From: Nocardioides daphniae
GTDB taxonomy: Bacteria; Actinomycetota; Actinomycetes; Propionibacteriales; Nocardioidaceae
DNA length: 64,000 nt
Assembly (NCBI RefSeq): GCF_004777465.1
Contig: NZ_CP038462.1
Coordinates: 2,480,001-2,544,000 of the forward strand
Direction of reading: 5' to 3'
Shown here piece after piece: positions 1 through 64,000 of the stretch. Below the pieces are notes generated by a model, which worked only from the letters and a program-made list of their open reading frames with translations, did not search any database and was not told the DNA's origin. Made by a program: the position numbers and the translations under genes. The first letter of the stretch is position 1. The number at the start of each line of letters is the position of its first letter.

Positions 1-398
1 ACGCCCAGCAGGTTGGTGTTGCGCATGATCAGCGCGATGACGCGGTCGCCCCGGCGCACGGGGACCACCTCGACGCGCACCGGCACGTCGTCGCTCCACT
101 CCGGGTCGCCCTCGCGGATCAGCCGCTGCTGCTCCCACGCCTTGTCGAGCATCCGGCGTCGCCCGGCCGGGACGAAGGTGCCCACGACGTCGTCGACCAG
201 CGCCGTGGGGCCGGTCGTGGGGCGCATCTGGCCCCCGGCCCAGAAGCCGCGGTCGTCCCCGTCACGCAGCCACAGCACGAGGTCGGCGAAGGAGAGGTCG
301 GCGATGATCTGCCAGTCCGCCATCAGCCTCGTCAGCCAGTCCACGTCCGCGTCGTCGAGGTCGGTGTGGGCTCGCACCAGTTCAGTCAGGGAGGGCAC
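1..398 (-). CDS. pdtaS: PdtaS-type sensor histidine kinase, N-terminal part (runs off window start)
   Basis: Only the first ~132 residues are present; the kinase core lies beyond position 1. The visible part begins PSLTELVRAHTDLDDADVDW after a GTG start and reads like the GAF-like N-terminal domain (H_kinase_N) of actinobacterial cytosolic kinases such as M. tuberculosis PdtaS, which phosphorylates the RNA-binding response regulator PdtaR. The GTG at 398 is chosen because a TAGTGT hexamer sits exactly 7 nt upstream, implying a leaderless transcript; there is no Shine-Dalgarno. The neighbourhood (bL37, rsrA, sigH, SRAP, aroA, rsgA) matches the mycobacterial pdtaS-sigH region, which supports the name. 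The assignment rests on the N-terminal domain and synteny only. Confidence 0.75.
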   Translation of the reverse strand, partial: MPSLTELVRAHTDLDDADVDWLTRLMADWQIIADLSFADLVLWLRDGDDRGFWAGGQMRPTTGPTALVDDVVGTFVPAGRRRMLDKAWEQQRLIREGDPEWSDDVPVRVEVVPVRRGDRVIALIMRNTNLLG

Positions 399-405
399 GA
401 GAACC

Positions 406-411
406 ACACTA
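406..411 (-). promoter_or_regulatory. -10 element TAGTGT, leaderless pdtaS promoter
   Basis: TAGTGT on the minus strand ends 7 nt before the GTG start at 398. This spacing puts the transcription start at or next to the start codon. Confidence 0.5.
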
Positions 412-531
412 GGACGCGCTCCGGCCTCCCCCGTCGCTGACGCCCACCAAGGGCCGCGAGAGCGCTCACTTTCGGCCCCTGACTCCTCGGTACCCTCCCC
501 AGATCCATGCCCCGGCTGGCAGGATGGACGC

Positions 532-1383
532 ATGGGTGTTGGGTACTGGCGCGGGGTGGTGCGCGACGGCGTGCACGTGCCGCCCGACCGCACCCTGGGC
601 GACCTCACCGCCGAGCTGACCACCATGCTCGGCTCCCCCGACCCGGAGATCAGGGACGGGCTCGCACTGCAGGTGCTGACCGTCTGGATCGGCCGCGGCG
701 TCTACGACGATCTGCTCGTCGGGCTCGGCGACGGCATGGTGGCAGGGCTCCGGGTCGGCATCGGCGAGACCGGCACCCCGACCGTCTTCCGACGCAGCTG
801 GTCGGCGCGCGTCATCGCGCACGTGCTGCGCCGCGACAACGACGAGCAGCTGCTCCCCCGCGAGGACGTCCTGCGCTGGGGCGACCTGCTGACCAGCTGG
901 CTGCTGCGGGAGCAGGACGTACGCGGCTGGATCCCCGAGCAGGGCACGGCACGCGCCGTGGCGCACGGCGCCGACGCGATCGGAGCACTGGCCGGCTCGC
1001 GCCACCTCGACGCCATGGAGCTCACCGTGCTCCTCGACGTCGTCGCCGACCGCCTGGTGCGGCCCTCCCCGTTGGACCACGGCGAGACCGACCACCTCGC
1101 CGCTGCGACCGTGCAGGTGCTGGCCCGCGAACGGGTCCCCTTCGACGTGGTCGAGCGGTGGGTCGCGCGGGTGGGTGCCGCGGCCGACCCCGAGAGCGTC
1201 CCCGCCTCCTCCGACCCGTGGCTGCGCACCCGCAACGCCCAGGAGCTGCTGCGCTCGCTCCACCTCCAGCTGCTGCTCGGACCGCACCGGCCCAGCACTC
1301 GGGCCGACCTGCTCCTGGCCATCAACGACGCCCTGCGCTCCAGCAACGGACAGCACCTCCCCAGAATGGTGACCGGCAAGTAA
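532..1383 (+). CDS. DUF2785 family protein
   Basis: A 283-residue soluble, helix-rich protein beginning MGVGYWRGVVRDGVHVPPDR. The pattern of acidic/hydrophobic helices with WGDLLTSWLL and RNAQELLRSLHLQLL resembles the DUF2785 family, whose function is not known. No signal peptide or membrane segment is visible. I choose the ATG at 532 because family members start shortly before a similar G-Y-W segment; the frame stays open upstream to 13 but that part is antisense to the kinase gene and has an atypical Ser/Arg-rich composition. The stop codon TAA overlaps the likely -10 of the next gene. Confidence 0.75.
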   Translation: MGVGYWRGVVRDGVHVPPDRTLGDLTAELTTMLGSPDPEIRDGLALQVLTVWIGRGVYDDLLVGLGDGMVAGLRVGIGETGTPTVFRRSWSARVIAHVLRRDNDEQLLPREDVLRWGDLLTSWLLREQDVRGWIPEQGTARAVAHGADAIGALAGSRHLDAMELTVLLDVVADRLVRPSPLDHGETDHLAAATVQVLARERVPFDVVERWVARVGAAADPESVPASSDPWLRTRNAQELLRSLHLQLLLGPHRPSTRADLLLAINDALRSSNGQHLPRMVTGK

Positions 1384-1386
1384 CCT
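1381..1386 (+). promoter_or_regulatory. -10 element TAACCT, leaderless promoter of the ThDP enzyme gene
   Basis: TAACCT is followed by 7 nt and then the ATG at 1394. The hexamer overlaps the stop codon of the preceding gene. Confidence 0.5.
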
Positions 1387-1393
1387 GCGTCAC

Positions 1394-3052
1394 ATGACGG
1401 ACGAGACGACCACAGGCCACGCCGGTGAGCTGGCCGTGACCGCGGCCCGCGCCCACGGGGTGTCGACGATGTTCACGCTCTCGGGTGCCCACGTCTTCCC
1501 GATGTACGACGGTGCCGTCAAGGCCGAGCCTCCGATGCGGCTGCTGGACGTGCGCCACGAGCAGACCGCCGCCTTCGCCGCGGAGGCGACCGGCAAGCTC
1601 ACCCGCACCCCGGGCCTGGCCGTCCTCACCGCCGGCCCCGGCGTCACGAACGGCATCAGCGCGATCGCCCAGGCCCAGTTCAACGGCTCGCCGATGGTGG
1701 TCGTGGGCGGGCGCGCCCCGCAGAACCGGTGGGGCACCGGAAGCCTCCAGGAGCTCGACCAGCCACCCCTGGTCGCCCCGGTGGCGAAGGACGCGCGCAC
1801 CCTCCCCACCGCCGGCGACGTCCTGGGCGGAGTCGACGCCGCCTTCCGCACGGCGGGCAGCTCGCACCGCGGCCCGGTCTTCGTCGACGTGCCGATGGAC
1901 GAGTTCTTCAACAGCGCCTCCGGTCCGACCCCGACCGGCGAGCGGCCGGCTCCCCTCGAGCCGGACGGTGACGCGCTCAGCACGATCGCCGCCCTGCTCG
2001 CCCGCGCGCGACGCCCGGTGCTGGTGCTGGGCACCGACGTCTGGGCCGACCACGCCGAGGAGGCGGCCCTTCGCCTGGTCGAGTCGCTGGGCATCCCCAC
2101 CCTGACCAACGGGATGGGTCGTGGCGTGCTGCCCGCCGGGCACCCCCTCCTCGTGACCAAGGCTCGCGGCCAGGCCCTCGGCACCGCCGACCTGGTGGTC
2201 GTGGTCGGCACGCCGCTGGACTTCCGCCTGGGCTACGGCTCCTTCGGCGGCAAGGACGGTGCCCCGGTCGCCGAGGTGGTCCACGTGGCCGACTCCCCCG
2301 GGCAGGTCTCCGCGCACGCCACCCTGGCCGCCTCGACCGCCGGCGACCTGACGCTGGCCCTCGACGGGATCGCCAGCGCCTTCGAGCGGGCGGGCCAGCG
2401 CCCGGACTGGACGGCCTGGACCACCGACCTGCAGGCAACGGTGGCCGCTACCACCGAGCGGGACCGGGCGCTGCTCTCCGCCGAGGCCGACCCGATCCAC
2501 CCCGCCCGCATCTACGGCGAGCTGGTCCCCCGGCTGGCCGACGACTCCGTGGTGATCGGTGACGGCGGCGACTTCGTGAGCTTCGCCGGCAAGTTCGTGG
2601 AGCCGAAGCGCCCCGGCGGCTGGCTCGACCCCGGTCCGTACGGCTGCCTCGGCGCCGGTCTCGGAGCCGCCATCGCAGCCCGCATCGCCCGCCCCTCGGC
2701 CCAGGTGACCCTGCTGCTCGGCGACGGCGCGGCGGGCTTCTCGCTGATGGACGTCGACACCCTCGTGCGCCACAACCTGCCCGTGGTCATGGTGATGGGC
2801 AACAACTCCGCGTGGGGGCTCGAGAAGGGGCCGATGCAGATGCTCTACGGCTACGACGTCGCCGCCGACCTGGCTCAGCGCACCCGGTACGACGACGTGG
2901 TGAGGTCGCTGGGCGGTGCCGGTGAGACGGTGACCGACCCCCGGCAGATCGGGCCGGCCCTCGACCGGGCCTACGCTTCGGGAGTGCCCTACCTGGTCAA
3001 CGTCATCACCGACGTCGAGGCGGCCTACCCCCGGGCCACGTTCGGCATCTGA
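1394..3052 (+). CDS. ilvG: Thiamine diphosphate enzyme, acetolactate synthase-like (IlvG type)
   Basis: A 552-residue ThDP-dependent enzyme with the usual three domains. The N-terminal PYR domain has the catalytic-type glutamate in RHEQTAAFAAEA (Glu56), the middle domain spans roughly 190-330, and the C-terminal PP domain carries the Mg/ThDP motif GDGAAGFSLMDVDTLV followed by GNN. It resembles M. tuberculosis IlvG-type proteins, which are listed as acetolactate synthase large-subunit paralogues. No regulatory subunit (ilvN) is adjacent and no other ilv gene is nearby, so it may not serve branched-chain amino acid synthesis; a 2-hydroxyacyl-CoA lyase-like or other carboligase role is possible. 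The start is supported by a TAACCT box 7 nt upstream. The reading frame is intact. Confidence 0.8.
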   Translation: MTDETTTGHAGELAVTAARAHGVSTMFTLSGAHVFPMYDGAVKAEPPMRLLDVRHEQTAAFAAEATGKLTRTPGLAVLTAGPGVTNGISAIAQAQFNGSPMVVVGGRAPQNRWGTGSLQELDQPPLVAPVAKDARTLPTAGDVLGGVDAAFRTAGSSHRGPVFVDVPMDEFFNSASGPTPTGERPAPLEPDGDALSTIAALLARARRPVLVLGTDVWADHAEEAALRLVESLGIPTLTNGMGRGVLPAGHPLLVTKARGQALGTADLVVVVGTPLDFRLGYGSFGGKDGAPVAEVVHVADSPGQVSAHATLAASTAGDLTLALDGIASAFERAGQRPDWTAWTTDLQATVAATTERDRALLSAEADPIHPARIYGELVPRLADDSVVIGDGGDFVSFAGKFVEPKRPGGWLDPGPYGCLGAGLGAAIAARIARPSAQVTLLLGDGAAGFSLMDVDTLVRHNLPVVMVMGNNSAWGLEKGPMQMLYGYDVAADLAQRTRYDDVVRSLGGAGETVTDPRQIGPALDRAYASGVPYLVNVITDVEAAYPRATFGI

Positions 3053-3078
3053 CCCCCGACCGCAGCGACTGGAGAGAC

Positions 3079-3465
3079 ATGGACACACCGACGACCCACA
3101 CCGTCGCTTCACCGTCGCCGAGGACGACACGGCCGTCGCGGTCGGCAGCGGCAGCCTCCGCGTGCTGGGCACGCCCCGGTTGATCGCATGGCTGGAGATG
3201 GTGACCTGCGAAGCGGTCGCTCCCTCCCTCCCGCCGGGCGGCACCAGCGTCGGCACCCGGATCGCCGTCGAGACACTCGCGCCGAGCGCGGTCGGTCAGG
3301 TCGTCGAGGTGCAGGCCTCGACGGCGTACGTCGACGGGCGCCCTGCACCGCTTCACCGTCGCCGCCCGCAACGTGGTGGGCGACGCGCCCGGCAAGGTGG
3401 TCGCCTCGGGCGAGATCACCCGTGTCGTCGTCGACGCGGAGAAGTTCATGGCCAAGCTCGCCTGA
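3079..3465 (+). CDS. Thioesterase family protein (hot-dog, FlK-like), frameshifted as sequenced
   Basis: A ~128-residue hot-dog protein read across three segments. It starts MDTPTTHTVA at 3079, moves to another frame near 3100-3107 (FTVAEDDTAVAVGSG then LGTPRLIAWLEMVTCEAV), and returns near 3340 (ALHRFTVAARNVVGDAPGKV to EKFMAKLA). The motif VLGTPRLIAWLEMVTC and the G-T-x-V-G-T-R-I segment fit the small fluoroacetyl-CoA thioesterase-like family, whose members hydrolyse acyl-CoA thioesters. A purine-rich GGAGAG lies before the ATG. The two single-base shifts leave all motifs intact, so an indel error is likelier than decay. It faces the bL37 gene tail to tail across a shared hairpin. Confidence 0.7.
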
Positions 3466-3487
3466 CGGCGACCACGACGAAAAGCAA

Positions 3488-3520
3488 GGACCCCCGGCGC
3501 CGTGAGGCTCGGGGGTCCTG
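3488..3520. terminator. Bidirectional hairpin terminator between thioesterase and bL37 genes
   Basis: AGGACCCCCG and CGGGGGTCCT form a perfect 10-bp stem around a 13-nt loop. A short T run follows on the minus strand (TTTTCG), so it suits the bL37 transcript best. Confidence 0.7.
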
Positions 3521-3532
3521 GTGCTTCAACGC

Positions 3533-3607
3533 TCAGGCGTTGGGGCGCTTGCCGTGGTTCGCGCCCTTCTTCTTGCGAGCGCGGCGCTTGCGACCGGTCT
3601 TGCCCAT
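3533..3607 (-). CDS. 50S ribosomal protein bL37 (24 residues)
   Basis: A 24-residue, Lys/Arg-rich peptide starting MGKTGRKRRARKKK and ending ANHGKRPNA. This matches the small actinobacterial ribosomal protein bL37 seen in mycobacterial 50S structures, where it binds rRNA. The ending N-H-G-K-R-P-N-A is characteristic. An ideal Shine-Dalgarno AGGAGG lies 6 nt upstream of the ATG. Location just downstream of rsrA-sigH is conserved in actinobacteria. It is easily missed because of its size. Confidence 0.88.
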   Translation of the reverse strand: MGKTGRKRRARKKKGANHGKRPNA

Positions 3608-3708
3608 GGTGTCCTCCTGGATGTCAGTGCGGGCCATCTTCTCAAACTCCGGGGCGCGGAGGCCAATCGCCTCCCTGTTCGCCCCGGCGAGAGGCGTACG
3701 TCCGGGGC

Positions 3709-3969
3709 TCAGCCCTCGGTGATGCGGACCTGCACCTCGCGCAGCTGCACCAGGACCCGCTCCCGCAGACCCTCGGGAGCGGACTCGCTGCACGAGCGCG
3801 CGACGACGGTCTTCACCGTGCGCTGGAGGTCGTACTTCTGCAGGCACGGGCCGCACTCGTCGAGGTGCGCCTGGACGGCCGCGCAGTCGGCGCCGTCGAG
3901 CTCGTTGTCCAGGAAGTAGACGATGCGTTCGAGGTAGTCCGCACAGTCGTCGTTGTGCTGGTGGCTCAT
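3709..3969 (-). CDS. rsrA: Mycothiol-system anti-sigma factor RsrA/RshA
   Basis: An 86-residue zinc-containing anti-sigma factor. It carries the ZAS motif H-x3-C-x2-C in HLDECGPCL (about residues 35-42) plus an N-terminal Cys9 and a later Cys, as in Streptomyces RsrA and Mycobacterium RshA. In those proteins disulfide stress oxidises the cysteines, zinc is lost and SigH/SigR is released. The start ATG overlaps the sigH stop (ATGA), so the two are translationally coupled and likely made in a fixed ratio. The acidic N-terminus and Arg-rich C-terminus are typical. Expression would follow the SigH promoter upstream of sigH. Confidence 0.9.
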
Positions 3970-4580
3970 TGGTCCTCGCCCTTCGTGCTGGCGCCCCCGG
4001 GGAGCAGGTCGTTCTCGCGTACGTAGTCGCTCAGCAGGTCGCGCAGCTGACGGCGGCCACGGTGGAGGCGCGACATCACGGTGCCGATCGGCGTCTCCAT
4101 GATCTCGGCGATCTCCTTGTAGGCGAAGCCCTCGACGTCGGCCAGGTAGACCGCCAGTCGGAACTCCTCCGGCAGCTTCTGCAGCGCCTCCTTGACCTCG
4201 GAGTCGGGGAGGTGCTCGAGCGCCTCGGTCTCGGCCGACTTGAGGCCGGACGAGGTGTGCGACTCGGCACGGGCGAGCTGCCAGTCCTCGACGTCCTCGG
4301 CCATCGACTGCTGCGGCTGCCGCTGCTTCTTGCGGTACACGTTGATGAACGTGTTCGTCAGGATGCGGTAGAGCCAGGCCTTGAGGTTGGTGCCGGCCTT
4401 GAACTGGTGGAACGAGGCGAAGGCCTTCGCGTACGTCTCCTGGACCAGGTCCTCCGCGTCGGCGGGGTTGCGGGTCATCCGCATCGCGGCCGAGTAGAGC
4501 TGGTCGAGGTACTGCATCGCGTCGCGCTCGAAGCGCTGCGCGCGCTGCGCGTCAGTCTCTTCGGTGAGGGAGTCAGTCAT
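3966..4580 (-). CDS. sigH: ECF RNA polymerase sigma factor SigH/SigR (thiol-oxidative stress)
   Basis: A 204-residue group ECF12-type sigma factor. Region 2 is in [20 protein letters not shown] and [20 protein letters not shown]; region 4 is in [20 protein letters not shown] and [16 protein letters not shown]. The high similarity to SigH/SigR, and the coupled RsrA gene, make the role (thiol-oxidative and heat stress response) secure. I place the start at ATG 4580 ([10 protein letters not shown]). The frame is open upstream to a GTG at 4637, so a longer isoform like Streptomyces SigR-prime could exist, but that GTG coincides with the -10 element of the promoter at 4638-4664 and would need another promoter. 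Autoregulation through that promoter is expected. Confidence 0.92.
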
Positions 4581-4637
4581 CGGATCCCACACTACCGTCG
4601 TGTCGTCGGTCGTCAGTGTTGCCAGCACGAGCAGCAC

Positions 4638-4664
4638 AACACGGCCTCATGCGGATTGATTCCC
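4638..4664 (-). promoter_or_regulatory. SigH/SigR-type promoter of sigH-rsrA (GGGAAT-N18-GTT)
   Basis: On the minus strand GGGAAT (4659-4664) is followed by exactly 18 nt and GTT (4638-4640). This equals the published SigR/SigH consensus. The -35 overlaps the 3' end of the upstream hydrolase gene, and the start codon of sigH lies about 50 nt downstream of the expected start site, so sigH would be positively autoregulated. Confidence 0.8.
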
Positions 4665-5306
4665 CACCACGTCACCGGCTGCCTCCCGGACCACCCACTC
4701 CAGCGTTGCCTCCACCACGATCGCCAGCGCCTCCTCCTGCTCCAGGGGCGCCCGCTTGGGCACCTTGAGGGAGTGGTCGGCGTACGGCACGACGCAGACG
4801 TCGACGTCGTCGGGGAACTCCGACGGGGTGCCCATCGTGTCGCGCTCGCCCTGCACCACCAGGGTCGTGACCTCGGCGCCGTGCAGCTCCTCCAGCCGCG
4901 ACTTCTCCGGCTTGCCCGGCGGGTGCAGCGGGAAGGAGAGGGCCAGGCAGCCACTCGCCCCCACCTGCAGGGCGGTACGGGCGGCGGAGCGGGCGCCGGC
5001 CGAGCGACCCCCGACGATGAGCGGCAGGTCCGACGGCATCAGCCCGGCGGCCACGACGAAGGCCTCGTCCAGGGTCGCGGGCGCGGTGGCGATCTTGCGT
5101 CCGGCGCGGCGCCAGGGCTGCTCGAAGAGCGCGACCGTCACGCCCTGCGGCGGCAGCGCCTCGGCCAGGGCCACGAGGTCGATCGCCTCGATGCCACCCC
5201 CGGCGCCGTGGCTGAGCAGGAGCACCGCGACGGGGTCGACGGCGTGGTGGACGACCAGGCGCCCCTCGCCACGCGGCGTCTCGACCAGCTCTTCCTCGAC
5301 CCTCAT
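4647..5306 (-). CDS. Alpha/beta hydrolase of the KANL3/Tex30 type
   Basis: A 219-residue alpha/beta hydrolase. The oxyanion segment is LLLSHGAGGG (about residue 29-38), the nucleophile elbow is GGRSAGARSA (Ser near 103), the acid is likely in VQGERDTMG and the histidine in YADHSLKVP. The lack of a lid domain and the G-R-S-A-G-A-R elbow match bacterial KANL3/Tex30-like hydrolases, whose substrates are unknown. Its ATG overlaps the stop of the SRAP gene (ATGA), so the two are probably co-translated from the SRAP promoter. There is no signal peptide, so it is cytoplasmic. Confidence 0.8.
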   Translation of the reverse strand: MRVEEELVETPRGEGRLVVHHAVDPVAVLLLSHGAGGGIEAIDLVALAEALPPQGVTVALFEQPWRRAGRKIATAPATLDEAFVVAAGLMPSDLPLIVGGRSAGARSAARTALQVGASGCLALSFPLHPPGKPEKSRLEELHGAEVTTLVVQGERDTMGTPSEFPDDVDVCVVPYADHSLKVPKRAPLEQEEALAIVVEATLEWVVREAAGDVVGNQSA

Positions 5307-6151
5307 CTGCGCTCCCTCGTGTCCTTCTTCTCGATCTCCTCGGCGGCGAAGAGGGCGTCCTCGCCCTCCCCTTCCGCCCCGGTGTCGTGGCCCGCGACGT
5401 CCTCGAGCGGCAGCGGCTCCACCAGCTGCGGACCGTTGTTGCGGTGGTTGCCCACGGCTGTCGAGACCGGGTAGGCCTCCAGCACGCCCGGGGCCGCGGG
5501 GACCAGCAGGTCACCGACCTGCTCCACCTCACCCAGCGCGGGGTCGAGCCAGTCGTCCCACCGCTCGCGCTCGACCATCAGCGGCATCCGGTCGTGGATG
5601 TGGCCGAGGTCGTCGGCGGCCTCGGTGGTCAGGACCGTGCAGGTCCACCGGAAGCGATCCGGGTCGTCGTCGGCCCGGTCGGGGTCGCGCCAGATCTCGT
5701 AGAGCCCGGCCATCGCCAGCACGCCGCCGTCGCGGGGCCGGATGAAGTAGGGCTGCTTGACCGGCTTCCCGGCCTTCGTCACCTCCGAGGTCACGTACCA
5801 CTCGTAGTAGCCGTCGGCGGGGAGCAGGCAGCGCCGCGAGCGGAACGCCTTGCGGAAGGCCGGCTTCTCGCTGGCGGTCTCCGCGCGGGCGTTGATCATC
5901 CGGCTGCCGATCGCGGGATCCTTGGCCCACGACGGCACGAGCCCCCACGTCAGCGTGCGCAGCTGCCGCTGGGCCGGCACCGCGGAGCCATCGGCCTCGG
6001 TGCGCGCCGGGCGCTCGAGGACGGCGTACACCTCCTTGGTGGGGGCGACGTTGTAGTCGGCCGCCAGGGGCGCGGGCACCCTGTTCTCGACCACCTCGAA
6101 CTCCTCGACGAGGTCCTCGGGGCGTCGGCTCGACGCGTAGCGACCGCACAT
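5303..6151 (-). CDS. yedK: SOS response-associated peptidase (SRAP/HMCES/YedK)
   Basis: A 282-residue SRAP protein. It begins MCGRYA with the invariant Cys2, which after removal of Met1 forms a thiazolidine crosslink to abasic sites in single-stranded DNA. Other active-site elements are visible: Asn in DYNVAPT, Glu in LPADGYYEW and His in DLGHIHDRMPLMV. The family shields abasic sites from strand breakage. At 282 residues it is somewhat longer than E. coli YedK (222), with an extra acidic C-terminal tail. The start is fixed by Cys2, and TAGGGT lies 6 nt upstream (leaderless). The same gene sits near sigH in mycobacteria. Confidence 0.93.
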   Translation of the reverse strand: MCGRYASSRRPEDLVEEFEVVENRVPAPLAADYNVAPTKEVYAVLERPARTEADGSAVPAQRQLRTLTWGLVPSWAKDPAIGSRMINARAETASEKPAFRKAFRSRRCLLPADGYYEWYVTSEVTKAGKPVKQPYFIRPRDGGVLAMAGLYEIWRDPDRADDDPDRFRWTCTVLTTEAADDLGHIHDRMPLMVERERWDDWLDPALGEVEQVGDLLVPAAPGVLEAYPVSTAVGNHRNNGPQLVEPLPLEDVAGHDTGAEGEGEDALFAAEEIEKKDTRERR

Positions 6152-6157
6152 GCGCCC

Positions 6158-6163
6158 ACCCTA
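6158..6163 (-). promoter_or_regulatory. -10 element TAGGGT, leaderless SRAP promoter
   Basis: TAGGGT on the minus strand, then 6 nt, then the ATG at 6151. Because Cys2 must follow Met1, the start is certain and the leaderless reading is strong. Confidence 0.55.
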
Positions 6164-6193
6164 GCCGCGCTCGGCGCCGCGACGGGGCGTGCG

Positions 6194-7008
6194 TCAGGCG
6201 CGCGCCAGCTCGTCGAGCATCAGGCCGCTGGCCAGGTCGCTGGCGGGCAGGCCCTCGATCCAGACCCGGGCGTCGTGGCCCCGCACGTCGACCCCGTCGA
6301 CGAGTCGGCGCAGCAGCCGGACCTTGACCCCGAGGCGGGCGTCCCGCTCGGCCAGGACGGCGACCCGGTTGACGCCGAGGCGTCCGACCACCTCGGCGGG
6401 GGTAGACGGTGCGCAGGGCCTCCCCCAACGCCGCCATCCGCATCGCCCGCCCGATCGGGTCCCCGCCGCCGTCGCCGCCGTGCCGGTCACGCGGCAGGTC
6501 GACGACGACCAGGGCGTGCGAGTCACGCGGGTGGACGCCACCCGGACGGTGGCGGCGGTAGAGCGTCGACAGGGTGCTGCGCACGTGGGCCAGGCTGGAG
6601 AGCCCGGTCATCGGGTCCTCGCAGCTGATGTGGCTCACCACCGAGAGGGTCGCCTCGCTCCAGGCCGCGACCAGGGCCGCGACCGCCTCGTAGGCGGGGT
6701 CCTCCGCGCGGACCTGCTGCCACGTCGTACGCAGGCTCGCGAGCGTTCGTCCACCGACGCGCCGTCCAGGGCGCTCTCCCGCCCCGCCGCCTCGCAGCAG
6801 CGAGCGGGCAGCCGTCCGAGAGGAGCGCCTCACCGACGCCCTCGAACCCCACGGGGAGCCCCATGCTCCCTCCGGGGGTCGCGAGCGAGGGGTCGAGCGT
6901 GCTCGCGGGAGCCGTGGCGCTCTGGCGCCCCCATGCGGCGAAGATCCCATGGCTCCCTCCTCGTTCGTCGGACCACTCGTGGAAGGGACGGCGCAGGGTG
7001 CCTTCCAT
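6194..7008 (-). CDS. Degenerate GGDEF-like domain protein, frameshifted as sequenced
   Basis: A ~270-residue protein read in three frames. The N-terminal part starts MEGTLRRPFHEWSDERGG at 7008. After a shift near 6770-6790 comes TLASLRTTWQQVRAEDPAY and EDPMTGLSSLAHVRSTLSTL, which looks like the D-x-x-T-G-L start of a diguanylate cyclase domain. After a second shift near 6400-6406 it ends VVGRLGVNRVAVLAERD to LMLDELARA. I see no intact GG(D/E)EF signature, so it is probably catalytically inactive or a binding domain. Both breaks keep plausible sequence on each side. It is divergent from the fused ECF sigma gene (about 90 nt between starts), so the two may share control. Confidence 0.5.
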
Positions 7009-7098
7009 GACGCGATCGGAGAAGTTTTTGCCGACCCGGGCACGTGCTGCCCGAATCGCTACGCTGGTCACGTCCCATCGTCCTCGGATGCGAGTGCC

Positions 7099-9427
7099 GT
7101 GACCCAAGCGCTGCCATTGATCGACGAGCCCGGAGACGCCGAACTCATCTCGGCGGTCCGCGGCGGAGATCTGGATGCCTACGGACTGCTGTACGCACGC
7201 CACGTCGACGCAGCCCGTCGGCTCGCCCGACAGCTCGCGCAGCGCGCGGACGCCGAGGACCTGGTCGCCGACGCGTTCGCCAAGGTGCTCGGCGTGCTGC
7301 AGCGTGGAGGCGGGCCCGACGTCGCCTTCCGGGCCTACCTGCTGACCGCGCTGCGCAGCCTGCGCGTCGACAAGGCCCGCGCCGCGTCGAAGGTGCAGCC
7401 GACCGACGACCTGGAGCCCTTCGACCCCGGTGTCCCTTCCGCGACACCGCCGTCGAGGGCTTCGAGAACGCGGCAGCCGCACGGGCCTTCGCCTCGCTGC
7501 CCGAGCGCTGGCAGCTGGTCCTGTGGCACACCGAGGTCGAGGGGCAGAAGCCGGCCGACGTGGCTCCGCTGCTCGGCATGACGCCCAACTCCGTCTCGGC
7601 GCTGGCCTACCGCGCACGCGAGGGCCTGCGCCAGGCCTTCCTCAACGAGCACGCCAACGAGCTCGAGGGTGACACCTGCCGGTGGGTGCACCAGACACTG
7701 GGCGCCTACATCCGCAACGGGACGTCGCGGCGCGACTCCGCGAAGGTCGAGACGCACCTCGACGAGTGCCGCACCTGCATGGCGATCTACCTCGAGCTCA
7801 CCGAGGTCAACAACAACCTCGCCGGCATCCTCGCGCCGTTGCTGCTCGGCGGGCTCGCCTCGGCGTACGTCGCCTCGGGTGCGGCCGGAGCGGCGAGCTC
7901 CTCGGGCGTCATCTCCACCGTGGTCGGGCGCGTGCGCGACGCGGTGCTCGGCAACACGGTCACCGCGGCGGCCGTCGGGGCTGCCGGTCTGGCCGCGGCC
8001 GGCGCCGCGGCTGCGGCGGTGGTGATGGTGATGAGCCCCAACGAGCCCCCGGCGATCACCTCCGACCCGCCGCTGGTCGCGACGGCGTCGGCCTCGCCGC
8101 TGCCCGGGATGCCCGAGGGCCGGGTCGGAAGCGACGACCGCCAGGGCGTGGAACCGCCCGGCGGGCCCCTCCCCTTCGGCCTCCCCACCGCGACGTACGC
8201 CCCACCCACCGCCGGCGCGCCGGGTGATCCCTCGCAGGAGCCGACCGACGGCGGCCCGGGCGACCCCACCGACGCCCCACCCGACGGCGACCCGACCGAC
8301 GCGCCGACGGGCGCACCGGACCCGTCGGACTCACCTGCCCCCACGGACGAGCCCACGGCTGGCCCGACGCCGACCGCTGGGCCGACCTCAAGCCCCACAG
8401 CTGAGCCCACGACTGGGCCCACAGCCGGGCCCACCTCGACGCCCGAGCCGTCGCAGACGCCCTCGGCGTCGACCAGCCCTGACCCCTCCACGGGTCCCAC
8501 CTCGGAGCCCTCCACGACTCCGTCGCCCGAGCCCACGCCTTCGACCACCCCGTCGCCGTCCCCCTCCACGTCGCCGTCGCCGGAGCCGACCGACGAGCCG
8601 ACCACATCACCGGAGCCCACGCCGGACCCGACCGACGAGCCGACCACGTCACCGGAGCCCACGCCGGACCCGACCGACGAGCCGAGCACCACACCGGACC
8701 CGACCCCGACGACGGAGCCCAGCCCTCAGCCGAGCCCGGACCCCACCCCGTCTCCGGAGCCCAGCCCGGACCCGACGCCGACGGACCCGTCCTCGCCGAG
8801 CCCCCAGCCAAGTCCCGACCCGTCGCCCAGCCCGTCGCCCAGCCCGTCGCCCAGCCCGTCCCCCAGCCCGTCCCCCAGCCCGACGGACGAGCCGACGCCC
8901 ACCGACGAGCCCACCCCCACGGACGAGCCGACGCCCACCGACGACCCCACGCCGACCGACGACCCCACGCCAACCGACGACCCCACGCCGACCGACGACC
9001 CCACGCCAACCGACGAGCCCACGCCGACCGACGACCCCACGCCGACCGACGAGCCGACCCCGACGGACGAGCCCACGCCCACCTCTGACCTGAGCGTCTC
9101 CGCGACCTCGACCCGCGGTTGTTGAGCTACGAGGTCACGGCGACGATCTCCGGGCTGCCGGTCGACGCCGTGGCCACCTTCGACGTCAGCGACGAGGGCA
9201 TCTACCTCTACGGGACGAGCACCCCGGGATGCAGCTCGTTCTTCGGCGGACCGGTGAGGTGCACGTTGATCGGCACCGGCGCGCCCCAGGTCGTGAAGTT
9301 CACGGTGATCCGCATCAGCGGCTCCCCGGTCCTCACCATGAGGGTGGCGAGCGACCAGGTCGACGACGCCGACCTCTCCAACAACAGCGTCGACCTGCAC
9401 CTGCACCGGGACTCCACCGATGACTAG
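7099..9427 (+). CDS. ECF sigma factor fused to zinc-finger anti-sigma-like domain, TM segment and Pro/Thr-rich extracellular stalk; frameshifted
   Basis: Start GTG 7099 (VTQALPLIDEPGDAELI). Sigma region 2 covers about residues 12-85 (ADAEDLVADAFAKVLGV). Near 7437 the frame changes, and region 4 follows (LPERWQLVLWHTEVEG, MTPNSVSALAYRAREGLRQA). At ~residue 219 lies a ZAS-type H-x3-C-x2-C (HLDECRTCM), then hydrophobic stretches at ~240-262 (LAGILAPLLLGG) and ~287-312 (VTAAAVGAAGLAAAG). Residues ~375-670 are Pro/Thr/Ser/Asp repeats. A second frame change near 9117 leads into a ~105-residue DUF11/CARDB-like domain (LSYEVTATISGLPV to NNSVDLHLH). It resembles actinobacterial ECF sigma factors with long membrane-bound C-terminal extensions (ECF52/53-like). 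The domain order is seen; self-inhibition and envelope sensing are inference. Confidence 0.75.
8560..9090 (+). repeat. Tandem coding repeats: Ser-Pro dipeptides, then P-T-P-T-D-(E/D) units
   Basis: From about 8815 to 8880 a 12-nt unit (cccagcccgtcg) repeats, coding Pro-Ser. From about 8880 to 9085 an 18-nt unit (gaccccacgccgaccgac and variants) repeats about eleven times, coding PTPTDE/PTPTDD. Variants alternate between two codon versions, which suggests slippage or unequal exchange. Confidence 0.85.
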
Positions 9428-9430
9428 GCT
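9425..9430 (+). promoter_or_regulatory. -10 element TAGGCT, leaderless aroA promoter
   Basis: TAGGCT followed by 6 nt and the GTG at 9437. The hexamer overlaps the TAG stop of the fused sigma gene. Confidence 0.5.
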
Positions 9431-9436
9431 GGGCCG

Positions 9437-10744
9437 GTGAGCCTGCTCCCCGACACCCTCGACCCCTGGCCCGCCCCCTTCGCGTCCGCACCGGTCGACC
9501 TCGTGGTCGACCTGCCCGGCAGCAAGTCGCTCACCAACCGCGCCCTGATCCTGGCAGCGCTGGCCGACGGGCCCTCCGTGGTCCGCAAGGCGCTCCACTC
9601 GCGCGACACCCTGCTGATGGCCGGGGCCCTGAGCAGCCTCGGCGCCGAGGTCGACACCGACGGCGACGACTGGCACGTCACCCCCGCCCCGCTGGGCAGC
9701 TCGGCGCCCACCGACGACCGCCGGGTCGACTGCGGCCTGGCCGGCACGGTGATGCGCTTCGTCCCGCCGCTCGCCGCCCTCGTCCCCGGCGTGACCGCCT
9801 TCGACGGCGACCCGCACATGCGCAACCGCCCGGTCGGCGAGATGCTGGCCGCGCTGCGCGCCCTCGGCGTCCGCGTCGACGACGGCGGCTCGGGTGGCCT
9901 GCCGTTCGCGGTGCACGGCACCGGCAGCGTACGAGGAGGCCGGGTCGTGCTCGACGCGTCGGCCTCCAGCCAGTTCATCTCGGCCCTGCTCCTGGTTGGC
10001 GCCCGCTTCGACGAGGGGGTGGAGGTCGTCCACTCCGGCGCCCCGGTGCCCTCGCTCCCCCACATCGAGATGACGGTGCAGCTGCTGCGTCACCACGGTG
10101 TGGCGGTCGACGACTCGGTCCCCGACCGGTGGGCCGTCGCGCCGGGCCCGATCACGGCCCGCGACCACCTCGTGGAGCCAGACCTCTCCAACGCCGCCCC
10201 GTTCCTGGCCCTGGCCGCTGTCTCCGGCGGACGGGTCGTGGTACGCGACTGGCCCCGCTCCACCACCCAGGCCGGCGCGGCCACGGCCGACATCCTCGGC
10301 CGGATGGGCTGCGACGTCGCACTCGTCGACGAGGGCCTGGCCGTGACCGGCCCGCAGCGGCTGCGCGGCGTCGACGAGGACATGCACGACGTCGGCGAGC
10401 TGACCCCCGCGGTCGCCGCCCTCTGCGCGCTGGCCGAGAGCCCCTCCCGGCTCACCGGCATCGGCCACGTCAGGGGCCACGAGACCGACCGCCTGGCCGC
10501 ACTGGCCACCGAGATCAACGGGCTCGGCGGCCACGTCGTCGAGCACCCCGACGGGCTCGAGATCCACCCCGCGCCGCTGCACCCCGGCGTCTTCCACACC
10601 TACGCCGACCACCGGATGGCCCACGCCGGCGTCATCCTGGCGGCGGCCGTCGAGGGTGTCACCGTGGAGAACATCGCGACCACGTCGAAGACCTTCCCCG
10701 ACTTCGCCGCCTACTGGTCCGGACTCTGGGCAGCCCGGGTCTGA
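9437..10744 (+). CDS. aroA: 3-phosphoshikimate 1-carboxyvinyltransferase (EPSP synthase)
   Basis: A 435-residue EPSP synthase, which joins shikimate-3-phosphate and phosphoenolpyruvate in the shikimate pathway to aromatic amino acids. Signature segments are LPGSKSLTNRALILAAL (shikimate-3-phosphate/PEP-binding Lys and Arg), GLAGTVMRFVPPLAAL (in place of the common G-N-A-G-T), ASASSQFISALLLVG and HETDRLAALATEIN. The length equals that of mycobacterial AroA. A GTG start follows a TAGGCT box by 6 nt. It is followed 12 nt later by rsgA, as in mycobacteria and streptomycetes, so aroA-rsgA is probably one transcript. Confidence 0.96.
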   Translation: MSLLPDTLDPWPAPFASAPVDLVVDLPGSKSLTNRALILAALADGPSVVRKALHSRDTLLMAGALSSLGAEVDTDGDDWHVTPAPLGSSAPTDDRRVDCGLAGTVMRFVPPLAALVPGVTAFDGDPHMRNRPVGEMLAALRALGVRVDDGGSGGLPFAVHGTGSVRGGRVVLDASASSQFISALLLVGARFDEGVEVVHSGAPVPSLPHIEMTVQLLRHHGVAVDDSVPDRWAVAPGPITARDHLVEPDLSNAAPFLALAAVSGGRVVVRDWPRSTTQAGAATADILGRMGCDVALVDEGLAVTGPQRLRGVDEDMHDVGELTPAVAALCALAESPSRLTGIGHVRGHETDRLAALATEINGLGGHVVEHPDGLEIHPAPLHPGVFHTYADHRMAHAGVILAAAVEGVTVENIATTSKTFPDFAAYWSGLWAARV

Positions 10745-10756
10745 GGCCGACGACAG

Positions 10757-11747
10757 ATGAGCAACCGCTACGACGAGACCGACCACGAGAGCTACGAGCG
10801 ACCCCGCCGACGGACGCGGCCCCGCACCAAGGACCGCCCGACCTACGACGACGCGCTCGACGCCCGCGTGATCACGGTCGACCGCGGACGCTTCACCCTG
10901 GACGTCGACGGCCAGCGCGTGATGGCGATGAAGTCACGCCCCCTCGGCCGCAAGGGCGTCGTCGTCGGTGACCGCGTCCGCGTGGTCGGGGACGTCTCGG
11001 GACGCGACGGCAGCCTCGCCCGGATCGTGGAGGTCACCGAGCGCACCACCGTGCTGCGGCGCACCGCGGACGACGACGACCCGGTCGAGCGGGTCATCGT
11101 CTCCAACGCCGACCAGCTGGTCGTGGTCACCGCGCTCGCCGACCCCGAGCCCCGCCCCCGCCTGATCGACCGGGCCCTGGTCGCGGCGTACGACGCCGGC
11201 ATGGCGCCCCTGCTCTGCCTCACCAAGGCCGACCTGGCCGACCCCGAGCCGTTGCTGCGCACCTACCGCTCCCTCGGGGTGCCGTGGGTGGTCACCCAGC
11301 GCGGCGACGACCTGTCCGAGGTGCGGGCGGCGCTGCAGGGCGTACGAGCGTCCTGGTCGGCCACAGCGGCGTCGGCAAGTCGACGCTGGTCAACGCGCTC
11401 GTGCCCGACGCCAGGCGCGAGGTCGGGCACGTCAACGCCGTCACCGGACGCGGCCGCCACACCTCGACGTCGGCCTACCTCCTGGCGCTGCCCGACCACG
11501 CCGGCTGGATCATCGACACCCCCGGCATCCGCTCCTTCGGACTGGCCCACGTGCAGCCCGAGCGGCTCATCGAGGCCTTTCCCGACCTCGACGAGATGAC
11601 GAGGACTGCCCCCGCGGCTGCACCCACGGGGCCGGCGAGCCGGAGTGCGAGCTCGACGAGGCACTGGCCGCTGGCGACGCCGATCCCGACCGCGTGGAGT
11701 CGTTCCGTCGGCTCCTCGCCGCCCGCGAGGGCGGGCAGGAGTACTGA
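10757..11747 (+). CDS. rsgA: Ribosome small-subunit biogenesis GTPase RsgA, frameshifted as sequenced
   Basis: A circularly permuted GTPase of about 330 residues that matures the 30S subunit. The OB-fold N-terminus runs from MSNRYDETDHE through VVVGDRVRVVGDVSG. Then come G4 (LCLTKADL), G1 (VLVGHSGVGKSTLVNALVP) and G3 (IDTPGIRSFG), in the permuted order expected. The zinc-binding C-terminus reads DCPRGCTHGAGEPEC and ends GGQEY. Frame changes occur near 11345 (before G1) and near 11605 (before the zinc motif). All catalytic motifs survive, so I regard the breaks as sequence indels. It sits between aroA and hisN, a conserved actinobacterial order. Confidence 0.88.
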
Positions 11748-11764
11748 GCGGTCGCCGCAGCACA

Positions 11765-11770
11765 TAGCCT
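11765..11770 (+). promoter_or_regulatory. -10 element TAGCCT, leaderless hisN promoter
   Basis: TAGCCT, 6 nt, then the ATG at 11777, just after the rsgA stop at 11747. Confidence 0.45.
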
Positions 11771-11776
11771 TGCCCC

Positions 11777-12661
11777 ATGTCGATCACCGGCTCCGGCTCC
11801 TCTGACTACACCGACGACCTGCGGCTCGCCCACGTGCTGGCCGACGACGCGGACTCCCTCACGACGTCCCGCTTCAAGGCGATCGACCTCCACGTGATGA
11901 GCAAGCCGGACCTCACGCCGGTCACCGACGCCGACCGCGACGTGGAGGAGGGCATCCGCCGCACGCTGTCGAAGGCCCGCTCGCGCGACGCGATCCTCGG
12001 CGAGGAGCAGGGCTCCACCGGCCACAGCCAGCGCCAGTGGATCATCGACCCGATCGACGGCACCAAGAACTTCGTCCGCGGCGTCCCGGTCTGGGCGACC
12101 CTGATCGCGCTCGTCGTCGACGGCGAGGTCGTGGTCGGCGTCGTCTCCGCACCGCAGCTGCAGCGCCGCTGGTGGGCCTCCAAGGGCGGCGGCGCCTGGA
12201 CCGGCAAGAACCTGCTCAAGGGCCAGCGCATCGAGGTCTCCGACGTACGCCGCCTCGAGGACGCCTCCTTCTCCTACAGCTCCCTGTCGGGCTGGGAGGA
12301 GCGGGAGCAGCTCGACGCCTTCATCCAGCTGTCGCGCCGGGTCTGGCGCACCCGCGCCTACGGCGACTTCTGGTCCTACATGCTGCTCGCCGAGGGTGCC
12401 GTCGACATCGCGGCCGAGCCGGAGCTCGAGCTCTACGACATGGCGGCGCTCGACATCATCGTGCGTGAGGCCGGCGGCCGCTTCACCTCGCTGACCGGCG
12501 AGGACGGCCCCTGGGGCGGCAACGCGGTCGCGACCAACGGCCACCTCCACGACGCGGCGCTGGCCTTCCTCGGCACCTCCGAGCACGACGGCAGCGACCC
12601 CGACCAGCAGGCCCGCCGCTCGGGGTCGGTCACCGAGCTGCGCCGCCGCCCCACCTCCTGA
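11777..12661 (+). CDS. hisN: Histidinol-phosphatase, inositol-monophosphatase type (HisN)
   Basis: A 294-residue member of the inositol monophosphatase fold. Metal-binding motifs are [16 protein letters not shown] (Glu), [19 protein letters not shown] (DPIDGT) and [17 protein letters not shown] (WDxAA equivalent). The adjacent order aroA-rsgA-hisN is shared with Corynebacterium and other actinobacteria, where this enzyme does the histidinol-phosphate step of histidine biosynthesis. A general inositol phosphatase function cannot be excluded by sequence alone. It ends in a short Ser/Arg-rich tail. It has its own TAGCCT box 6 nt before the ATG. Confidence 0.88.
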
Positions 12662-12772
12662 GGCCCTCCTGGCCCACGTGCTCCAGGTCACATTGGGGCA
12701 TGTCCGGCCCTTCTCAGGCCCGCCCGCGACCACTACGGTGACCGCAAGGGTTCCGGGACCAGGAGGAGAGCC

Positions 12773-13153
12773 ATGCGTGTCAACGACGTACTCAAGGGCA
12801 AGCAGATCCAGGAGATCGTGACGATCTCCCCCGACGCCACCGTCGCCGAGCTGGTCTCACTGATGGCTCGTCACAACATCGGCGCCGTCGTGGTCAGCGC
12901 CGACGGCACCGCCCTGGACGGGATCGTCAGCGAGCGCGACGTCGTACGCCGGCTCAACGAGGAGAGCACGGTGCTCGACCACACCGTCTCCTCGATCATG
13001 ACCGCCGAGGTGCGCACCTGCGAGGGCACGGAGAACGTCACCGACCTCATGCAGCTGATGACCGACCAGCGCATCCGCCACGTCCCGGTGCTCACCGACG
13101 GCGCGCTCACCGGCGTGATCAGCATCGGCGACGTGGTCAAGAGCCATAGGTGA
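12773..13153 (+). CDS. CBS domain-pair protein
   Basis: A 126-residue protein made of one tandem CBS pair (Bateman module). CBS1 includes DATVAELVSLMARHNIGAVV and GIVSERDVVRRL; CBS2 includes LMQLMTDQRIRHVPVL and GVISIGDVVKSH. Stand-alone modules like M. tuberculosis Hrp1 bind adenosine nucleotides, and some respond to dormancy, but the ligand here is unknown. A strong Shine-Dalgarno AGGAGGAG precedes the ATG, and a TACGGT -10 candidate lies at 12734-12739, so unlike its neighbours it has a normal leader. A strong hairpin follows its stop. Confidence 0.9.
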   Translation: MRVNDVLKGKQIQEIVTISPDATVAELVSLMARHNIGAVVVSADGTALDGIVSERDVVRRLNEESTVLDHTVSSIMTAEVRTCEGTENVTDLMQLMTDQRIRHVPVLTDGALTGVISIGDVVKSHR

Positions 13154-13217
13154 GCTGAGTTCGAGCGCGACCAGCTCGACAAGTACGTCCACACGACCTG
13201 AGTCGCGCCCCCGGACG

Positions 13218-13255
13218 GACGAGGCCCTCCCGCTGCGCAGCGGGAGGGCCTCGTC
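13218..13255. terminator. Strong bidirectional hairpin between CBS gene and trpB
   Basis: A perfect 17-bp stem (GACGAGGCCCTCCCGCT and its complement) closes a GCGC loop. It separates two convergent genes and can serve both. Confidence 0.85.
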
Positions 13256-13271
13256 GGTGGGCGGTCAGCGG

Positions 13272-14633
13272 TCAGCCGCGGATCTCCGGCAGGGTCGAGA
13301 GCGACTTCTCCAGGTCGGCGTCGGAGAGCAGCGAGTCGCCGGTCAGGTTGCCCTTGAGGTAGGAGTCGAAGGCGCCCAGCTCGAGCAGGCCGTAGCCCGA
13401 CAGACCGATCACGATGACCGGCTCGGTGCCGGCCTCGTTGGCCGCCAGCACCTCGCGGCGGGCCTGGGCCAACGCGTGCGACGACTCAGGAGCGGCGACG
13501 ATGCCCTGCGTACGGGCGAACTCGACCGCGGCGGCGAAGCACTCGTCCTGGTCCAGGGCGACGGCCTCGACCATGCCCTCGTGGACGACGTGGCTGACCA
13601 GCGGCGCCATGCCGTGGTAGCGCAGGCCGCCGGCGTGGATCGGGGACGGCACGAAGTCGTGGCCCAGGGTGTACATCTTCATCAGGGGCGTGAGGCCCGC
13701 GGTGTCCCCGAAGTCGTAGGCGTAGGTGCCCCGGGTCATCGTCGGGCAGGACGACGGCTCGACGGCGACCAGGCGCGCCGACTTGCCGGCGGTGAGGTTG
13801 TCGCGCAGGAACGGGAAGATCAGGCCGGCCAGGTTGGAGCCGCCGCCCGCGCAGCCGATCACGATGTCGGCGCCGGACTCCCCGGCCTTCTCCAGCTGGA
13901 GGACCGCCTCCTGGCCGATAACGGTCTGGTGCAGCAGCACGTGGTTGAGCACCGAGCCGAGCGCGTACTTCGCGGTCTCGTCCTGGGCGGCGAGCTCGAC
14001 GGCCTCGGAGATCGCGATGCCGAGCGAGCCGGGGTGGCCCTCCTCGAAGGCGCGACCCGACTCGGTCATCTGCGACGGCGAACGGTGAACCGTGCCGCCG
14101 AAGACCTCGATCAGGGTGCGGCGCTGGGGCTTGGTGTCGAAGGAGTGGCCGACCTGCCACACCTCGCACTCCATGTCGTAGAGCGAGCAGGCGTAGGCCA
14201 GGGCGGTGCCCCACTGCCCGGCGCCGGTCTCGGTGGTGAGGCGGTTGATGCCGTTGAGCTTGTTGTAGTACGCCTGGGGCACGGCCGTGTTGACCTTGTG
14301 CGAGCCGGCCGGCGAGCCGCCCTCGTACTTGACGTAGATGCGGGCCTTCGTGCCGAGCTTCTCCTCCCACTTGCGGGCGCGGATGAGCGGCGCGGGGCGG
14401 TACTGGGCGTAGACCTCCTGCACGGCCTCCGGGATCTCCACGTAGCGCTCGGTGGTGACCTCCTGCGCGATCAGCTCCGGCGGGAAGAGCGCCGACAGGT
14501 CGTCGGGACCCACGGGCTGGTGGGTGCCGGGGTGCAGCGGCGGCGGAGGCGGCGTCGGCAGGTCGGCGACGATGTTGTACCAGGACGTGGGGCGCTCGTC
14601 CTCGGACAGGGTGAAGGTCATGGGCTGCGTCAT
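13272..14633 (-). CDS. trpB: Tryptophan synthase beta-like PLP enzyme (TrpB2 type)
   Basis: A 453-residue PLP enzyme of the TrpB2 subfamily. The PLP lysine is in GGSPAGSHKVNTAVPQA, the phosphate-cradle glycines in VIGCAGGGSNLAGLIFP, and an acidic residue in TETGAGQWGTALAYACS. TrpB2 proteins make tryptophan from indole and serine, or work without TrpA. No trpA lies nearby, which suits TrpB2. The start at 14633 has AGGAGA 6 nt upstream, and a TAGGCT -10 candidate (14678-14683, minus strand) sits about 45 nt further up. It is convergent with the CBS gene. Confidence 0.9.
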   Translation of the reverse strand: MTQPMTFTLSEDERPTSWYNIVADLPTPPPPPLHPGTHQPVGPDDLSALFPPELIAQEVTTERYVEIPEAVQEVYAQYRPAPLIRARKWEEKLGTKARIYVKYEGGSPAGSHKVNTAVPQAYYNKLNGINRLTTETGAGQWGTALAYACSLYDMECEVWQVGHSFDTKPQRRTLIEVFGGTVHRSPSQMTESGRAFEEGHPGSLGIAISEAVELAAQDETAKYALGSVLNHVLLHQTVIGQEAVLQLEKAGESGADIVIGCAGGGSNLAGLIFPFLRDNLTAGKSARLVAVEPSSCPTMTRGTYAYDFGDTAGLTPLMKMYTLGHDFVPSPIHAGGLRYHGMAPLVSHVVHEGMVEAVALDQDECFAAAVEFARTQGIVAAPESSHALAQARREVLAANEAGTEPVIVIGLSGYGLLELGAFDSYLKGNLTGDSLLSDADLEKSLSTLPEIRG

Positions 14634-14677
14634 CGGCAATCTCCTGCGAGTCGTGAGGGCCGTCCAGGCCCGGGCGC

Positions 14678-14683
14678 AGCCTA
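14678..14683 (-). promoter_or_regulatory. -10 candidate TAGGCT upstream of trpB
   Basis: TAGGCT on the minus strand 45 nt before the ATG; the leader contains the AGGAGA ribosome binding site. Confidence 0.35.
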
Positions 14684-14809
14684 CGTGGCCGACGCCGTCA
14701 CCGGTGGAGGACCCGAGGCCTCGGCACGCAGGGAGGCGACGCTCCGGGGCTGCATAGGATGGAGCCCGCAGGCACACGAGTGCCGGCACCCGCACAACGA
14801 GAGGCAGCC

Positions 14810-15176
14810 ATGGAGAAGCCCGAAGTCGACCCGCACATGGGCGACGCCCCCGCAGACCTGGAGATCACCGACCTCGTCGTGGGTGACGGCGACGAGGCCA
14901 CCTCCGGCAGCACCGTCTCCGTCCACTACGTCGGAGTCGCGCACTCCACCGGCGAGGAGTTCGACGCCAGCTACAACCGCGGCAACCCGCTGCAGTTCCG
15001 CCTCGGCATCGGCCAGGTCATCTCCGGCTGGGACACCGGCGTGCAGGGCATGAAGGTGGGCGGCCGCCGCCGCCTCGTCATCCCGCCGCACCTGGGCTAC
15101 GGAGCGTGGCGCCGGTGGCGTGATCAAGCCGGGCGAGACCCTGATCTTCGTGGTGGACCTGCTCGCCGTGAAGTGA
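14810..15176 (+). CDS. FKBP-type peptidyl-prolyl isomerase, frameshifted near C-terminus
   Basis: A ~122-residue single-domain FKBP that isomerises prolyl bonds. Visible motifs are VSVHYVGVAHSTGEEFDASY, QFRLGIGQVISGWDTGVQGM (the conserved Trp) and VGGRRRLVIPPHLGYG. Near 15108, within GGAGCGTGGCGCC, the frame changes; the correct ending GAGGVIKPGETLIFVVDLLA-VK then reads to the TGA at 15176. It starts MEKPEVDPHMGDAP with no signal peptide, so it is cytoplasmic. It is divergent from trpB, and a TAGGAT -10 candidate lies at 14755-14760. Confidence 0.87.
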
Positions 15177-15186
15177 CCCCGTACGC

Positions 15187-15221
15187 AAGCCGCCCGCGCC
15201 CCTCGTGGGTCGCGGCGGCTT
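15187..15221 (+). terminator. Hairpin terminator after FKBP gene
   Basis: AAGCCGCC and GGCGGCTT pair as an 8-bp arm extended by inner G-C pairs, 10 nt after the FKBP stop. Confidence 0.5.
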
Positions 15222-15263
15222 CGTCGTCCCGGGGCTGCCCCGGGCCCCGTCAGCGGGCCCCGG

Positions 15264-15530
15264 TCACCAGGGCAGGTCGTCCTCGACCTCGCCGTGCACG
15301 ACGCGCGCGGCCTGCGAGCCGAGCACCACGACGTCGCCGTCGCGCAGCTGGCGACCGCGTCGGGTCTCCACCTCGCCGTTGACCTGGACAGCACCCTGGG
15401 CGACGAGCTCCTTGGCCTCTCCCCCGTGCTCGACCAGGCTGGCGAGCTTGAGGAACTGGCCGAGACGGATGGACTCGTCATTGATGCCCACGTCCATGGG
15501 GTCGGGTCCGGAGCCGGGGTGGGTCGTCAT
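15264..15530 (-). CDS. Small S4-domain RNA-binding protein
   Basis: An 88-residue protein that is essentially one S4 RNA-binding domain: IRLGQFLKLASLVEHGGEAKE, then VAQGAVQVNGEVETRRGRQL and DGDVVVLG. This is the YbcJ/RlbA-like arrangement, whose members bind structured RNA, often on the ribosome. The exact role is unknown. Start could be ATG 15530 (MTTHPGSGPDP) or ATG 15497 (MDVGINDE); the domain fits either. Confidence 0.85.
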   Translation of the reverse strand: MTTHPGSGPDPMDVGINDESIRLGQFLKLASLVEHGGEAKELVAQGAVQVNGEVETRRGRQLRDGDVVVLGSQAARVVHGEVEDDLPW

Positions 15531-15576
15531 GGCTCCAGTCTCGCACCGTCCCTGCCGGCTGGGGTCAGCGCACGTG

Positions 15577-16896
15577 TCAGTGGCCCAGCGCCTGGCTGAC
15601 GGCGTGGATGAGCAGGCCGACGAAGCCGCCGACGACGGTGCCGTTGATCCGGATGAACTGCAGGTCGCGCCCGACGTGGAGCTCGATCTTCTCCGCCGCC
15701 TCGCGGCCGTCCCAGCGCTCGATCGTGTGGGTGATGACGGTGGTGACCTCGGCGCCGTAGCGGGCGACCACGAAGACCGCCGCGTCAGCGGCCATCCGGT
15801 CGAGCCGCTCCCGCAGAGTGGCGTCGGAGCGCAGCGTCGCCCCGAGGTTGAGCAGCTCGACGACCGCTCGCTCCCGCAGCGCGCCCGAGGGGTCGCGCAG
15901 CGAGGTGAGGGTCGCGCGACGCAGCGCGTTCCACACCGACACCACCGTCGAGCAGCGCGTGCGACCGTGCGGTGACCTGCGGTGGTCGAGCAGCCGCTCC
16001 TTCATCGCCTCGGCCCGCGCCTGCGTGGCCTCGTCGTGCAGGAGGTCCTTCGCCAGCTGCTCGAGCATCGAGTCGAACGCCTCACGGGCGTGGTGGCGCG
16101 GGTCGTCGCGGATGTCCTCGAGCCACTTGAGCGCCTCGGTGTGGAGCTTGGCGGTGACCACCTCGTTGAGCCGCGGCGGCGTCCACCACGGAGCGCGCTC
16201 CGACAGCACCCGGGCGAAGGTCTCGGGGTTGTCGAGCAGCCAGCGGTGCAGCTCGACGACGCCCAGGTCGACGAGGCCGTGGTGCACGCCGTCGTCGACG
16301 ACCTCGGTCAGCAGGCTGCCGGCCAACGGGGCGACGGGCTCCTCGCGGAAGCGCGGCACCAGCGCCTGGGTGACGAAGTCGACGACGTGCTCGTCGCGCA
16401 CCTTCCCCAGCGCGATCGCCGCGACCTCGGAGGCCTCGTCGACCACGCGGCGGGCGTGCGCTTCGTCGTGCAACCACTCGCCGATCCGCAACGAGATCGT
16501 GGAGGCCGCCACCCGGTCGCGGATGATCTCCTCCTGGAGGAAGTTCTCCCCGACGAACTCCTCGAGGCCGCGGCCCAGCTCGTCCTTGCGCTTCGGCACC
16601 AGCGCCGTGTGCGGGATCGGCAGTCCGAGCGGATGGCGGAAGAGCGCCGTCACGGCGAACCAGTCCGCGATCGCGCCGACCATGGAGGCCTCGGCGCCGG
16701 CGTTGACGTAGCCCCAGAACCCGTCGCGGCCGAGCGTGGCGACGTACACCACCGCGGCCAGCACGAGCAGGCCGACGGCGACCGTACGCATGATCCTCAG
16801 GCCGCGGCGACGCGCGGCGTCGGCGGCGGGCTCGGGGGTCACGATCGAGATCGGGGTCTCGCGGCGGTGCGTGGCGGTGTCAGTCATCCCCTCCAT
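15577..16896 (-). CDS. DUF445 family membrane protein
   Basis: A 439-residue protein with a transmembrane segment near residues 36-55 (TVAVGLLVLAAVVYVATL), a glycine-rich A-G-A-E-A-S-M-V-G-A-I-A-D-W-F-A-V-T-A-L-F motif typical of DUF445, a long helical body and a C-terminal hydrophobic segment (INGTVVGGFVGLLIHAVS). Function is unknown in the family. Around residue 300-315 (15955-16005) the sequence HRRSPHGRTRCSTVVS looks scrambled; reading the next frame gives QVTARSHALLDGGV, so two compensating indels are likely. Start is ATG 16896 or ATG 16887. It is divergent from the cytidylyltransferase gene. Confidence 0.85.
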   Translation of the reverse strand: MEGMTDTATHRRETPISIVTPEPAADAARRRGLRIMRTVAVGLLVLAAVVYVATLGRDGFWGYVNAGAEASMVGAIADWFAVTALFRHPLGLPIPHTALVPKRKDELGRGLEEFVGENFLQEEIIRDRVAASTISLRIGEWLHDEAHARRVVDEASEVAAIALGKVRDEHVVDFVTQALVPRFREEPVAPLAGSLLTEVVDDGVHHGLVDLGVVELHRWLLDNPETFARVLSERAPWWTPPRLNEVVTAKLHTEALKWLEDIRDDPRHHAREAFDSMLEQLAKDLLHDEATQARAEAMKERLLDHRRSPHGRTRCSTVVSVWNALRRATLTSLRDPSGALRERAVVELLNLGATLRSDATLRERLDRMAADAAVFVVARYGAEVTTVITHTIERWDGREAAEKIELHVGRDLQFIRINGTVVGGFVGLLIHAVSQALGH

Positions 16897-16925
16897 CCTG
16901 CCCTGCTCGTGAAAGGATGACGCCC

Positions 16926-17321
16926 ATGTCCCGCACCGTCCTCACGTTCGGCACCTTCGACGTCTTCCACGTCGGTCACCTGCGGATCCTGGAGCGGGCC
17001 GCCGCGCTGGGTGACCGCCTGGTGGTGGGCGTCTCCGCCGACGAGCTCAACATGAGGAAGAAGGGGCGCACCCCGGTCTTCAGCCAGGCCGAGCGGCTGG
17101 CCATCGTCAAGGCCCTGAAGGTGGTCGACGAGGTCTTCGTCGAGGAGAGCCTCGAGCAGAAGCGTGACTACATCGTCGAGCACGGCGCCGACGTCCTGGT
17201 GATGGGTGACGACTGGGCCGGCAAGTTCGACGAGTTCAACGACGTCTGCGAGGTCGTCTACCTCGCGCGCACCCCCGCCATCTCCACCACCGCGATCATC
17301 GAACACATCGCGGACCTGTGA
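16926..17321 (+). CDS. Cytidylyltransferase-family nucleotidyltransferase (TagD-like)
   Basis: A 131-residue enzyme with the nucleotidyltransferase signature TFGTFDVFHVGHLRILERA (HxGH) and the C-terminal ISTTAIIE motif (ISTT replacing R-T-x-G-I-S-T-T). Closest known type is glycerol-3-phosphate cytidylyltransferase (TagD/GCT), which makes CDP-glycerol for teichoic-type polymers; an FAD synthetase-like role is less likely. I prefer ATG 16926 because AAGGA lies 8 nt upstream; an in-frame ATG at 16917 is the alternative. Its TGA overlaps the GTG of the next gene (GTGA), which suggests coupling to the secreted protease gene. Confidence 0.82.
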   Translation: MSRTVLTFGTFDVFHVGHLRILERAAALGDRLVVGVSADELNMRKKGRTPVFSQAERLAIVKALKVVDEVFVEESLEQKRDYIVEHGADVLVMGDDWAGKFDEFNDVCEVVYLARTPAISTTAIIEHIADL

Positions 17322-18834
17322 CCCGCCTGCTGCCTGCCCTGACGGCGGGCCTGCTGAGTGCCCTGCTCACGCTGGGCAGCCTGTCGGGGCTCCCCGCCGC
17401 CTCAGCCGCGGCCACCACCGAGCAGCCGGACGACGCCGCGGCCGCGCTCGCCACCGCCCTCGACCAGGTCGCCGGCGAGACGCCCGACCGCTCCGCCGGC
17501 GGGGAGGCCGAGCCACACCCCGACCTCTCACTGGCCCTGCGCGACCTCTGGCTGGCGCGCCAGGACCTGACCGGCCCCGACCGCCGTGCCGCTGCCCGGC
17601 TGCTGGCCCGCCCGACCACCGCCGCCGCTCCCGCCCAGTGGCGCTACCCCAGCGGCACCACCCCTGAGCGCCTGTGCGGCGTCGAGGTCTGCATCACCCG
17701 GGTCACCACCTCCCGCCACGCGGCCTCCGACGCCTGGGCCGCGCGCACCCTCGAGCTGGTCGAGACGACCTGGCGCCGCGTGGTCGACGACCTCGGCTAC
17801 CGCGCCCCGCCGACGACGTGGACGCCGGCGGCGACGACCGCTTCGACGTCTACCTGGCCGACCTCTCCCCGCAGGGCTACTACGGCTTCTGCGCCCCTGA
17901 GGACCTGCTGCCCGGCCAGAACGCCCGCGCCACGTCGTACTGCGTGCTCGACAACGACATGCTCGGACTCGGCGGGCGCCCCGACGACGCGCTCGCCGCC
18001 ACCGCGGCGCACGAGTTCTTCCACGCGGTGCAGTTCAACTACGACCTCTCCGAGGACTCCTGGTTCATGGAGTCGTCGGCCACCTGGGTCGAGGAGGTCG
18101 TCTTCGACGCCGTCGACGACAACCGCCAGTTCCTCGGCAAGGGCCAGCTCGGCTCCCCCACCACGCCGCTCGACGCCGCGGCGGGCCACTACGGCAACTG
18201 GATCTTCGTGCAGTTCCTCGCCCAACGCTTCGGCGACGGCGTCGTGCGTCGGGTCTGGGAGCGCCTCGACGCCTCCCGCGGCGCGCTCGACGAGTGGTCG
18301 CTGCAGGGGGTCCGCTCGGTGCTGGCTGCACGCGGCGTGGCCTGGCCGTCGTTCTACGCCGACTTCGCCCGCGCCAACCTCTTCCCCCGGCGCCACTACC
18401 GTGAGGGCGCTGCCTACCGCGCGGCCCCGGTCACCGACCACCTCCGGCTGGACCGTTCCCGCCAGCGGGCAACCCGGACCGCCGCGGTGCGCCACCTGTC
18501 GTCGCGCACCACCGGGGTCACGGTCGGCGCGCTGCCGCGCGGTCGGCGTACGTTGCGCCTCGACCTCCGGGCCTCGCACGCGGCGTACGCCCGGGTGTCG
18601 CTGCTCGTGCACCGCGCCGACGGCTCGTTGCGGCTGCGGCGCGTGACGCTGGACCGCAAGGGTCGTGCCACGGCGCGGATCCCGGCGTCACGGGCCAAGG
18701 TGCGGCGCGTCGTCGTGCTCACCGTGCACACCGCCGCCGACCACCGTCGCTGCGGCGGGGCGTCGGGGTGGGCCTGCGGCGGCGACCCGGTCGGCGCGCT
18801 GTCGTGGCGCCTGACCGCGCGCCTCGTGCGCTGA
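17318..18834 (+). CDS. Secreted putative zinc metalloprotease (MXAN_6640-like), frameshifted
   Basis: A ~505-residue exported protein. A signal peptide is clear at residues 1-30 (LLPALTAGLLSALLTLGSL, cleavage near AASAAA). Near 17810 the frame changes between VDDLGYRAPP and DVDAGGDDRFDVYLADLSP. The zinc motif HEFFH is in ATAAHEFFHAVQFNYD, with a downstream Glu in ESSATWVEEVVFDA. Pairs of Cys suggest disulfides outside the cell. The C-terminal ~150 residues are Arg-rich beta structure. It resembles putative metalloproteases of the MXAN_6640 family; substrate unknown. GTG start overlaps the upstream stop. Confidence 0.75.
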
Positions 18835-18849
18835 GGGCCCAGCGCCCAG

Positions 18850-20526
18850 TCAGCCCTGCAGCATGGCCGCGACCTCGCGGCGCAGCACCTTGCCCATCGG
18901 GTTGGTGGGCAGCGCGTCCACGACGACCACGCGGCGCGGCACCTTGTAGGGCGTGAGCTCACCGCGGGCGAACTGGCGCAGCCCGTCGGGGTCGACGGTC
19001 TCGCCCTCGGCCGGGACCACCGCGGCGACGACCTCCTCGGCGCCGTCCGACGACCGCACACCCACGACCGCCGCGTCCCCCACGCTCGGGTGGCGGCGCA
19101 GCACGGCCTCGACCTCGGAGGGGTAGACGTTGAAGCCGCCGGTGATGACGACCTCCTTGATCCGGTCGACCACGGTGATGAAGCCGTCCTCGGCCATCGT
19201 CACGATGTCGCCGGTGCGGAACCAGCCGTCGTGGAAGGCGGCCTCGGTCTCCTCGGGCAGGCCGCGGTAGCCGTCGAAGACCTGCGGGCCCTTCACCAGG
19301 AGCTCGCCGCGCTCGCCCAGCGGGACCTCGCGGTCGAGCTCCTCGGGGTCGACGATGCGGATCTCCGTGTCGGGGAAGGGCACGCCGATCGAGCCGGGGC
19401 GCCGGCCCTTCGACATCGGGTTGCCGACGATCACCGGGGAGGTCTCGGTCAGGCCGTAGCCCTCCACGAGCAGGCCACCAGTCGCGGCCTCCCAGCGCTC
19501 GACGAGCGGCGCCTGCAGCGCCATGGCGCCCGACAGCGCCCACTTGATGCCGCGGATGGAGACGCCACTGCGCTCCGCCTCGTCGACGATCTTTTGGTAG
19601 AGCGGCGGGACGGCCGGCACGAAGGAGGGGACGTCGCGCTTGATCGCCTCCATCACCAGCGGCAGCTCGGGCTTGGGCAGGAGCACCAGCTTGGCCGCCA
19701 CCGAGAGGCCCAGCAGGACGCTGACGGTGACGCCGTAGGCGTGGAAGAGGGGCAGCGCGACCAGCACCGACTCCTGGCCGGGGACCATCCCGGAGACCCA
19801 CTGCTGGCCCTGGAGGACGTTGGCGACCAGGTTGCGGTGGCGCAGCGGGACGCCCTTGGGGGCGCCGGTGGTGCCCGAGGTGTAGAGCGTGAGCGCCACG
19901 TCGTCGGCGACCGGGCGCGGGTGGTCGTCGGTCAGCGGGGCGTGGTCGAGCAGCTCGCGCCAAGCGATGGTGCCGGGGGCCGGGGCGTGCAGCTGGTCGC
20001 GGGCGGCCCGGGCCTTGGCGATCGGCAGCTTCAGGGCGAGGCGCTTGGCCAGCGGCAGCTCGGCGGTCAGGTCGACGGCCACCACCTGCTCGAGGGCGCA
20101 GCCCTCCTTGAGCGAACCCACCACGCCGGCGACCTTGTCCCAGACGATCGCGACGCGGGCGCCGTGGTCGGCGAAGGGGCCACGCAGCTCGGCGGCGGTG
20201 TAGAGCGGGTTGTGCTCGACGACGGTCGCTCCCAGGCGCAGCACCGCCATGAAGGCGATCACGTTCTGCGGGCAGTTGGGCATTACCAGGGCGACGCAGT
20301 CGCCGGCCCCGACGCCCAGGTCACGCAGCGCGGCGGCGACCCGCAGGACGGCGTCGTGGGTGTCGGCGTACGAGGTGGTGCGGCCCATGAAGTCGAGGGC
20401 CGGTCGGTCGGCGTGCGCCCGGGCGGCCTGCTCGAAGAGGTCGAGGACCGTGGTGTCGCCGTACTCGAGGGTGAGCGGCACACCGGGGGCGTAGGACTCC
20501 GCCCACCGAGGGGACTGGGCACACAT
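18850..20526 (-). CDS. AMP-forming acyl-CoA synthetase (long-chain fatty acid-CoA ligase type)
   Basis: A 558-residue ANL-family enzyme that activates a carboxylate with ATP and transfers it to CoA. The phosphate loop is LTLYTSGTTGAPKGVPLRH, A5 is VEGYGLTETSPV, A7 is GWFRTGDI and A8 is VVDRIKEVVITGGFNVYP. The catalytic Lys is in PTNPMGKVLRREV. Size and motifs fit medium/long-chain fatty acyl-CoA ligases (FadD-like); the exact chain length is not evident. GGAAGG lies before the ATG at 20526, which supports this start over longer alternatives. It is divergent from the patatin gene; both handle fatty acyl groups. Confidence 0.88.
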   Translation of the reverse strand: MCAQSPRWAESYAPGVPLTLEYGDTTVLDLFEQAARAHADRPALDFMGRTTSYADTHDAVLRVAAALRDLGVGAGDCVALVMPNCPQNVIAFMAVLRLGATVVEHNPLYTAAELRGPFADHGARVAIVWDKVAGVVGSLKEGCALEQVVAVDLTAELPLAKRLALKLPIAKARAARDQLHAPAPGTIAWRELLDHAPLTDDHPRPVADDVALTLYTSGTTGAPKGVPLRHRNLVANVLQGQQWVSGMVPGQESVLVALPLFHAYGVTVSVLLGLSVAAKLVLLPKPELPLVMEAIKRDVPSFVPAVPPLYQKIVDEAERSGVSIRGIKWALSGAMALQAPLVERWEAATGGLLVEGYGLTETSPVIVGNPMSKGRRPGSIGVPFPDTEIRIVDPEELDREVPLGERGELLVKGPQVFDGYRGLPEETEAAFHDGWFRTGDIVTMAEDGFITVVDRIKEVVITGGFNVYPSEVEAVLRRHPSVGDAAVVGVRSSDGAEEVVAAVVPAEGETVDPDGLRQFARGELTPYKVPRRVVVVDALPTNPMGKVLRREVAAMLQG

Positions 20527-20644
20527 GGAATCGCCTTCCGGACGCAGGGCGGCACGGGCCGTACACATCGGTCCGCGCCACGACAAAACTACAACGCGGC
20601 GCTGGTGCCTCCGCGCCACCGGGTCCGGCTGCAGGGTCGCTGGC

Positions 20645-20650
20645 TAGCAT
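20645..20650 (+). promoter_or_regulatory. -10 element TAGCAT, leaderless patatin promoter
   Basis: TAGCAT, 7 nt, then the GTG at 20658. Confidence 0.5.
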
Positions 20651-20657
20651 CACGGGT

Positions 20658-21683
20658 GTGACCTCTCGTACGCGTGTCTCCCTGGCCCTGGGCGGCGGCG
20701 GCGCCCGCGGCTACGCCCACATCGGTGTCCTGCAGGTGCTCGAGGAGCACGGGTACGACGTGGTGGGCATCTCGGGCACCTCCATGGGGTCGCTGGTCGC
20801 CGCCCTGCACGCCAAGGGCGTCGTCGCCGAGTACACCGACTGGGTCACCCACCTGACGCAGCGCGACGTCATCCGCCTCCTCGACCCGGCACTCCGCTCC
20901 CCCGGCGCGATCAAGGGGGCCCGGGTGATGGCGCGGGTCTCCGAGCTCCTCGACGGGGCTCGGATCGAGGACCTGCCCATCCCCTTCACGGCCGTGGCCA
21001 CCGACCTGCTGAACCGCAAGGAGGTCTGGTTCCAGGAGGGGCCGGTCGACATGGCCGTGCGCGCCTCCATCGCGCTGCCGAGCTTCATCACCCCGGTGAT
21101 GCTCAACGGCCGCCTGCTCGCCGACGGCGGGATGATGAACCCCGTGCCGATCGCTCCGCTGAGCGGCCTCGACGTCGACCTCACGATCGCCGTCAACGTC
21201 AACGGCGCTCCCCTGCACACCTCCAGGTCGTCGCAGGTCGCCGAGTCGGCCGAGCCGCGGCCCGTCAGCGAGTGGCAGGAGAAGCTGCGGCGCAGCGCCT
21301 CCCAGGTCTTCGACAACGAGACCGGGCGTCGCCTCACCACCTGGCTGGCGGCCCGCCGCGCCGAGGGCGACCACCACGCCGACGAGCCGTCCCACGCCCC
21401 GGCGCACGAGGCAGCCGAGCCGGAGTTCGAGGACCTCCCCTCCGACCTCGGCATGCTGAGCGTCATGGAGCTCTCGCTCGACGCGCTGCAGAGCGTGGTG
21501 ACCCGCTACCGGCTCGCCAGCTATCCGCCCGACGTGATGATCACGATGCCCAAGGACATCTGCAAGACGCTCGACTTCCACCGGGCGGGCGAGCTGATCG
21601 AGGTCGGCCGCGAGTACGCCGAGAAGGCCCTGGCCCGCGGCACCGACCCCGAGGACCTGCAGCCCGACCGCGTGCAGCTCTGA
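20658..21683 (+). CDS. Patatin-like phospholipase family protein
   Basis: A 341-residue patatin/RssA-type hydrolase. The oxyanion loop is ALGGGGARGYAHIGVL, the nucleophile serine lies in ISGTSMGSLVAAL and the catalytic Asp in LLADGGMMNPVP, giving the Ser-Asp dyad. It likely releases fatty acids from lipids in the cytoplasm or at the inner membrane face. A variable acidic linker (about 220-265) precedes a C-terminal helical part. GTG start is chosen for the TAGCAT box 7 nt upstream. Divergent to the acyl-CoA ligase, which could take up the fatty acid released. Confidence 0.9.
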   Translation: MTSRTRVSLALGGGGARGYAHIGVLQVLEEHGYDVVGISGTSMGSLVAALHAKGVVAEYTDWVTHLTQRDVIRLLDPALRSPGAIKGARVMARVSELLDGARIEDLPIPFTAVATDLLNRKEVWFQEGPVDMAVRASIALPSFITPVMLNGRLLADGGMMNPVPIAPLSGLDVDLTIAVNVNGAPLHTSRSSQVAESAEPRPVSEWQEKLRRSASQVFDNETGRRLTTWLAARRAEGDHHADEPSHAPAHEAAEPEFEDLPSDLGMLSVMELSLDALQSVVTRYRLASYPPDVMITMPKDICKTLDFHRAGELIEVGREYAEKALARGTDPEDLQPDRVQL

Positions 21684-21692
21684 GCGACACTC

Positions 21693-21708
21693 CCCGCCCT
21701 CGGGCGGG
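21693..21708 (+). terminator. Short hairpin after patatin gene
   Basis: CCCGCC-CTCG-GGCGGG, 10 nt after the stop; weak, no T run. Confidence 0.35.
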
Positions 21709-21721
21709 CGGGTCAGCCGGG

Positions 21722-22843
21722 TCAGCCCCGGGACATCGGGCGACGGCGCGGGAGCATCAGCACCGCGACCAGCCCGTGCGGCTCGTTGTCCCGCAGCGCG
21801 AGGGTGCCGTGGTGGGCGAGCGCGACCGCGTGGGCCAACGGCAGGCCAGCCCGCGCGCGGGGTCCCGTCAGGTCGCTGCTCCCGCGCTCGAAGGGGCGCA
21901 CCAGCCGCGCCCGCTCGGCGGCCGCGATGCCGGGTCCGTGGTCGGAGACCTGCACGCTGACCACAGCAGGGGTGCCCACGACGTCGATGCGGACCGTGGC
22001 GTCGGGCGGCGAGTGCTGCACCGCGTTGGCGAGCAGGGCGGTCAGGGCCCGGCAGAGCAGGGCGCCGTCGATGTCGGCGTCCAGCGACTCGGGGGGTGCG
22101 TGCAGCTCGACGGTGACGTCGGGGCGCTCCAGCGTCTGGCGTACGCGGTCCAAGCACTGCCGCACCACGTCGGTGAGGTCCTCGCTGGCCAGGGTGACGT
22201 GGCCGGCAGCCTCCAGGTCGACCAGGTCGGAGACCGACCCGACCAAGTCGCGCATCCGCTCCCCCGCGTCGAGCACCGCCCGCAGCGAGCGCGCCGCCCA
22301 CCGGCAGCTGCGGCCCGAGGTCCTCCAGCAGCTCGGCGTGGCCGAGGAGAGCGGTCAACGGCGTCCTCAGCTCGTGGTTGACGGTGTCGATGAGCCGCTC
22401 GCGGAGCTCGGCCTGCTCGCGCTCGAGCGCCCGCTGGGCCGTGATGTCGGTGAAGATGACGATGCCACCCTGCACGGAGCCGTCGTCGGCCAGCAGCGGG
22501 GCACCGCTGCAGCGCAGGTGGACGCGGCGCTCCTCACCGAACTCCAGGCTGACCACCTGGTCGTGGAAGGAGGCGCCCAGCCGCGCCGGTTGAGTGGCTC
22601 CTCGGCGGGGGTGAGCAGGCGCGACCCGTCCTCGGTGCGCACCTGGAAGTGGGTGGCGATCGACTCGGCCGGCACGGGCGCGAAGTCGTTCTCGACGAGC
22701 GCCTCCAGGGCGGGACTCATCAGGGTGACGGTGCCCTCCGCGTCACTCACCGCCACTGCCAGCGTGGTGTCGTGCAGCAGCGCGTCGAGGAGTATGCCCC
22801 GGAGCGCCTCCTGCGGCGCCGGGGCGCGTTCGTCAGCAGGCAC
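21722..22843 (-). CDS. PAS-domain sensor histidine kinase, frameshifted as sequenced
   Basis: A ~373-residue soluble histidine kinase read in three segments. Segment one starts MPADERAPAPQEALRGILLD and has a PAS-like fold (VAVSDAEGTVTLMSPALEAL). After a break near 22590 the PAS continues (FTDITAQRALEREQAEL) and the H box appears as DTVNHELRTPLTALLGHAE. After a second break near 22300 come the N box (LLANAVQHS), the G1 box (DHGPGIAAAER) and an unusual G2 (RARAGLPLAHAVALAHHG). No transmembrane segment is seen. No response regulator is adjacent, so it is an orphan here. Confidence 0.78.
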
Positions 22844-22953
22844 AGGCTCTCTCTACCACGCGTGCCGGGTGCCCGCCAGCGCTCGCAGCTGCCTTCCCCA
22901 ACACGGCACACGCCGCTCCCGGCAGCGGGATCAGTGCGGCAGGAGTGCCGCCC

Positions 22954-23247
22954 TCACTGCTCCCGGATCGAGTTGTGGTTGCGGATGACCTGCTCGATGA
23001 TCAGGCCGAGGATCTTCTCCGCGAACTGCGGGTCGAGGCCGGAGCTCTCGGCCAGGCCACGCAGCCGCTTGATCTGGTACTCCTCGCGGGCCGGGTCGGC
23101 CGGCGGCATCTCGGAGACGGCCTTGAGCTCCCCCACCCGCTGGGTGCACTTGAAGCGCTCGGCGAGGAGGTGCACCAGGGCAGCGTCCAGGTTGTCGATG
23201 CTCGCGCGCAGGCGACCCAGTTCGGCGAGGGCGGTCTCGTCGGTCAT
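22954..23247 (-). CDS. Chorismate mutase, AroQ class
   Basis: A 97-residue all-helical chorismate mutase that turns chorismate into prephenate for Phe and Tyr synthesis. Active-site type residues are visible in LGRLRASIDNLDAALVHLL (Arg, Asp), ERFKCTQRVGELKA (Arg, Lys) and REEYQIKRLRGLAESSGLDP, in the order of the EcCM/AroQ fold. There is no signal peptide, so it is the cytoplasmic type. Start could be ATG 23247 (MTDETAL) or ATG 23253. aroA is 12 kb away, so the aromatic genes are scattered. Confidence 0.9.
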   Translation of the reverse strand: MTDETALAELGRLRASIDNLDAALVHLLAERFKCTQRVGELKAVSEMPPADPAREEYQIKRLRGLAESSGLDPQFAEKILGLIIEQVIRNHNSIREQ

Positions 23248-23305
23248 GGGCATATGCAAACAGGCGGACGGCACCCGCTCGGCACCGGGGCCACGACGCG
23301 GACGC

Positions 23306-23677
23306 TCATCCGCGTCGTACGAACCCTCGACGCACCCGGGCGAGCAGTCCACCGCGGGGCTGGGCGACCGGGGCAGGCTCCCGCGCACCGAGCGAGCGCA
23401 GCCGCAGGACGACGTCGTCGAGCCCGGCCCGGTGGGCTGCCGCCAGGGGCGTCGTCTCCTCCATCGCGGAGGCGACCGTGGGGTCGGCGCCGTGGTCGAG
23501 GAGGAGGTGGGCGATCTCGCGGCTGCCCGCCAGGCAGGCCTCGACCAGCACCGTCGACTGCATCTCCGGGTGGATGAAGTTGGGGTCGACCCCCGACTCC
23601 AGCTGGAAGCGCGCCAGCTCGACGTCGCCGCGCTGCGCGGCATGGAAGAGGTCCTTCCACTCAGCTCCTGCGGTCAC
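23306..23677 (-). CDS. Ankyrin-repeat protein
   Basis: A 123-residue protein with about three ankyrin repeats: WKDLFHAAQRGDVELARFQL, then TVLVEACLAGSREIAHLLLD with HGADPTVAS, and TTPLAAAHRAGLDDVVLRLR. The last ~25 residues are basic. Ankyrin repeats bind proteins; the partner is unknown. It lies alone between chorismate mutase and the MaoC-type gene on the same strand. Confidence 0.85.
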   Translation of the reverse strand: MTAGAEWKDLFHAAQRGDVELARFQLESGVDPNFIHPEMQSTVLVEACLAGSREIAHLLLDHGADPTVASAMEETTPLAAAHRAGLDDVVLRLRSLGAREPAPVAQPRGGLLARVRRGFVRRG

Positions 23678-23703
23678 CGTCTCCCCTCCTCGACGTCCGC
23701 GCG

Positions 23704-24748
23704 TCAGCGCGGGACGAAGGCCCAGTAGTCCAGGTCGAGCAGCACGCCGGGGGCGTACTTGCCGTCCTCGCCGCGCAGCGTCATCGACTCGTCACGACCC
23801 CGGGTCGCCACCAGGCGCAGGCGCAGGGCGCCGACACCCGGCGCGGAGGTCTCGGCCTTGTCGAGGACCTCGGACCACGCGTACACGGTGTCGCCGGCGA
23901 AGGCGGGCGAGGTGTGTGCGCCCCCGTTGATCGCGGCGACCAGCTGCGCGTTGGCCAGGCCGTTGAAGGAGAGCGCGCGCGCCATCGAGATGACGTGGCC
24001 GCCGTAGATGAGGCGGTTGCCGTCGACGGGCCTCGGTGTTGAAGTGCACCTTCGCCGTGTTCTGCCAGAGGCGGGTGGCCATCATGTGCTCGGCGTCGGT
24101 GAGGGTCACGCCGTCGACGTGGTCGATCTTCTCGCCCACCGCGTAGTCGTCGAAGCGGTGCGGCTCGCCGGCGGCGGCGAAGTCGTAGTCGGTGAAGTCG
24201 AGGCCCTCGGGGATCGCCAGGTCGGCGACGTCGACGACCTTGGCCAGCTCGGGCACGACGGTCTCGGGAGCGGGCGAGGAGGCGTCGCGCTTGTGCACCA
24301 TCACCCAGCGGCACCACTCGACGGCGACCTCGTCGCGCTGGTTGGTCGCCGTGGAGCGGACGTAGACCACGCCGGTCCTGCCGTTGGAGTTCTCCTTGAG
24401 GCCGATGACCTCGGACCTCGTGCTCAGCGTGTCGCCGGGGACCACCGGCTCGTGGAAGCGGCACTCCGCGTAGCCCAGGTTGGCCACGGCGTTGAGCGAG
24501 ACGTCGGGCACGGTCTTGCCGAAGCCGATGTGGAAGGCGATGAGCTCCTCGACCGGGGCGCCACGCAGCCCGACCGACGCGGCGAACTCCGCGGAGGACG
24601 GGAGCGCGAAGCGGGTCGGGTAGAGCGCGCCGTAGAGCGCCCGGTCACCCTCGGTGACGGTGCGCGGGGTCGCGTGCTCGATCACCTGGCCGACGGTGAA
24701 GTCCTCGAAGAAGTTGCCGGCATTGGTCTTGGCAGTGGTCGTGGGCAT
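23704..24748 (-). CDS. Mesaconyl-CoA hydratase-like MaoC protein, frameshifted near residue 240
   Basis: A ~345-residue double hot-dog hydratase. The N-terminal part KTNAGNFFEDFTVGQVIEHA, then FGKTVPDVSLNAVANLGYAE and EVIGLKENSNGRTGVVYVRS, closely resembles mesaconyl-CoA (beta-methylmalyl-CoA) hydratase of the ethylmalonyl-CoA pathway, as I recall it from Rhodobacter. Near 24032 the frame changes between AKVHFNTEAR and the next segment, and the C-terminus reads MARALSFNGLANAQLVAAIN to LDYWAFVPR. Start is ATG 24748, or ATG 24757. No other ethylmalonyl-CoA pathway gene is nearby. Confidence 0.75.
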
Positions 24749-24848
24749 GGCGGACATTGTGCCCAAGCCCACCGACAGCCCGCACGGGTGTGCCCGACGT
24801 CCCACTCCGCGGGCAGGTCGCCGGCTCGGGCGCCGGGACCGCGCTGCG

Positions 24849-24854
24849 TATGCT
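24849..24854 (+). promoter_or_regulatory. -10 element TATGCT, leaderless murL promoter
   Basis: TATGCT, 7 nt, then the ATG at 24862. Confidence 0.5.
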
Positions 24855-24861
24855 GGCGCGC

Positions 24862-26203
24862 ATGAGTTGGGTCCTGTCGACGCCTGGGAAGTCACTCGTC
24901 CTCGAGGTCCTGGAGCCGACCGTCGACGGCGCCACCATCGCGCTGCGCTACCGCATCTCCCACGCCGAGGGGGCGGGCGGCGAGCCGGTCGAGCTCACCG
25001 AGCGCGTCACGCTGCCGGGCGACTCGGCCGTGACGCCCAGCCCGGGGCTGCTGCGCCTGCTGGCGCTCGCCGCGGCGCCCAGCTACTACAAGACCTGCAT
25101 CCCCGCCACGGTGCGCGTGCCCGGCGGGTTGACCGCGACCGAGCGCACCTTCGTCACCGAGGTCCTGGCGAACGGCCTGGGCGAGTTCGCCTACCGCAAC
25201 CAGGTGCCGCAGGCGCTGCGTCCTCGGATCGAGGCCCCCGAGCGCGCCGAGGAGGCCCCCGGGGCACCGGCCGTCTCCGACCCGGTGCGCCCGCTGGTCG
25301 CCGTCGGCGGCGGCAAGGACTCGATCGTGACCATCGAGTCGCTGCGCGCGATGGGCGTCACCCCGACGCTCTTCTCGGTCAACTCGTACGCCCCCATCGA
25401 GGCCACCGCGAGGGCCGCCGGGCTGCCGCTGGTCGTCGCCCGCCGCGCCCTCGACCCGCTGCTCTTCGAGCTCAACGCCGCCCGGCGCCCTCAACGGCCA
25501 CGTGCCCGTCACCGCGGTCAACTCGGTGGTGGGCCTGCTCACCGCCGAGCGACTGGGCCTCGACGCGGTGGTCTTCTCCAACGAGGCCTCCTCCTCCTTC
25601 GGCAACGTCGCGTGGGGAGGCATCCAGGTCAACCACCAGTGGTCCAAGGGCATCGACTTCGAGCGGCTCCTGGCCGAGGCCTCGGCCGCCAGCGGCGTGC
25701 GCTACTTCTCCTTCCTGCGCCCCCTGACCGAGCTCGCGATCATGCGGCGATTCGGGGCGCTGACCGACTACCACTCGGTCTTCACGAGCTGCAACCGCGC
25801 CTTCCACCTGGACGAGTCGCGGCGCCGCCTGTGGTGCGGCGAGTGCCCCAAGTGCCACTTCGTCTTCCTCTGCCTCTCCCCCTTCATGGGTCGTGAGGCC
25901 CTGCAGGGCATCTTCGGGGGCCGCGACCTCTTCGCCGACCCGCAGCAGCGCGAGGGGTTCCTGGAGCTGCTCAACGCCGGCGGACGGATGAAGCCCTTCG
26001 AGTGCGTCGGCGAGCCCGACGAGTGCCGGGCCGCGTTGACCCTGGTCAGCCGCCACCCCGAGTGGGCCGGTCACCCGTTCTTCGACGACCCCGACGTCGC
26101 TGCCTGCCTCGTCGACGAGGCCAGCGTCGAGGCCGCCTTCGGCTTCAGCGACGACCACCTGCTGCCGCCGTCGTACGAGAAGGCCGCCCGTGAGGTTCTC
26201 TGA
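24862..26203 (+). CDS. murL: UDP-MurNAc-L-Ala-L-Glu epimerase MurL, frameshifted near 25488
   Basis: A ~447-residue enzyme read in two frames. The first begins MSWVLSTPGKSLVLEVLEPT and contains PLVAVGGGKDSIVTIESLRA, a PP-loop-like nucleotide site. After a single-base change near 25488 it continues NGHVPVTAVNSVVGLLTAER, FGNVAWGGIQVNHQWSKGID and a cysteine pair in RLWCGECPKCHFVFLCL. MurL from Xanthomonas inverts the terminal L-Glu of UDP-MurNAc-L-Ala-L-Glu to D-Glu with ATP. The immediately following murD2, overlapping by 14 nt, is the diagnostic partner. Leaderless start supported by TATGCT. Confidence 0.87.
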
Positions 26204-27497
26204 CCTGGCCGGGCGCCGGGTCGTGGTCTGGGGCTACGGACGCGAGGGCGCCTCGGTCACCGCGCACCTGCGCGACCTCGGCGTCGACGTCACCGTCGCC
26301 GACCCGGACCGGACCGACGGTCCGCACGCCGAGGTGGCCCACGGCGAGGAGGGGCGTACGCGGCTGCTCGACGCCGATGTCGTCGTGAAGTCGCCCGGCG
26401 TCCCCGTCGTGCACCCGCTGCACCTCGAGCTGGTCGCCTCCGGGATCGAGGTCACCAGCCTCACCGACCTGTGGCTGGGCGACAACGCCGAGCGGGTCGT
26501 CGCGATCACCGGCACCAAGGGCAAGTCGACCACCGCCAGCCTCCTGCACCACCTGCTCACCGCCGGCGGGCTGCGCTCCTCGCTGCGCGGCAACATCGGC
26601 ACCAGCGTGCTGGCCGAGACCGATCCGCCGGCCGAGGTCGTGGTCATGGAGCTCTCCAGCTACCAGGCGCAGTCGCTGACCCGTTCGCCCCGGATCGTCG
26701 CGGTGACTTCGCTCTTCCCCGAGCACCTCACCTGGCACGGCTCGCTCGAGGCCTACTTCCACGACAAGCTCAACGCGGTGGCCCACGGCCCCGAGACCGT
26801 GGTCGTGCCGGGCGATGCCCCGGAGGTCGTACGCCGCGTGCGCGACCGCCTCTCCCCCGGCGCCCAGCTGCTGCTCACCGACTCGGGCGGCGTGCACGTC
26901 GACGAGACCGGTGACGTGGTCTGGCCAGATGGCACCCGGGTCGCCGCCGCGGACCTGCCGCTCCCCGGGCGCCACCACGCCGGCAACATCGCACTGGCGC
27001 TGCGGATCGCCGGGCTCTTCGACCTCTCCCCGACCGACCTGGCCGCCGCGTTGCGCACCTTCGCGCCACTGCCGCACCGGATGGAGCCCGTGCCCTCGGG
27101 CGACGGCCGCCGCTGGATCGACGACAGCCTCGCCACCGCGCCCGAGGCCGTCGTGGCCTCGCTGACGTCACTGCCCGGCGAGCGGGTCTCGGTGGTCGTC
27201 GGCGGTGACGACCGGGGCCTCGACTTCACCCCCCTGGTCTCGCACCTGCGCGCCCACCCCGACCTGGTGGTGCTGCTGGTGGGCCCGGCCGGTGCGCGGA
27301 TCGCTGCCGAGAGCCCGGACCTGTCCGCCCGAGTCTTCGACTTCTTCGGCGCTGCCGTCGCCTGGGCCGGCTCGGCCGCCAACCCGGCCAGGGTCGTCCT
27401 GCTCTCCCCCGGCGCCCCGAGCTACGACGAGTTCGCCGACTACACCGAGCGCTCGGCCGCCTTCCGTGCCGCTGCCCTGGCTGCCGACGGGCGCTGA
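26190..27497 (+). CDS. murD2: UDP-N-acetylmuramoyl-L-alanine--L-glutamate ligase MurD2
   Basis: A 435-residue Mur ligase. The N-terminal Rossmann-like domain is VVVWGYGREGASVTAHL, the ATP loop is ITGTKGKSTTASLLHHLL, the conserved Asn/Glu segment lies in VVVMELSSYQAQSLT and the His in FPEHLTWHGSLEAYFHDKLN. Its pairing with murL says that it adds L-Glu rather than D-Glu to UDP-MurNAc-L-Ala; the pair replaces MurI plus MurD. The GTG start overlaps murL by 14 nt, so translation is coupled. The frame is intact. A canonical MurD elsewhere cannot be excluded from this window. Confidence 0.9.
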   Translation: MRFSDLAGRRVVVWGYGREGASVTAHLRDLGVDVTVADPDRTDGPHAEVAHGEEGRTRLLDADVVVKSPGVPVVHPLHLELVASGIEVTSLTDLWLGDNAERVVAITGTKGKSTTASLLHHLLTAGGLRSSLRGNIGTSVLAETDPPAEVVVMELSSYQAQSLTRSPRIVAVTSLFPEHLTWHGSLEAYFHDKLNAVAHGPETVVVPGDAPEVVRRVRDRLSPGAQLLLTDSGGVHVDETGDVVWPDGTRVAAADLPLPGRHHAGNIALALRIAGLFDLSPTDLAAALRTFAPLPHRMEPVPSGDGRRWIDDSLATAPEAVVASLTSLPGERVSVVVGGDDRGLDFTPLVSHLRAHPDLVVLLVGPAGARIAAESPDLSARVFDFFGAAVAWAGSAANPARVVLLSPGAPSYDEFADYTERSAAFRAAALAADGR

Positions 27498-27498
27498 C

Positions 27499-28281
27499 GT
27501 GGAGGGCGGGGCCGCGCCCAGGGCACGCACCTGGGTCGACGGTGTCGAGACCACGACCTCGCCCGAGGAGTGGGACCGCACGGTCGCCCGCTTCCTCGGC
27601 TTCGGCCACCGCGTCGTGCTCCCGCCGGGCGAGGTGGGCAGCGCAGCGGCGCAGCACGCGCTCGGCCAGGTCCGGCGGCTGGCAGCGCTGCTCGACGCCC
27701 GGGTCGACGAGGCGCCGTGGTCCCGGCTGGCGACGACCGAGCGCGGGCAGCCGGTCGAGGTGGTCGGCGGCTGGGAGCACCGCTTCCGCCAGTCGCCCGG
27801 CGTCCCCAGCACCCGGGTCACGCCTCTGCCGACCGTGGATCCCGGGCCGCACCGGGCCCGCGGGGTCGAGCTGCCCTGGCCGGTCAACGAGCACTCACCC
27901 ACGGCCGGCCTGCCGATGGTCTCCTCGCACGCCGACGCTTTGGCGCGGCAGCGGTTGGCTTCCGGCGAGGTCGGCCTGTGGCGCAACGACGACGGCCTGC
28001 TCGTCGGCACCACCGCGGGCGTGCCACTGCTGCTGACCACCCACGGTTGGGCCGCGCCCAGCGCGCTCTCCGGGGCGGTGTGGCCGCTCGTGCCCGACCG
28101 CGTACGCCGGTGGCTGGGCGCCGCCGACCTCACGCCCACCCACGTCGTGCTCGCCGTGGCCTGCGTCGACCCGTGCGGGGGGACGACGTGGCTCACCGAG
28201 CTGTGCGGGCGTGCGCTCCCCGTGCCTCCCGAGGCCGAGGCAGACCTGGCGGCGGCGCGGACGAGCGCGCTCGACGCCTGA
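27499..28281 (+). CDS. Unknown protein linked to murL-murD2, class IV aminotransferase-like
   Basis: A 260-residue soluble protein. Starts VEGGAAPRARTWVDGVETTT, one nucleotide after the murD2 stop (TGAC-GTG). The C-terminal half (LWRNDDGLLVGTTAGVPLLL, then GAVWPLVPDRVRRWLGAADL and TTWLTELCGRALPV) has the layout of a class IV PLP aminotransferase (D-Ala aminotransferase/aminodeoxychorismate lyase) with the expected position of a cofactor loop and the E-x-W-L-T-like segment. I do not see the PLP lysine with confidence, so it may be a non-catalytic or divergent member. Tight linkage suggests a role in D-amino acid or cell-wall precursor metabolism. This is inference. Confidence 0.5.
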   Translation: MEGGAAPRARTWVDGVETTTSPEEWDRTVARFLGFGHRVVLPPGEVGSAAAQHALGQVRRLAALLDARVDEAPWSRLATTERGQPVEVVGGWEHRFRQSPGVPSTRVTPLPTVDPGPHRARGVELPWPVNEHSPTAGLPMVSSHADALARQRLASGEVGLWRNDDGLLVGTTAGVPLLLTTHGWAAPSALSGAVWPLVPDRVRRWLGAADLTPTHVVLAVACVDPCGGTTWLTELCGRALPVPPEAEADLAAARTSALDA

Positions 28282-28283
28282 GC

Positions 28284-29474
28284 TCAGTCGCGCGCGAGTC
28301 GAGCGGCGACCACGGCCGCCAGCAGGGTGGTCAGCGGCACGGCGGCGATCAGTCCGATCGTGGCGACGGCGCTCCGGACGATCTCCTGGGCGAGCACCTG
28401 GTCGCTGACCACGTCGGCGATCGAGGGGTTGCTGGCCACGATGAGCACGAGCAGCGGCAGCGTCGAGCCGGCGTACGCGAGGATGATCGTGTTGATCACC
28501 GACGCGATGTGGGCCCGTCCCACGCGCGCCGCGGCGCGGTAGAGGTGTCCGGTCCCGTACGCCGGGTTGGCGCGCGCGAGCTCGGCCACGGTCGCCGACT
28601 GGGTGACGGTGACGTCGTCGAGCACGCCGAGCGAGCCGATCACGATGCCGGCCAGCAGCAGGCCGCGCATGTCGACGCCGAGGTCCATGCCGACGGTGGT
28701 CGAGATGTCGTCGGTGACGCCGGTCAGGTGCAGGCCCTCGACGGCCAGCCACGCCAGCGCCCCGGTGAGCGCGAGGCTGGCGATCGTGCCGAGCATGGCC
28801 ACGGTGGTCACCATGCCGATGCCGTGGGTCAGGTACATGACGCTGAGCACGATGAAGGCCGAGCCGACCAACGCCATCACGATCGGGGACTCCCCGCCCA
28901 GGATCCCGGGCACCACGAACCACAGCAGCACGGCGAAGGTCAGGGCCAGACCGGCCAGCGAGGTCACCCCGCGCCACCGCCCGAAGGCGACGACGGCGAG
29001 CGCGAAGGCCGCGGCGAGCACCCACATCTGGGCGCCGCGCTGGTGGTCGACGACGTCGAAGGTCCGCCCGTCGGGGGTGGCCATGTGGATCATCAGCACG
29101 TCGTCGCCGACGTCGATGCGCGGGGCGCCGGGGCCGTTGGGCAGCGCCACCTCGACGCTCTCCCCCACCTGGACGGGATCACCCTGGTCGTCACCGTCGT
29201 CGACCTCGGTCACCTCGGTGACCTCGACGGTCGCGGTGCCGCACCCGTTGACCTCGTCGGCGAGCTCCTCGGAGCAGGTCACCTCGTCGACCGAGACGAC
29301 CGTGCCCCTGGCCTGACCGGCGCCGGGGGTCTGGTCCTCGCGCTCGACGGCGCCGGGCCAGAGCAGCACCATGGCGACCACCGTGACCAGCGCCAGCGGC
29401 ACCAGGACGACCAGCGCCCACCGCCGCATCCGGACGCTCTCGGGGTGCGCCTCGTGCGCATGGCTGCCGCCCAC
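28284..29474 (-). CDS. YibE/F-like multipass membrane protein
   Basis: A 396-residue integral membrane protein. A TM segment lies at residues 18-40 (WALVVLVPLALVTVVAMVLL), then an extracytoplasmic beta-rich domain of about 100 residues (GTVVSVDEVTCSEELAD, NGPGAPRIDVGDDVLMIHMA), then about seven TM helices from residue 150 on (WVLAAAFALAVVAFGRWRG, IGSLGVLDDVTVTQSATVAE). That matches the YibE/F family, whose role is unknown but is often linked to transport or export. GTG start follows GGAGGA by 7 nt. It ends 2 nt from the convergent gene. Confidence 0.88.
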   Translation of the reverse strand: MGGSHAHEAHPESVRMRRWALVVLVPLALVTVVAMVLLWPGAVEREDQTPGAGQARGTVVSVDEVTCSEELADEVNGCGTATVEVTEVTEVDDGDDQGDPVQVGESVEVALPNGPGAPRIDVGDDVLMIHMATPDGRTFDVVDHQRGAQMWVLAAAFALAVVAFGRWRGVTSLAGLALTFAVLLWFVVPGILGGESPIVMALVGSAFIVLSVMYLTHGIGMVTTVAMLGTIASLALTGALAWLAVEGLHLTGVTDDISTTVGMDLGVDMRGLLLAGIVIGSLGVLDDVTVTQSATVAELARANPAYGTGHLYRAAARVGRAHIASVINTIILAYAGSTLPLLVLIVASNPSIADVVSDQVLAQEIVRSAVATIGLIAAVPLTTLLAAVVAARLARD

Positions 29475-29589
29475 AGGTAGTCCTCCGGTGCTCGTTGCTC
29501 CACACGGTCGGGAGACTCCTCAGCCCCAACGATCTCAGAAGCGCGCCATCCCTTGACCCCGGATGCCCGCGCCACGGATCCTCCGTGGA

Positions 29590-30624
29590 ATGTCGATGAT
29601 CCGTTCCGCCGGCCTGCACGGCTTCCGTGCCACGGTGCAGGAGTTGGGCGGTGACGCCGACGACATCGCCCGGCGTGCGGGGATGTCGCGCACGGCGTTG
29701 GACTCGAGCAACGAGCTGGTCCCCGACGTGGCCGTCGCCGTCGCGCTGGAGACGGCAGCCGAGGAGCTCTCCTGCCCCGACTTCGGGCTCCGGATGGCGC
29801 GGCGCCAGGACCTCTCCCTGCTCGGGCCGCTGGGACTGGCGGTGAAGCACTCGGAGTCGTTGGCGGCCGCGTTGGGCTACGTCAGCGACTTCCTCTTCGT
29901 CCACGCGGAGGGACTGCGGCTCCAGGCCGTGCCGGACCCGTTGGGAGCCCCCGGGGTGGCCGGCGTGCAGTTCGACGCCGGTCCGGACCGGGTCCCGACG
30001 CCCCAGAGCGTGGGACTCGTCCTGGGCTTCGCGCACCGGGCCGCGGTGGAGCTGGTCGGCGGCTCCTACGGCCTGCGCAGCGTCGAGCTGCCGCACGTGC
30101 CGTCGGCGCCGGAGGCGGAGGCGTACCGGCGCTACTTCCGCGGGCCCGTGCGCGGTGGCCGTCCGGCAGCGGTCGTCCGGATCACCGGCAACCTGGCCAG
30201 CCTGCTGCTGCGCGACCACGACGAGGAGCTGCACCGGCTCGCCATCGCCATGCTGGCCCGCCACCGCCGCGACCCGGCCGACGACGTCGTCCACGTCGTA
30301 CGCACGGCGCTCTCGCACGCGATGGGCAAGACGCCGCTGACGATCACCGCGGTGGCACGGCAGGTGAGCGTCCACCCGCGGACGCTCCAGCGCCTCCTCG
30401 AAGCCCGGGGGACGTCGTTCGCCGAGGTGCTCGACGACCTGCGCCGCCACACCGCGCGCCAGCTGCTCACCGGCACCGACCTGCCGGTCGCGCAGATCGC
30501 TCACCGCATCGGCTACGCGGAGGCCGCGACGCTCTCCCGCCGGGCGCGGGGATGGTGGGGCACGACGCCCCTCCATGTGCGGCAGGGCACAGACCTGTCG
30601 TCATCGGACAAGACATTGTCGTGA
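29590..30624 (+). CDS. AraC-family transcriptional regulator (OruR/ArgR-like N-terminal domain)
   Basis: A ~344-residue regulator. The N-terminal ~190 residues (AGLHGFRATVQELGGDADDI, CPDFGLRMARRQDLSLLGPL) match the Arabinose_bd domain of the OruR/PchR-like AraC group. The C-terminal HTH_18 domain carries TAVARQVSVHPRTLQRLLEA and VAQIAHRIGYAEAATLSRR. Start could be ATG 29590 (MSMIRSAGLHG) or ATG 29563; neither has a clear ribosome binding site. Its 3' end overlaps the first of two 16-bp direct repeats spaced 21 bp, which lie before the lipase gene; this makes the lipase a likely target. Confidence 0.87.
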   Translation: MSMIRSAGLHGFRATVQELGGDADDIARRAGMSRTALDSSNELVPDVAVAVALETAAEELSCPDFGLRMARRQDLSLLGPLGLAVKHSESLAAALGYVSDFLFVHAEGLRLQAVPDPLGAPGVAGVQFDAGPDRVPTPQSVGLVLGFAHRAAVELVGGSYGLRSVELPHVPSAPEAEAYRRYFRGPVRGGRPAAVVRITGNLASLLLRDHDEELHRLAIAMLARHRRDPADDVVHVVRTALSHAMGKTPLTITAVARQVSVHPRTLQRLLEARGTSFAEVLDDLRRHTARQLLTGTDLPVAQIAHRIGYAEAATLSRRARGWWGTTPLHVRQGTDLSSSDKTLS

Positions 30625-30632
30625 TCCGACAA
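30596..30632 (+). promoter_or_regulatory. Pair of 16-bp direct repeats 21 bp apart, likely AraC-type operator
   Basis: TGTCGTCATCGGACAA (30596-30611) and TGTCGTGATCCGACAA (30617-30632) match at 14 of 16 positions and start exactly 21 bp apart, two helical turns. This is the geometry of AraC-family half-sites. The first copy overlaps the end of the regulator gene; the lipase ATG is 111 bp downstream. Confidence 0.6.
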
Positions 30633-30742
30633 CCAGAAGGCGGCTAACTCCGCGACGGTGGTCACGGAAGGGAGACATCCGTCTCGCATGGCCGTCCTGC
30701 GGGGCGGCCTGATCGCGCACCATCAGTGTCAGGGAGCCTGGA

Positions 30743-32035
30743 ATGACCCGATCGACCCGCGTCGCTGCCGCCGTCAGCGTCGTGGTGCTCAGCCTGCTGA
30801 GCCCCACCACCGCCTCCGCCGCGGAGGCCGACTTCTACACCCCGCCGGCGGAGCTGCCCGCCGCCGACGGCGCGCTCGTGAGGTCCGAACCGATGAAGCT
30901 CGGGATCTCGTTCCCGCTGGGCGGCAAGGAGACCCGGCTGCCGGGCACCGCGACCCGGATCCTCTACAGGACCACCACCGAGGGCGGCACCGCGTCCGCC
31001 GTCTCGGGCGTCTACATCGAGCCGTCGAAGCCGTGGACCGGCAAGGGTGACCGCCCCCTCGTCTCCTTCTCCGTCGGCACCCAGGGCGTGGCGGACGCCT
31101 GCGCCCCGTCGAAGACCCTCGAGAGCTTCCTCAACGTCGAGGACGGCAAGTTCATGGTGGGCTACGAGGTGCCCTCCATCTACGGCTTCCTCAACGACGG
31201 CGTCGCCGTCGTGGTCACCGACTACGTGGGCCTCGGCACGCCGGGCGTGCACACGTACATGAACCGCGTCGACCAGGGCCACGCCGTCCTCGACGCCGCG
31301 CGCGCCGCGCTCGCCCTGCCGGGCACGTCGCTGACGAGGCGCTCGGCGATCGGGCTCTACGGCTACTCCCAGGGCGGCGGCGCCGCCGGCTCGGCCGCGG
31401 AGCTGGCCCCGACCTACGCCCCCGAGCTCAACCTCAAGGGCGCCTACGTGGGCGGTCCGCCCGCCGACCTGTACGAGGTGATGAAGTCGGTCGACGGCTC
31501 GCTGCTCACCGGCGCGATCCCGTGGTCGATCAACGCCATGCACGCCTACCGCCCGGCCCTGACCCCCTACCTGGGCCAGCTCGTCAACGCCGAGGGCATC
31601 GCCGCGATCGAGAAGTCGAAGGAGCAGTGCGTCGCCGACACGATCCTTGCCTTCGGCCTGCAGAAGACCTCGAGGTGGACCCGCAGCGGCAACCTGGCCG
31701 CGGTCGACTTGGCCAAGGTGCCGACCCTGATGAAGGCGGTCGACGACCAGCGGATCGGACGCCTCCGGCCGACGATCCCGGTGCAGGTGCTGACCGGCAC
31801 CAAGGACGACGTCGTCGCCCACGGGCAGGCCAAGCAGCTCGCGCTGGACTGGTGCGCCAAGGGTGCGCACGTCACCTACAAGCCGGTGGTCCAGCTCGCC
31901 AGCAGCGGCGGACTGATGCTGACGCACCTCGGTCCCCTGCTCTCCCAGCAGGGTGCTGCCCGCGACTGGGTCGTCGACCGGCTGAACGGTCGGGCCACCA
32001 CGTCGAACTGCAGCACGGCACGGTTCCTGCCGTGA
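30743..32035 (+). CDS. Secreted lipase (LIP family, PF03583 type)
   Basis: A 430-residue exported alpha/beta hydrolase. Signal peptide at residues 1-27 (VAAAVSVVVLSLLSPTTASA). The nucleophile elbow is IGLYGYSQGGGAAGSAAELA (Ser near 213), with an Asp in LTGTKDDVVAHGQAK and a late His in GLMLTHLGPLL. Cys pairs (ADACAPS, EQCVAD, DWCAKG, SNCSTA) suggest disulfides. The overall form matches secreted triacylglycerol lipases like those of Candida LIP type and mycobacterial homologues. GGGAG sits 6 nt before the ATG. The upstream direct repeats point to control by the adjacent AraC regulator. A hairpin follows. Confidence 0.87.
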   Translation: MTRSTRVAAAVSVVVLSLLSPTTASAAEADFYTPPAELPAADGALVRSEPMKLGISFPLGGKETRLPGTATRILYRTTTEGGTASAVSGVYIEPSKPWTGKGDRPLVSFSVGTQGVADACAPSKTLESFLNVEDGKFMVGYEVPSIYGFLNDGVAVVVTDYVGLGTPGVHTYMNRVDQGHAVLDAARAALALPGTSLTRRSAIGLYGYSQGGGAAGSAAELAPTYAPELNLKGAYVGGPPADLYEVMKSVDGSLLTGAIPWSINAMHAYRPALTPYLGQLVNAEGIAAIEKSKEQCVADTILAFGLQKTSRWTRSGNLAAVDLAKVPTLMKAVDDQRIGRLRPTIPVQVLTGTKDDVVAHGQAKQLALDWCAKGAHVTYKPVVQLASSGGLMLTHLGPLLSQQGAARDWVVDRLNGRATTSNCSTARFLP

Positions 32036-32068
32036 CCCCCTGACGCCCCGGGTCTCCCGGGACTGAGC

Positions 32069-32104
32069 GAAGGCCGGCCCGGCCTCACCCCCGGGTCGGC
32101 CTTC
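32069..32104 (+). terminator. Hairpin terminator after lipase gene
   Basis: GAAGGCCGGCCCGG pairs with CCGGGTCGGCCTTC over 14 positions with one G-T wobble; loop of 8 nt. Confidence 0.65.
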
Positions 32105-32138
32105 GTGCGTCGGTGTGCGTGGCGGGCGGAGGGGCGCG

Positions 32139-33106
32139 TCAGGCCACCTCGCCGCCGGTGCGCAGGGCCAGGTCGTCGCGGGTCTCGGACATCGCCGCCC
32201 AGAAGATGTCGAGCATCAGCTCCAGGTGGAAGTCGGCGAAGGGCATCGCCGGGACCATCACGCTCTGCCACACCGAGCGGTCACGCAGGCTCCACTTCAC
32301 CCACGGGTGGTCACGGTTGAGCAGGCCGATCTCGACGGCGGCGCCCCGTCGCGACCGCACCCCGTGCACCACGCGGGTGAAGATCTGCACGGCCGGCTGG
32401 TCGGCCAGCGCGCTGACGAAGACGGGCTGCCCGAGGTGGACCACCACGAAGTCGCCGTCGTCGTCGATCGTCACCGTCTCGAACTTGTGGCGCAGCACCG
32501 CACCCACCAGGGCGAGCAGGTCGTCGCGGCTCTCGGGCTCGTGCACGGCGGCGTCCGGGAACGCCTCGGCGGAGGCACCGCGCTGGTCGACCGTGTCGAT
32601 CGGCACCGAGGTGCTCGCGCAGAGGCCCAAACGGGCGGCCGACTCGGCAGCCGGGCCCCAGGCCCGGTAGGTCAGCAGCTCGGGATGGGCCACCCCGAAC
32701 TGCGCCCTCAGCGCCTCGACCACGCTGCGCGACACCGCCGCGGCCTGCGGCACCGGGTCGTCGCGGAACCAGTTCTTCTCGTCGGCGTCGGCCCCGACCA
32801 CCCGGCGGCCCGCATGCGGGCGCACGACGCGTCGTCGAGCATGAAGGGCCGCTCCAGGTAGGCGTTGCCGGAGACCTCCGTGTGCAAGGCCTCGCCCGCG
32901 TCGCCGACGGCGAACTGGACGTACGGCGCCGTGCCCGGCACGTCGTCGTCGAAGCCGGGCACCTCGAGGATCAGCAGGTCGGCCTCGTCGGGGTCGACCA
33001 TCCGGGCCAGCTGCTCGGAGAGCGCCCGTTCGAAGCCGGCCCACAGAGCCTCGACCTCCCCCCACTCGACGCCAGCCGGGTCGTCACCGCGCGTTGCCTC
33101 AGTCAT
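32139..33106 (-). CDS. YbjN/TY-chaperone-like protein, frameshifted near 32805
   Basis: A ~322-residue soluble protein with two alpha-beta sandwiches. The N-terminal half begins MTEATRGDDPAGVEWGEVEA and includes APYVQFAVGDAGEALHTEVS. Near 32805 the frame changes, and NWFRDDPVPQAAAVSRSVVE leads to a second half with RDDLLALVGAVLRHKFETVT and DDDGDFVVVHLGQPVFVSAL, ending in LMLDIFWAAMSETRDDLALR. It resembles actinobacterial proteins annotated as T3SS/YbjN peptide-binding chaperone-like (TY-Chap). Role unknown. GGGAGA lies 6 nt before the ATG. Confidence 0.65.
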
Positions 33107-33181
33107 CGCACTCTCCCTTCGCCGCTCCTGTGATCGACAGTAGCCGCGGCCGTACGACAATCCCGGCCAACGCGCGAAGCC

Positions 33182-33951
33182 TCAGTGCTCCTCGAGCAGG
33201 CGCCCGTAGCCGGAGATCCAGTCCTCGATCCCGTTGACCCGGAAGGCGTGCCAGGCGGTCGCCACGTTGATCGCGATGACCGGCTTGCCGATCTCCTTCT
33301 CCAGCGCCGCGGCGGTGGCGGCCACGCACTCGAGGTTGGTGCCGCACTGGATCAGCGCGTCCACGTCGTCACCGTCGACCGACAGGAAGGCCTCGCGCAG
33401 CTTCTCGGGCGACTCGCTGGCGATCGAGGTCGCCGACTCGGAGCAGAGGCCGGTGATCCCGGCGACGTCGAAGCCGAGCTCGGTGAAGTAGGCGACGACC
33501 TGCTCGTCGCCCACCGGCTGGTAGGGGGTGACGATGCCGATCCGCTTGGCACCGAACGCCTTCAGCGCCTCACCCGCCGCGGGGCGCCGGTGGTGACCTC
33601 GCGCCCGGTCAGGTCGCGCACCCGCTGCTCGAACTCCGCGTTGCCGGCGACGCCACCCCAGAAGGTCTCGGCGCTCATGCCCATCACGATGTAGTCGGGG
33701 CTGCAGGTCATCACGATCTCGAGCGCCGAGGGCATCGCCTCGTTGAGGCCCTCGCGGAAGGCGCCGAAGGCGTCCGCGGAGTCCAGCGCCGGAGCGGTGA
33801 TCATGATCCGTCCGGTGTGCCACGAGCAGTCCTGCGGACGCAGGTCGTGCAGCTCGCGCTCCACCGAGGTGTTGGTGGAGGGCAGCACCAGGGCGAACTT
33901 CCTGCCCTTCTTCTCGTGCGGGGTGATGACGGCTCCGGTACCGATGGGCAT
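33182..33951 (-). CDS. Maleate cis-trans isomerase / Asp-Glu racemase superfamily enzyme, frameshifted near 33582
   Basis: A ~256-residue enzyme with two cysteines positioned for catalysis: VMTCSPDYIVMGMSAET (first Cys) and ALIQCGTNLECVAATAAALE (second). The N-terminus (KFALVLPSTNTSVERELHDL) and INVATAWHAFRVNGI match maleate isomerase and arylmalonate decarboxylase relatives. Maleate isomerase makes fumarate from maleate; other family members act on hydantoins or malonates, so the substrate is not certain. The frame changes near 33582 between VTTGAP and AAGEALKAFGAKRIGIVTPY. AAGGAGA precedes the ATG. It is followed on the same strand by a PEP mutase-family gene. Confidence 0.8.
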
Positions 33952-34015
33952 GAGGTGTCTCCTTCTCGGGTGGTGAGGGGTCTGCGTGACGGGGGGTCAG
34001 CGGGGTGCTGCTCCG

Positions 34016-34943
34016 TCAGGACTCGCCAGCCGCCAAGCGGGCGGCGCGCTCGAGCTGGTCGTCCTGGCCGAGGACGGCGGTGAAGGCCTTCCAGTCCTCC
34101 TGGCCCTTGCCGGACGAGCCGGCCGACAGCAGGCGGCGGCAGGTCTCGGCGATCCCCTCGGCCGCGGCGAGCACCGCCGAGACCGGGTGGATGAGCAGGC
34201 CGACGCCGGCCTCGTGGGCGATCTCGATCGGCGGCAGCGCGGAGGCGTCTCCTGCCTCGGAGAGGTTGACCATCAGCGGGCGTCCCTGCACGACGCCCCG
34301 CAGGGCGGTGAGCTCCTCGCGGGAGTACACGCCCTCGGCGAAGACCAGGTCGGCGCCGGCACGGGCGTACGCGGCTGCGCGCTCGAGCACGGCGTCGAAC
34401 CCGTCGACCCCCTTGGCGTCGGTGCGCGCGATCACCAGCGCGGAGGTGCGCTCGGCGACCGCGATCCGGATCTTGGCGACCATCTCCTCGGTCTCGACGA
34501 GCTCCTTGCCGGCCAGGTGGCCGCAGCGCTTCGGGGCGAGCTGGTCCTCGAGCTGGACCGCTGCGGCGCCGCCTGCTCGAGGCGGCGTACCGCCTCCCCT
34601 GTCTGCAGGACACCGCCGTAGCCGGTGTCGCCGTCGACGATCACCGGCAGCGAGGTGGCGGAGGTGATCCGTCGGACCGCCTCGGCCATCTCGGCCAGAC
34701 CGATGTAGCCCAGGTGGGCTGCCCCGTCACGGAGGCGGAGACCGCGGAGCCCGGCACGTAGACGGCCTTGAAGCCCGAGCTCTCGACCAGCTTCGCCGAG
34801 ACCCCGTCGTAGGCGCCGGCGGCGTAGACCGGCCCCTGGCCGAGGAGCTTCGAGAGCTGCTGCCCGCCGGAGAGGTTGGGCGCCTCCACGGCATGCAGCA
34901 CGCGCTTGAGCCGGCCCTGGGTCAGGCGCAGCGAGGTGAACAT
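34016..34943 (-). CDS. Isocitrate lyase/PEP mutase family enzyme, frameshifted
   Basis: A ~309-residue TIM-barrel enzyme read over three frames: MFTSLRLTQGRLKRVLHAVE and VYAAGAYDGVSAKLVESSGF, break near 34725; then LPVIVDGDTGYGGVLQTGEA with the conserved DxDTGYG metal site, break near 34572; then VQLEDQLAPKRCGHLAGKEL (KRCGH catalytic Cys) and VIARTDAKGVDGFDAVLERA. Cys-containing K-R-C-G-H marks C-C lyases such as 2-methylisocitrate lyase, 2,3-dimethylmalate lyase or oxaloacetate decarboxylase rather than PEP mutase. Start is uncertain: no ATG/GTG lies between the upstream in-frame stop and 34943, but protein-like sequence continues upstream. Confidence 0.78.
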
Positions 34944-35081
34944 CGCCGCGGTGCGCTGGTGCTCGCGCTTCTCGAAGAGGTCGCGGTCGAGCGCGGAGAG
35001 CTGATCGGCCTGCTCGGCACGCGCGGCGTCGTCCGCTCCTCGGCTGGCGCGGCGGGCTGCCGACCCGCTGAGCAGGAGCGG

Positions 35082-36092
35082 TCAGGCGGGGGTGCCGGGC
35101 CGGAGGTCGCGACGCTCGACGTCGAAGGTGACCCCCCGGCGCCGCAGCTCGTCGAGGTCGCGTGCGAGGTCGGGCGCCTGCTCCGGAACGCTGACCCCCG
35201 CCGGCACCGGCTCACGCGTCGGGTCGAGCAGCCGGGCGACCTGCGTCGCCGCACTGGCCCCGACCAGGTGGGCACGTCCACGCGGGTCGTGCACCCGCAC
35301 CCGCGCCGCGGCGGACTCCCCGACCCGGGTCACCCAGATCTCGTGGCCGGCCGCCGGGACCGCCCGGACAGGACGCAGCGCCGCCCGGCGCCACCGCCTG
35401 GGCAGGAAGCGCCAGGCTCCCGATCCGACCCCGAGCGCCAGCCAGAGGTCGGTGGCACGGCGGGCGAAGGCGACGCGCACGGCGACCGAGCCGGCGTGGC
35501 CGTTCTCGACCAGCGTCTCCTGCTCGGGGCTGGCGACCCGGCGGGCGCGACGTGTGCCGGCGGCGAAGCGCACCAGCTTGGCCTCATCCAACCCCCGCAC
35601 CAGGCGTCGCTCCCCACGGTCGTAGACGGCGAAGGTGCGGTGCAGGCCGGCGAACCGCTCCCACCAGGCGTCGGAGGCCTCGTCGCCGGCGTCGAGGAGG
35701 ACGTCGACCTCGACGTGGTCGGAGCCCAGGTCGACCGACTCCTCCGGTCGGGCCAGCCCGACGGCCACCAGGGCGGCGACGCCGCCGGCCCAGCCGTCGG
35801 CCGCCACCAGGCGCGCGCCGGCGTGGTCGGCGAGCAGCTCCCCGGCCCGGTCGAGCGAGGCGATCGAGCGGTGCACGTCGACGACCGGCAGGCCCCGCTC
35901 GGCACAGGCCAGCAGGGTGCGGTCGCCCGGGTCGGGGCCGGTGAGGACGACGACGTCGGCGCCCCGGTCGAGCGCGGGCTCGACCTCCCCCGACGTCACC
36001 GGCACGGCGTCGGCCAGCCCGGCGAGCTCCTCGACGGTGGCCGCGGCCCAGGGACCGTCGCCGACGACCACCACCCGTGCCACGTGGCTCAT
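35082..36092 (-). CDS. Rossmann-fold, saccharopine dehydrogenase-like protein of unknown function
   Basis: A 336-residue protein. It begins ARVVVVGDGPWAAATVEELA, a G-x-G-x-x-A type dinucleotide-binding start, followed by VVVLTGPDPGDRTLLACAER and an inserted substrate-like domain (about 120-300) rich in Arg. Layout resembles saccharopine dehydrogenase-like reductases that modify ring or polyketide substrates, but I do not recognise a specific family. ATG overlaps the stop of the upstream thioesterase gene, so the two are coupled. Confidence 0.6.
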   Translation of the reverse strand: MSHVARVVVVGDGPWAAATVEELAGLADAVPVTSGEVEPALDRGADVVVLTGPDPGDRTLLACAERGLPVVDVHRSIASLDRAGELLADHAGARLVAADGWAGGVAALVAVGLARPEESVDLGSDHVEVDVLLDAGDEASDAWWERFAGLHRTFAVYDRGERRLVRGLDEAKLVRFAAGTRRARRVASPEQETLVENGHAGSVAVRVAFARRATDLWLALGVGSGAWRFLPRRWRRAALRPVRAVPAAGHEIWVTRVGESAAARVRVHDPRGRAHLVGASAATQVARLLDPTREPVPAGVSVPEQAPDLARDLDELRRRGVTFDVERRDLRPGTPA

Positions 36093-36940
36093 CCGTGCCG
36101 CTCGACGAGGAGCGTCTGCGCGATCCGCCCGACGGGGCCGTCAGCGCCGTGCAGCGAGCCGGCGCTCAACCCGATGCCGTCGGGTCCCACGGAGGTCTCG
36201 GCGCGGATGCCGGTCCACTCCCCCGACGGCGGAGCGTGCAGGTGCACGCTCACGTCGGTGTTGAGGAAGGTGTGCGTCATCGGGTCGAGCCGGGCGCCGA
36301 CGCCGTTGGCCACGTCGACCACCGTCATCAGCCGCACGGTCGGCGTGGGCTCCTCGCCCTCCACCAGCGGGCGGAGCAGCTTCAGCCACGCCGTCGTCGG
36401 AGTGCCGGGGTCGGTGCCGTGGTCGGTGATGTGCCAGTGCACCGACGAGATGAAGCCGGCCCGCGGCCACACGTCCGGCAGGTGGAGTCCGGTGTCGACG
36501 ACGCCGACGTCGTCGGGCAGCGCGACAACGGGGTCGGCGTGGCGCGACACGTCGTGGGTGGGCTGGTTGGCCAGGCGCCAGGCAGCGGCGGTCGCCGCAG
36601 GTCGCCACGCGCCGGCGGGGTCGCGCGCCTCGAGCACGGCGTTGACGAGCTCGACGCGCCGCCCCGGGCGTACGACGCGGGCACTCACCCGCACCTCGTC
36701 GATCGGCACCGGCCCCAGGATCTCGACGGTGACCCGGCTCAACCGGGTCCCCTCGCGGGGCGCGCACTGCTCCATGGCGCGGGTCAGCAGGCCGGAGAGG
36801 GGGCCACCGTGCTGGATCGGCCCCCACGCGCTCGCGACGCCGTGGCTGGAGGAGAACGTCTCGTACGTCGTGCCGTCCGGCCCGTCCTCGGTCTTCAGCA
36901 GGACGTACAGTCCGTCGCCGCCGCCAGCGGGGTGGGTCAT
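36089..36940 (-). CDS. Acyl-CoA thioesterase-like double hot-dog protein
   Basis: A 283-residue double hot-dog protein. Segments ASAWGPIQHGGPLSGLLTRA, RLSRVTVEILGPVPIDEVRV and a C-terminal HTFLNTDVSVHLHAPPSGEW with R-A-E-T-S-V fit the TesB/4HBT_3 family that hydrolyses acyl-CoAs. The Q-H-G-G-P motif replaces the helical active-site start. Substrate unknown. Start ATG 36940 follows AAGGAG, 9-10 nt upstream. Coupled downstream to the saccharopine dehydrogenase-like gene by ATGA. Confidence 0.78.
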   Translation of the reverse strand: MTHPAGGGDGLYVLLKTEDGPDGTTYETFSSSHGVASAWGPIQHGGPLSGLLTRAMEQCAPREGTRLSRVTVEILGPVPIDEVRVSARVVRPGRRVELVNAVLEARDPAGAWRPAATAAAWRLANQPTHDVSRHADPVVALPDDVGVVDTGLHLPDVWPRAGFISSVHWHITDHGTDPGTPTTAWLKLLRPLVEGEEPTPTVRLMTVVDVANGVGARLDPMTHTFLNTDVSVHLHAPPSGEWTGIRAETSVGPDGIGLSAGSLHGADGPVGRIAQTLLVERHG

Positions 36941-36993
36941 GGGGTGCGCTCCTTCGCCGGCTCCGGGGGTGAGCCGTCCGGGCATCCTGCCAG

Positions 36994-37797
36994 TCAGACC
37001 CCGTCGGGCGGGTGCGGCCCCTGCTCGGCGAGCGACTGCACCTCGGAGCGCAGTGCCCCCATCTCGACGTCGAGCGCCGCCGCGATCCGGGCCACCTCGG
37101 TCAGCGTCCGGGTCAGGTGCTCCGGCACCTGGCCGGCGTACTTGTAGTAGATCTGGTGCTCGACGCTGGCCCAGAAGTCCATGGCGATGGTGCGGATCTG
37201 CACCTCGACCGGCACCTCGACGGTGCGGTCGGAGAGGAAGACCGGCACCGAGACCACCAGGTGGAGGCTCTGGTAGCCGTTCTCCTTGGGCTCGGCGATG
37301 TAGTCCTTGCGCGCCAGCAGGGTGAGGTCTCCCTGCCGGGTGAGCATCTCGGCGATCTGGTAGGTGTCCTCGACGAACGCGGTGGTCACGCGGATGCCGG
37401 CGATGTCGCGGATCTCCTCGCGGATCGCGCCGAGGTCGCTCGGCACGCCCATCCGGGTCACCTTCTCGGCCAGGCTCTCCAACGACTTGAGCCGCGACTT
37501 CACGTGCTCGATGGGGCTGTAGTCGTGGATGAGCTCGAACTCCTCGCGCAGGATGTTCGTCTTCGTCTCGACCTCGTCCAGGGCGAACTTGTACTCCATC
37601 ATGAAGGTCGCCAGCCGGGACCGTACGTGGCGCAGCACGTCGCTGGGGTCCTCGCCGGGGGTGATGTCGGCGAGCGAGCGCAACGGCCCGAAGGCATCCG
37701 CCCGCACGGCCGCCTCGGCCCTCACCACCGCCGCCGGGTCCACCTCCGTGGGGTCCGCCGGTGCGGTCTTCTCGGGCTGCGCGTCGAACGAACTCAC
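36994..37797 (-). CDS. Small (p)ppGpp synthetase, RelA/SpoT-domain protein
   Basis: A 267-residue single-domain alarmone synthetase. Synthetase motifs: HVKSRLKSLESLAEKVTRMG, IRDIAGIRVTTAFVEDTYQI (the R-D-x-x-G-x-R signature), DYIAEPKENGYQSLHLVVSV, and VEVQIRTIAMDFWASVEHQI with Y-Y-K-Y. No HD hydrolase, TGS or ACT domain, so it can only make pppGpp-type nucleotides from GTP or GDP. GTG 37797 is the likely start, with TATCAA 6 nt upstream. Longer than firmicute RelP/RelQ, with ~60 extra N-terminal residues. It may also pair with toxin-like relatives, but no antitoxin gene is adjacent. Confidence 0.87.
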   Translation of the reverse strand: MSSFDAQPEKTAPADPTEVDPAAVVRAEAAVRADAFGPLRSLADITPGEDPSDVLRHVRSRLATFMMEYKFALDEVETKTNILREEFELIHDYSPIEHVKSRLKSLESLAEKVTRMGVPSDLGAIREEIRDIAGIRVTTAFVEDTYQIAEMLTRQGDLTLLARKDYIAEPKENGYQSLHLVVSVPVFLSDRTVEVPVEVQIRTIAMDFWASVEHQIYYKYAGQVPEHLTRTLTEVARIAAALDVEMGALRSEVQSLAEQGPHPPDGV

Positions 37798-38044
37798 CTC
37801 CCATTGATACCCCACCCGGCTGCATCCCAGCCCGGGCGCACTCAGGTGGCGCGAGTCCCGCGGCCCTCCGGGCCCGGCGACTGGACCAGACCAGTGCGTG
37901 GCTTTTTCGACCAGTTTCTGCGATTCCACCCCGGGGCCACCTCGCGGTGGCGCACGATTGTCCTCGACCCCGCTGGAGACCCGAGACTCTGGCGGGGTCA
38001 TTCAATTTCCGCACTCTCGCGCCCGGCTGCCCGCGCAGCTGCCC
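37798..38044. other. Intergenic region without a gene (247 bp)
   Basis: Between the alarmone synthetase start and the rocD stop. It contains a CCACCTCGCGGTGG inverted repeat and a T5 run (gctttttcg) but no convincing ORF or tRNA. It is probably the upstream control region of the synthetase. Confidence 0.4.
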
Positions 38045-39226
38045 TCAGCCGGCGACGACCGCCGCGACCCGGGCCAGCCCCCACTCGAGGTCGTCCTCCG
38101 AGATCGTCAACGGCGGCGAGAGCCTGATCGTCGAGCCGTGGGTGTCCTTGGCCAGCACGCCCCGGCGCAGCAGCTGCTCGCAGACCTCACGCCCCGTGCC
38201 GCGGGCCGGGTCGACGTCGAGCCCTGCCCACAGCCCCAGGGCGCGCAGCTCCACCAGGCCGTTGCCCACCAGAGGGGTGAGCGCGGCGCGCAGGCGCTCC
38301 CCCAGCCGGGCCGCCCGGGCCTGCACCTCGCCGCTCCGGAGCAGGTCGACGACCGCCAGGCCGACCGCGCAGGCCAGCGGGTTGCCACCGAAGGTCGAGC
38401 CGTGCTGGCCCGGACGCAGCACCTCCAGCACACGGCGGTCCCCCACCACCGCGGAGACCGGGACGATGCCGCCGCCCAGGGCCTTGCCCAGGACGTACAG
38501 GTCGGGGACGACGTCGTACGCCTCGCAGGCCACGGTCGTGCCGGTGCGCCCGAGCCCCGACTGCACCTCGTCGGCCACCATCAGCACGTCGTGGACCGTG
38601 CAGAGCTCGCGCACCCGGCGCAGGTAGCCCTCCGGCGTGAGGACCACCCCGGCCTCGCCCTGGACGGGCTCGAGGAGCACCGCTGCCGTACGCGGCGTGA
38701 TCGCGGCCTCCAGCGCCGCGGCGTCGCCGTAGGGGACGAGCACGAAGCCGGGGGTGAAGGGCCCGAAGTCGCGACGCGTCTCCGGGTCGTCGGAGAAGCC
38801 GACGATCGTGGTGGTGCGGCCGTGGAAGTTGCCCGACATGACGATGATCTCGGCGGCGTCCTGCTCGACGCCCTTGACCTCGTACGCCCACTTCCGTGCC
38901 ACCTTGATCGCCGTCTCGACGGCCTCGGCGCCGGTGTTCATCGGGATCACCATCTCCTTGCCGACCAGGTCACCCAGCGCGGCGGCGAAGCGCTCCAGCA
39001 GGGAGTGCTCGAAGGCCCGGCTGACCAGCGTCATCCGCGCGAGCTGGGCCTGCGCGGCAGCGACGAGGGCGGGATGGCCGTGGCCGAAGTTCATCGCCGA
39101 GTAGGCACTCAGCATGTCGAGCAGGCGGCGACCGTCGACGTCGGTGACCCAGGCACCGGCGGCGGAGTCGATCACCACCGGCAGGGGGTGGTAGTTGTGC
39201 GCGAGGCGCGATGTCGTGGTGTCCAT
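38045..39226 (-). CDS. rocD: Ornithine--oxo-acid aminotransferase
   Basis: A 393-residue class III PLP aminotransferase. Motifs: YSAMNFGHGHPALVAAAQAQ, IPMNTGAEAVETAIKVARKW, MSGNFHGRTTTIVGFSDDPE, DEVQSGLGRTGTTVACEAYD, and the PLP lysine in LGKALGGGIVPVSAVVGD. These match ornithine delta-aminotransferase, which gives glutamate-5-semialdehyde for arginine/ornithine degradation. Start is ATG 39226 (MDTTTSRLAHNYHPLPVVID); ATG 39238 is an alternative. It is divergent from the iron-uptake operon; the DtxR box near 39317 lies between them. Confidence 0.93.
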   Translation of the reverse strand: MDTTTSRLAHNYHPLPVVIDSAAGAWVTDVDGRRLLDMLSAYSAMNFGHGHPALVAAAQAQLARMTLVSRAFEHSLLERFAAALGDLVGKEMVIPMNTGAEAVETAIKVARKWAYEVKGVEQDAAEIIVMSGNFHGRTTTIVGFSDDPETRRDFGPFTPGFVLVPYGDAAALEAAITPRTAAVLLEPVQGEAGVVLTPEGYLRRVRELCTVHDVLMVADEVQSGLGRTGTTVACEAYDVVPDLYVLGKALGGGIVPVSAVVGDRRVLEVLRPGQHGSTFGGNPLACAVGLAVVDLLRSGEVQARAARLGERLRAALTPLVGNGLVELRALGLWAGLDVDPARGTGREVCEQLLRRGVLAKDTHGSTIRLSPPLTISEDDLEWGLARVAAVVAG

Positions 39227-39307
39227 GCGACAGGGCATCACGAGGCATCGCGCGTGGCAAGGGGCGGCAGCAGAGTGACGCAGGCCACTGTTGGCGTCGG
39301 CAGTAAC

Positions 39308-39326
39308 TAAGGTTAGCCTTACCTTC
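39308..39326 (+). promoter_or_regulatory. DtxR/IdeR-like iron box overlapping -10 of the iron ABC operon
   Basis: TAAGGTTAGCCTTACCTTC matches the TTAGGTTAGGCTAACCTAA consensus at 14-15 of 19 positions. It ends right before the ATG at 39327. Inside it TAGCCT (39314-39319) stands exactly 7 nt before the ATG, so iron-loaded repressor would sit on the -10 and the mRNA start. Confidence 0.75.
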
Positions 39327-40117
39327 ATGACCACCGCCCTCGCCGGACACGACCTCGTCCTCGGCTACCCGCGTACGACGGTCGTGCACGGCGTCTCGGT
39401 CGACATCCGGCCCGGCGTGGTCACCGCGCTCGTCGGCCCCAACGGCTCAGGCAAGTCGACCGTGCTCCGCTCGCTGGCACGGCTGCACCCGGTCTCCTCC
39501 GGCTCGGTCGAGCTGGACGGCAGCGACAGCGCTCCGCTGAGCGCACGCGCCTTCGCCCGCCGGGTCACCCTGCTCTCCCAGTCACGGCCGCATCCCTCGG
39601 GGGTCACCGTGCACGACGTCGTCACCTGGTCGCCACCCGCACCGCCGTCGCTTCGCCGCGCTGGGCGAGGACGACCGGCGCAGCATCGCGCGCGCCATGG
39701 AGCTGACCGGCACCACGCGGATGGCCGACCGCCCGGTCGACCAGCTCTCGGGCGGTGAGCTCCAGCGTGTGTGGCTGGCCAGCTGCCTGGCCCAGGACAC
39801 CGGCGTGGTCCTGCTGGACGAGCCCACGAACCATCTCGACCTGCGCTACCAGGTGGAGACCTTGGACCTGGTCCGCGACCTCGCGGACCAGCACGGGACG
39901 GCCGTCGGCGTCGTCCTCCACGACCTGAACCAGACCGCCGCCGTGGCGGACCGGGTCGTCCTGCTGCACCACGGGCGCGTGCACAGCCGCCGGCGACCGG
40001 CCGATGTGCTCACGGCCGAGCACCTCACCGAGGTGTACGAGATCCCGATAGAGACCACCTGCGACCCCGAGACGGGTCGCCTGCGGATCGATCCCGCAGC
40101 AGGCACCTCCGCGCTGA
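39327..40117 (+). CDS. Iron-siderophore ABC transporter ATP-binding protein (FecE/FepC type), frameshifted
   Basis: A ~260-residue ATPase. Walker A is ALVGPNGSGKSTVLRSLARL, then LLSQSRPHPSGVTVHDVV; the frame changes near 39630 (GRHPHRRRFAALGEDDRRSI follows); the signature is LSGGELQRVWLASCLAQDT and Walker B is VVLLDEPTNHLDLRYQ with the switch His in VLHDLNQTA. This is the FepC/FhuC class that drives siderophore uptake. In the last frame no stop separates it from the lipoprotein gene; the TGA at 40115 in the next frame suggests one more indel, so the end is approximate. Confidence 0.82.
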
Positions 40118-40143
40118 CGCCGGCACACACCAAGAGGGAAGAG

Positions 40144-41163
40144 ATGCTCAAGCACACCATTGCTGCCGCCCTGACGACGGTCACGGCGCTGACCCTGTCC
40201 GCCTGCGGACAGACCACCGACTCCGAGGGCACCAAGGACGCCGCGCCGAAGGCCTCTGCGGAGTGCCAGGACGTGAAGACCTCGACCGACCCGGTGAGCC
40301 TCACCGACTCCTACGGCCGCACGGTGGAGCTCGACAAGCCCGCCGAGCGTGTCGCCGTCCTGGAGTGGCAGCAGACGAGGGCCTGCTCGCCTCTGCGTCG
40401 ACCCCGTCGTCGGTCGCCGACGCCAAGGGCTACAGCACACCTGGGTCACCTCCGAGGAGCTGCCCTCGGGCACGAGGACGTCGGCACCGTCAGGAGCCCA
40501 ACCTGGAGGCGCTCTTCGCGACCAACCCGACCTGGTCGTCGTCGAGGCCTACACCGCCGAGGACGAGATCCTGAAGCACAGCTGGCCAAGTACGACGTGC
40601 CGGTGCTCGCCACCAAGGGGGCCGACGCCAAGGACCCCATCGCCAACATGAAGTCGACCTTCGAGCTGATCGCCGAGGCCACCGGGCGCGAGGAGCGCGC
40701 CGAGGAGCTCATGGAGGAGTTCGACGAGAAGCTCGAGGAGGGCAGGAGGCGATCGCCGAGAGCGACGCCGCCGGCACCGAGTTCGTCTACTTCGACGCCT
40801 ACGTCGACGGCGCCAACGTCTCGATCCGACCCTTCGGCCAGGGCGCCCTCGTGGCCGAGATCGGCGAGGAGCTCGGGCTCGAGAACGCCTGGACCGGCAA
40901 GGTCGACCCGGCCTACGGGCTGGGCCAGACCGACATCGAGGGCTATGACCAAGGTCGGCGACGCCACGTTCTTCTACACCGGCACCAGCGACCGGCCAAC
41001 CTGACGCGGACGCCGACGCCGAGCTCTCCAGGAGCAAGGTCGGACCTCCATCCGGCCGTCGCGAGGACCGGACCCACGCCTTACCCAGCGGCATCGGACC
41101 TTCGGCGGTCCGAGCTCGGCCTCGCAGGTGGTCGACGCGTACGTGACGCTGCTGACGAAGTGA
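40144..41163 (+). CDS. Iron-siderophore ABC transporter substrate-binding lipoprotein, heavily frameshifted
   Basis: A ~340-residue lipoprotein. Signal peptide with lipobox: HTIAAALTTVTALTLSACGQ. Body: VSLTDSYGRTVELDKPAERV (typical FepB/FhuD start), PDLVVVEAYTAEDEILKQ, PVLATKGADAKDPIANMKST, GQGALVAEIGEELGLENAWT, VGDATFFYTGTSD and an ending QVVDAYVTLLTK. Frame changes occur near 40375, 40435, 40490, 40585, 40742, 40945 and 41000-41090. A GAGGGAAGAG site precedes ATG 40144. It would bind ferric siderophore outside the membrane and hand it to the permease encoded next. Confidence 0.75.
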
Positions 41164-41170
41164 ACGATCG

Positions 41171-43303
41171 ATGATCGCGGCACCCCGGCCCAGCTGACGC
41201 CCTCCGCCCCGGCGGAGGCGCCCAGTGGACCACCGCGCCCCCGGGCCGGGGGTGCCGCGCTCGTCCTCGTCGGTTGCTCGTCGCACTCGTCCTGGCCGGA
41301 GCCTGGCACTGACCCAGGGCACCTCCGCCGTCGGCGTACGCGACCTCGTCGACCTCGTCCTCGGTCGCACTCCCTCCCACGACTCCACCGCCACCAACCC
41401 GGGAGATCCTCACCGGCTCCCGCATCCCGCGGCTGCTGCGGCATCGCGGTCGGCTTCGCCCTCGGCGTGGGGGGTGCGCTGCTGCAGTCGTTGGCCCGCA
41501 ACGCCATGGCCTCCCCCGACACCCTGGCCGTGACCGGCGGGGCCCACTTCGTCACCCTGGTGCGCCGCCCTCGGCCTCTCGGTGCCGTTGTGGGCTCGGG
41601 GCTGACGGCCTTCGTCGGCGGCGTGGCGCCGCCGCGGTCGTCCTCGCACTCGCCGGCGGGGCCGGTACGTCGACACCCGGCTGATCCTCGCCGGATCGGC
41701 GGTCGCACTGGCCCTGCAGGCCGCCACCTCCACCCTGCTCATCCTCTTCCGCGAGGAGACCACCAGCCTCTTCGCCTGGGGCAGCGGGTCACTCAGCCAG
41801 CTCAGTCTCGATGCCTTCAGCCAGGCGGCGCCCGTCGTGGTGGTGGCGACCCTGGCCGCCCTGCTGCTCGCCCGACGCCTCGACCTGCTCGCGATGGGCG
41901 ACGACTCCGCCTCGGTGCTCGGCGTCCCGGTGCGTGCCACCCGGGCGACCGGGACGATGCTCGCGGTCCTGCTGGTCGCCTCCGCAGTGACGCTGGCCGG
42001 ACCGATCGGCTTCGTCGGCCTCTGCGCGCCGGTCATCGCCCGCCTGCTGGGCAAGGTCGCCCCGGCGCTGCTGCGCCACGCCGTCCTGCTGCCCACCGCG
42101 GGCGTCCTCGGCGCGCTGGTCGTCGTGCTGGCCGACGTCGGGGTCCGGGCCGCCCTCGGCGCGGACGACGCGATGTCGGTGCCGACCGGCGTCACCACCA
42201 CGATCTTCGGCGCCGTCGTCATGGTGCTGCTCGCCCGCAGCAGCCGCGACGCAGGCCCGAGCCGACAACCTCCCGGCGCCAAGGTCGCCGCTCGCGGACG
42301 TACGCGGTTCGTCGTCGTCCTGGTCGTCTCGATCCTGCTGACCGCGGGCACGGCGGTCGTCGGGCTGCTGGCCGGTCACCAGTGGCTCCTCCTGGGGGAC
42401 GTGGCTGCGTGGTTGCGCGGCGAGGGGCTGCCGCTGGTCCAGTTCGCCCTCGACGAGCGGGCGCCGCGGGTCGCGGCCGCCCTGCTGGCCGGTGGGGCAC
42501 TGGCGCTGTCTGGGGCGATCGTGCAGGCGACCTGTCGCAACCCGCTCGCCGAGCCGGGCATCCTCGGCATCACAGGAGGCGCCGGCCTGGGCGCCGTCGT
42601 CGTGGTGACCGGGCTGGGCAGCGGCTTCAGCAGCGGCACCAGCGCAGCCGCCTCCACCACGACCATGTTGGCGGCGGCCACCTTCGGGGCGCTGGTCGCC
42701 TTCTCGGTCGTCTACGGCCTGGCCTGGCGCGGCGGCCTGGACGCCGACCGCCTCGTCCTGATCGGCATCGGGGTCTGGTACGGCACGATCTCGTTGAGCA
42801 CCTTCCTGCTGGTGCGCTCGAACCCGTGGGACACCCCGCGCATCTACACCTGGCTCTCGGGCTCGACGTACGGGCGCAGCTGGGAGCAGGTGGTCCCGGT
42901 GGCGATCGCCCTGGCGGTGGCGCTGCCGCTGGCCCTGGTCGTCCGCCGTGAGCTCGATCTCCTCGCCCTCGACGAGGACACCCCGCGCCTGGTCGGCATC
43001 CCGTTGGAGAAGGTGCGGCTGCTCGTCCTGGTGACCGCCGCCGTGCTCACGGCGATGGCGGTCTCGGCCGTCGGCGTGGTCGGCTTCGTCGGCCTGGTGG
43101 CGCCGCACGTCGCGCGGGCCCTGGTGGGCGGGCGCAGCGTACGCGTGGTCCCCGTCGCGGTGCTCGTGGGCGCGCTGCTGCTGGTGCTCGCCGACACCAT
43201 CGGCCGCATGGCGATCAGCCCGGCCCAGGTGCCTGCCGGACTGGTCGTGGCGCTGATCGGGGCGCCGTACTTCGTCTACCTGCTCGCGCGCTCGCGGGCG
43301 TAG
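41171..43303 (+). CDS. Double-length iron-siderophore ABC permease (FhuB-like FecCD-FecCD fusion), N-terminal half frameshifted
   Basis: A ~710-residue permease made of two FecCD halves. The first half shows the signature FALGVGGALLQSLARNAMASPDTLAV before 41530 but is broken several times between 41200 and 41750; its intact part has IGFVGLCAPVIARLL. The second half (from about 42300) is intact, with GGALALSGAIVQATCRNPLA, VGFVGLVAPHVARALVGG and IGAPYFVYLLARSRA. A single fused chain supplies both transmembrane domains, as in E. coli FhuB, so only one permease gene is needed. Start ATG 41171 is 7 nt after the binding-protein stop. Confidence 0.82.
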
Positions 43304-43312
43304 CGGGGGCCG

Positions 43313-43798
43313 TCACGGCCCCTCGCCGGCGACGACCTGCTGGGCGAGGTACTGCTGGGCGCCGATCCGCTCGATCGCGTCGAGCTGGCTCTCGAACCAG
43401 TCGGCGTGCTTCTCCTCGTCGCGCACCATCTCCTCGAAGACCGAGGCCGTGCCGTGGTCGCCGAACCCGTGGCACTCCTGCGCGGCGGCGTTGAACTGCG
43501 CGACCGCGGCCCGCTCGCTGTCGAGGGCGAGCCGCAGCATCTCCTCGGCGGTCTCCCCCACGTGGATGGCACCGAGACGCTGCAGGTTGGGGTGCCCGTC
43601 GAAGAGGAGGATCCGGTTGATCAGGTCGTCGGCGTCGCGCATCTCGTCGATGGAGAGGTCGTAGAAGACCTTGCCGAGCTTGCCCAGGCCCCAGTTGTCG
43701 AGCATCCGGGCGTGCAGGAAGTACGTGTTGGTGACGGTCAGCTCGAACGTCAATGCGTCGTTGAGGAGCTCGACCACTCGTGGACTGAGGGGCTGCAT
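43313..43798 (-). CDS. bfr: Bacterioferritin
   Basis: A 161-residue iron-storage protein of the haem-binding ferritin family. Ferroxidase ligands: Glu19 (TFELTVTNTYFLH), Glu52 with haem Met53 in DEMRDADDLI, Glu95 (DSERAAVAQ), Glu128 and His131 (RDEEKHADWF). The expected His54-equivalent is Asp55 here (M-R-D where other actinobacteria have M-R-H). It stores Fe(III) released later with help from Bfd, encoded next on the same strand. A weaker DtxR-like box lies upstream at 43858-43876. It ends close to the convergent permease gene. Confidence 0.92.
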   Translation of the reverse strand: MQPLSPRVVELLNDALTFELTVTNTYFLHARMLDNWGLGKLGKVFYDLSIDEMRDADDLINRILLFDGHPNLQRLGAIHVGETAEEMLRLALDSERAAVAQFNAAAQECHGFGDHGTASVFEEMVRDEEKHADWFESQLDAIERIGAQQYLAQQVVAGEGP

Positions 43799-43857
43799 GG
43801 ACTACCTCCGAGATCGGGACTGACCCAGGTCTCGACTCTGGCACATCCCGGTGGCGG

Positions 43858-43876
43858 TGAGGCCAGCCTTACTTCG
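43858..43876 (-). promoter_or_regulatory. Possible DtxR/IdeR-like box upstream of bfr
   Basis: CGAAGTAAGGCTGGCCTCA on the minus strand matches the 19-bp consensus at 12 positions and lies 60 bp before the bfr ATG, within the bfd-bfr gap. Weaker than the other boxes here; in relatives this kind of site activates storage genes. Confidence 0.4.
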
Positions 43877-43887
43877 CCGAAAGTCGG

Positions 43888-44091
43888 TCAGCTCGCCGCG
43901 CCGTCGGCGACCAGCAGCTCGCACTCGCGGGCGTGGTGACGGGAGACCACGTTCTTGACGGAGAAGATGCACGAGCCGCAGTCCTGGGCGGCTCCGGTCG
44001 ACCGGCACACCGCAGCCACCGTGCGCGCACCGTCGCTCAGTGCGGCATCGATGTCCCGGTCGCTCACGACGCGGCAGTGGCACACGATCAC
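43888..44091 (-). CDS. bfd: Bacterioferritin-associated ferredoxin Bfd
   Basis: A 67-residue [2Fe-2S] protein. Cysteines Cys4 and Cys6 (MIVCHCR) and Cys38, Cys41 (QDCGSCIF) fit the Bfd pattern; Bfd passes electrons to bacterioferritin to release stored iron. GTG 44091 has AGGAG 7 nt upstream. Two overlapping DtxR-like boxes lie at 44108-44136, so it should be induced when iron is scarce. Its partner bfr lies 90 bp downstream. Confidence 0.9.
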   Translation of the reverse strand: MIVCHCRVVSDRDIDAALSDGARTVAAVCRSTGAAQDCGSCIFSVKNVVSRHHARECELLVADGAAS

Positions 44092-44107
44092 GCGTCGCTC
44101 CTGTCGA

Positions 44108-44136
44108 TTAGGTTGCCCTAACTAAGGCTAACCTTA
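44108..44136 (-). promoter_or_regulatory. Two overlapping DtxR/IdeR-like boxes offset by 10 bp, bfd promoter
   Basis: Box 1 TTAGGTTGCCCTAACTAAG (44108-44126, 13/19) and box 2, read on the minus strand, TAAGGTTAGCCTTAGTTAG (44118-44136, 14/19). The 10-bp offset places two repressor dimers on one stretch of DNA, as in DtxR-family double sites. Confidence 0.7.
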
Positions 44137-44181
44137 CCCCGTCTCCGTCCCCAAACGCCCATCCACGGAACGGGCGAGTAG

Positions 44182-44209
44182 TTGAATTCTGCATCAACTG
44201 CGCTAGCGT
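44182..44209 (+). promoter_or_regulatory. Promoter TTGAAT-N16-TAGCGT of the hydrolase gene
   Basis: -35 TTGAAT (44182-44187), 16-nt spacer, -10 TAGCGT (44204-44209). The expected mRNA start is about 35 nt before ATG 44250. Confidence 0.5.
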
Positions 44210-44249
44210 GGCGAGCGTCCACACGTCCCTCCCCACACCGGAAGCAGCC

Positions 44250-44927
44250 ATGACACCCCTCTCGACCGGCAGCCCCTTCACTCCCCCGGTCGTCGCGACC
44301 ACCCACCCTGACCCGGCCGCACCGCTCGTCGTCCTGCTGCACGGTCGCGGCTCGCACGAGCAAGAGATCCTCGGCCTGGCGCCCCACCTCCCCGCCGGCC
44401 CGGAGTACGCCGCCGTACGCGCGCCGATCGCGGAGGGCGGCGGCTACGCCTGGTTCGCCAACCGTGGCATCGGACGGCCGGTCGCCGAGTCCCTGCGCAG
44501 CACCATGGACTGGTTCGGCACCTGGCTCGACGAGGTCGCTCCCGCCGGGCGCCCGGTGGTGCTGGTCGGCTTCAGCGGTGGCGCGGCCTTCGCCGGCGGC
44601 CTGGCCCTCGACGACCCGTCGCGCCACGCCGGGGTCGCGGTCCTGCACGGCACCCTGCCCTTCGACGCCGGGCTCAGCACCGACCCCGGTCAGCTCAACG
44701 GTCTCCCGGTCTTCGTCGCCCAGGGCGACGCCGACCACGTGATCCCTCGCGAGCTGCTGGGCCGCACGTGGGACTACCTGCACACCACCTCGGGTGCGAC
44801 GGTCACCTCGCAGCGCCACCCGGGCGGCCACCAGCTGACCACCTCGACCGTCGAGCAGCTCGGCGACTGGATCACCCGGGTACTGAGTCAGGTGCTCGGC
44901 CAGGCAGGGCCTGCTCCTCGTCCGTGA
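44250..44927 (+). CDS. Alpha/beta hydrolase, phospholipase/carboxylesterase family
   Basis: A 225-residue alpha/beta hydrolase without a signal peptide. The oxyanion region is LVVLLHGRGSHEQEILGLAP, the nucleophile Ser is in VLVGFSGGAAFAGGLALDD, the Asp in VAQGDADHVIPRELLGRT and the His in QRHPGGHQLTTST. This is the carboxylesterase/phospholipase-like (PF02230) layout. Substrate unknown. Its 3' end overlaps the convergent hypothetical gene by 56 bp. Confidence 0.83.
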   Translation: MTPLSTGSPFTPPVVATTHPDPAAPLVVLLHGRGSHEQEILGLAPHLPAGPEYAAVRAPIAEGGGYAWFANRGIGRPVAESLRSTMDWFGTWLDEVAPAGRPVVLVGFSGGAAFAGGLALDDPSRHAGVAVLHGTLPFDAGLSTDPGQLNGLPVFVAQGDADHVIPRELLGRTWDYLHTTSGATVTSQRHPGGHQLTTSTVEQLGDWITRVLSQVLGQAGPAPRP

Positions 44928-45525
44928 GGATCGTGGTGACGACCGCGGTGAGGGCCGGCGTACGTGGCGAGGAGCTGAAGCCGAACCGGCACGGCGGGTC
45001 GACCGGCGCCAGCGAGCCCAGGTCGACGCCGTCGAAGGATCCCTGCGCCGAGGTGATGCGGCGGACGTCCGTCGCGCCGTAGACCTCCGTACGCCCGCCC
45101 CCGGCGCTCCCGCGGGTCCGGACGCCGCGCATCACGACGCGGGCGACCGGGTCGGTGACCCGAGACCAGGCCGGCGCGGTGGCCAACCGCGGCGGCACGA
45201 GGCGCAGCAGCGCACCCAGCGGCGTACGGCCGCCGACGGCGAGCTGCAGCCGCAACGACGGCGTCTCCACGCTCCACCCCGGTTCGCCCGCTCGTTCGAC
45301 GACGTCGACGGGCTCGACCCGGACCTCGTCGAAGCGGTAGGTCGTGGCGACGAACTCGGCCACCTGCTGCGTCGGGGCGAGCAGCACCCGGTGCCCGTCA
45401 GCAGTCTCGACCATCACGTCGGCGAAATTCCCGAAGGGCGAGGAGCCCCAGCGTCCGACGACGGCACGTAGGCCGCTCGTCGTGCCGACCCCGGCGATGT
45501 GGCCCTCGAAGCGGAGACGGGTCAT
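44872..45525 (-). CDS. Conserved actinobacterial protein of unknown function
   Basis: A 217-residue soluble protein beginning MTRLRFEGHIAGVGTTSGLR. The fold looks beta-rich (FADVMVETADGHRVLLAPTQ, SLRLQLAVGGRTPLGALLRL) with a conserved PVDPPCRFGFSSSPRTPAL near the end. I do not recognise a function. The start ATG 45525 precedes the only plausible domain. Its last 56 nt overlap the convergent hydrolase gene. Confidence 0.65.
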   Translation of the reverse strand: MTRLRFEGHIAGVGTTSGLRAVVGRWGSSPFGNFADVMVETADGHRVLLAPTQQVAEFVATTYRFDEVRVEPVDVVERAGEPGWSVETPSLRLQLAVGGRTPLGALLRLVPPRLATAPAWSRVTDPVARVVMRGVRTRGSAGGGRTEVYGATDVRRITSAQGSFDGVDLGSLAPVDPPCRFGFSSSPRTPALTAVVTTILTDEEQALPGRAPDSVPG

Positions 45526-45553
45526 GGCCGCGACGCTACCGGGGCGGGAAAGC

Positions 45554-45589
45554 ACGAAGGCCCGGATCCGTGAGGATCTAGGCCTTCGT
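45554..45589 (-). terminator. Hairpin terminator after tRNA-fMet copy 1
   Basis: ACGAAGGCC...GGCCTTCGT encloses GGATCC-GTGA-GGATCT; it lies 7 nt beyond the tRNA 3' end and is followed by TTTCC on the minus strand. Confidence 0.7.
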
Positions 45590-45595
45590 CATGAG

Positions 45596-45669
45596 TAGCG
45601 GGGACAGGATTTGAACCTGCGACCTCTGGGTTATGAGCCCAGCGAGCTACCGAGCTGCTCCACCCCGCG
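45596..45669 (-). tRNA. Initiator tRNA-fMet (CAT), copy 1
   Basis: 74-nt tRNA, CAT anticodon in CTGGG-CTCATAA-CCCAG. The three consecutive G-C pairs in the anticodon stem and the C1/T72 mismatch at the acceptor end mark it as initiator, not elongator. CCA is not encoded. The sequence equals copy 2 at 56021. Confidence 0.95.
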
Positions 45670-45755
45670 TCGGTGAGATGAACCGTACCTGACCCGTTCA
45701 AGGGAGTCACATCGGTGGGTCGGCAACCGGCCGCAGCCGCGCCGCCGCACCGCCC

Positions 45756-45761
45756 TAGGAT
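45756..45761 (+). promoter_or_regulatory. -10 element TAGGAT, leaderless yjdM promoter
   Basis: TAGGAT, 6 nt, then the ATG at 45768. Confidence 0.45.
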
Positions 45762-45767
45762 CAGCTC

Positions 45768-46124
45768 ATGGCCGACACGCTCCCGCCCTGCCCGCAGTGC
45801 TCCAGCGAGTACACGTACGAGATGGGCGAGCTGCTCGTCTGCCCCGAGTGCGCGCACGAGTGGTCGCCGAGCGAGCAGGCCGAGGCCGAGGCGGCCGAGG
45901 CGGCCGCGGTGATCCGCGACGCCGTGGGCAACGAGCTCCACGACGGCGACACCGTCACGATCGCCAAGGACCTCAAGATCAAGGGCGCCTCCGGCACCAT
46001 CAAGGTCGGCACACGGGTCAAGGGCATCCGGCTCGTCCAGGGCGTCGGCGACCACGACATCGAGGGCAAGGTCGACGGGTTCGGCCCGCTCCAGCTCAAG
46101 TCCAGCGTGGTGAAGAAGGTCTGA
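45768..46124 (+). CDS. yjdM: Zinc-ribbon protein YjdM (PhnA family)
   Basis: A 118-residue protein with an N-terminal zinc ribbon (PPCPQCSSEYTYE with VCPECAHEW) and a C-terminal SH3-like domain (DGDTVTIAKDLKIKGASGTI, VKGIRLVQG). It is the family once named PhnA for a link to alkylphosphonate use; the true role is unknown. Leaderless start suggested by TAGGAT 6 nt upstream of the ATG. Confidence 0.92.
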   Translation: MADTLPPCPQCSSEYTYEMGELLVCPECAHEWSPSEQAEAEAAEAAAVIRDAVGNELHDGDTVTIAKDLKIKGASGTIKVGTRVKGIRLVQGVGDHDIEGKVDGFGPLQLKSSVVKKV

Positions 46125-46141
46125 CCCCGCCCGGCCCGCCG

Positions 46142-46197
46142 GAACTGCGGAGAAGATGAAGGCGGGACGGCGTTTCGCGGCATCATCTCCACAGTTC
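46142..46197. terminator. Imperfect long hairpin between yjdM and the DUF6314 gene
   Basis: GAACTG-c-GGAGA-a-GATGA pairs with TCATCTCC-a-CAGTTC across a 22-nt loop. It separates two convergent genes. Confidence 0.5.
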
Positions 46198-46223
46198 GCG
46201 GGGCAACGAGCGACCCAGAGCGC

Positions 46224-46642
46224 TCAGGCGCTGGTCAGCCGGGTGACCATGACGTAGTCCTTGTGCGGGCCACCCACCTGCCAGGTCACCCGCCACGTCG
46301 TCGGCCCGAGCTCGACCAGCCGGCATACGTGTCCGCCCCGCACAGGTGCACCACCTGCGCCCCGGGCGACCAGGGGTGGAAGTCGCGGCCGTCGTCGAAG
46401 ATGACCATCCAGCCGCCCTCGCGCTCGACGACGTACAGCACCCGGCTCACCTCGATGTCGGCGCCACGGCGGTGCATCGTGCCCTGCTCGGCCCACCGGA
46501 CCCGTCCGTCGTCCTCGACGGAGAGCTCGACCGTCCCGTCGACGTCGATCACCTCGTCGGCGAGGCGGTCGGTGACGACGCGCTCGAAGGCCCACCGGCC
46601 GACCAGGCTGCGGGGGTCGTGCGGGGAGGACACCTCGGTCAC
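46224..46642 (-). CDS. DUF6314 family protein, frameshifted near 46328
   Basis: A ~139-residue protein with a lipocalin-like beta barrel: LVGRWAFERVVTDRLADEVI, VRWAEQGTMHRRGADIEVSR, LYVVEREGGWMVIFDDGRDF and, after a single-base change near 46328, CRLVELGPTTWRVTWQVGGP-HKDY with VMVTRLTSA. W-x-V-x-G-P-x-K-D-Y is typical of DUF6314. Function unknown. Its stop codon region follows the LysR gene by overlap, so the two likely form one transcript. Confidence 0.72.
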
Positions 46643-47562
46643 CGTGCGCTGCGGGCGGCCAGCGCCACCAGGTCACGGGCCGGGCCCTCGGGCGGCTGCG
46701 GGCCACCCAGCCACACGGCGTGCAGGACGCGGGTCAGGTCGAGGCCGGTGACCTGGACCGCCACCAGGCGTCGGGTGGCCAGGTCGTCGCGGACCGCGTG
46801 ACGGCCCAGGGCGGCAGGTCCGGCGCCGGCGGCGACCGCGGAGCGTACGGCGGTGGTGCTGGAGAGCTCGAGGGCCGGCGGCACCATCCGGTGACGGGCG
46901 AGCGCCCGCTCCAGGACGGTCCGGGTGCCCGACCCCTGCTCGCGCACCACCAGCGGGGTGGCGGCGAGCTGCTCGGCGGTGACGGGACGACGGCCCCGGC
47001 GGGCCCACGGGTGACCGGGGCCGACGACCACGACCAGCTCGTCGACCCCCACCTTGCGCCGGCGCAGGCCGCGCGGAGCCTCCGGCCCTTCGACGAAGCC
47101 GAGGTCGACCGCGCCGTCCTGCACGAGCTTCACCACGTTGGCGGAGTTGGTCGCCGTCATGGTCAGCTCCGAGGGGGAACGGCCCCCGCGGGACTGCTCG
47201 GTGCGCAGGGCCACCATCCAGCCGGGCAGCAGGTGCTCGGCGATGGTGAGGCTGGCGGCCACGTTGAGGTGGCCGCGGCGGTCGATCTTGAGGGCGGCGA
47301 TGCCGGTGTCCAGCTCCTCCGCCGCCTCGACGACGCGCGCGGCCCACTGCGAGACCAGCTCACCGATCGGCGTCAGCTCCGAGCCGCGCTTGCTGCGCAC
47401 CAGCAGGGGCTCGCCGACGAGGCTCTCCATCGTCTGGATCCGGGAGCTCGCTGCCTGCTGCGTGATGCCGAGCTGGATGGCCGCGGCGCCCATGCTCCTC
47501 GTACGCCCGACGACCAGCAGCAGCTCCAACGCGCGCAGGTCGGGGACGTGGGGTGACAGCAC
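46639..47562 (-). CDS. LysR-family transcriptional regulator
   Basis: A ~307-residue LysR regulator. HTH: LRALELLLVVGRTRSMGAAA and LGITQQAASSRIQTMESLVG. The C-terminal periplasmic-binding-like sensor domain has LTMTATNSANVVKLVQDGAV and LAATPLVVREQGSGTRTVLE. It is divergent from the ferredoxin-NADP reductase gene, the classic place for a LysR target. I take GTG 47562 (VLSPHVPDLRALELL) as start because TACTGT lies 7 nt upstream; a longer frame to 47640 exists but would overlap the other promoter. Confidence 0.88.
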   Translation of the reverse strand: MLSPHVPDLRALELLLVVGRTRSMGAAAIQLGITQQAASSRIQTMESLVGEPLLVRSKRGSELTPIGELVSQWAARVVEAAEELDTGIAALKIDRRGHLNVAASLTIAEHLLPGWMVALRTEQSRGGRSPSELTMTATNSANVVKLVQDGAVDLGFVEGPEAPRGLRRRKVGVDELVVVVGPGHPWARRGRRPVTAEQLAATPLVVREQGSGTRTVLERALARHRMVPPALELSSTTAVRSAVAAGAGPAALGRHAVRDDLATRRLVAVQVTGLDLTRVLHAVWLGGPQPPEGPARDLVALAARSAR

Positions 47563-47569
47563 TCTCACA

Positions 47570-47575
47570 ACAGTA
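47570..47575 (-). promoter_or_regulatory. -10 element TACTGT, leaderless LysR promoter
   Basis: TACTGT on the minus strand, 7 nt (TGTGAGA), then GTG 47562. Confidence 0.5.
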
Positions 47576-47638
47576 TCTTGTGACGACACAGGCGAACCCT
47601 CGTTGTGACAGGTTGGACCGATCACGCAGGCTTGTCCC

Positions 47639-48973
47639 ATGACTCTTCGTGTTGCCGTCGTGGGCGCTGGGCCCGCCGGGATCTATGCCGCCGACATCCT
47701 CACCAAGTCCGAGGTCGACGTCTCCGTCGACCTCTTCGAGCGTCTGCCGGCGCCGTTCGGCCTGGTGCGCTACGGCGTCGCCCCCGACCACCCGCGCATC
47801 AAGGAGATCATCAAGGCTCTCCAGCGCGTCCTCGCCAAGCCCGAGGTCCGCTTCATCGGCAACGTCGACTACGGCACCGACGTCAAGCTCGAGGAGCTCC
47901 GCGAGTTCTACGACGCCGTGATCTTCTCGACCGGCGCCATGGCCGACCGCGACCTCCGCATCCCCGGCGAGGACCTCAAGCGCTCCTACGGCGCGGCCGA
48001 CTTCGTCTCCTGGTACGACTCGCACCCCGACGTGCCGCAGACGTGGGACTTCGGCAACGGCACCCACGCCGCCGTGATCGGCGTCGGCAACGTCGCGCTC
48101 GACGTGGCCCGGGTGCTGGCCAAGACCGCCGACGAGATGCTGGTGACCGACATCCCGAGCAGGTCCACGCGGGCCTCGCCTCGAAGAAGATCACCGACGT
48201 CCACGTCTTCGCGCGCCGCGGCCCGGCGTACGCGAAGTTCTCGCCGATGGAGCTGCGCGAGCTCAACCACTCCCCCAACGTCGAGGTCATCGTCCACCCC
48301 GAGGGCTTCGAGGTCGACGACCACTCGATGGAGCACATCTCCAAGCACAAGACCCACAAGCTGGTGCTCGACATCCTGGCCAACTGGGTGGGCCGCGACA
48401 TCGAGGGCAAGCCGCACCGCATCCACCTCCACTTCATGGAGGCGCCCACGGAGGTCCTCGGCGAGGACGGCGAGGTCGTCGGCCTGCGCACCGAGCGCAC
48501 CGAGCTGGTCGGCGACGGATCCGTGCGTGGCACCGGCGAGTTCACCGACTGGCCCGTCCAGTCGGTCTACCGCGCGGTGGGCTACGCCTCGTCGCCGCTG
48601 CTGGGCCTGCCCTTCGACGAGCGCGAGCTGGTCATCCCCAACGAGGGTGGCCGCGTGCTGGGCCTCGACGGCGACCACGTGCCCAACACGTTCGTCACCG
48701 GCTGGGTCAAGCGCGGACCGGTCGGCCTGATCGGCCACACCAAGTCCGACGCCGCCGAGACCGTCGGCCACGTGCTCGAGACCACGTCGGAGACCGCCCC
48801 GTCCCGCGAGCCCGCCGACGTCGACGCCTTCCTGCGCGAGCGCGGCATCGACTTCGTGACCGTCGAGCAGGGAGCAGATCGACGCCGCCGAGATCGCCCT
48901 CGGCGAGGCGCAGGAGCGTCAGCGCGTCAAGCTGCCCACCCGCGCGGACATGCTCGGCGCGCGCCAGGCCTGA
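47639..48973 (+). CDS. fprA: Ferredoxin/adrenodoxin-type NADP+ reductase (FprA), frameshifted
   Basis: A ~444-residue FAD enzyme that shuttles electrons between NADPH and ferredoxin. FAD motif: VAVVGAGPAGIYAADILTKS; PAPFGLVRYGVAPDHPRIKE; NADP motif: HAAVIGVGNVALDVARVLAK. Near 48163 the frame changes in DIPEQVHAGLASKKITDVHV; the middle FARRGPAYAKFSPMELRELN and HRIHLHFMEAPTEVLGEDGE is intact. A second break near 48872 leads to EQIDAAEIALGEAQERQRVK and the TGA at 48973. It is divergent from the LysR gene, which may control it. Confidence 0.88.
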
Positions 48974-48986
48974 GGCACGTCGTACG

Positions 48987-49034
48987 AACGACGCCGCGGC
49001 CGCTCGGATCTCTCCGGGCGGCCGCGGCGTCGTT
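48987..49034. terminator. Strong hairpin after fprA
   Basis: AACGACGCCGCGGCCGC and its complement form a perfect 17-bp stem around a 14-nt loop. It separates fprA from the convergent small CxxC protein gene. Confidence 0.8.
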
Positions 49035-49050
49035 GCGTGGGGCGGGGTCG

Positions 49051-49221
49051 TCAGCGACCCATCATGCGGCTGAACCAGCTGCCGCTGCTCGCCTTCTCCT
49101 CGGCGGCGTGGCCGGTGCACCACTGGTTGGCAGGCACGGACGCCTTGACCTGGGCGACGTGCTGGCCGCAACCGGACCAGGTGGTCTTCTTGCAGGTCTT
49201 GCAGGTGACGGGTCGGCACAT
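49051..49221 (-). CDS. Small Cys-rich protein (56 residues)
   Basis: A 56-residue protein, MCRPVTCKTCKKTTWSGCGQ at the N-terminus, with Cys2, Cys7, Cys10, Cys18 and another Cys in NQWCTGHAAEE. The C-K-T-C and S-G-C-G-Q-H pattern looks like a small zinc or Fe-S binding module seen widely in actinobacteria. The tail is short and basic. AGGAG precedes the ATG. Function unknown. Confidence 0.72.
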   Translation of the reverse strand: MCRPVTCKTCKKTTWSGCGQHVAQVKASVPANQWCTGHAAEEKASSGSWFSRMMGR

Positions 49222-49282
49222 GGGGTTTCTCCTCGTTCGGTCGAGCTGGGTGGGGGTGGGTGTGGTCAGGGGTCGGAGGGCG

Positions 49283-49597
49283 TCAGCCCTGGCCGGTCTC
49301 GAGCGGGTGGCCGGCACGGGCCCAGGCGATGGTCCCGCCCAGGACGTCGACGGCGTCGATGCCGGCGGCGCGCATCACGTCGGCCATCGCCGAGCTGCGC
49401 CCGCCCGACGCGCAGATCACGTGCACGGGGCGGGTGCGGTCGAGCTCGTCGAGACGGGTCATCAGGCGGCTCATGGGGAGGTTCGTCGCGCCGGGCACGT
49501 GCCCCTCGCGGTACTCCTGCACCTCCCGGACGTCCACGAACAACGCGCCCTCGGCGTGCACCTGCGCCGCTCGGGCGATGTCGATCTCGCTCTTCAT
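49283..49597 (-). CDS. Rhodanese-like sulfurtransferase
   Basis: A 104-residue single-domain rhodanese that carries sulfane sulfur as a Cys persulfide. Catalytic Cys62 is in VHVICASGGRSSAMADVMRA; the upstream FVDVREVQEYREGHVPGATN is the Cdc25/rhodanese motif. GAGGAG precedes the ATG. Divergent to a CstR-like repressor, with a twin CCCCC-TA-GGGGG operator between, which implies induction by reactive sulfur species. Confidence 0.9.
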   Translation of the reverse strand: MKSEIDIARAAQVHAEGALFVDVREVQEYREGHVPGATNLPMSRLMTRLDELDRTRPVHVICASGGRSSAMADVMRAAGIDAVDVLGGTIAWARAGHPLETGQG

Positions 49598-49623
49598 CTG
49601 GTCTCCTCGCCATCCCGTGATTG

Positions 49624-49639
49624 ATCCCCCTGGGGGGAT
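49624..49639. promoter_or_regulatory. Operator 1 of the rhodanese/CstR intergenic region
   Basis: ATCCCCCTGGGGGGAT, a near palindrome 27 nt before the rhodanese ATG. A minus-strand -10 candidate TACGGT (49645-49650) lies between the two operators. Confidence 0.65.
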
Positions 49640-49655
49640 GTCACTACCGTAGCAG

Positions 49656-49671
49656 AACCCCCTAGGGGGAT
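49656..49671. promoter_or_regulatory. Operator 2, adjacent to the -10 of the CstR-like gene
   Basis: Perfect CCCCC-TA-GGGGG palindrome (49658-49669) within AACCCCCTAGGGGGAT. A plus-strand -10 TACAGT (49673-49678) follows immediately, so a bound repressor blocks polymerase. Centres of the two operators are 32 bp apart. Confidence 0.7.
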
Positions 49672-49751
49672 GTACAGTTGGCGTAGGTCCTCGCGGACGA
49701 GCGCGACCGACCGGGCGCCACGCCGGCGCTGACGAACGAAGGACATGACTG

Positions 49752-50018
49752 ATGGACCTGGACCCCACCGACATCAAGGCGATCATCACCCGCATGAAGC
49801 GGGCCAACGGCCACCTCGCCAGCGTGATCCGCATGCTGGAGGAGGGCTCCGACTGCGAGTCGGCCCTGACCCAGCTCGCGGCGGTCAACAAGGCGCTCTC
49901 GCGCGCCGGCTACGCCCTCGTGGCGACCGGGCTGCAGCAGTGCCTGGCCGCCAGCGAGGACGGGCTCGACGGCGTCGACGCCAAGAAGATGGAGAAGCTC
50001 TTCCTCTCGCTGGCCTGA
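49752..50018 (+). CDS. CsoR-family metal/persulfide-sensing repressor, CstR-like
   Basis: An 88-residue all-helical repressor (DUF156). Cys35 (EGSDCESALTQL) and Cys64 (ATGLQQCLAASEDG) match the two sensing Cys of CsoR/CstR and are 29 residues apart as in S. aureus CstR. Copper-sensing CsoR has His four residues before the second Cys; here it is Gly60, so copper binding is unlikely and persulfide sensing (CstR type) is inferred. Operators next door and the divergent rhodanese support this. Confidence 0.85.
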   Translation: MDLDPTDIKAIITRMKRANGHLASVIRMLEEGSDCESALTQLAAVNKALSRAGYALVATGLQQCLAASEDGLDGVDAKKMEKLFLSLA

Positions 50019-50044
50019 CCCGCTCCCCCGTGCCCCCCACGCAC

Positions 50045-50077
50045 GACGCGGTCGCCAGCAGGGCTGGCGACCGCGTC
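50045..50077. terminator. Perfect hairpin between CstR-like and fasciclin genes
   Basis: GACGCGGTCGCCAGC and complement, 15-bp stem with a 3-nt loop; genes are convergent here. Confidence 0.75.
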
Positions 50078-50102
50078 GGTGGGGTCAGGGGTCAGGTGCG
50101 GG

Positions 50103-50744
50103 TCACACGTCGATCGGGCGCAGCACCAGGAAGATGCCGTGCGCGATCTGCTTGTTGCCCTTGTTGATGTCGAACTTGCCCGGCACCAGCAGCGGGTCGA
50201 AGTCGTTGCGGTCGAGGTCGCGCAGCTGCACGATCCCGAACCGCTTGGAGAGGACGTCGACCGTGACCGCGCCACCCTGCGCCGTGGTCAGCGAGGCGTT
50301 GTCGGACTTCAGCGCGGTGGCGGAGTCGATCGTCGCCCCGGGCACCACGTGGTAGAGCAGGACCTGCTCGATGGTGTCGACGCCGACCGCGTCGACGAGG
50401 GTCTGGAAGGTCGCCTTCTCCGACCAGCGGTACTTCCCGGTGAGGTCCTTGGCGAGCAGCTTGAACGAGAAGTCGTTGGGCAGGAAGGCCGTCAGTGCGA
50501 CGTTGCCGTCGGCGAGCACGGAGACCGCGCTGTCGGGCTTGGCCTCGAGGACGGCCAGCACGGCCTCGGTGAGGATGTCGTAGTCGGCGGAGTTGCGGTC
50601 GAACTGGTTGCCGTCGGCGGTCAGCACGGCGGCGAGGCTCCTGGTCCCGGTGGGCTCGGCGGCCGTCGCGGTGCTCGGCGCGAGCAGGCCGGCGCTGAGC
50701 ACGGCGGTGCTGGCCAGGGTGGCTGCGATGGTGCGGACCTTCAT
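50103..50744 (-). CDS. Secreted fasciclin-domain protein
   Basis: A 213-residue protein with a signal peptide (RTIAATLASTAVLSAGLLAP, cleaved near TATAAEP) and one FAS1 domain: LTEAVLAVLEAKPDSAVSVL, ALTAFLPNDFSFKLLA, VGVDTIEQVLLYHVVPGATI and VDVLSKRFGIVQLRDLD. These proteins act in adhesion or cell-surface matrix binding. GGGAGGA precedes the ATG. No membrane anchor, so it is secreted or loosely bound. Confidence 0.88.
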   Translation of the reverse strand: MKVRTIAATLASTAVLSAGLLAPSTATAAEPTGTRSLAAVLTADGNQFDRNSADYDILTEAVLAVLEAKPDSAVSVLADGNVALTAFLPNDFSFKLLAKDLTGKYRWSEKATFQTLVDAVGVDTIEQVLLYHVVPGATIDSATALKSDNASLTTAQGGAVTVDVLSKRFGIVQLRDLDRNDFDPLLVPGKFDINKGNKQIAHGIFLVLRPIDV

Positions 50745-50900
50745 CGTTCCTCCCAGAAGGACGGGGACACTCGGTGCGTCCCTCGCGGATGGTTCGCCGC
50801 GGGCGCCCAGCCGGATTGGTCTGGACCAGCAGTTACCCAACGCGAGCTACGCACCCCGCCGCGGCTCCGGCGACCCGGCCGTGGGATTTCGTGCGGTGAC

Positions 50901-50906
50901 TACGCT
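50901..50906 (+). promoter_or_regulatory. -10 element TACGCT, leaderless promoter
   Basis: TACGCT, 7 nt (CGGAGAG), then the ATG at 50914. Confidence 0.45.
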
Positions 50907-50913
50907 CGGAGAG

Positions 50914-51466
50914 ATGCAGACGTTCCTTCCGTACGCCGACTTCGAGGCGTCTGCGCGCGCCCTCGACGCCAAGCGCCTGGGCAAGCAACGGGTCGAGACG
51001 ATCCAGATCGTGCGTGCCCTCACCCGCCCCGGCTACGGATGGGCGCACCACCCCGCCGTGCTGATGTGGAAGGGGTTCGAGGAGGCGCTGGGGCGCTACG
51101 GCTTCGTCTGCTGCGACGTCTGGACCGAGCGCGGCTTCGACGACACCTGCGCCGCCACCATCGCCGAGGACCTCGCCACCGCCGGCGTCACCGGCATCCG
51201 GACCGAGGCCGAGCTGGCGGAGGCCGGCGCCCTCCCACCGTGGCTGGGCGACGAGGAGCTCCACCGCAGCCACCGTTCCTCGCTGCTGCGCAAGGACCCC
51301 GAGCACTACGGCGCCTCTTCACCGACGTCCCCGACGACCTGCCGTACGTGTGGCCCGTGCGCTCCGAGAAGGTGCTGGCGGCCGAGCGGCGGCGCGCGGA
51401 GAACGTCGTACGCCGTGCGCAGCGCGCCGCTGAGCGCCGCGTGGAGGAGGCCGTCCGCACGACGGA

Positions 51467-51470
<4 letters not shown>
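50914..51470 (+). CDS. MSMEG_6728-type conserved protein, frameshifted; 3' end uncertain
   Basis: A ~150-185-residue soluble protein beginning [20 protein letters not shown] and continuing [20 protein letters not shown] and [20 protein letters not shown]. That matches the MSMEG_6728 family, whose function is unknown. Near 51312 the frame changes; [20 protein letters not shown] then reads on in the next frame with a basic, coiled-coil-like tail. No stop is found before the convergent katG end at 51467, so the end given is approximate and another indel is likely. Confidence 0.65.
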
Positions 51471-54231
<2,761 letters not shown>

Positions 54232-54247
54232 GACTCCAACCTCTCCC

Positions 54248-54266
54248 CTTTCTTGGAATGAGTCAA
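54248..54266 (-). promoter_or_regulatory. FurA-type operator overlapping furA promoter
   Basis: TTGACTCATTCCAAGAAAG on the minus strand closely matches the known furA operator pattern in mycobacteria and Streptomyces. TTGACT is also the -35; after 17 nt GAGGTT and 6 nt lies the furA ATG at 54231. Confidence 0.75.
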
Positions 54267-54363
54267 GGGTGGAGCGTGCCCCGGTCGCGGCCACTTCTCC
54301 ATGGCACCCTGTTGCCGTGGACGACACCCGTCGGCGATCCCTCATGGAACGCCGACGCTCGAG

Positions 54364-55491
54364 GTGAAGGGGCGCACGATCGACGACAAGGCGCCGGAGC
54401 AGGCCCGCGAGATCGAGGTGGTGGTCATCGGCGGCGGACAGGCCGGCCTGGCCACCGGCTTCTACCTGCGGCGCGGCGGCCTCGTCCCGGGACGCGACTT
54501 CGTGGTCGTCGACGCCGCCGACCGACCGGGCGGGGCGTGGCCACGCACGTGGGACGGGTTGCGCCTGTTCTCGCCGGCAGGCTTCTCGTCGCTGCCCGGC
54601 TGGATGATGCCGCCGTGGGACGACGCGACCCGGGGCTACCCGCCGCGGGACCACGTGGTGTCCTACCTGACCAGGTACGAGGAGCGGTTCGAGCTGCAGG
54701 TGGCGCGGCCACACCGGGTGGAGTCGGTCCGCAGGGCCGACGAGGATCCCATCGGCCGCCTTCTGGTGGAGGCTCCGGGGTGTTCCTGGTCGGCCCGAGC
54801 GGTGGTCTCGGCCACCGGCACCTGGGACCGGCCGTTCTGGCCCACCTACCCGGGGATCGCCACCTTCCGGGGCCGTCAGCTGCACGCTGCCGACTACCAC
54901 TCGCCGGAGGACTTCACCGGTCAGCGCGTCGTCGTGGTCGGCGGCGGGAACTCCGCCGCCCAGATCCTGGCCGAGGTGTCGACCGCGGCCGAGACCCGGT
55001 GGGTCACCAACCGACCACCACGCTTCCTGCAGGACGACGTGGACGGTCGGGTCCTCTTCGCCACCGCCCGGGCCCGGATCGAGGCCTTGGCCCAGGGGCG
55101 CGAGCACGACGGCGTGGCAGGGCTCGGCGACATCGTGATGGTCGCGAGCGTGAAGGCGGCCCGCGACCGCGGCGTCCTGCACGCCCTGCCGATGTTCGCC
55201 CGCCTCACCGAGGGCGCAGTGGCCTGGGCCGACGGCACTAGCTGGGAGTGCGACGCCGTCATCTGGTGCACGGGGTTCCGGCCAGCGCTCAGTCACCTGC
55301 GCCCGTTGCGGTTGACGAGGCATGGACGCATCGCGGTCGGCGGGCCGTCGGGCACGCAGGCCCTCGAGGAACCCCGGCTCCACCTCGTCGGGTACGGCGA
55401 CTGGACGGGCCCCGCGTCCGCAACCCTGGCCGGAGTCGGCCCCTCGGCGCGGGCGACGGCTTCCCTCATTCTGGGGATCCGATCCTCCTGA
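54364..55491 (+). CDS. Flavin-containing monooxygenase-like oxidoreductase
   Basis: A ~375-residue FAD/NADPH enzyme. FAD site: IEVVVIGGGQAGLATGFYLR; VVVDAADRPGGAWPRTWDGL; second Rossmann: QRVVVVGGGNSAAQILAEVS; and near the end GYGDWTGPASATLAGVGPSA. These fit flavin-binding monooxygenases or thioredoxin reductase-like oxidoreductases of the YpdA/CzcO type; substrate unknown. Start is uncertain: GTG 54364 is the shortest sensible one; ATG 54301 is in frame. The frame is intact. Confidence 0.82.
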   Translation: MKGRTIDDKAPEQAREIEVVVIGGGQAGLATGFYLRRGGLVPGRDFVVVDAADRPGGAWPRTWDGLRLFSPAGFSSLPGWMMPPWDDATRGYPPRDHVVSYLTRYEERFELQVARPHRVESVRRADEDPIGRLLVEAPGCSWSARAVVSATGTWDRPFWPTYPGIATFRGRQLHAADYHSPEDFTGQRVVVVGGGNSAAQILAEVSTAAETRWVTNRPPRFLQDDVDGRVLFATARARIEALAQGREHDGVAGLGDIVMVASVKAARDRGVLHALPMFARLTEGAVAWADGTSWECDAVIWCTGFRPALSHLRPLRLTRHGRIAVGGPSGTQALEEPRLHLVGYGDWTGPASATLAGVGPSARATASLILGIRSS

Positions 55492-55607
55492 CGGACGTTC
55501 CCCCACTTTTTGGTCGGCGTGTCAGGCAGTGGCCGGGCGGCTCCTCCCTACGGTCGTGCGCGGCCCGATCGAACGTTCGGGCTGACATCTCGGAAGGCAT
55601 AGAACGC

Positions 55608-55967
55608 ATGAACTCGCTCAAGAAGGCAGCCCTCGGCGCAGGCGTCACCCTCATGGCCGCAGGTGGCTCGCTGTTCGCCGTGCCGGCAGCCCACGCAGCT
55701 CCCGCGCCGGTCGGCTCGGTCGTCGCGAACCGCACCGAGCCCGGCGTCTGCACCGTGCGGTGGACCTACGGACCCACCGACGTCTTCTTCGACCTCAAGG
55801 AGACCGACCTCTACACCGGCGAGGTGCGCAACGCCGTGTACGCCGGCACGGTGCGCCGGGCCGTCTTCACGTTCCGCAACGGCACCCACCGCTTCCGTTA
55901 CGCCGTCCGCGTGAGCAAGGGCGGCGAGGTCAGCACCTGGAAGAGCGACATCTGCGAGAAGGCCTGA
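55608..55967 (+). CDS. Small secreted protein of unknown function
   Basis: A 119-residue exported protein with a signal peptide (NSLKKAALGAGVTLMAAGGS, cleavage near AAHAAPAP). The mature part is ~85 residues, beta-rich, with two Cys (GVCTVRW, SDICEKA) likely disulfide bonded: EPGVCTVRWTYGPTDVFFDL, NAVYAGTVRRAVFTFRNGTH. No known domain. A long-stem hairpin follows. Confidence 0.75.
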   Translation: MNSLKKAALGAGVTLMAAGGSLFAVPAAHAAPAPVGSVVANRTEPGVCTVRWTYGPTDVFFDLKETDLYTGEVRNAVYAGTVRRAVFTFRNGTHRFRYAVRVSKGGEVSTWKSDICEKA

Positions 55968-55977
55968 CCCTGAAATG

Positions 55978-56013
55978 CGAAGGATCCGAACCCCTGAGGG
56001 TTCGGATCCTTCG
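55978..56013. terminator. Bidirectional perfect hairpin (16-bp stem) between secreted protein gene and tRNA-fMet copy 2
   Basis: CGAAGGATCCGAACCC and complement around CTGA; followed by TTCTTT on the plus strand. Ends 8 nt from the tRNA 3' end. Confidence 0.8.
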
Positions 56014-56020
56014 TTCTTTG

Positions 56021-56094
56021 TAGCGGGGACAGGATTTGAACCTGCGACCTCTGGGTTATGAGCCCAGCGAGCTACCGAGCTGCTCCACCCCGCG
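56021..56094 (-). tRNA. Initiator tRNA-fMet (CAT), copy 2
   Basis: Identical over 74 nt to the copy at 45596-45669, and a few upstream bases (the tcggtgag stretch on the plus strand) also agree. Same initiator hallmarks. CCA not encoded. Confidence 0.95.
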
Positions 56095-56161
56095 TCGGTG
56101 AGTCACACGTTACCGGACGGGGTCGAGCGGTTCCTAATCGGGGTGGGTCACACCCACCGGA

Positions 56162-59086
56162 TCACTTCTTCTCGGAGAGCTCCACGGCCTCGTTCACGAG
56201 CTCCTTGGCCTTCTCGATCGCCTCGGCCCACGCCACGGTGTCCCCGTCGCGCTGGGCCTTGTCGGCGGCCGCGAACTGCTTCTCCGCCTGGGCGAGCAGC
56301 GACCGGATCTGCTGGTTGACCGTGCCGGACGCCGGCGGCTGGTCGCCACCCTTGTCGCCGCCCTTGCCACCGTCACCCGAACCGCTGGGAGTCGGGCCGG
56401 AGTCGTCGACGCCGAGCACGTCCGCGATCGCCCCACGCAGCGTCGGCGCGATCCCGACGTTGCCGCCGTAGGAGACGAGCACGAAGCTCAGGATCGGATA
56501 GCTCGACTCCGACGCGTCACGCGCGGCGTACAGCGGCTGCACGTACATCAGGCCGTCGCCGACCGGCAGGGTCAGCAGGTTGCCGTAGCGCGGGTTGATG
56601 CCGCCCTGGTCGAACGAGAAGAGCTCGTCACGCACGTCCTCGTCGGACGCGATCTCGTTGGCCACCTGGACCGGACCGTTGGTCCGCTCGTCCGACAGCT
56701 CCAGCACCTGGATCTTGCCGTAGTCGCTGCTGGTGGCGTCGGAGTTCACCGAGACGAAGGCCGCGAGGTTGTTCTTGTCGCGCGGCACGTAGACCGACGT
56801 GAGCGACCAGATCTGCTCCGCGTTCGGGTCCTCGTCACCCTGGGGGTTGGCGAAGAGGCGGTAGGGCGGCTGCTGGCTGTTCTCCACGTTCGGGTCGTTC
56901 GGGACCTCCCACCGGTTGTTGCCGGCGTACCAGTCCTTGGGGTCGGTGACGTGGTAGCGGGCGAACTGGTAGCGCTGCGCCTTGAAGAGGTCCTCGGGGT
57001 AGCGCAGGTGGGAGACCAGGGCCTCGGGAATCTCGTCCTTGTCGAGCACGGTGCCGGGGAAGACGTTGCGCCAGACCTTGAGGATCGGGTCCTCCTCGTC
57101 CCAGGCGTACAGCTTCACCGTGCCGTCGTAGGCGTCGACCGTGGCCTTGACCGCGTTGCGGACGTAGTTGATCTCGTCGGTCGGCAGCGTCTGGAAGCCC
57201 AGGTCGTCCTGGAGCGAGTCGTCGATCATGTCCTCGAACGACTCCTTCTGCGACAAGGGGTACTTGTCGGTGACCGTGTAGCCGTCGAGCACCCACTGGA
57301 TGCGACCGTCGACGACGACCGGGTAGGGGTCGGAGTCGACCGTGAGCCACGGGGCGACCTTCTCGACCATCCGCCGCGGGTTGCGGTCGTACAGGATCTT
57401 GGAGTCGTCGTAGATGCGGCCGGAGAGCAGGAAGTTCGGCTCGCCGTACTTCACCGCGTACAGCAGGCGGTTGAAGGCGCTGCCCACCGGCACGCCGCCC
57501 TCACCGTCGTAGGTCGAGGTGGGGCTAGAGCCCTCCTCGCCGCGCGGCAGGTCGAGCTCGACGTCCTTGCCGTCCTCACCGGACTTGCCGACGACCGAGT
57601 AGCTGGGGCTGGTCTCACCGAAGTAGACCCGCTGCTCGAACGGCTCGTCGGAGAGCTCGCTGAGCGCCTTCTGGCCCGCCTCCTGGCCCTCGGCCCACTG
57701 GATCGCCTCGGCCTGGCTGCCGTCGTCGGCCGGACGCTGGTTGGCGTAGGCCGCGATCATGCCGGAACCGTGGGTGTAGACGGTGTGCAGGTTCGCCCAG
57801 TTGCGGTCAGACTCGGCGAGGCCGCTCTGGTCGAGCTCACGCACGCCGAGCACGAGGGCGCGCTCCTGGCCGTCGAGGGTGTAGCGGTCGACGTCGAGCA
57901 CGTCGGGGACCGTGTAGTACGCACGGACCTGCTGCTGCTGCTCGAAGGTGGGGCTGACCAGCTTGGGGTCGACCAGCGGCACCGACGAGGTGCCGGTCTC
58001 CAGCTGCGCGAGCGCGGAGCCGAGGTCGGGGGCGCTGGTGTAGCGGTTCACCTCGACGTCGTCGAGGTTGTACGCGGCCCGCGTCGCCTCGATGTTCTTC
58101 TCGATGTACGCCGCTTCCTTGTCGGGCTGGTTGGGCGCAACCTGGAAGCGCTGCACGATGCCCGGCCAGAGCATGCCGAGCAGGATCGCCGAGAGCGCCA
58201 GCAGGGCGATGCCGACCGACGGCAGCATCCAGGTGCGGCGCCACACGTTGAGGAAGAAGAGGACCGCACAGATGATGGCGATGCCGACGAGGATGTTCTT
58301 GGCCGGCAGGACCGCGTTGTCGTCGGTGAAGTTCATGCCCGTGATCAACGAGCCCGAGCTGTTGAGCAGGTCGTAGCGGTCGAGCCAGTAGTCCGCGGCC
58401 TTCGCCAGCACGGCGACACCGAGCAGCACCGAGACCTGGATCTGGGCGGCCGGGCTGAACTTGTCGCGCTGCGCCTGGAGGCGGATGCCGCCGTAGAGGT
58501 AGTGCACGACCAGCGCCGCCAGCAGGCCGACGACGGCCGCCGCCAGCAGGAAGTCGACGACGAAGTGCAGCCAGCCGAGCTCGAAGACGTAGAAGCTGAC
58601 GTCCTTGTCGAAGTAGGGGTCCTTGGTGCCGAAGTTCTCGCTGTGGCGCCACGTGGTGAACTCACGCCACCGGCCGGAGCCCGACGCGCCGGCGAAGAGA
58701 CCCATGAGCACCGCGAAGCCGGCGAGCGCCCACCCCTTCACCGGCTTGATCGCCTCGCGGTAGCGGTCGAGGCTCTCCTGCTCCACCGAGGTGGGACGGA
58801 AGAACGGCCGGAACCGGTGGGCCAGGTACATGTTGAGCGCGACCACGACGGCCATCAGCACGCCGAAGACGAGGAAGAGACCGATGCGGGTCAGCACCAG
58901 GGTGGTGAAGACGCCGGAGAAGTCGACCGACTTGAACCACAGGCGCTCGGTCCAGAACGCCGAGAAGGCGGTCAGCGCGAGGAAGCCGACCAGGAGGATG
59001 CCGGCGGTGATGACCAGCGCACGCGAGCGTCGCTGGGGAGGGCCCGGCGCCGGCGCCGCAGCCGCGGGAGGACCGAAGAGGCTCAT
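56162..59086 (-). CDS. UPF0182 family membrane protein
   Basis: A 974-residue membrane protein. Six to seven TM helices in residues 20-320 (ALVITAGILLVGFLALTAFS, VFGVLMAVVVALNMYLAHRF, VGIAIICAVLFFLNVWRRTW), then a large extracytoplasmic region of ~550 residues (VLDVDRYTLDGQERALVLGV, NRRWEVPNDP-like NNRWEVPNDPNVENSQQPPY) and an acidic, low-complexity C-terminus (GDGGKGGDKGGDQPPASGTV) with helical tail. The UPF0182 family is conserved in actinobacteria and cyanobacteria, function unknown. ATG overlaps the upstream stop (ATGA), so it is coupled to the PPA1309 gene. Confidence 0.95.
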   Translation of the reverse strand: MSLFGPPAAAAPAPGPPQRRSRALVITAGILLVGFLALTAFSAFWTERLWFKSVDFSGVFTTLVLTRIGLFLVFGVLMAVVVALNMYLAHRFRPFFRPTSVEQESLDRYREAIKPVKGWALAGFAVLMGLFAGASGSGRWREFTTWRHSENFGTKDPYFDKDVSFYVFELGWLHFVVDFLLAAAVVGLLAALVVHYLYGGIRLQAQRDKFSPAAQIQVSVLLGVAVLAKAADYWLDRYDLLNSSGSLITGMNFTDDNAVLPAKNILVGIAIICAVLFFLNVWRRTWMLPSVGIALLALSAILLGMLWPGIVQRFQVAPNQPDKEAAYIEKNIEATRAAYNLDDVEVNRYTSAPDLGSALAQLETGTSSVPLVDPKLVSPTFEQQQQVRAYYTVPDVLDVDRYTLDGQERALVLGVRELDQSGLAESDRNWANLHTVYTHGSGMIAAYANQRPADDGSQAEAIQWAEGQEAGQKALSELSDEPFEQRVYFGETSPSYSVVGKSGEDGKDVELDLPRGEEGSSPTSTYDGEGGVPVGSAFNRLLYAVKYGEPNFLLSGRIYDDSKILYDRNPRRMVEKVAPWLTVDSDPYPVVVDGRIQWVLDGYTVTDKYPLSQKESFEDMIDDSLQDDLGFQTLPTDEINYVRNAVKATVDAYDGTVKLYAWDEEDPILKVWRNVFPGTVLDKDEIPEALVSHLRYPEDLFKAQRYQFARYHVTDPKDWYAGNNRWEVPNDPNVENSQQPPYRLFANPQGDEDPNAEQIWSLTSVYVPRDKNNLAAFVSVNSDATSSDYGKIQVLELSDERTNGPVQVANEIASDEDVRDELFSFDQGGINPRYGNLLTLPVGDGLMYVQPLYAARDASESSYPILSFVLVSYGGNVGIAPTLRGAIADVLGVDDSGPTPSGSGDGGKGGDKGGDQPPASGTVNQQIRSLLAQAEKQFAAADKAQRDGDTVAWAEAIEKAKELVNEAVELSEKK

Positions 59087-59649
59087 GCCTGCACCTCGTC
59101 CGCGTCACGCAGGGTGCCGAGCACCAGCTCGACGAGACCCGGTACGAGGTCGGTGCCGTCGACCACGGACTGCTCGTCGTCGTGGGCCTTGAGGCGCAGC
59201 GCGCAGTAGGTCGCGCCGGCGCGGGTCGCGCCCGCGACCATGCGGACCTCCTGGCGCAGCGGGTGCTGGCGCGCGAAGGCGGCGGCCTCCTCCGGGTCCT
59301 CGGGGATCTCGGGGTCGACCTCGGGCGGCAGCACCAGGCGCTCGACGACCACGCAGCACCCGTCGACGGTGGGCGGCCAGACGATCGACTCCAGCGCCTG
59401 CTCGATCGGGTTGTCGCTGGAGTACTGCTCCTGCTCGATCGCGGTCAGCGACCCGGGCACGGCGCTGTCGGCCAGGCCCATGGCCTGCGCCATCTGGGGC
59501 TCGGCCTCGAGGAAGCGCATCGTGTCGACCAGCGCGTAGAGGCGGGCCGGCTGGTCCCACCCCTCACGGCCGACGTGGGCCTCGACCTCGAGCACCGCCG
59601 ACGCGAGGGCTGGGTCGGTCAACGTGGCGTCCATGGGCTCGTCGGTCAC
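59083..59649 (-). CDS. PPA1309 family protein
   Basis: A 188-residue soluble protein: PALASAVLEVEAHVGREGWD, ARLYALVDTMRFLEAEPQMA, then ESIVWPPTVDGCCVVVERLV and REVRMVAGATRAGATYCALR-type segments. Matches the PPA1309 family of actinobacteria, function unknown. Overlaps both neighbours by ATGA, a three-gene coupled operon with the S16 protease and UPF0182. Confidence 0.9.
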   Translation of the reverse strand: MTDEPMDATLTDPALASAVLEVEAHVGREGWDQPARLYALVDTMRFLEAEPQMAQAMGLADSAVPGSLTAIEQEQYSSDNPIEQALESIVWPPTVDGCCVVVERLVLPPEVDPEIPEDPEEAAAFARQHPLRQEVRMVAGATRAGATYCALRLKAHDDEQSVVDGTDLVPGLVELVLGTLRDADEVQA

Positions 59650-60701
59650 TTCTCCTGCTTTCTGTCACAACTGGGCAGTGCGGCGTCGGGGTCGTCGACC
59701 CACGCCTCGATCGACGTCAAGGCGTCGTTGAACTTGTCGGCGCGCACCAGGCGCATGTCACCCGGACGCGCACCGAGTGCCTCCTCGCAGTTGGAGGCAG
59801 GGACCATGAAGAGCTCGGCGCCGGCGTCGCGGGCCGAGGCGATCTTCTGCGCCACTCCCCCGATCGGGCCGACCGTGCCGTCGGCGGCCATCGTGCCGGT
59901 GCCGGCGATGGTCGCCCCGTCGGTGAGCGAGCCGGGGGTCAGGGTGTCGTAGACGCCGAGGGAGAACATCAGCCCGGCGCTCGACCCGCCGATCGACGGG
60001 TCGATGTTGAGGTCGACGTCGAAGGGGAACTCGTAGCCCTGCGCGGGGGTGATACCGATGCGCAGGTCGCCCTCGACCATGCGCGGCTGCACCTCGACGG
60101 TCCGCTCGGCCCGGGCGCGACGGATCGTGAAGGACAGGGTGTCGCCCTCCTTGGCCGCGTCGACGGCGTCGACCACGTCCTGGGGCGTGGAGACCGCCTT
60201 GTCGCCGACCGCGAGGATCACGTCACCGCGCTCGAGGACCCCGTCGGCGGGCATCCCGTCGCTGATCAGCAGCACCTCCACGGCCGACGGCACGTCGAAG
60301 CCGAGACGCTGCATCGCCACCGCGACCGCCACGTCCTGGGACGAGGCCATCTGCACGGCGCCCTCGAACTCGACGTCCTCACGGCTCTGGTCGGGCGAGT
60401 AGACCGCTTCGTACGGGAGCACCGCCTTGTCGCGGTCGAACCACGCGGCCATCACCTCGAAGAGGTTGACGCGGGCGTTGGGCCGGGTCACGTAGACGGT
60501 CGTGAGCAGCAGCTCACCCGAGTCGCGGTGCGCCTTGTCGTCGGAGACCTGGACGATCTCGTCGCCCTGGCTCTCGCCGAGGACGTCGACGGTGAGCCCG
60601 GGCGAGTAGGTGACGTAGGGAAGGGGCACGAAGACCGCGACCAACCACAGTCCCACCACGAGGGGCAACGCGAGGAGGCCCGCAAGGGTCCGCTGACTCA
60701 T
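59646..60701 (-). CDS. Membrane-anchored PDZ/Lon-type S16 protease (YlbL-like)
   Basis: A 351-residue protease. N-terminal TM helix (LAGLLALPLVVGLWLVAVFV), a PDZ domain in ~135-210 (VLLISDGMPADGVLERGDVI), and a Lon-type catalytic domain with Ser in NIDPSIGGSSAGLMFSLGVY and Lys in VGPIGGVAQKIASARDAGAE, giving a Ser-Lys dyad. Membrane proteases of this type cleave membrane-associated regulators. Start ATG 60701 is chosen over 60728 because the TM helix follows directly. Syntenic with M. tuberculosis Rv3194c-Rv3193c. Confidence 0.92.
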   Translation of the reverse strand: MSQRTLAGLLALPLVVGLWLVAVFVPLPYVTYSPGLTVDVLGESQGDEIVQVSDDKAHRDSGELLLTTVYVTRPNARVNLFEVMAAWFDRDKAVLPYEAVYSPDQSREDVEFEGAVQMASSQDVAVAVAMQRLGFDVPSAVEVLLISDGMPADGVLERGDVILAVGDKAVSTPQDVVDAVDAAKEGDTLSFTIRRARAERTVEVQPRMVEGDLRIGITPAQGYEFPFDVDLNIDPSIGGSSAGLMFSLGVYDTLTPGSLTDGATIAGTGTMAADGTVGPIGGVAQKIASARDAGAELFMVPASNCEEALGARPGDMRLVRADKFNDALTSIEAWVDDPDAALPSCDRKQEK

Positions 60702-60728
60702 GGCGCCAAGCCTCTCAGACCGCGGCAA

Positions 60729-61010
60729 CTAGCGCGCGGCGCGGGGGCGACGCTCGTCCGACCCCGGTCCGGAGGCGGACGAACCGCCCTGCTCGCGCGG
60801 GGGTCGCACGGCGATCCCGGTGCTGCGGTCACGCTCCCGGGCCGGGGGCGTACGCGGCACCGCACGCTCGCGCTCCAGGGCCTTGGCGAGCCGGGCCGCG
60901 GCGACCTCACGGTCGACCTCACCACGGCCGTCGCGGCCGAGCCAGCCGATCCACGCCATGGCCACGCACGTCACCACCACGCTCGGCGCGAGCCACCACA
61001 GGATCTCCAC
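60729..61010 (-). CDS. Small membrane protein with basic tail
   Basis: A 93-residue protein with one TM helix near the N-terminus (VEILWWLAPSVVVTCVAMAW) and a long Arg/Glu-rich cytoplasmic tail (AARLAKALERERAVPRTPPA). GTG 61010 has TACCGT 6 nt upstream, a leaderless arrangement. Function unknown. It lies just upstream of the S16 protease gene on the same strand. Confidence 0.65.
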   Translation of the reverse strand: MEILWWLAPSVVVTCVAMAWIGWLGRDGRGEVDREVAAARLAKALERERAVPRTPPARERDRSTGIAVRPPREQGGSSASGPGSDERRPRAAR

Positions 61011-61016
61011 GGTGCA

Positions 61017-61022
61017 ACGGTA
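61017..61022 (-). promoter_or_regulatory. -10 element TACCGT, leaderless promoter of the small membrane protein
   Basis: TACCGT on the minus strand, 6 nt, then GTG 61010. Confidence 0.45.
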
Positions 61023-61087
61023 GGACGCTCGTGGCGCGGTACGACGGTCCCACGCCGCAGGGAGGCGCCGACCCACGTCAGGCAGCG

Positions 61088-61519
61088 TCAGGGGGTGCCG
61101 ACCCACTCGTCGGAGCCGTCGTCGAAGCGCTGGTGCTTCCAGACCGGCACCTCGGCCTTGAGGGTGTCGATCAGTGCACGGGAGGCCCGGAACGACTCGT
61201 CGCGGTGGGCCGAGGTGGTGGCCACGACGACGGCGACGTCGCCGATGTGCAGCGTGCCGACCCGGTGCACGGCAGCGACGCCGAGCACGTCGAAGTCGGC
61301 GGCGACCCGGTCGGCCACCTCCTGCAGCCGCGCCATGGCCGTGGGGTGGGCGGAATAGCCGAGGCCCTCGACGCCCCGCCCGCCGTCGTGGTCGCGGACC
61401 TGCCCGACGAAGAGCGTCAGCGCGCCGGCCGCGTCGTCCTGCAGGGCCGCCACCACCTCGCCCACGTCGAGCGGCGCCTCGCGCAGGTCCACCAGGCGTA
61501 CGACGTCAGGGGTGCTCAT
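61088..61519 (-). CDS. moaE: Molybdopterin synthase catalytic subunit MoaE
   Basis: A 143-residue MoaE, which with MoaD puts sulfur into precursor Z in molybdenum cofactor biosynthesis. Signature residues: ALTLFVGQVRDHDGGRGVEG (F-x-G-x-V-R), AVHRVGTLHIGDVAVVVATT (H-R-x-G) and KAEVPVWKHQRFDDGSDEWV (K-x-x-x-P-x-W-K). No moaD or other moa gene is adjacent. Leaderless start: TAGACT 7 nt upstream (61527-61532). Confidence 0.95.
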   Translation of the reverse strand: MSTPDVVRLVDLREAPLDVGEVVAALQDDAAGALTLFVGQVRDHDGGRGVEGLGYSAHPTAMARLQEVADRVAADFDVLGVAAVHRVGTLHIGDVAVVVATTSAHRDESFRASRALIDTLKAEVPVWKHQRFDDGSDEWVGTP

Positions 61520-61526
61520 CCGCCGC

Positions 61527-61532
61527 AGTCTA
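61527..61532 (-). promoter_or_regulatory. -10 element TAGACT, leaderless moaE promoter
   Basis: TAGACT on the minus strand, 7 nt, then ATG 61519. Confidence 0.5.
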
Positions 61533-61569
61533 GGCGGGTCTACGACGACTCCGGCGACCGTCCGGCCAG

Positions 61570-61575
61570 TAGGCT
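61570..61575 (+). promoter_or_regulatory. -10 element TAGGCT, leaderless promoter of the zincin-like gene
   Basis: TAGGCT, 7 nt, then the ATG at 61583. Confidence 0.5.
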
Positions 61576-61582
61576 CGCAGTC

Positions 61583-62953
61583 ATGAATGAGATCCCCGGC
61601 GGCACCGGAGCTGGCGACGACGACGGCGACCAGAACCCCTTCAAGGGCACCCCGTTCGAGCAGATGTTCTCCGCCTTCGGTGGGGCCTTCGGTGGGGCCT
61701 TCGGCGGCGCCACGGGCGGCGCCGGTGGGCCGGTGCCCGACCTCAGCGCGATCATGGCGCAGTTCCAGCGCATGATGACGCCGCACGACGGCCCCCTCAA
61801 CTGGGAGTTGGCCGTCGACACCGCCCGCAAGGCCGTGGCGCAGGGCAGCGACCCCTCCCCGACCCAGCGCCAGAAGGACGCCGTCGCCGACGCGATGCGA
61901 CTGGCCGACCTGTGGCTCGACCCGACCACCGACTTCCCCTCCGGCGTCGTGAGCGCGACCGTCTGGAGCCGCGCCGAGTGGATCGTCGAGACCACCGACG
62001 TCTGGAAGAAGCTCGTCGAGCCGATGGCCGGCTCGGCCGGCGACGCCCTGGCCCAGGCCCTGCCCGAGGAGATGCGGGCGATGGCCGGCCCCCTGCTCGG
62101 GATGCTGCGCCAGGCCTCCGGCGCCATGCTCGCCAACCAGGTCGGTGCCGCCCTCGGCGGCCTGGCCGGTGAGGTCTGGAGCTCGACCGACGTCGGCCTG
62201 CCGCTGGCGGCGCCGGGCCGCGCCGCGATCGTGCCGGCCAACGTCACCGAGTTCGCCGCCGGCCTCGACGTCACCGAGGACGACGTGCTGCTCTACGTCG
62301 CGCTGCGCGAGGCGGCCCACCACCGCCTCTTCGCGCACGTGCCGTGGCTCTCGGCGCACCTGCTCGGCGCGGTCTCCGACTACGCCGCCGGCATCGAGAT
62401 CGACACCAGCGGCATCGAGGAGCAGATGCGCGGCCTCGACATGAACGACATGGCCTCCATGCAGCAGGCCTTCGAAGGCGGTCTCTTCGACCTGAAGCCC
62501 TCCCCCGCCCAGCAGGCAGCGCTCGAGCGCCTCGAAGTGACCCTGGCCCTGGTCGAGGGCTGGGTCGACGAGGTCGTCGGCCAGGCCGTCGGCGAGCGGA
62601 TGCCCTCGGCCGGCAAGCTCCAGGAGGCCGTGCGCCGTCGGCGCGCTGCCGGCGGCCCCGCCGAGCAGACCTTCGCCAACCTGGTCGGCCTGGAGCTGCG
62701 TCCCCGACGCCTCCGCGACGCCTCCACGCTGTGGGGGTCACTGCGTACGCGGCAGGGCACCGAGGCGCGCGACGGCGTGTGGATGCATCCCGACCTTCTG
62801 CCCTCGGCCAGCGACCTGGACGACCCGCTGGGCTTCCGCGAGGGCGCTGACGCGACGACGCTGAGCGACGAGGAGTTCGAGGCGGGGCTCCGCGACCTCC
62901 TCGGCGGCCCGGGCGAGGACACCGACCCCGGCCCCGGCACGGAGCAGCCGTGA
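61583..62953 (+). CDS. Zincin-like metallopeptidase (DUF2342 / F420-associated hydrolase)
   Basis: A 456-residue soluble protein. Gly-rich N-terminus (FGGAFGGAFGGATGGAGG), then a helical body with a zinc-site candidate YVALREAAHHRLFAHVPWLS (E-A-A-H-H instead of HExxH), and YAAGIEIDTSGIEEQMRGLD, LALVEGWVDEVVGQAVGERM. It matches the zincin-like family (DUF2342), described in databases as F420 biosynthesis-associated, although no F420 gene is near; function not established. Overlaps the NUDIX gene by 4 nt (GTGA). Syntenic with M. tuberculosis Rv3195 next to Rv3194c. Confidence 0.9.
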   Translation: MNEIPGGTGAGDDDGDQNPFKGTPFEQMFSAFGGAFGGAFGGATGGAGGPVPDLSAIMAQFQRMMTPHDGPLNWELAVDTARKAVAQGSDPSPTQRQKDAVADAMRLADLWLDPTTDFPSGVVSATVWSRAEWIVETTDVWKKLVEPMAGSAGDALAQALPEEMRAMAGPLLGMLRQASGAMLANQVGAALGGLAGEVWSSTDVGLPLAAPGRAAIVPANVTEFAAGLDVTEDDVLLYVALREAAHHRLFAHVPWLSAHLLGAVSDYAAGIEIDTSGIEEQMRGLDMNDMASMQQAFEGGLFDLKPSPAQQAALERLEVTLALVEGWVDEVVGQAVGERMPSAGKLQEAVRRRRAAGGPAEQTFANLVGLELRPRRLRDASTLWGSLRTRQGTEARDGVWMHPDLLPSASDLDDPLGFREGADATTLSDEEFEAGLRDLLGGPGEDTDPGPGTEQP

Positions 62954-63534
62954 GTGGTGAGGCGTTGCACGCCGACGCCTGGGCCCGGCTGGTGGAGTGG
63001 CAGCCGACGGCCGGCCGGCAGGCCCGGCTGCGCGACCGTTTCGTCGCCCACCTCGCCTCCCAGCCCGAGGGCATGACCCGCGCCTGCTTCCCCGACCACG
63101 TGACCGCCGGCGTCGTCGTCCTCTCGGCCGACCTCGACCACGTGCTGCTCAACCTGCACCGCAAGGCCCAGCGGTGGTTCGCCTTCGGCGGCCACTGCGA
63201 GCCCGGCGACGCCACCCTCGCCGATGCGGCCCTGCGCGAGGGGCTGGAGGAGTCAGGGCTGGAGAGCCTTCGGCTGGACCCCGTCCCGGTGCACCTCGAC
63301 GAGCACGAGGTCGGCTTCTGCGACCCGCGTGGCCCTGTGCGTCACCTGGACGTGCGCTTCACCGCGCTGGCTCCCGAGGGCGCGTCGCACCGGGTCAGCG
63401 AGGAGTCCCTGGACGTCCGGTGGTGGCCGATCCACGCTCTGCCGGACGACCTCGAGGACGAGATGCACGAGCTGATCGCGACCGCCCGCGCCCGGTGGGC
63501 GAGCCGGGTGGGCGCTGCGGCGGGCGAGGCCTGA
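62950..63534 (+). CDS. NUDIX hydrolase
   Basis: A 194-residue NUDIX hydrolase. Box: FGGHCEPGDATLADAALREG followed by LEESGLESL. It acts on nucleoside diphosphates linked to another group; the substrate is unknown. An extra residue between the first Gly and R-E-x-x-E-E is common in this subgroup, and an Asp replaces the usual first Glu. GTG start overlaps the stop of the preceding gene, so it is coupled to the zincin gene. Confidence 0.9.
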   Translation: MSGEALHADAWARLVEWQPTAGRQARLRDRFVAHLASQPEGMTRACFPDHVTAGVVVLSADLDHVLLNLHRKAQRWFAFGGHCEPGDATLADAALREGLEESGLESLRLDPVPVHLDEHEVGFCDPRGPVRHLDVRFTALAPEGASHRVSEESLDVRWWPIHALPDDLEDEMHELIATARARWASRVGAAAGEA

Positions 63535-63544
63535 GCGGGCCTGC

Positions 63545-64000
63545 TCAGTCGACGTACTCGCTGCCCGGACGGTCGACGTCGGCCGCGTCGGACCACCCCA
63601 GCAGGTAGCCGCGGGCGCGCTCGGTCTTGGGGTAGCGGTTGACCCACGCCCAGAAGTCGTCGTCGTGACCGGGCACCAGCAGGTGGGCGAGCTCGTGCAC
63701 CAGCACGTAGTCGATGACCCAGGTGGGCATCCCCTGCAGCCGTGAGGAGAGGCGTACGGAGCGGTCCCCCGGCGTGCAGGACCCCCAGCGGGAGCGCTGG
63801 TTGTCGACCCAGCGCACCGAGGCCGCGGTGGCCAGGCCGCCGAAGATCTCGTCGTTGAGCTGGGCGGCACGCGCCATGAGCTGCTCGTCGGAGGGGCGCT
63901 TGCGGGCCTCCGAGCGCTCGAGCCGGCTCACCATCTCGGCGACCCACTTCTGCTCCTCGCGCTTGCTCATCCAGGCCGGCATGAGCACGACGACCTTGTC
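63545..64000 (-). CDS. YgjP-like (M48-type) zinc metallopeptidase, partial (runs off window end)
   Basis: At least 151 residues; the start lies beyond position 64000, since the frame is open with typical sequence to the end (DKVVVLMPAWMSKREEQKWV). Zinc motif HELAHLLVPGHDDDFWAWVN; an earlier VRWVDNQRSRWGSCTPGDRS is the conserved R-W-G-S-C motif. That fits YgjP/DUF45 metallopeptidases, which are probably intracellular. The C-terminus is complete. Confidence 0.88.
   Translation of the reverse strand, partial: DKVVVLMPAWMSKREEQKWVAEMVSRLERSEARKRPSDEQLMARAAQLNDEIFGGLATAASVRWVDNQRSRWGSCTPGDRSVRLSSRLQGMPTWVIDYVLVHELAHLLVPGHDDDFWAWVNRYPKTERARGYLLGWSDAADVDRPGSEYVD

Follow-up and report, generated by a model that had tools for sequence, protein, structure and literature searches.

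For a sigma factor fused to its own anti-sigma anchor, a design that is numerous in actinobacteria, the questions are which signal the protein answers to and which genes are its targets. The gene at 7099..9427 of the window (the whole 64,000-nucleotide stretch of Nocardioides daphniae DNA that we analysed) raises both. A sequence-only reading had proposed that it encodes an ECF sigma factor welded to a ZAS-type finger, a membrane anchor, a Pro/Thr stalk and an outer domain. We find that the tethered sigma design is already known, and that the informative parts of this locus are a conserved partner gene and a promoter-like motif that the two genes share. The domains, synteny, co-occurrence and motif described below are features of the sequences themselves. 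On balance we lean towards a one-protein envelope-to-gene relay, ECF52/53-like, in which a self-inhibited tethered sigma would drive the partner gene and sometimes its own.

Domain architecture of the fused sigma factor

The proposed fusion of sigma factor, anti-sigma-type zinc domain, membrane segment, stalk and further domain is borne out by our domain searches (Table 1). Judging by the orthologues, the gene probably starts at the GTG at 7099. Sigma regions 2 and 4 are present without a region 3, as in ECF sigma factors; the Sigma70_r4_2 match in the window scores 23.8 bits, just below the cut-off of 25.7, and a search of the genome itself places region 2 at 7189-7389. The zinc domain follows the ZAS pattern C/H-xn-H-x3-C-x2-C with its ligands spaced C-x25-H-x3-C-x2-C; its zf-HC2 match lies above the Pfam cut-off, and zinc binding is predicted. 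The stalk, put at about 300 residues in the sequence-only reading, is longer than that, with 366 residues between the end of the membrane helix and the frame-0 stop (P 116, T 72, S 50, D 41, E 23).

Table 1. Features of the ECF locus in the window
Feature	Position	Strand	Evidence
yedK-like gene, conserved flank	5303..6151	-	conserved locus order
Partner gene, degenerate GGDEF-like	6194..6950	-	matches at 6200-6397 and 6399-6743
Promoter-like motif CGTCAT-N16-CGTC facing partner	6987..7012	-	same motif in 69/77 syntenic loci
ECF sigma region 2, frame 1	7099..7437	+	Pfam Sigma70_r2 E 1e-8
Sigma region 4, frame 0	7479..7622	+	Pfam Sigma70_r4_2 E 3.6e-5, residues 14-61 of ORF piece
Anti-sigma zinc domain zf-HC2, closing H-x3-C-x2-C at 7755-7778	7677..7778	+	Pfam zf-HC2 E 3.1e-7
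Hydrophobic segment 1	7818..7884	+	hydropathy; invariant P, G, Y in 40 relatives
Hydrophobic segment 2, likely membrane crossing	7956..8033	+	hydropathy up to 2.07; present in most relatives
Pro/Thr/Ser/Asp-rich stalk, ~350 residues before tail	8034..9091	+	translation, composition
Beta-sandwich tail with Cys pair	9092..9424	+	tail alignment; N. malaquae tail model
aroA, downstream	9437..10744	+	9 bases behind ECF stop; aroA after ECF in conserved locus

The architecture had been thought distinctive and is not rare: the part running from region 4 through the zinc domain to the membrane has 2769 relatives at E<=0.001 among the 7993 candidates scored. Nine residues, including C194, H220, C224 and C227, are invariant in 94 aligned cores (L062, L110, L159, L176 and L179 and rows >88% identical were removed before alignment). 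All 133 proteins examined, some of them duplicates of each other, carry H-x3-C-x2-C, and 131 have the exact C-x25-H-x3-C-x2-C spacing. Among solved structures, the family profile picks up ECF sigma factors and, in separate matches, RslA and ChrR with their anti-sigma domains. When the zinc region alone was used as query, RslA was found at E 2.5e-4 in an alignment that ends ahead of segment 1, RsiW matched weakly at 0.14, and ChrR was absent from the matches at E<=1. A model of the core reached a pTM of 0.50 and was poorly predicted after about residue 250; its structure matches cover residues 8-188, and anti-sigma chains are absent from the matches of that range, an absence that carries no weight in either direction.

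A conserved locus with a divergent partner gene

The surroundings of the gene, which the sequence-only reading had missed, are conserved in the order sigR-yedK-[partner<]-[ECF>]-aroA (the gene names sigR, yedK, rsgA and hisN are our assignment). Among 80 relatives, yedK adjoins the ECF gene and is divergent from it in 66, and yedK and aroA both flank it in 60; in two others, which lie at a contig edge, only the aroA side is visible, and 12 relatives at a greater distance lie outside the yedK/aroA setting. The arrangement recurs in another genus of the family, and its yedK side in an 8-Mb genus of the same taxonomic order. A divergent gene of about 250 residues, probably starting at 6950 in the window, lies between the ECF gene and yedK; it points away from the ECF gene in 83/84 loci.

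The two genes are nearly always found together. Across 58 genomes we observed both in 28, neither in 28, the ECF gene alone in 1 and the partner without a syntenic ECF gene in 1, where a genome was counted as having the ECF gene if its best hit exceeded 200 bits, a threshold set after the search (the next lower hit is 137). The Fisher value of 5.6e-14 for this co-occurrence is descriptive only, as the genomes are related. Additionally, 16 genus members without a syntenic ECF gene keep yedK in every case and aroA in 13 within the fetched stretch; the partner occurs in 0/16 of these stretches, and the only motif copy in them lies on the sigR side of one. From this distribution, the ECF gene and its partner appear to be gained or lost jointly, as a single module.

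The two exceptions are of different kinds. The ECF gene without a partner is that of N. allogilvus (genome G005, loci L037 and L112), in which the motif facing the partner has been lost along with it. The partner without a syntenic ECF gene is that of G014 (L051), where the partner, with a weaker second match adjoining it, stands divergently beside a paralogous ECF gene, as though the pair were copied or relocated in one piece. Related partners adjoin more distant ECF genes at L051, L168, L173, L191, L193, L194 and L195.

A promoter-like motif shared by the two genes

We found GTCAT-N16-CGT directed toward the partner in 69/77 distinct upstream regions, compared with 0 to 8 of 77 at spacings of 12-15 and 17-20 and 0 to 2 of 77 in each of 20 shuffles. 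The search fixed the five GTCAT and three CGT letters; what counts as evidence is the spacing, the outcome of the shuffles and the neighbouring letters left free. Of these letters, the GC ahead of GTCAT and the G after it carry 1.9-2.0 bits, and the other spacer positions <=0.9. The start codons in this set were chosen by script, and the set leaves out duplicates, regions <200 bases, and L110 and L159 because of their frame breaks. A forward copy, GT[CG]AT-N16-CGT whose CGT ends 6-14 nt ahead of the ECF start chosen, is present in 26/77 regions (0-1 of 77 at other spacings), a position that suggests a leaderless or nearly leaderless ECF transcript. It is absent in the window and its nearest relatives, which counts against the reading we favour. 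In either orientation, the motif also stands in front of 13/47 other ECF loci, of which one duplicates a named locus.

Genome-wide, motif copies are modestly more numerous where the gene is present, a small excess that likewise counts against our reading. The means are 6.2 for 21 genus members with the gene, 4.9 for 7 with a paralogue only and 2.8 for 9 without it, as raw counts that include each carrier's own locus. In four 8-Mb genomes (G038, G043, G046 and G048) the reversed control exceeded the motif hits. In the window's genome, one 3.56-Mb contig, CGTCAT-N16-CGTY occurs at 14 sites versus 1 for the reversed-pattern control; 5 of the 14 fall within likely genes, and for 4 a likely start lies <=300 nt downstream. 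Because most of the sites do not precede a clear gene start, we claim no regulon, and a large one is not supported. A second copy in the window, at 15525-15550 on the + strand, lies outside the likely genes tested.

A different regulator, for example another sigma, could read GTCAT-N16-CGT while the tethered ECF has other targets; we regard this as the less probable case, though a serious one. Genomes that lack the ECF gene also lack the partner, so that empty motif sites alone do not establish recognition by this sigma; since the motif at the locus invariably accompanies the partner, the joint loss of the two says little. The modest genome-wide difference and the copies in genomes without the gene also fit another regulator, but the same motif and spacing stand directly before the ECF start in about a third of the regions, as expected for self-regulated ECF genes, as well as before some related ECF genes elsewhere, and sigR is retained in genomes without the motif at the locus. 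Recognition of the motif by the tethered sigma stays part of the reading we favour.

Frame breaks in this assembly

The claim that the sequence encodes one gene stands for the orthologues, in which the gene is single, but in the window its pieces are spread over three frames (7099-7437 in frame 1, 7440-9122 in frame 0 and 9119-9424 in frame 2). Both break zones had been named beforehand and frame changes were found there, the switch from frame 0 to frame 2 falling inside the tail at about 9105-9125. The partner gene lies in at least two frames. The simplest reading, and the most likely, is that these breaks are assembly errors, since the orthologues are intact and the break rate in the window is high. 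Of eight reference genes of the locus taken from N. gansuensis, 3/8 (rsgA, ECF and partner) are frame-broken in the window versus 16/406 tests in 51 relatives (those >16 kb among 65 other loci, L102-L167). Nine of the 16 breaks elsewhere sit in two assemblies, L110 and L159, and the other 7 are all in sigR, for which the reference ORF, drawn from one stop to the next, is too long. Region 2 to region 4 are covered by one alignment in all syntenic orthologues except L110 and L159, which have further broken genes besides ECF. Altogether, the ECF core is broken in 3/52 genomes, every one with additional broken genes.

Small indels seem to be frequent in the assembly: compared with two relatives across roughly the window's first 17 kb, 5/17 and 4/16 comparable genes matched in more than one frame. 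Examples of these include rsgA (10757-11805), which is split across three frames, and the genes at 3-1359 and 3108-3450, each of which matches in two. It is improbable that the breaks are real and that this strain carries a decayed pseudogene from which no full protein is made. The two breaks in the ECF gene and at least one in the partner agree with decay, as do a stalk break in L035 and a stop that PMC5826349 reports for the proline-rich region of the orthologue in S. clavuligerus, but the window also has breaks in conserved genes unrelated to these two, the breaks are in excess of those elsewhere, and the conserved residues are retained in the pieces. The notion that the stops mark separate genes is rejected on the single alignment from region 2 to region 4 in the orthologues and on the excess of broken genes at this locus in the window.

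In L035 (genome G012), the stalk-coding repeats at 6-7 kb shift frame in a single-contig genome, either through sequencing error or through true length or phase variation.

Membrane topology, stalk and tail

Hydrophobic segments are present behind the zinc domain, as expected of a membrane anchor, but two of them are conserved and not plainly one: at least two rise above the threshold in 124/133 relatives, some of which are duplicates. If both crossed the membrane the stalk would lie inside the cell, and segment 1 therefore needs another role. In the core model it forms a helix (241-262) behind the anti-sigma domain, with falling confidence. Segment 1 probably either belongs to the anti-sigma domain or lies along the membrane as a helix, the evidence for the former being confined to the full-profile match to RslA and ChrR and the core model. 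Segment 2 would then be the sole membrane crossing.

Going by its composition and a cysteine pair only, the C-terminal part would lie outside the cell. Two cysteines are present in 48/48 chosen tails (52 rows were picked by eye and 48 used, so that this count describes a chosen set) and in 53/77 distinct syntenic orthologues, which fits an oxidising outside location. The 24/77 orthologues that lack the pair include truncated, frame-broken and differently ended proteins, and they count against our reading. One dropped tail, L132, has a cysteine pair with different spacing. A protein in which both segments cross, with an intracellular stalk and tail and no outside sensor, would accord with the number of segments in the relatives and with segment 1 being sufficiently hydrophobic to cross; we consider it a poor prospect, given the cysteine pair, the NPCBM that ends SCO4117-like relatives, and the position of segment 1 directly behind the zinc domain with its P, G and Y invariant in 40 sequences. 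On the single-crossing topology, the stalk would lead to an outside tail.

The tail of the N. malaquae protein was modelled as a beta-sandwich (pLDDT 91), and a fold search returned generic beta-sandwiches (best E 2.9e-3). By sequence, the search for a solved relative of the tail gave none that was convincing (best E 0.36). The DUF11 profile matches 14/48 chosen tails at E<=1 (best E 8.1e-5), and the window's tail fragment has zero Pfam matches at E<=1, which leaves the DUF11-like end of the sequence-only reading weakly supported. Median pairwise identity, taken over the 30 proteins that both alignments include, is 75% for the sigma core and 28% for the tail; a tail that changes so fast speaks against a single conserved ligand outside. 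In L043 (scanned), L044 and L103, bacterial Ig/cadherin-like domains replace the small tail.

The partner protein

The partners have a median pairwise identity of 50% (n=23) and are predicted to be soluble by hydropathy, with 1/84 above 1.6. They resemble GGDEF domains in a DPLTGL-type motif (DP[LM]TGL in 76/84). Profile searches hit TpbB, FimX and further GGDEF domains weakly, the best at E 0.013, on a par with unrelated hits at 0.012. They differ from GGDEF domains in the catalytic signature, GG(D/E)EF being present in 0/84. We found no Pfam GGDEF match in the 7 scanned, and the partner has no Pfam or NCBIfam matches of note. That the partner is an ordinary diguanylate cyclase gene and a mere neighbour of the ECF gene is very improbable, for although some sources name its relatives GGDEF domain-containing protein and the DP[LM]TGL motif is common, the signature is missing throughout, Pfam finds no such domain and the co-occurrence is 28/1/1/28. 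The literature searched yielded no publication on such a divergent ECF/GGDEF-like pair, nor on a module made up of this sigma, partner and motif.

A proposed relay from envelope to gene

In the relay that we favour, the fused zinc anti-sigma domain would keep sigma regions 2 and 4 inactive, a single membrane helix would serve as anchor, and the Pro/Thr stalk would bring the small beta-sandwich into or past the cell wall. An event outside would then free or rearrange the sigma part, most likely by stepwise cleavage of the anchor, and the freed sigma would use GTCAT-N16-CGT promoters. For most species this would mean expression, from the divergent promoter, of the partner gene, which encodes a soluble GGDEF-like protein lacking the catalytic signature; about one species in three would add transcription of the sigma gene itself. 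The topology, inhibition, cleavage and motif recognition are what we infer here, as is the role of the partner as target and possible feedback regulator.

A more speculative idea, which we hold to be rather unlikely, is that the tethered sigma belongs with the divergent GGDEF-like protein in a single signalling module not described before. The partner would be non-catalytic and act in the cytoplasm as a co-regulator, responsive to nucleotides or c-di-GMP and bound to the sigma or the anti-sigma domain. If so, an outside signal from the stalk and an inside nucleotide signal would be read jointly at a shared promoter pair. The motif from 77 loci, the partner that is gained and lost together with the sigma gene, and natural strains free of the module make the questions of signal and target directly testable.

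Relation to ECF52 and other fused sigma factors

The best understood actinobacterial sigma fused to its own anti-sigma anchor is SCO4117, according to a review. Like the window's protein, this ECF52 member from Streptomyces coelicolor combines an ECF sigma, a zinc finger, a membrane region, a proline-rich extension and an outer domain, as PMC5826349 describes it. The outer domain there is carbohydrate-binding and ours is a beta-sandwich, and the published ECF52 motif, CSGYN-17-SRHA, differs from GTCAT-N16-CGT. SCO4117 sits beside atrA, whereas the window's ECF gene has the sigR-yedK-aroA setting. Unlike the window's family, the seven SCO4117-like loci (L184-L190) have no partner gene beside them; the motif precedes 0/7 of them.

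The carbohydrate module of published ECF52 is, we presume, NPCBM, and we found NPCBM in 3/3 SCO4117-like proteins scanned, these proteins being recognised by architecture. The window tail has no Pfam match, carbohydrate-binding or other, and the N. malaquae protein none beyond its sigma and zinc domains. In a quick tree, 56 syntenic and 6 SCO4117-like rows (3 of which are those scanned for NPCBM) fall on separate branches with SH-aLRT 90 and 99. The window's protein is thus ECF52-like in its working and has the zinc finger, membrane segment and proline-rich C-terminal extension of that group, but departs from it in two respects, the carbohydrate-binding C-terminus and the grouping with SCO4117-like proteins. 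The earlier guess of an ECF52/53-like protein was right in kind. A plain SCO4117 orthologue is rejected, given the separate branch and a tail that is not of NPCBM type.

According to PMC8999054, ECF53 and ECF48 are predicted anti-sigma fusions with one or two membrane helices, likened to our protein by description only. Proteolytic release is predicted for ECF48, ECF52 and ECF53 in PMC5826349 and PMC8999054. The release by cleavage or conformational change proposed in the sequence-only reading is the same as this published ECF52 model. In IutY of Pseudomonas putida (ECF243), a sigma is fused to a membrane anti-sigma part as in the window, and its release by proteolysis has been characterised, again according to PMC8999054; IutY serves Gram-negative iron uptake, unlike the window's actinobacterial protein. 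RslA and ChrR share the profile match and the H-x3-C-x2-C with our zinc domain and are separate proteins, whereas ours is fused to the sigma.

Among the groups in our searches, g3 (the 8-Mb genus), g9, f22 and f20 are probably Kribbella, Aeromicrobium, Streptomyces and Streptosporangiaceae, respectively. The family was otherwise seen in actinobacteria, and one relative at about 50% identity, L180, comes from a Sporosarcina (Bacillota) record, reflecting either transfer or contamination.
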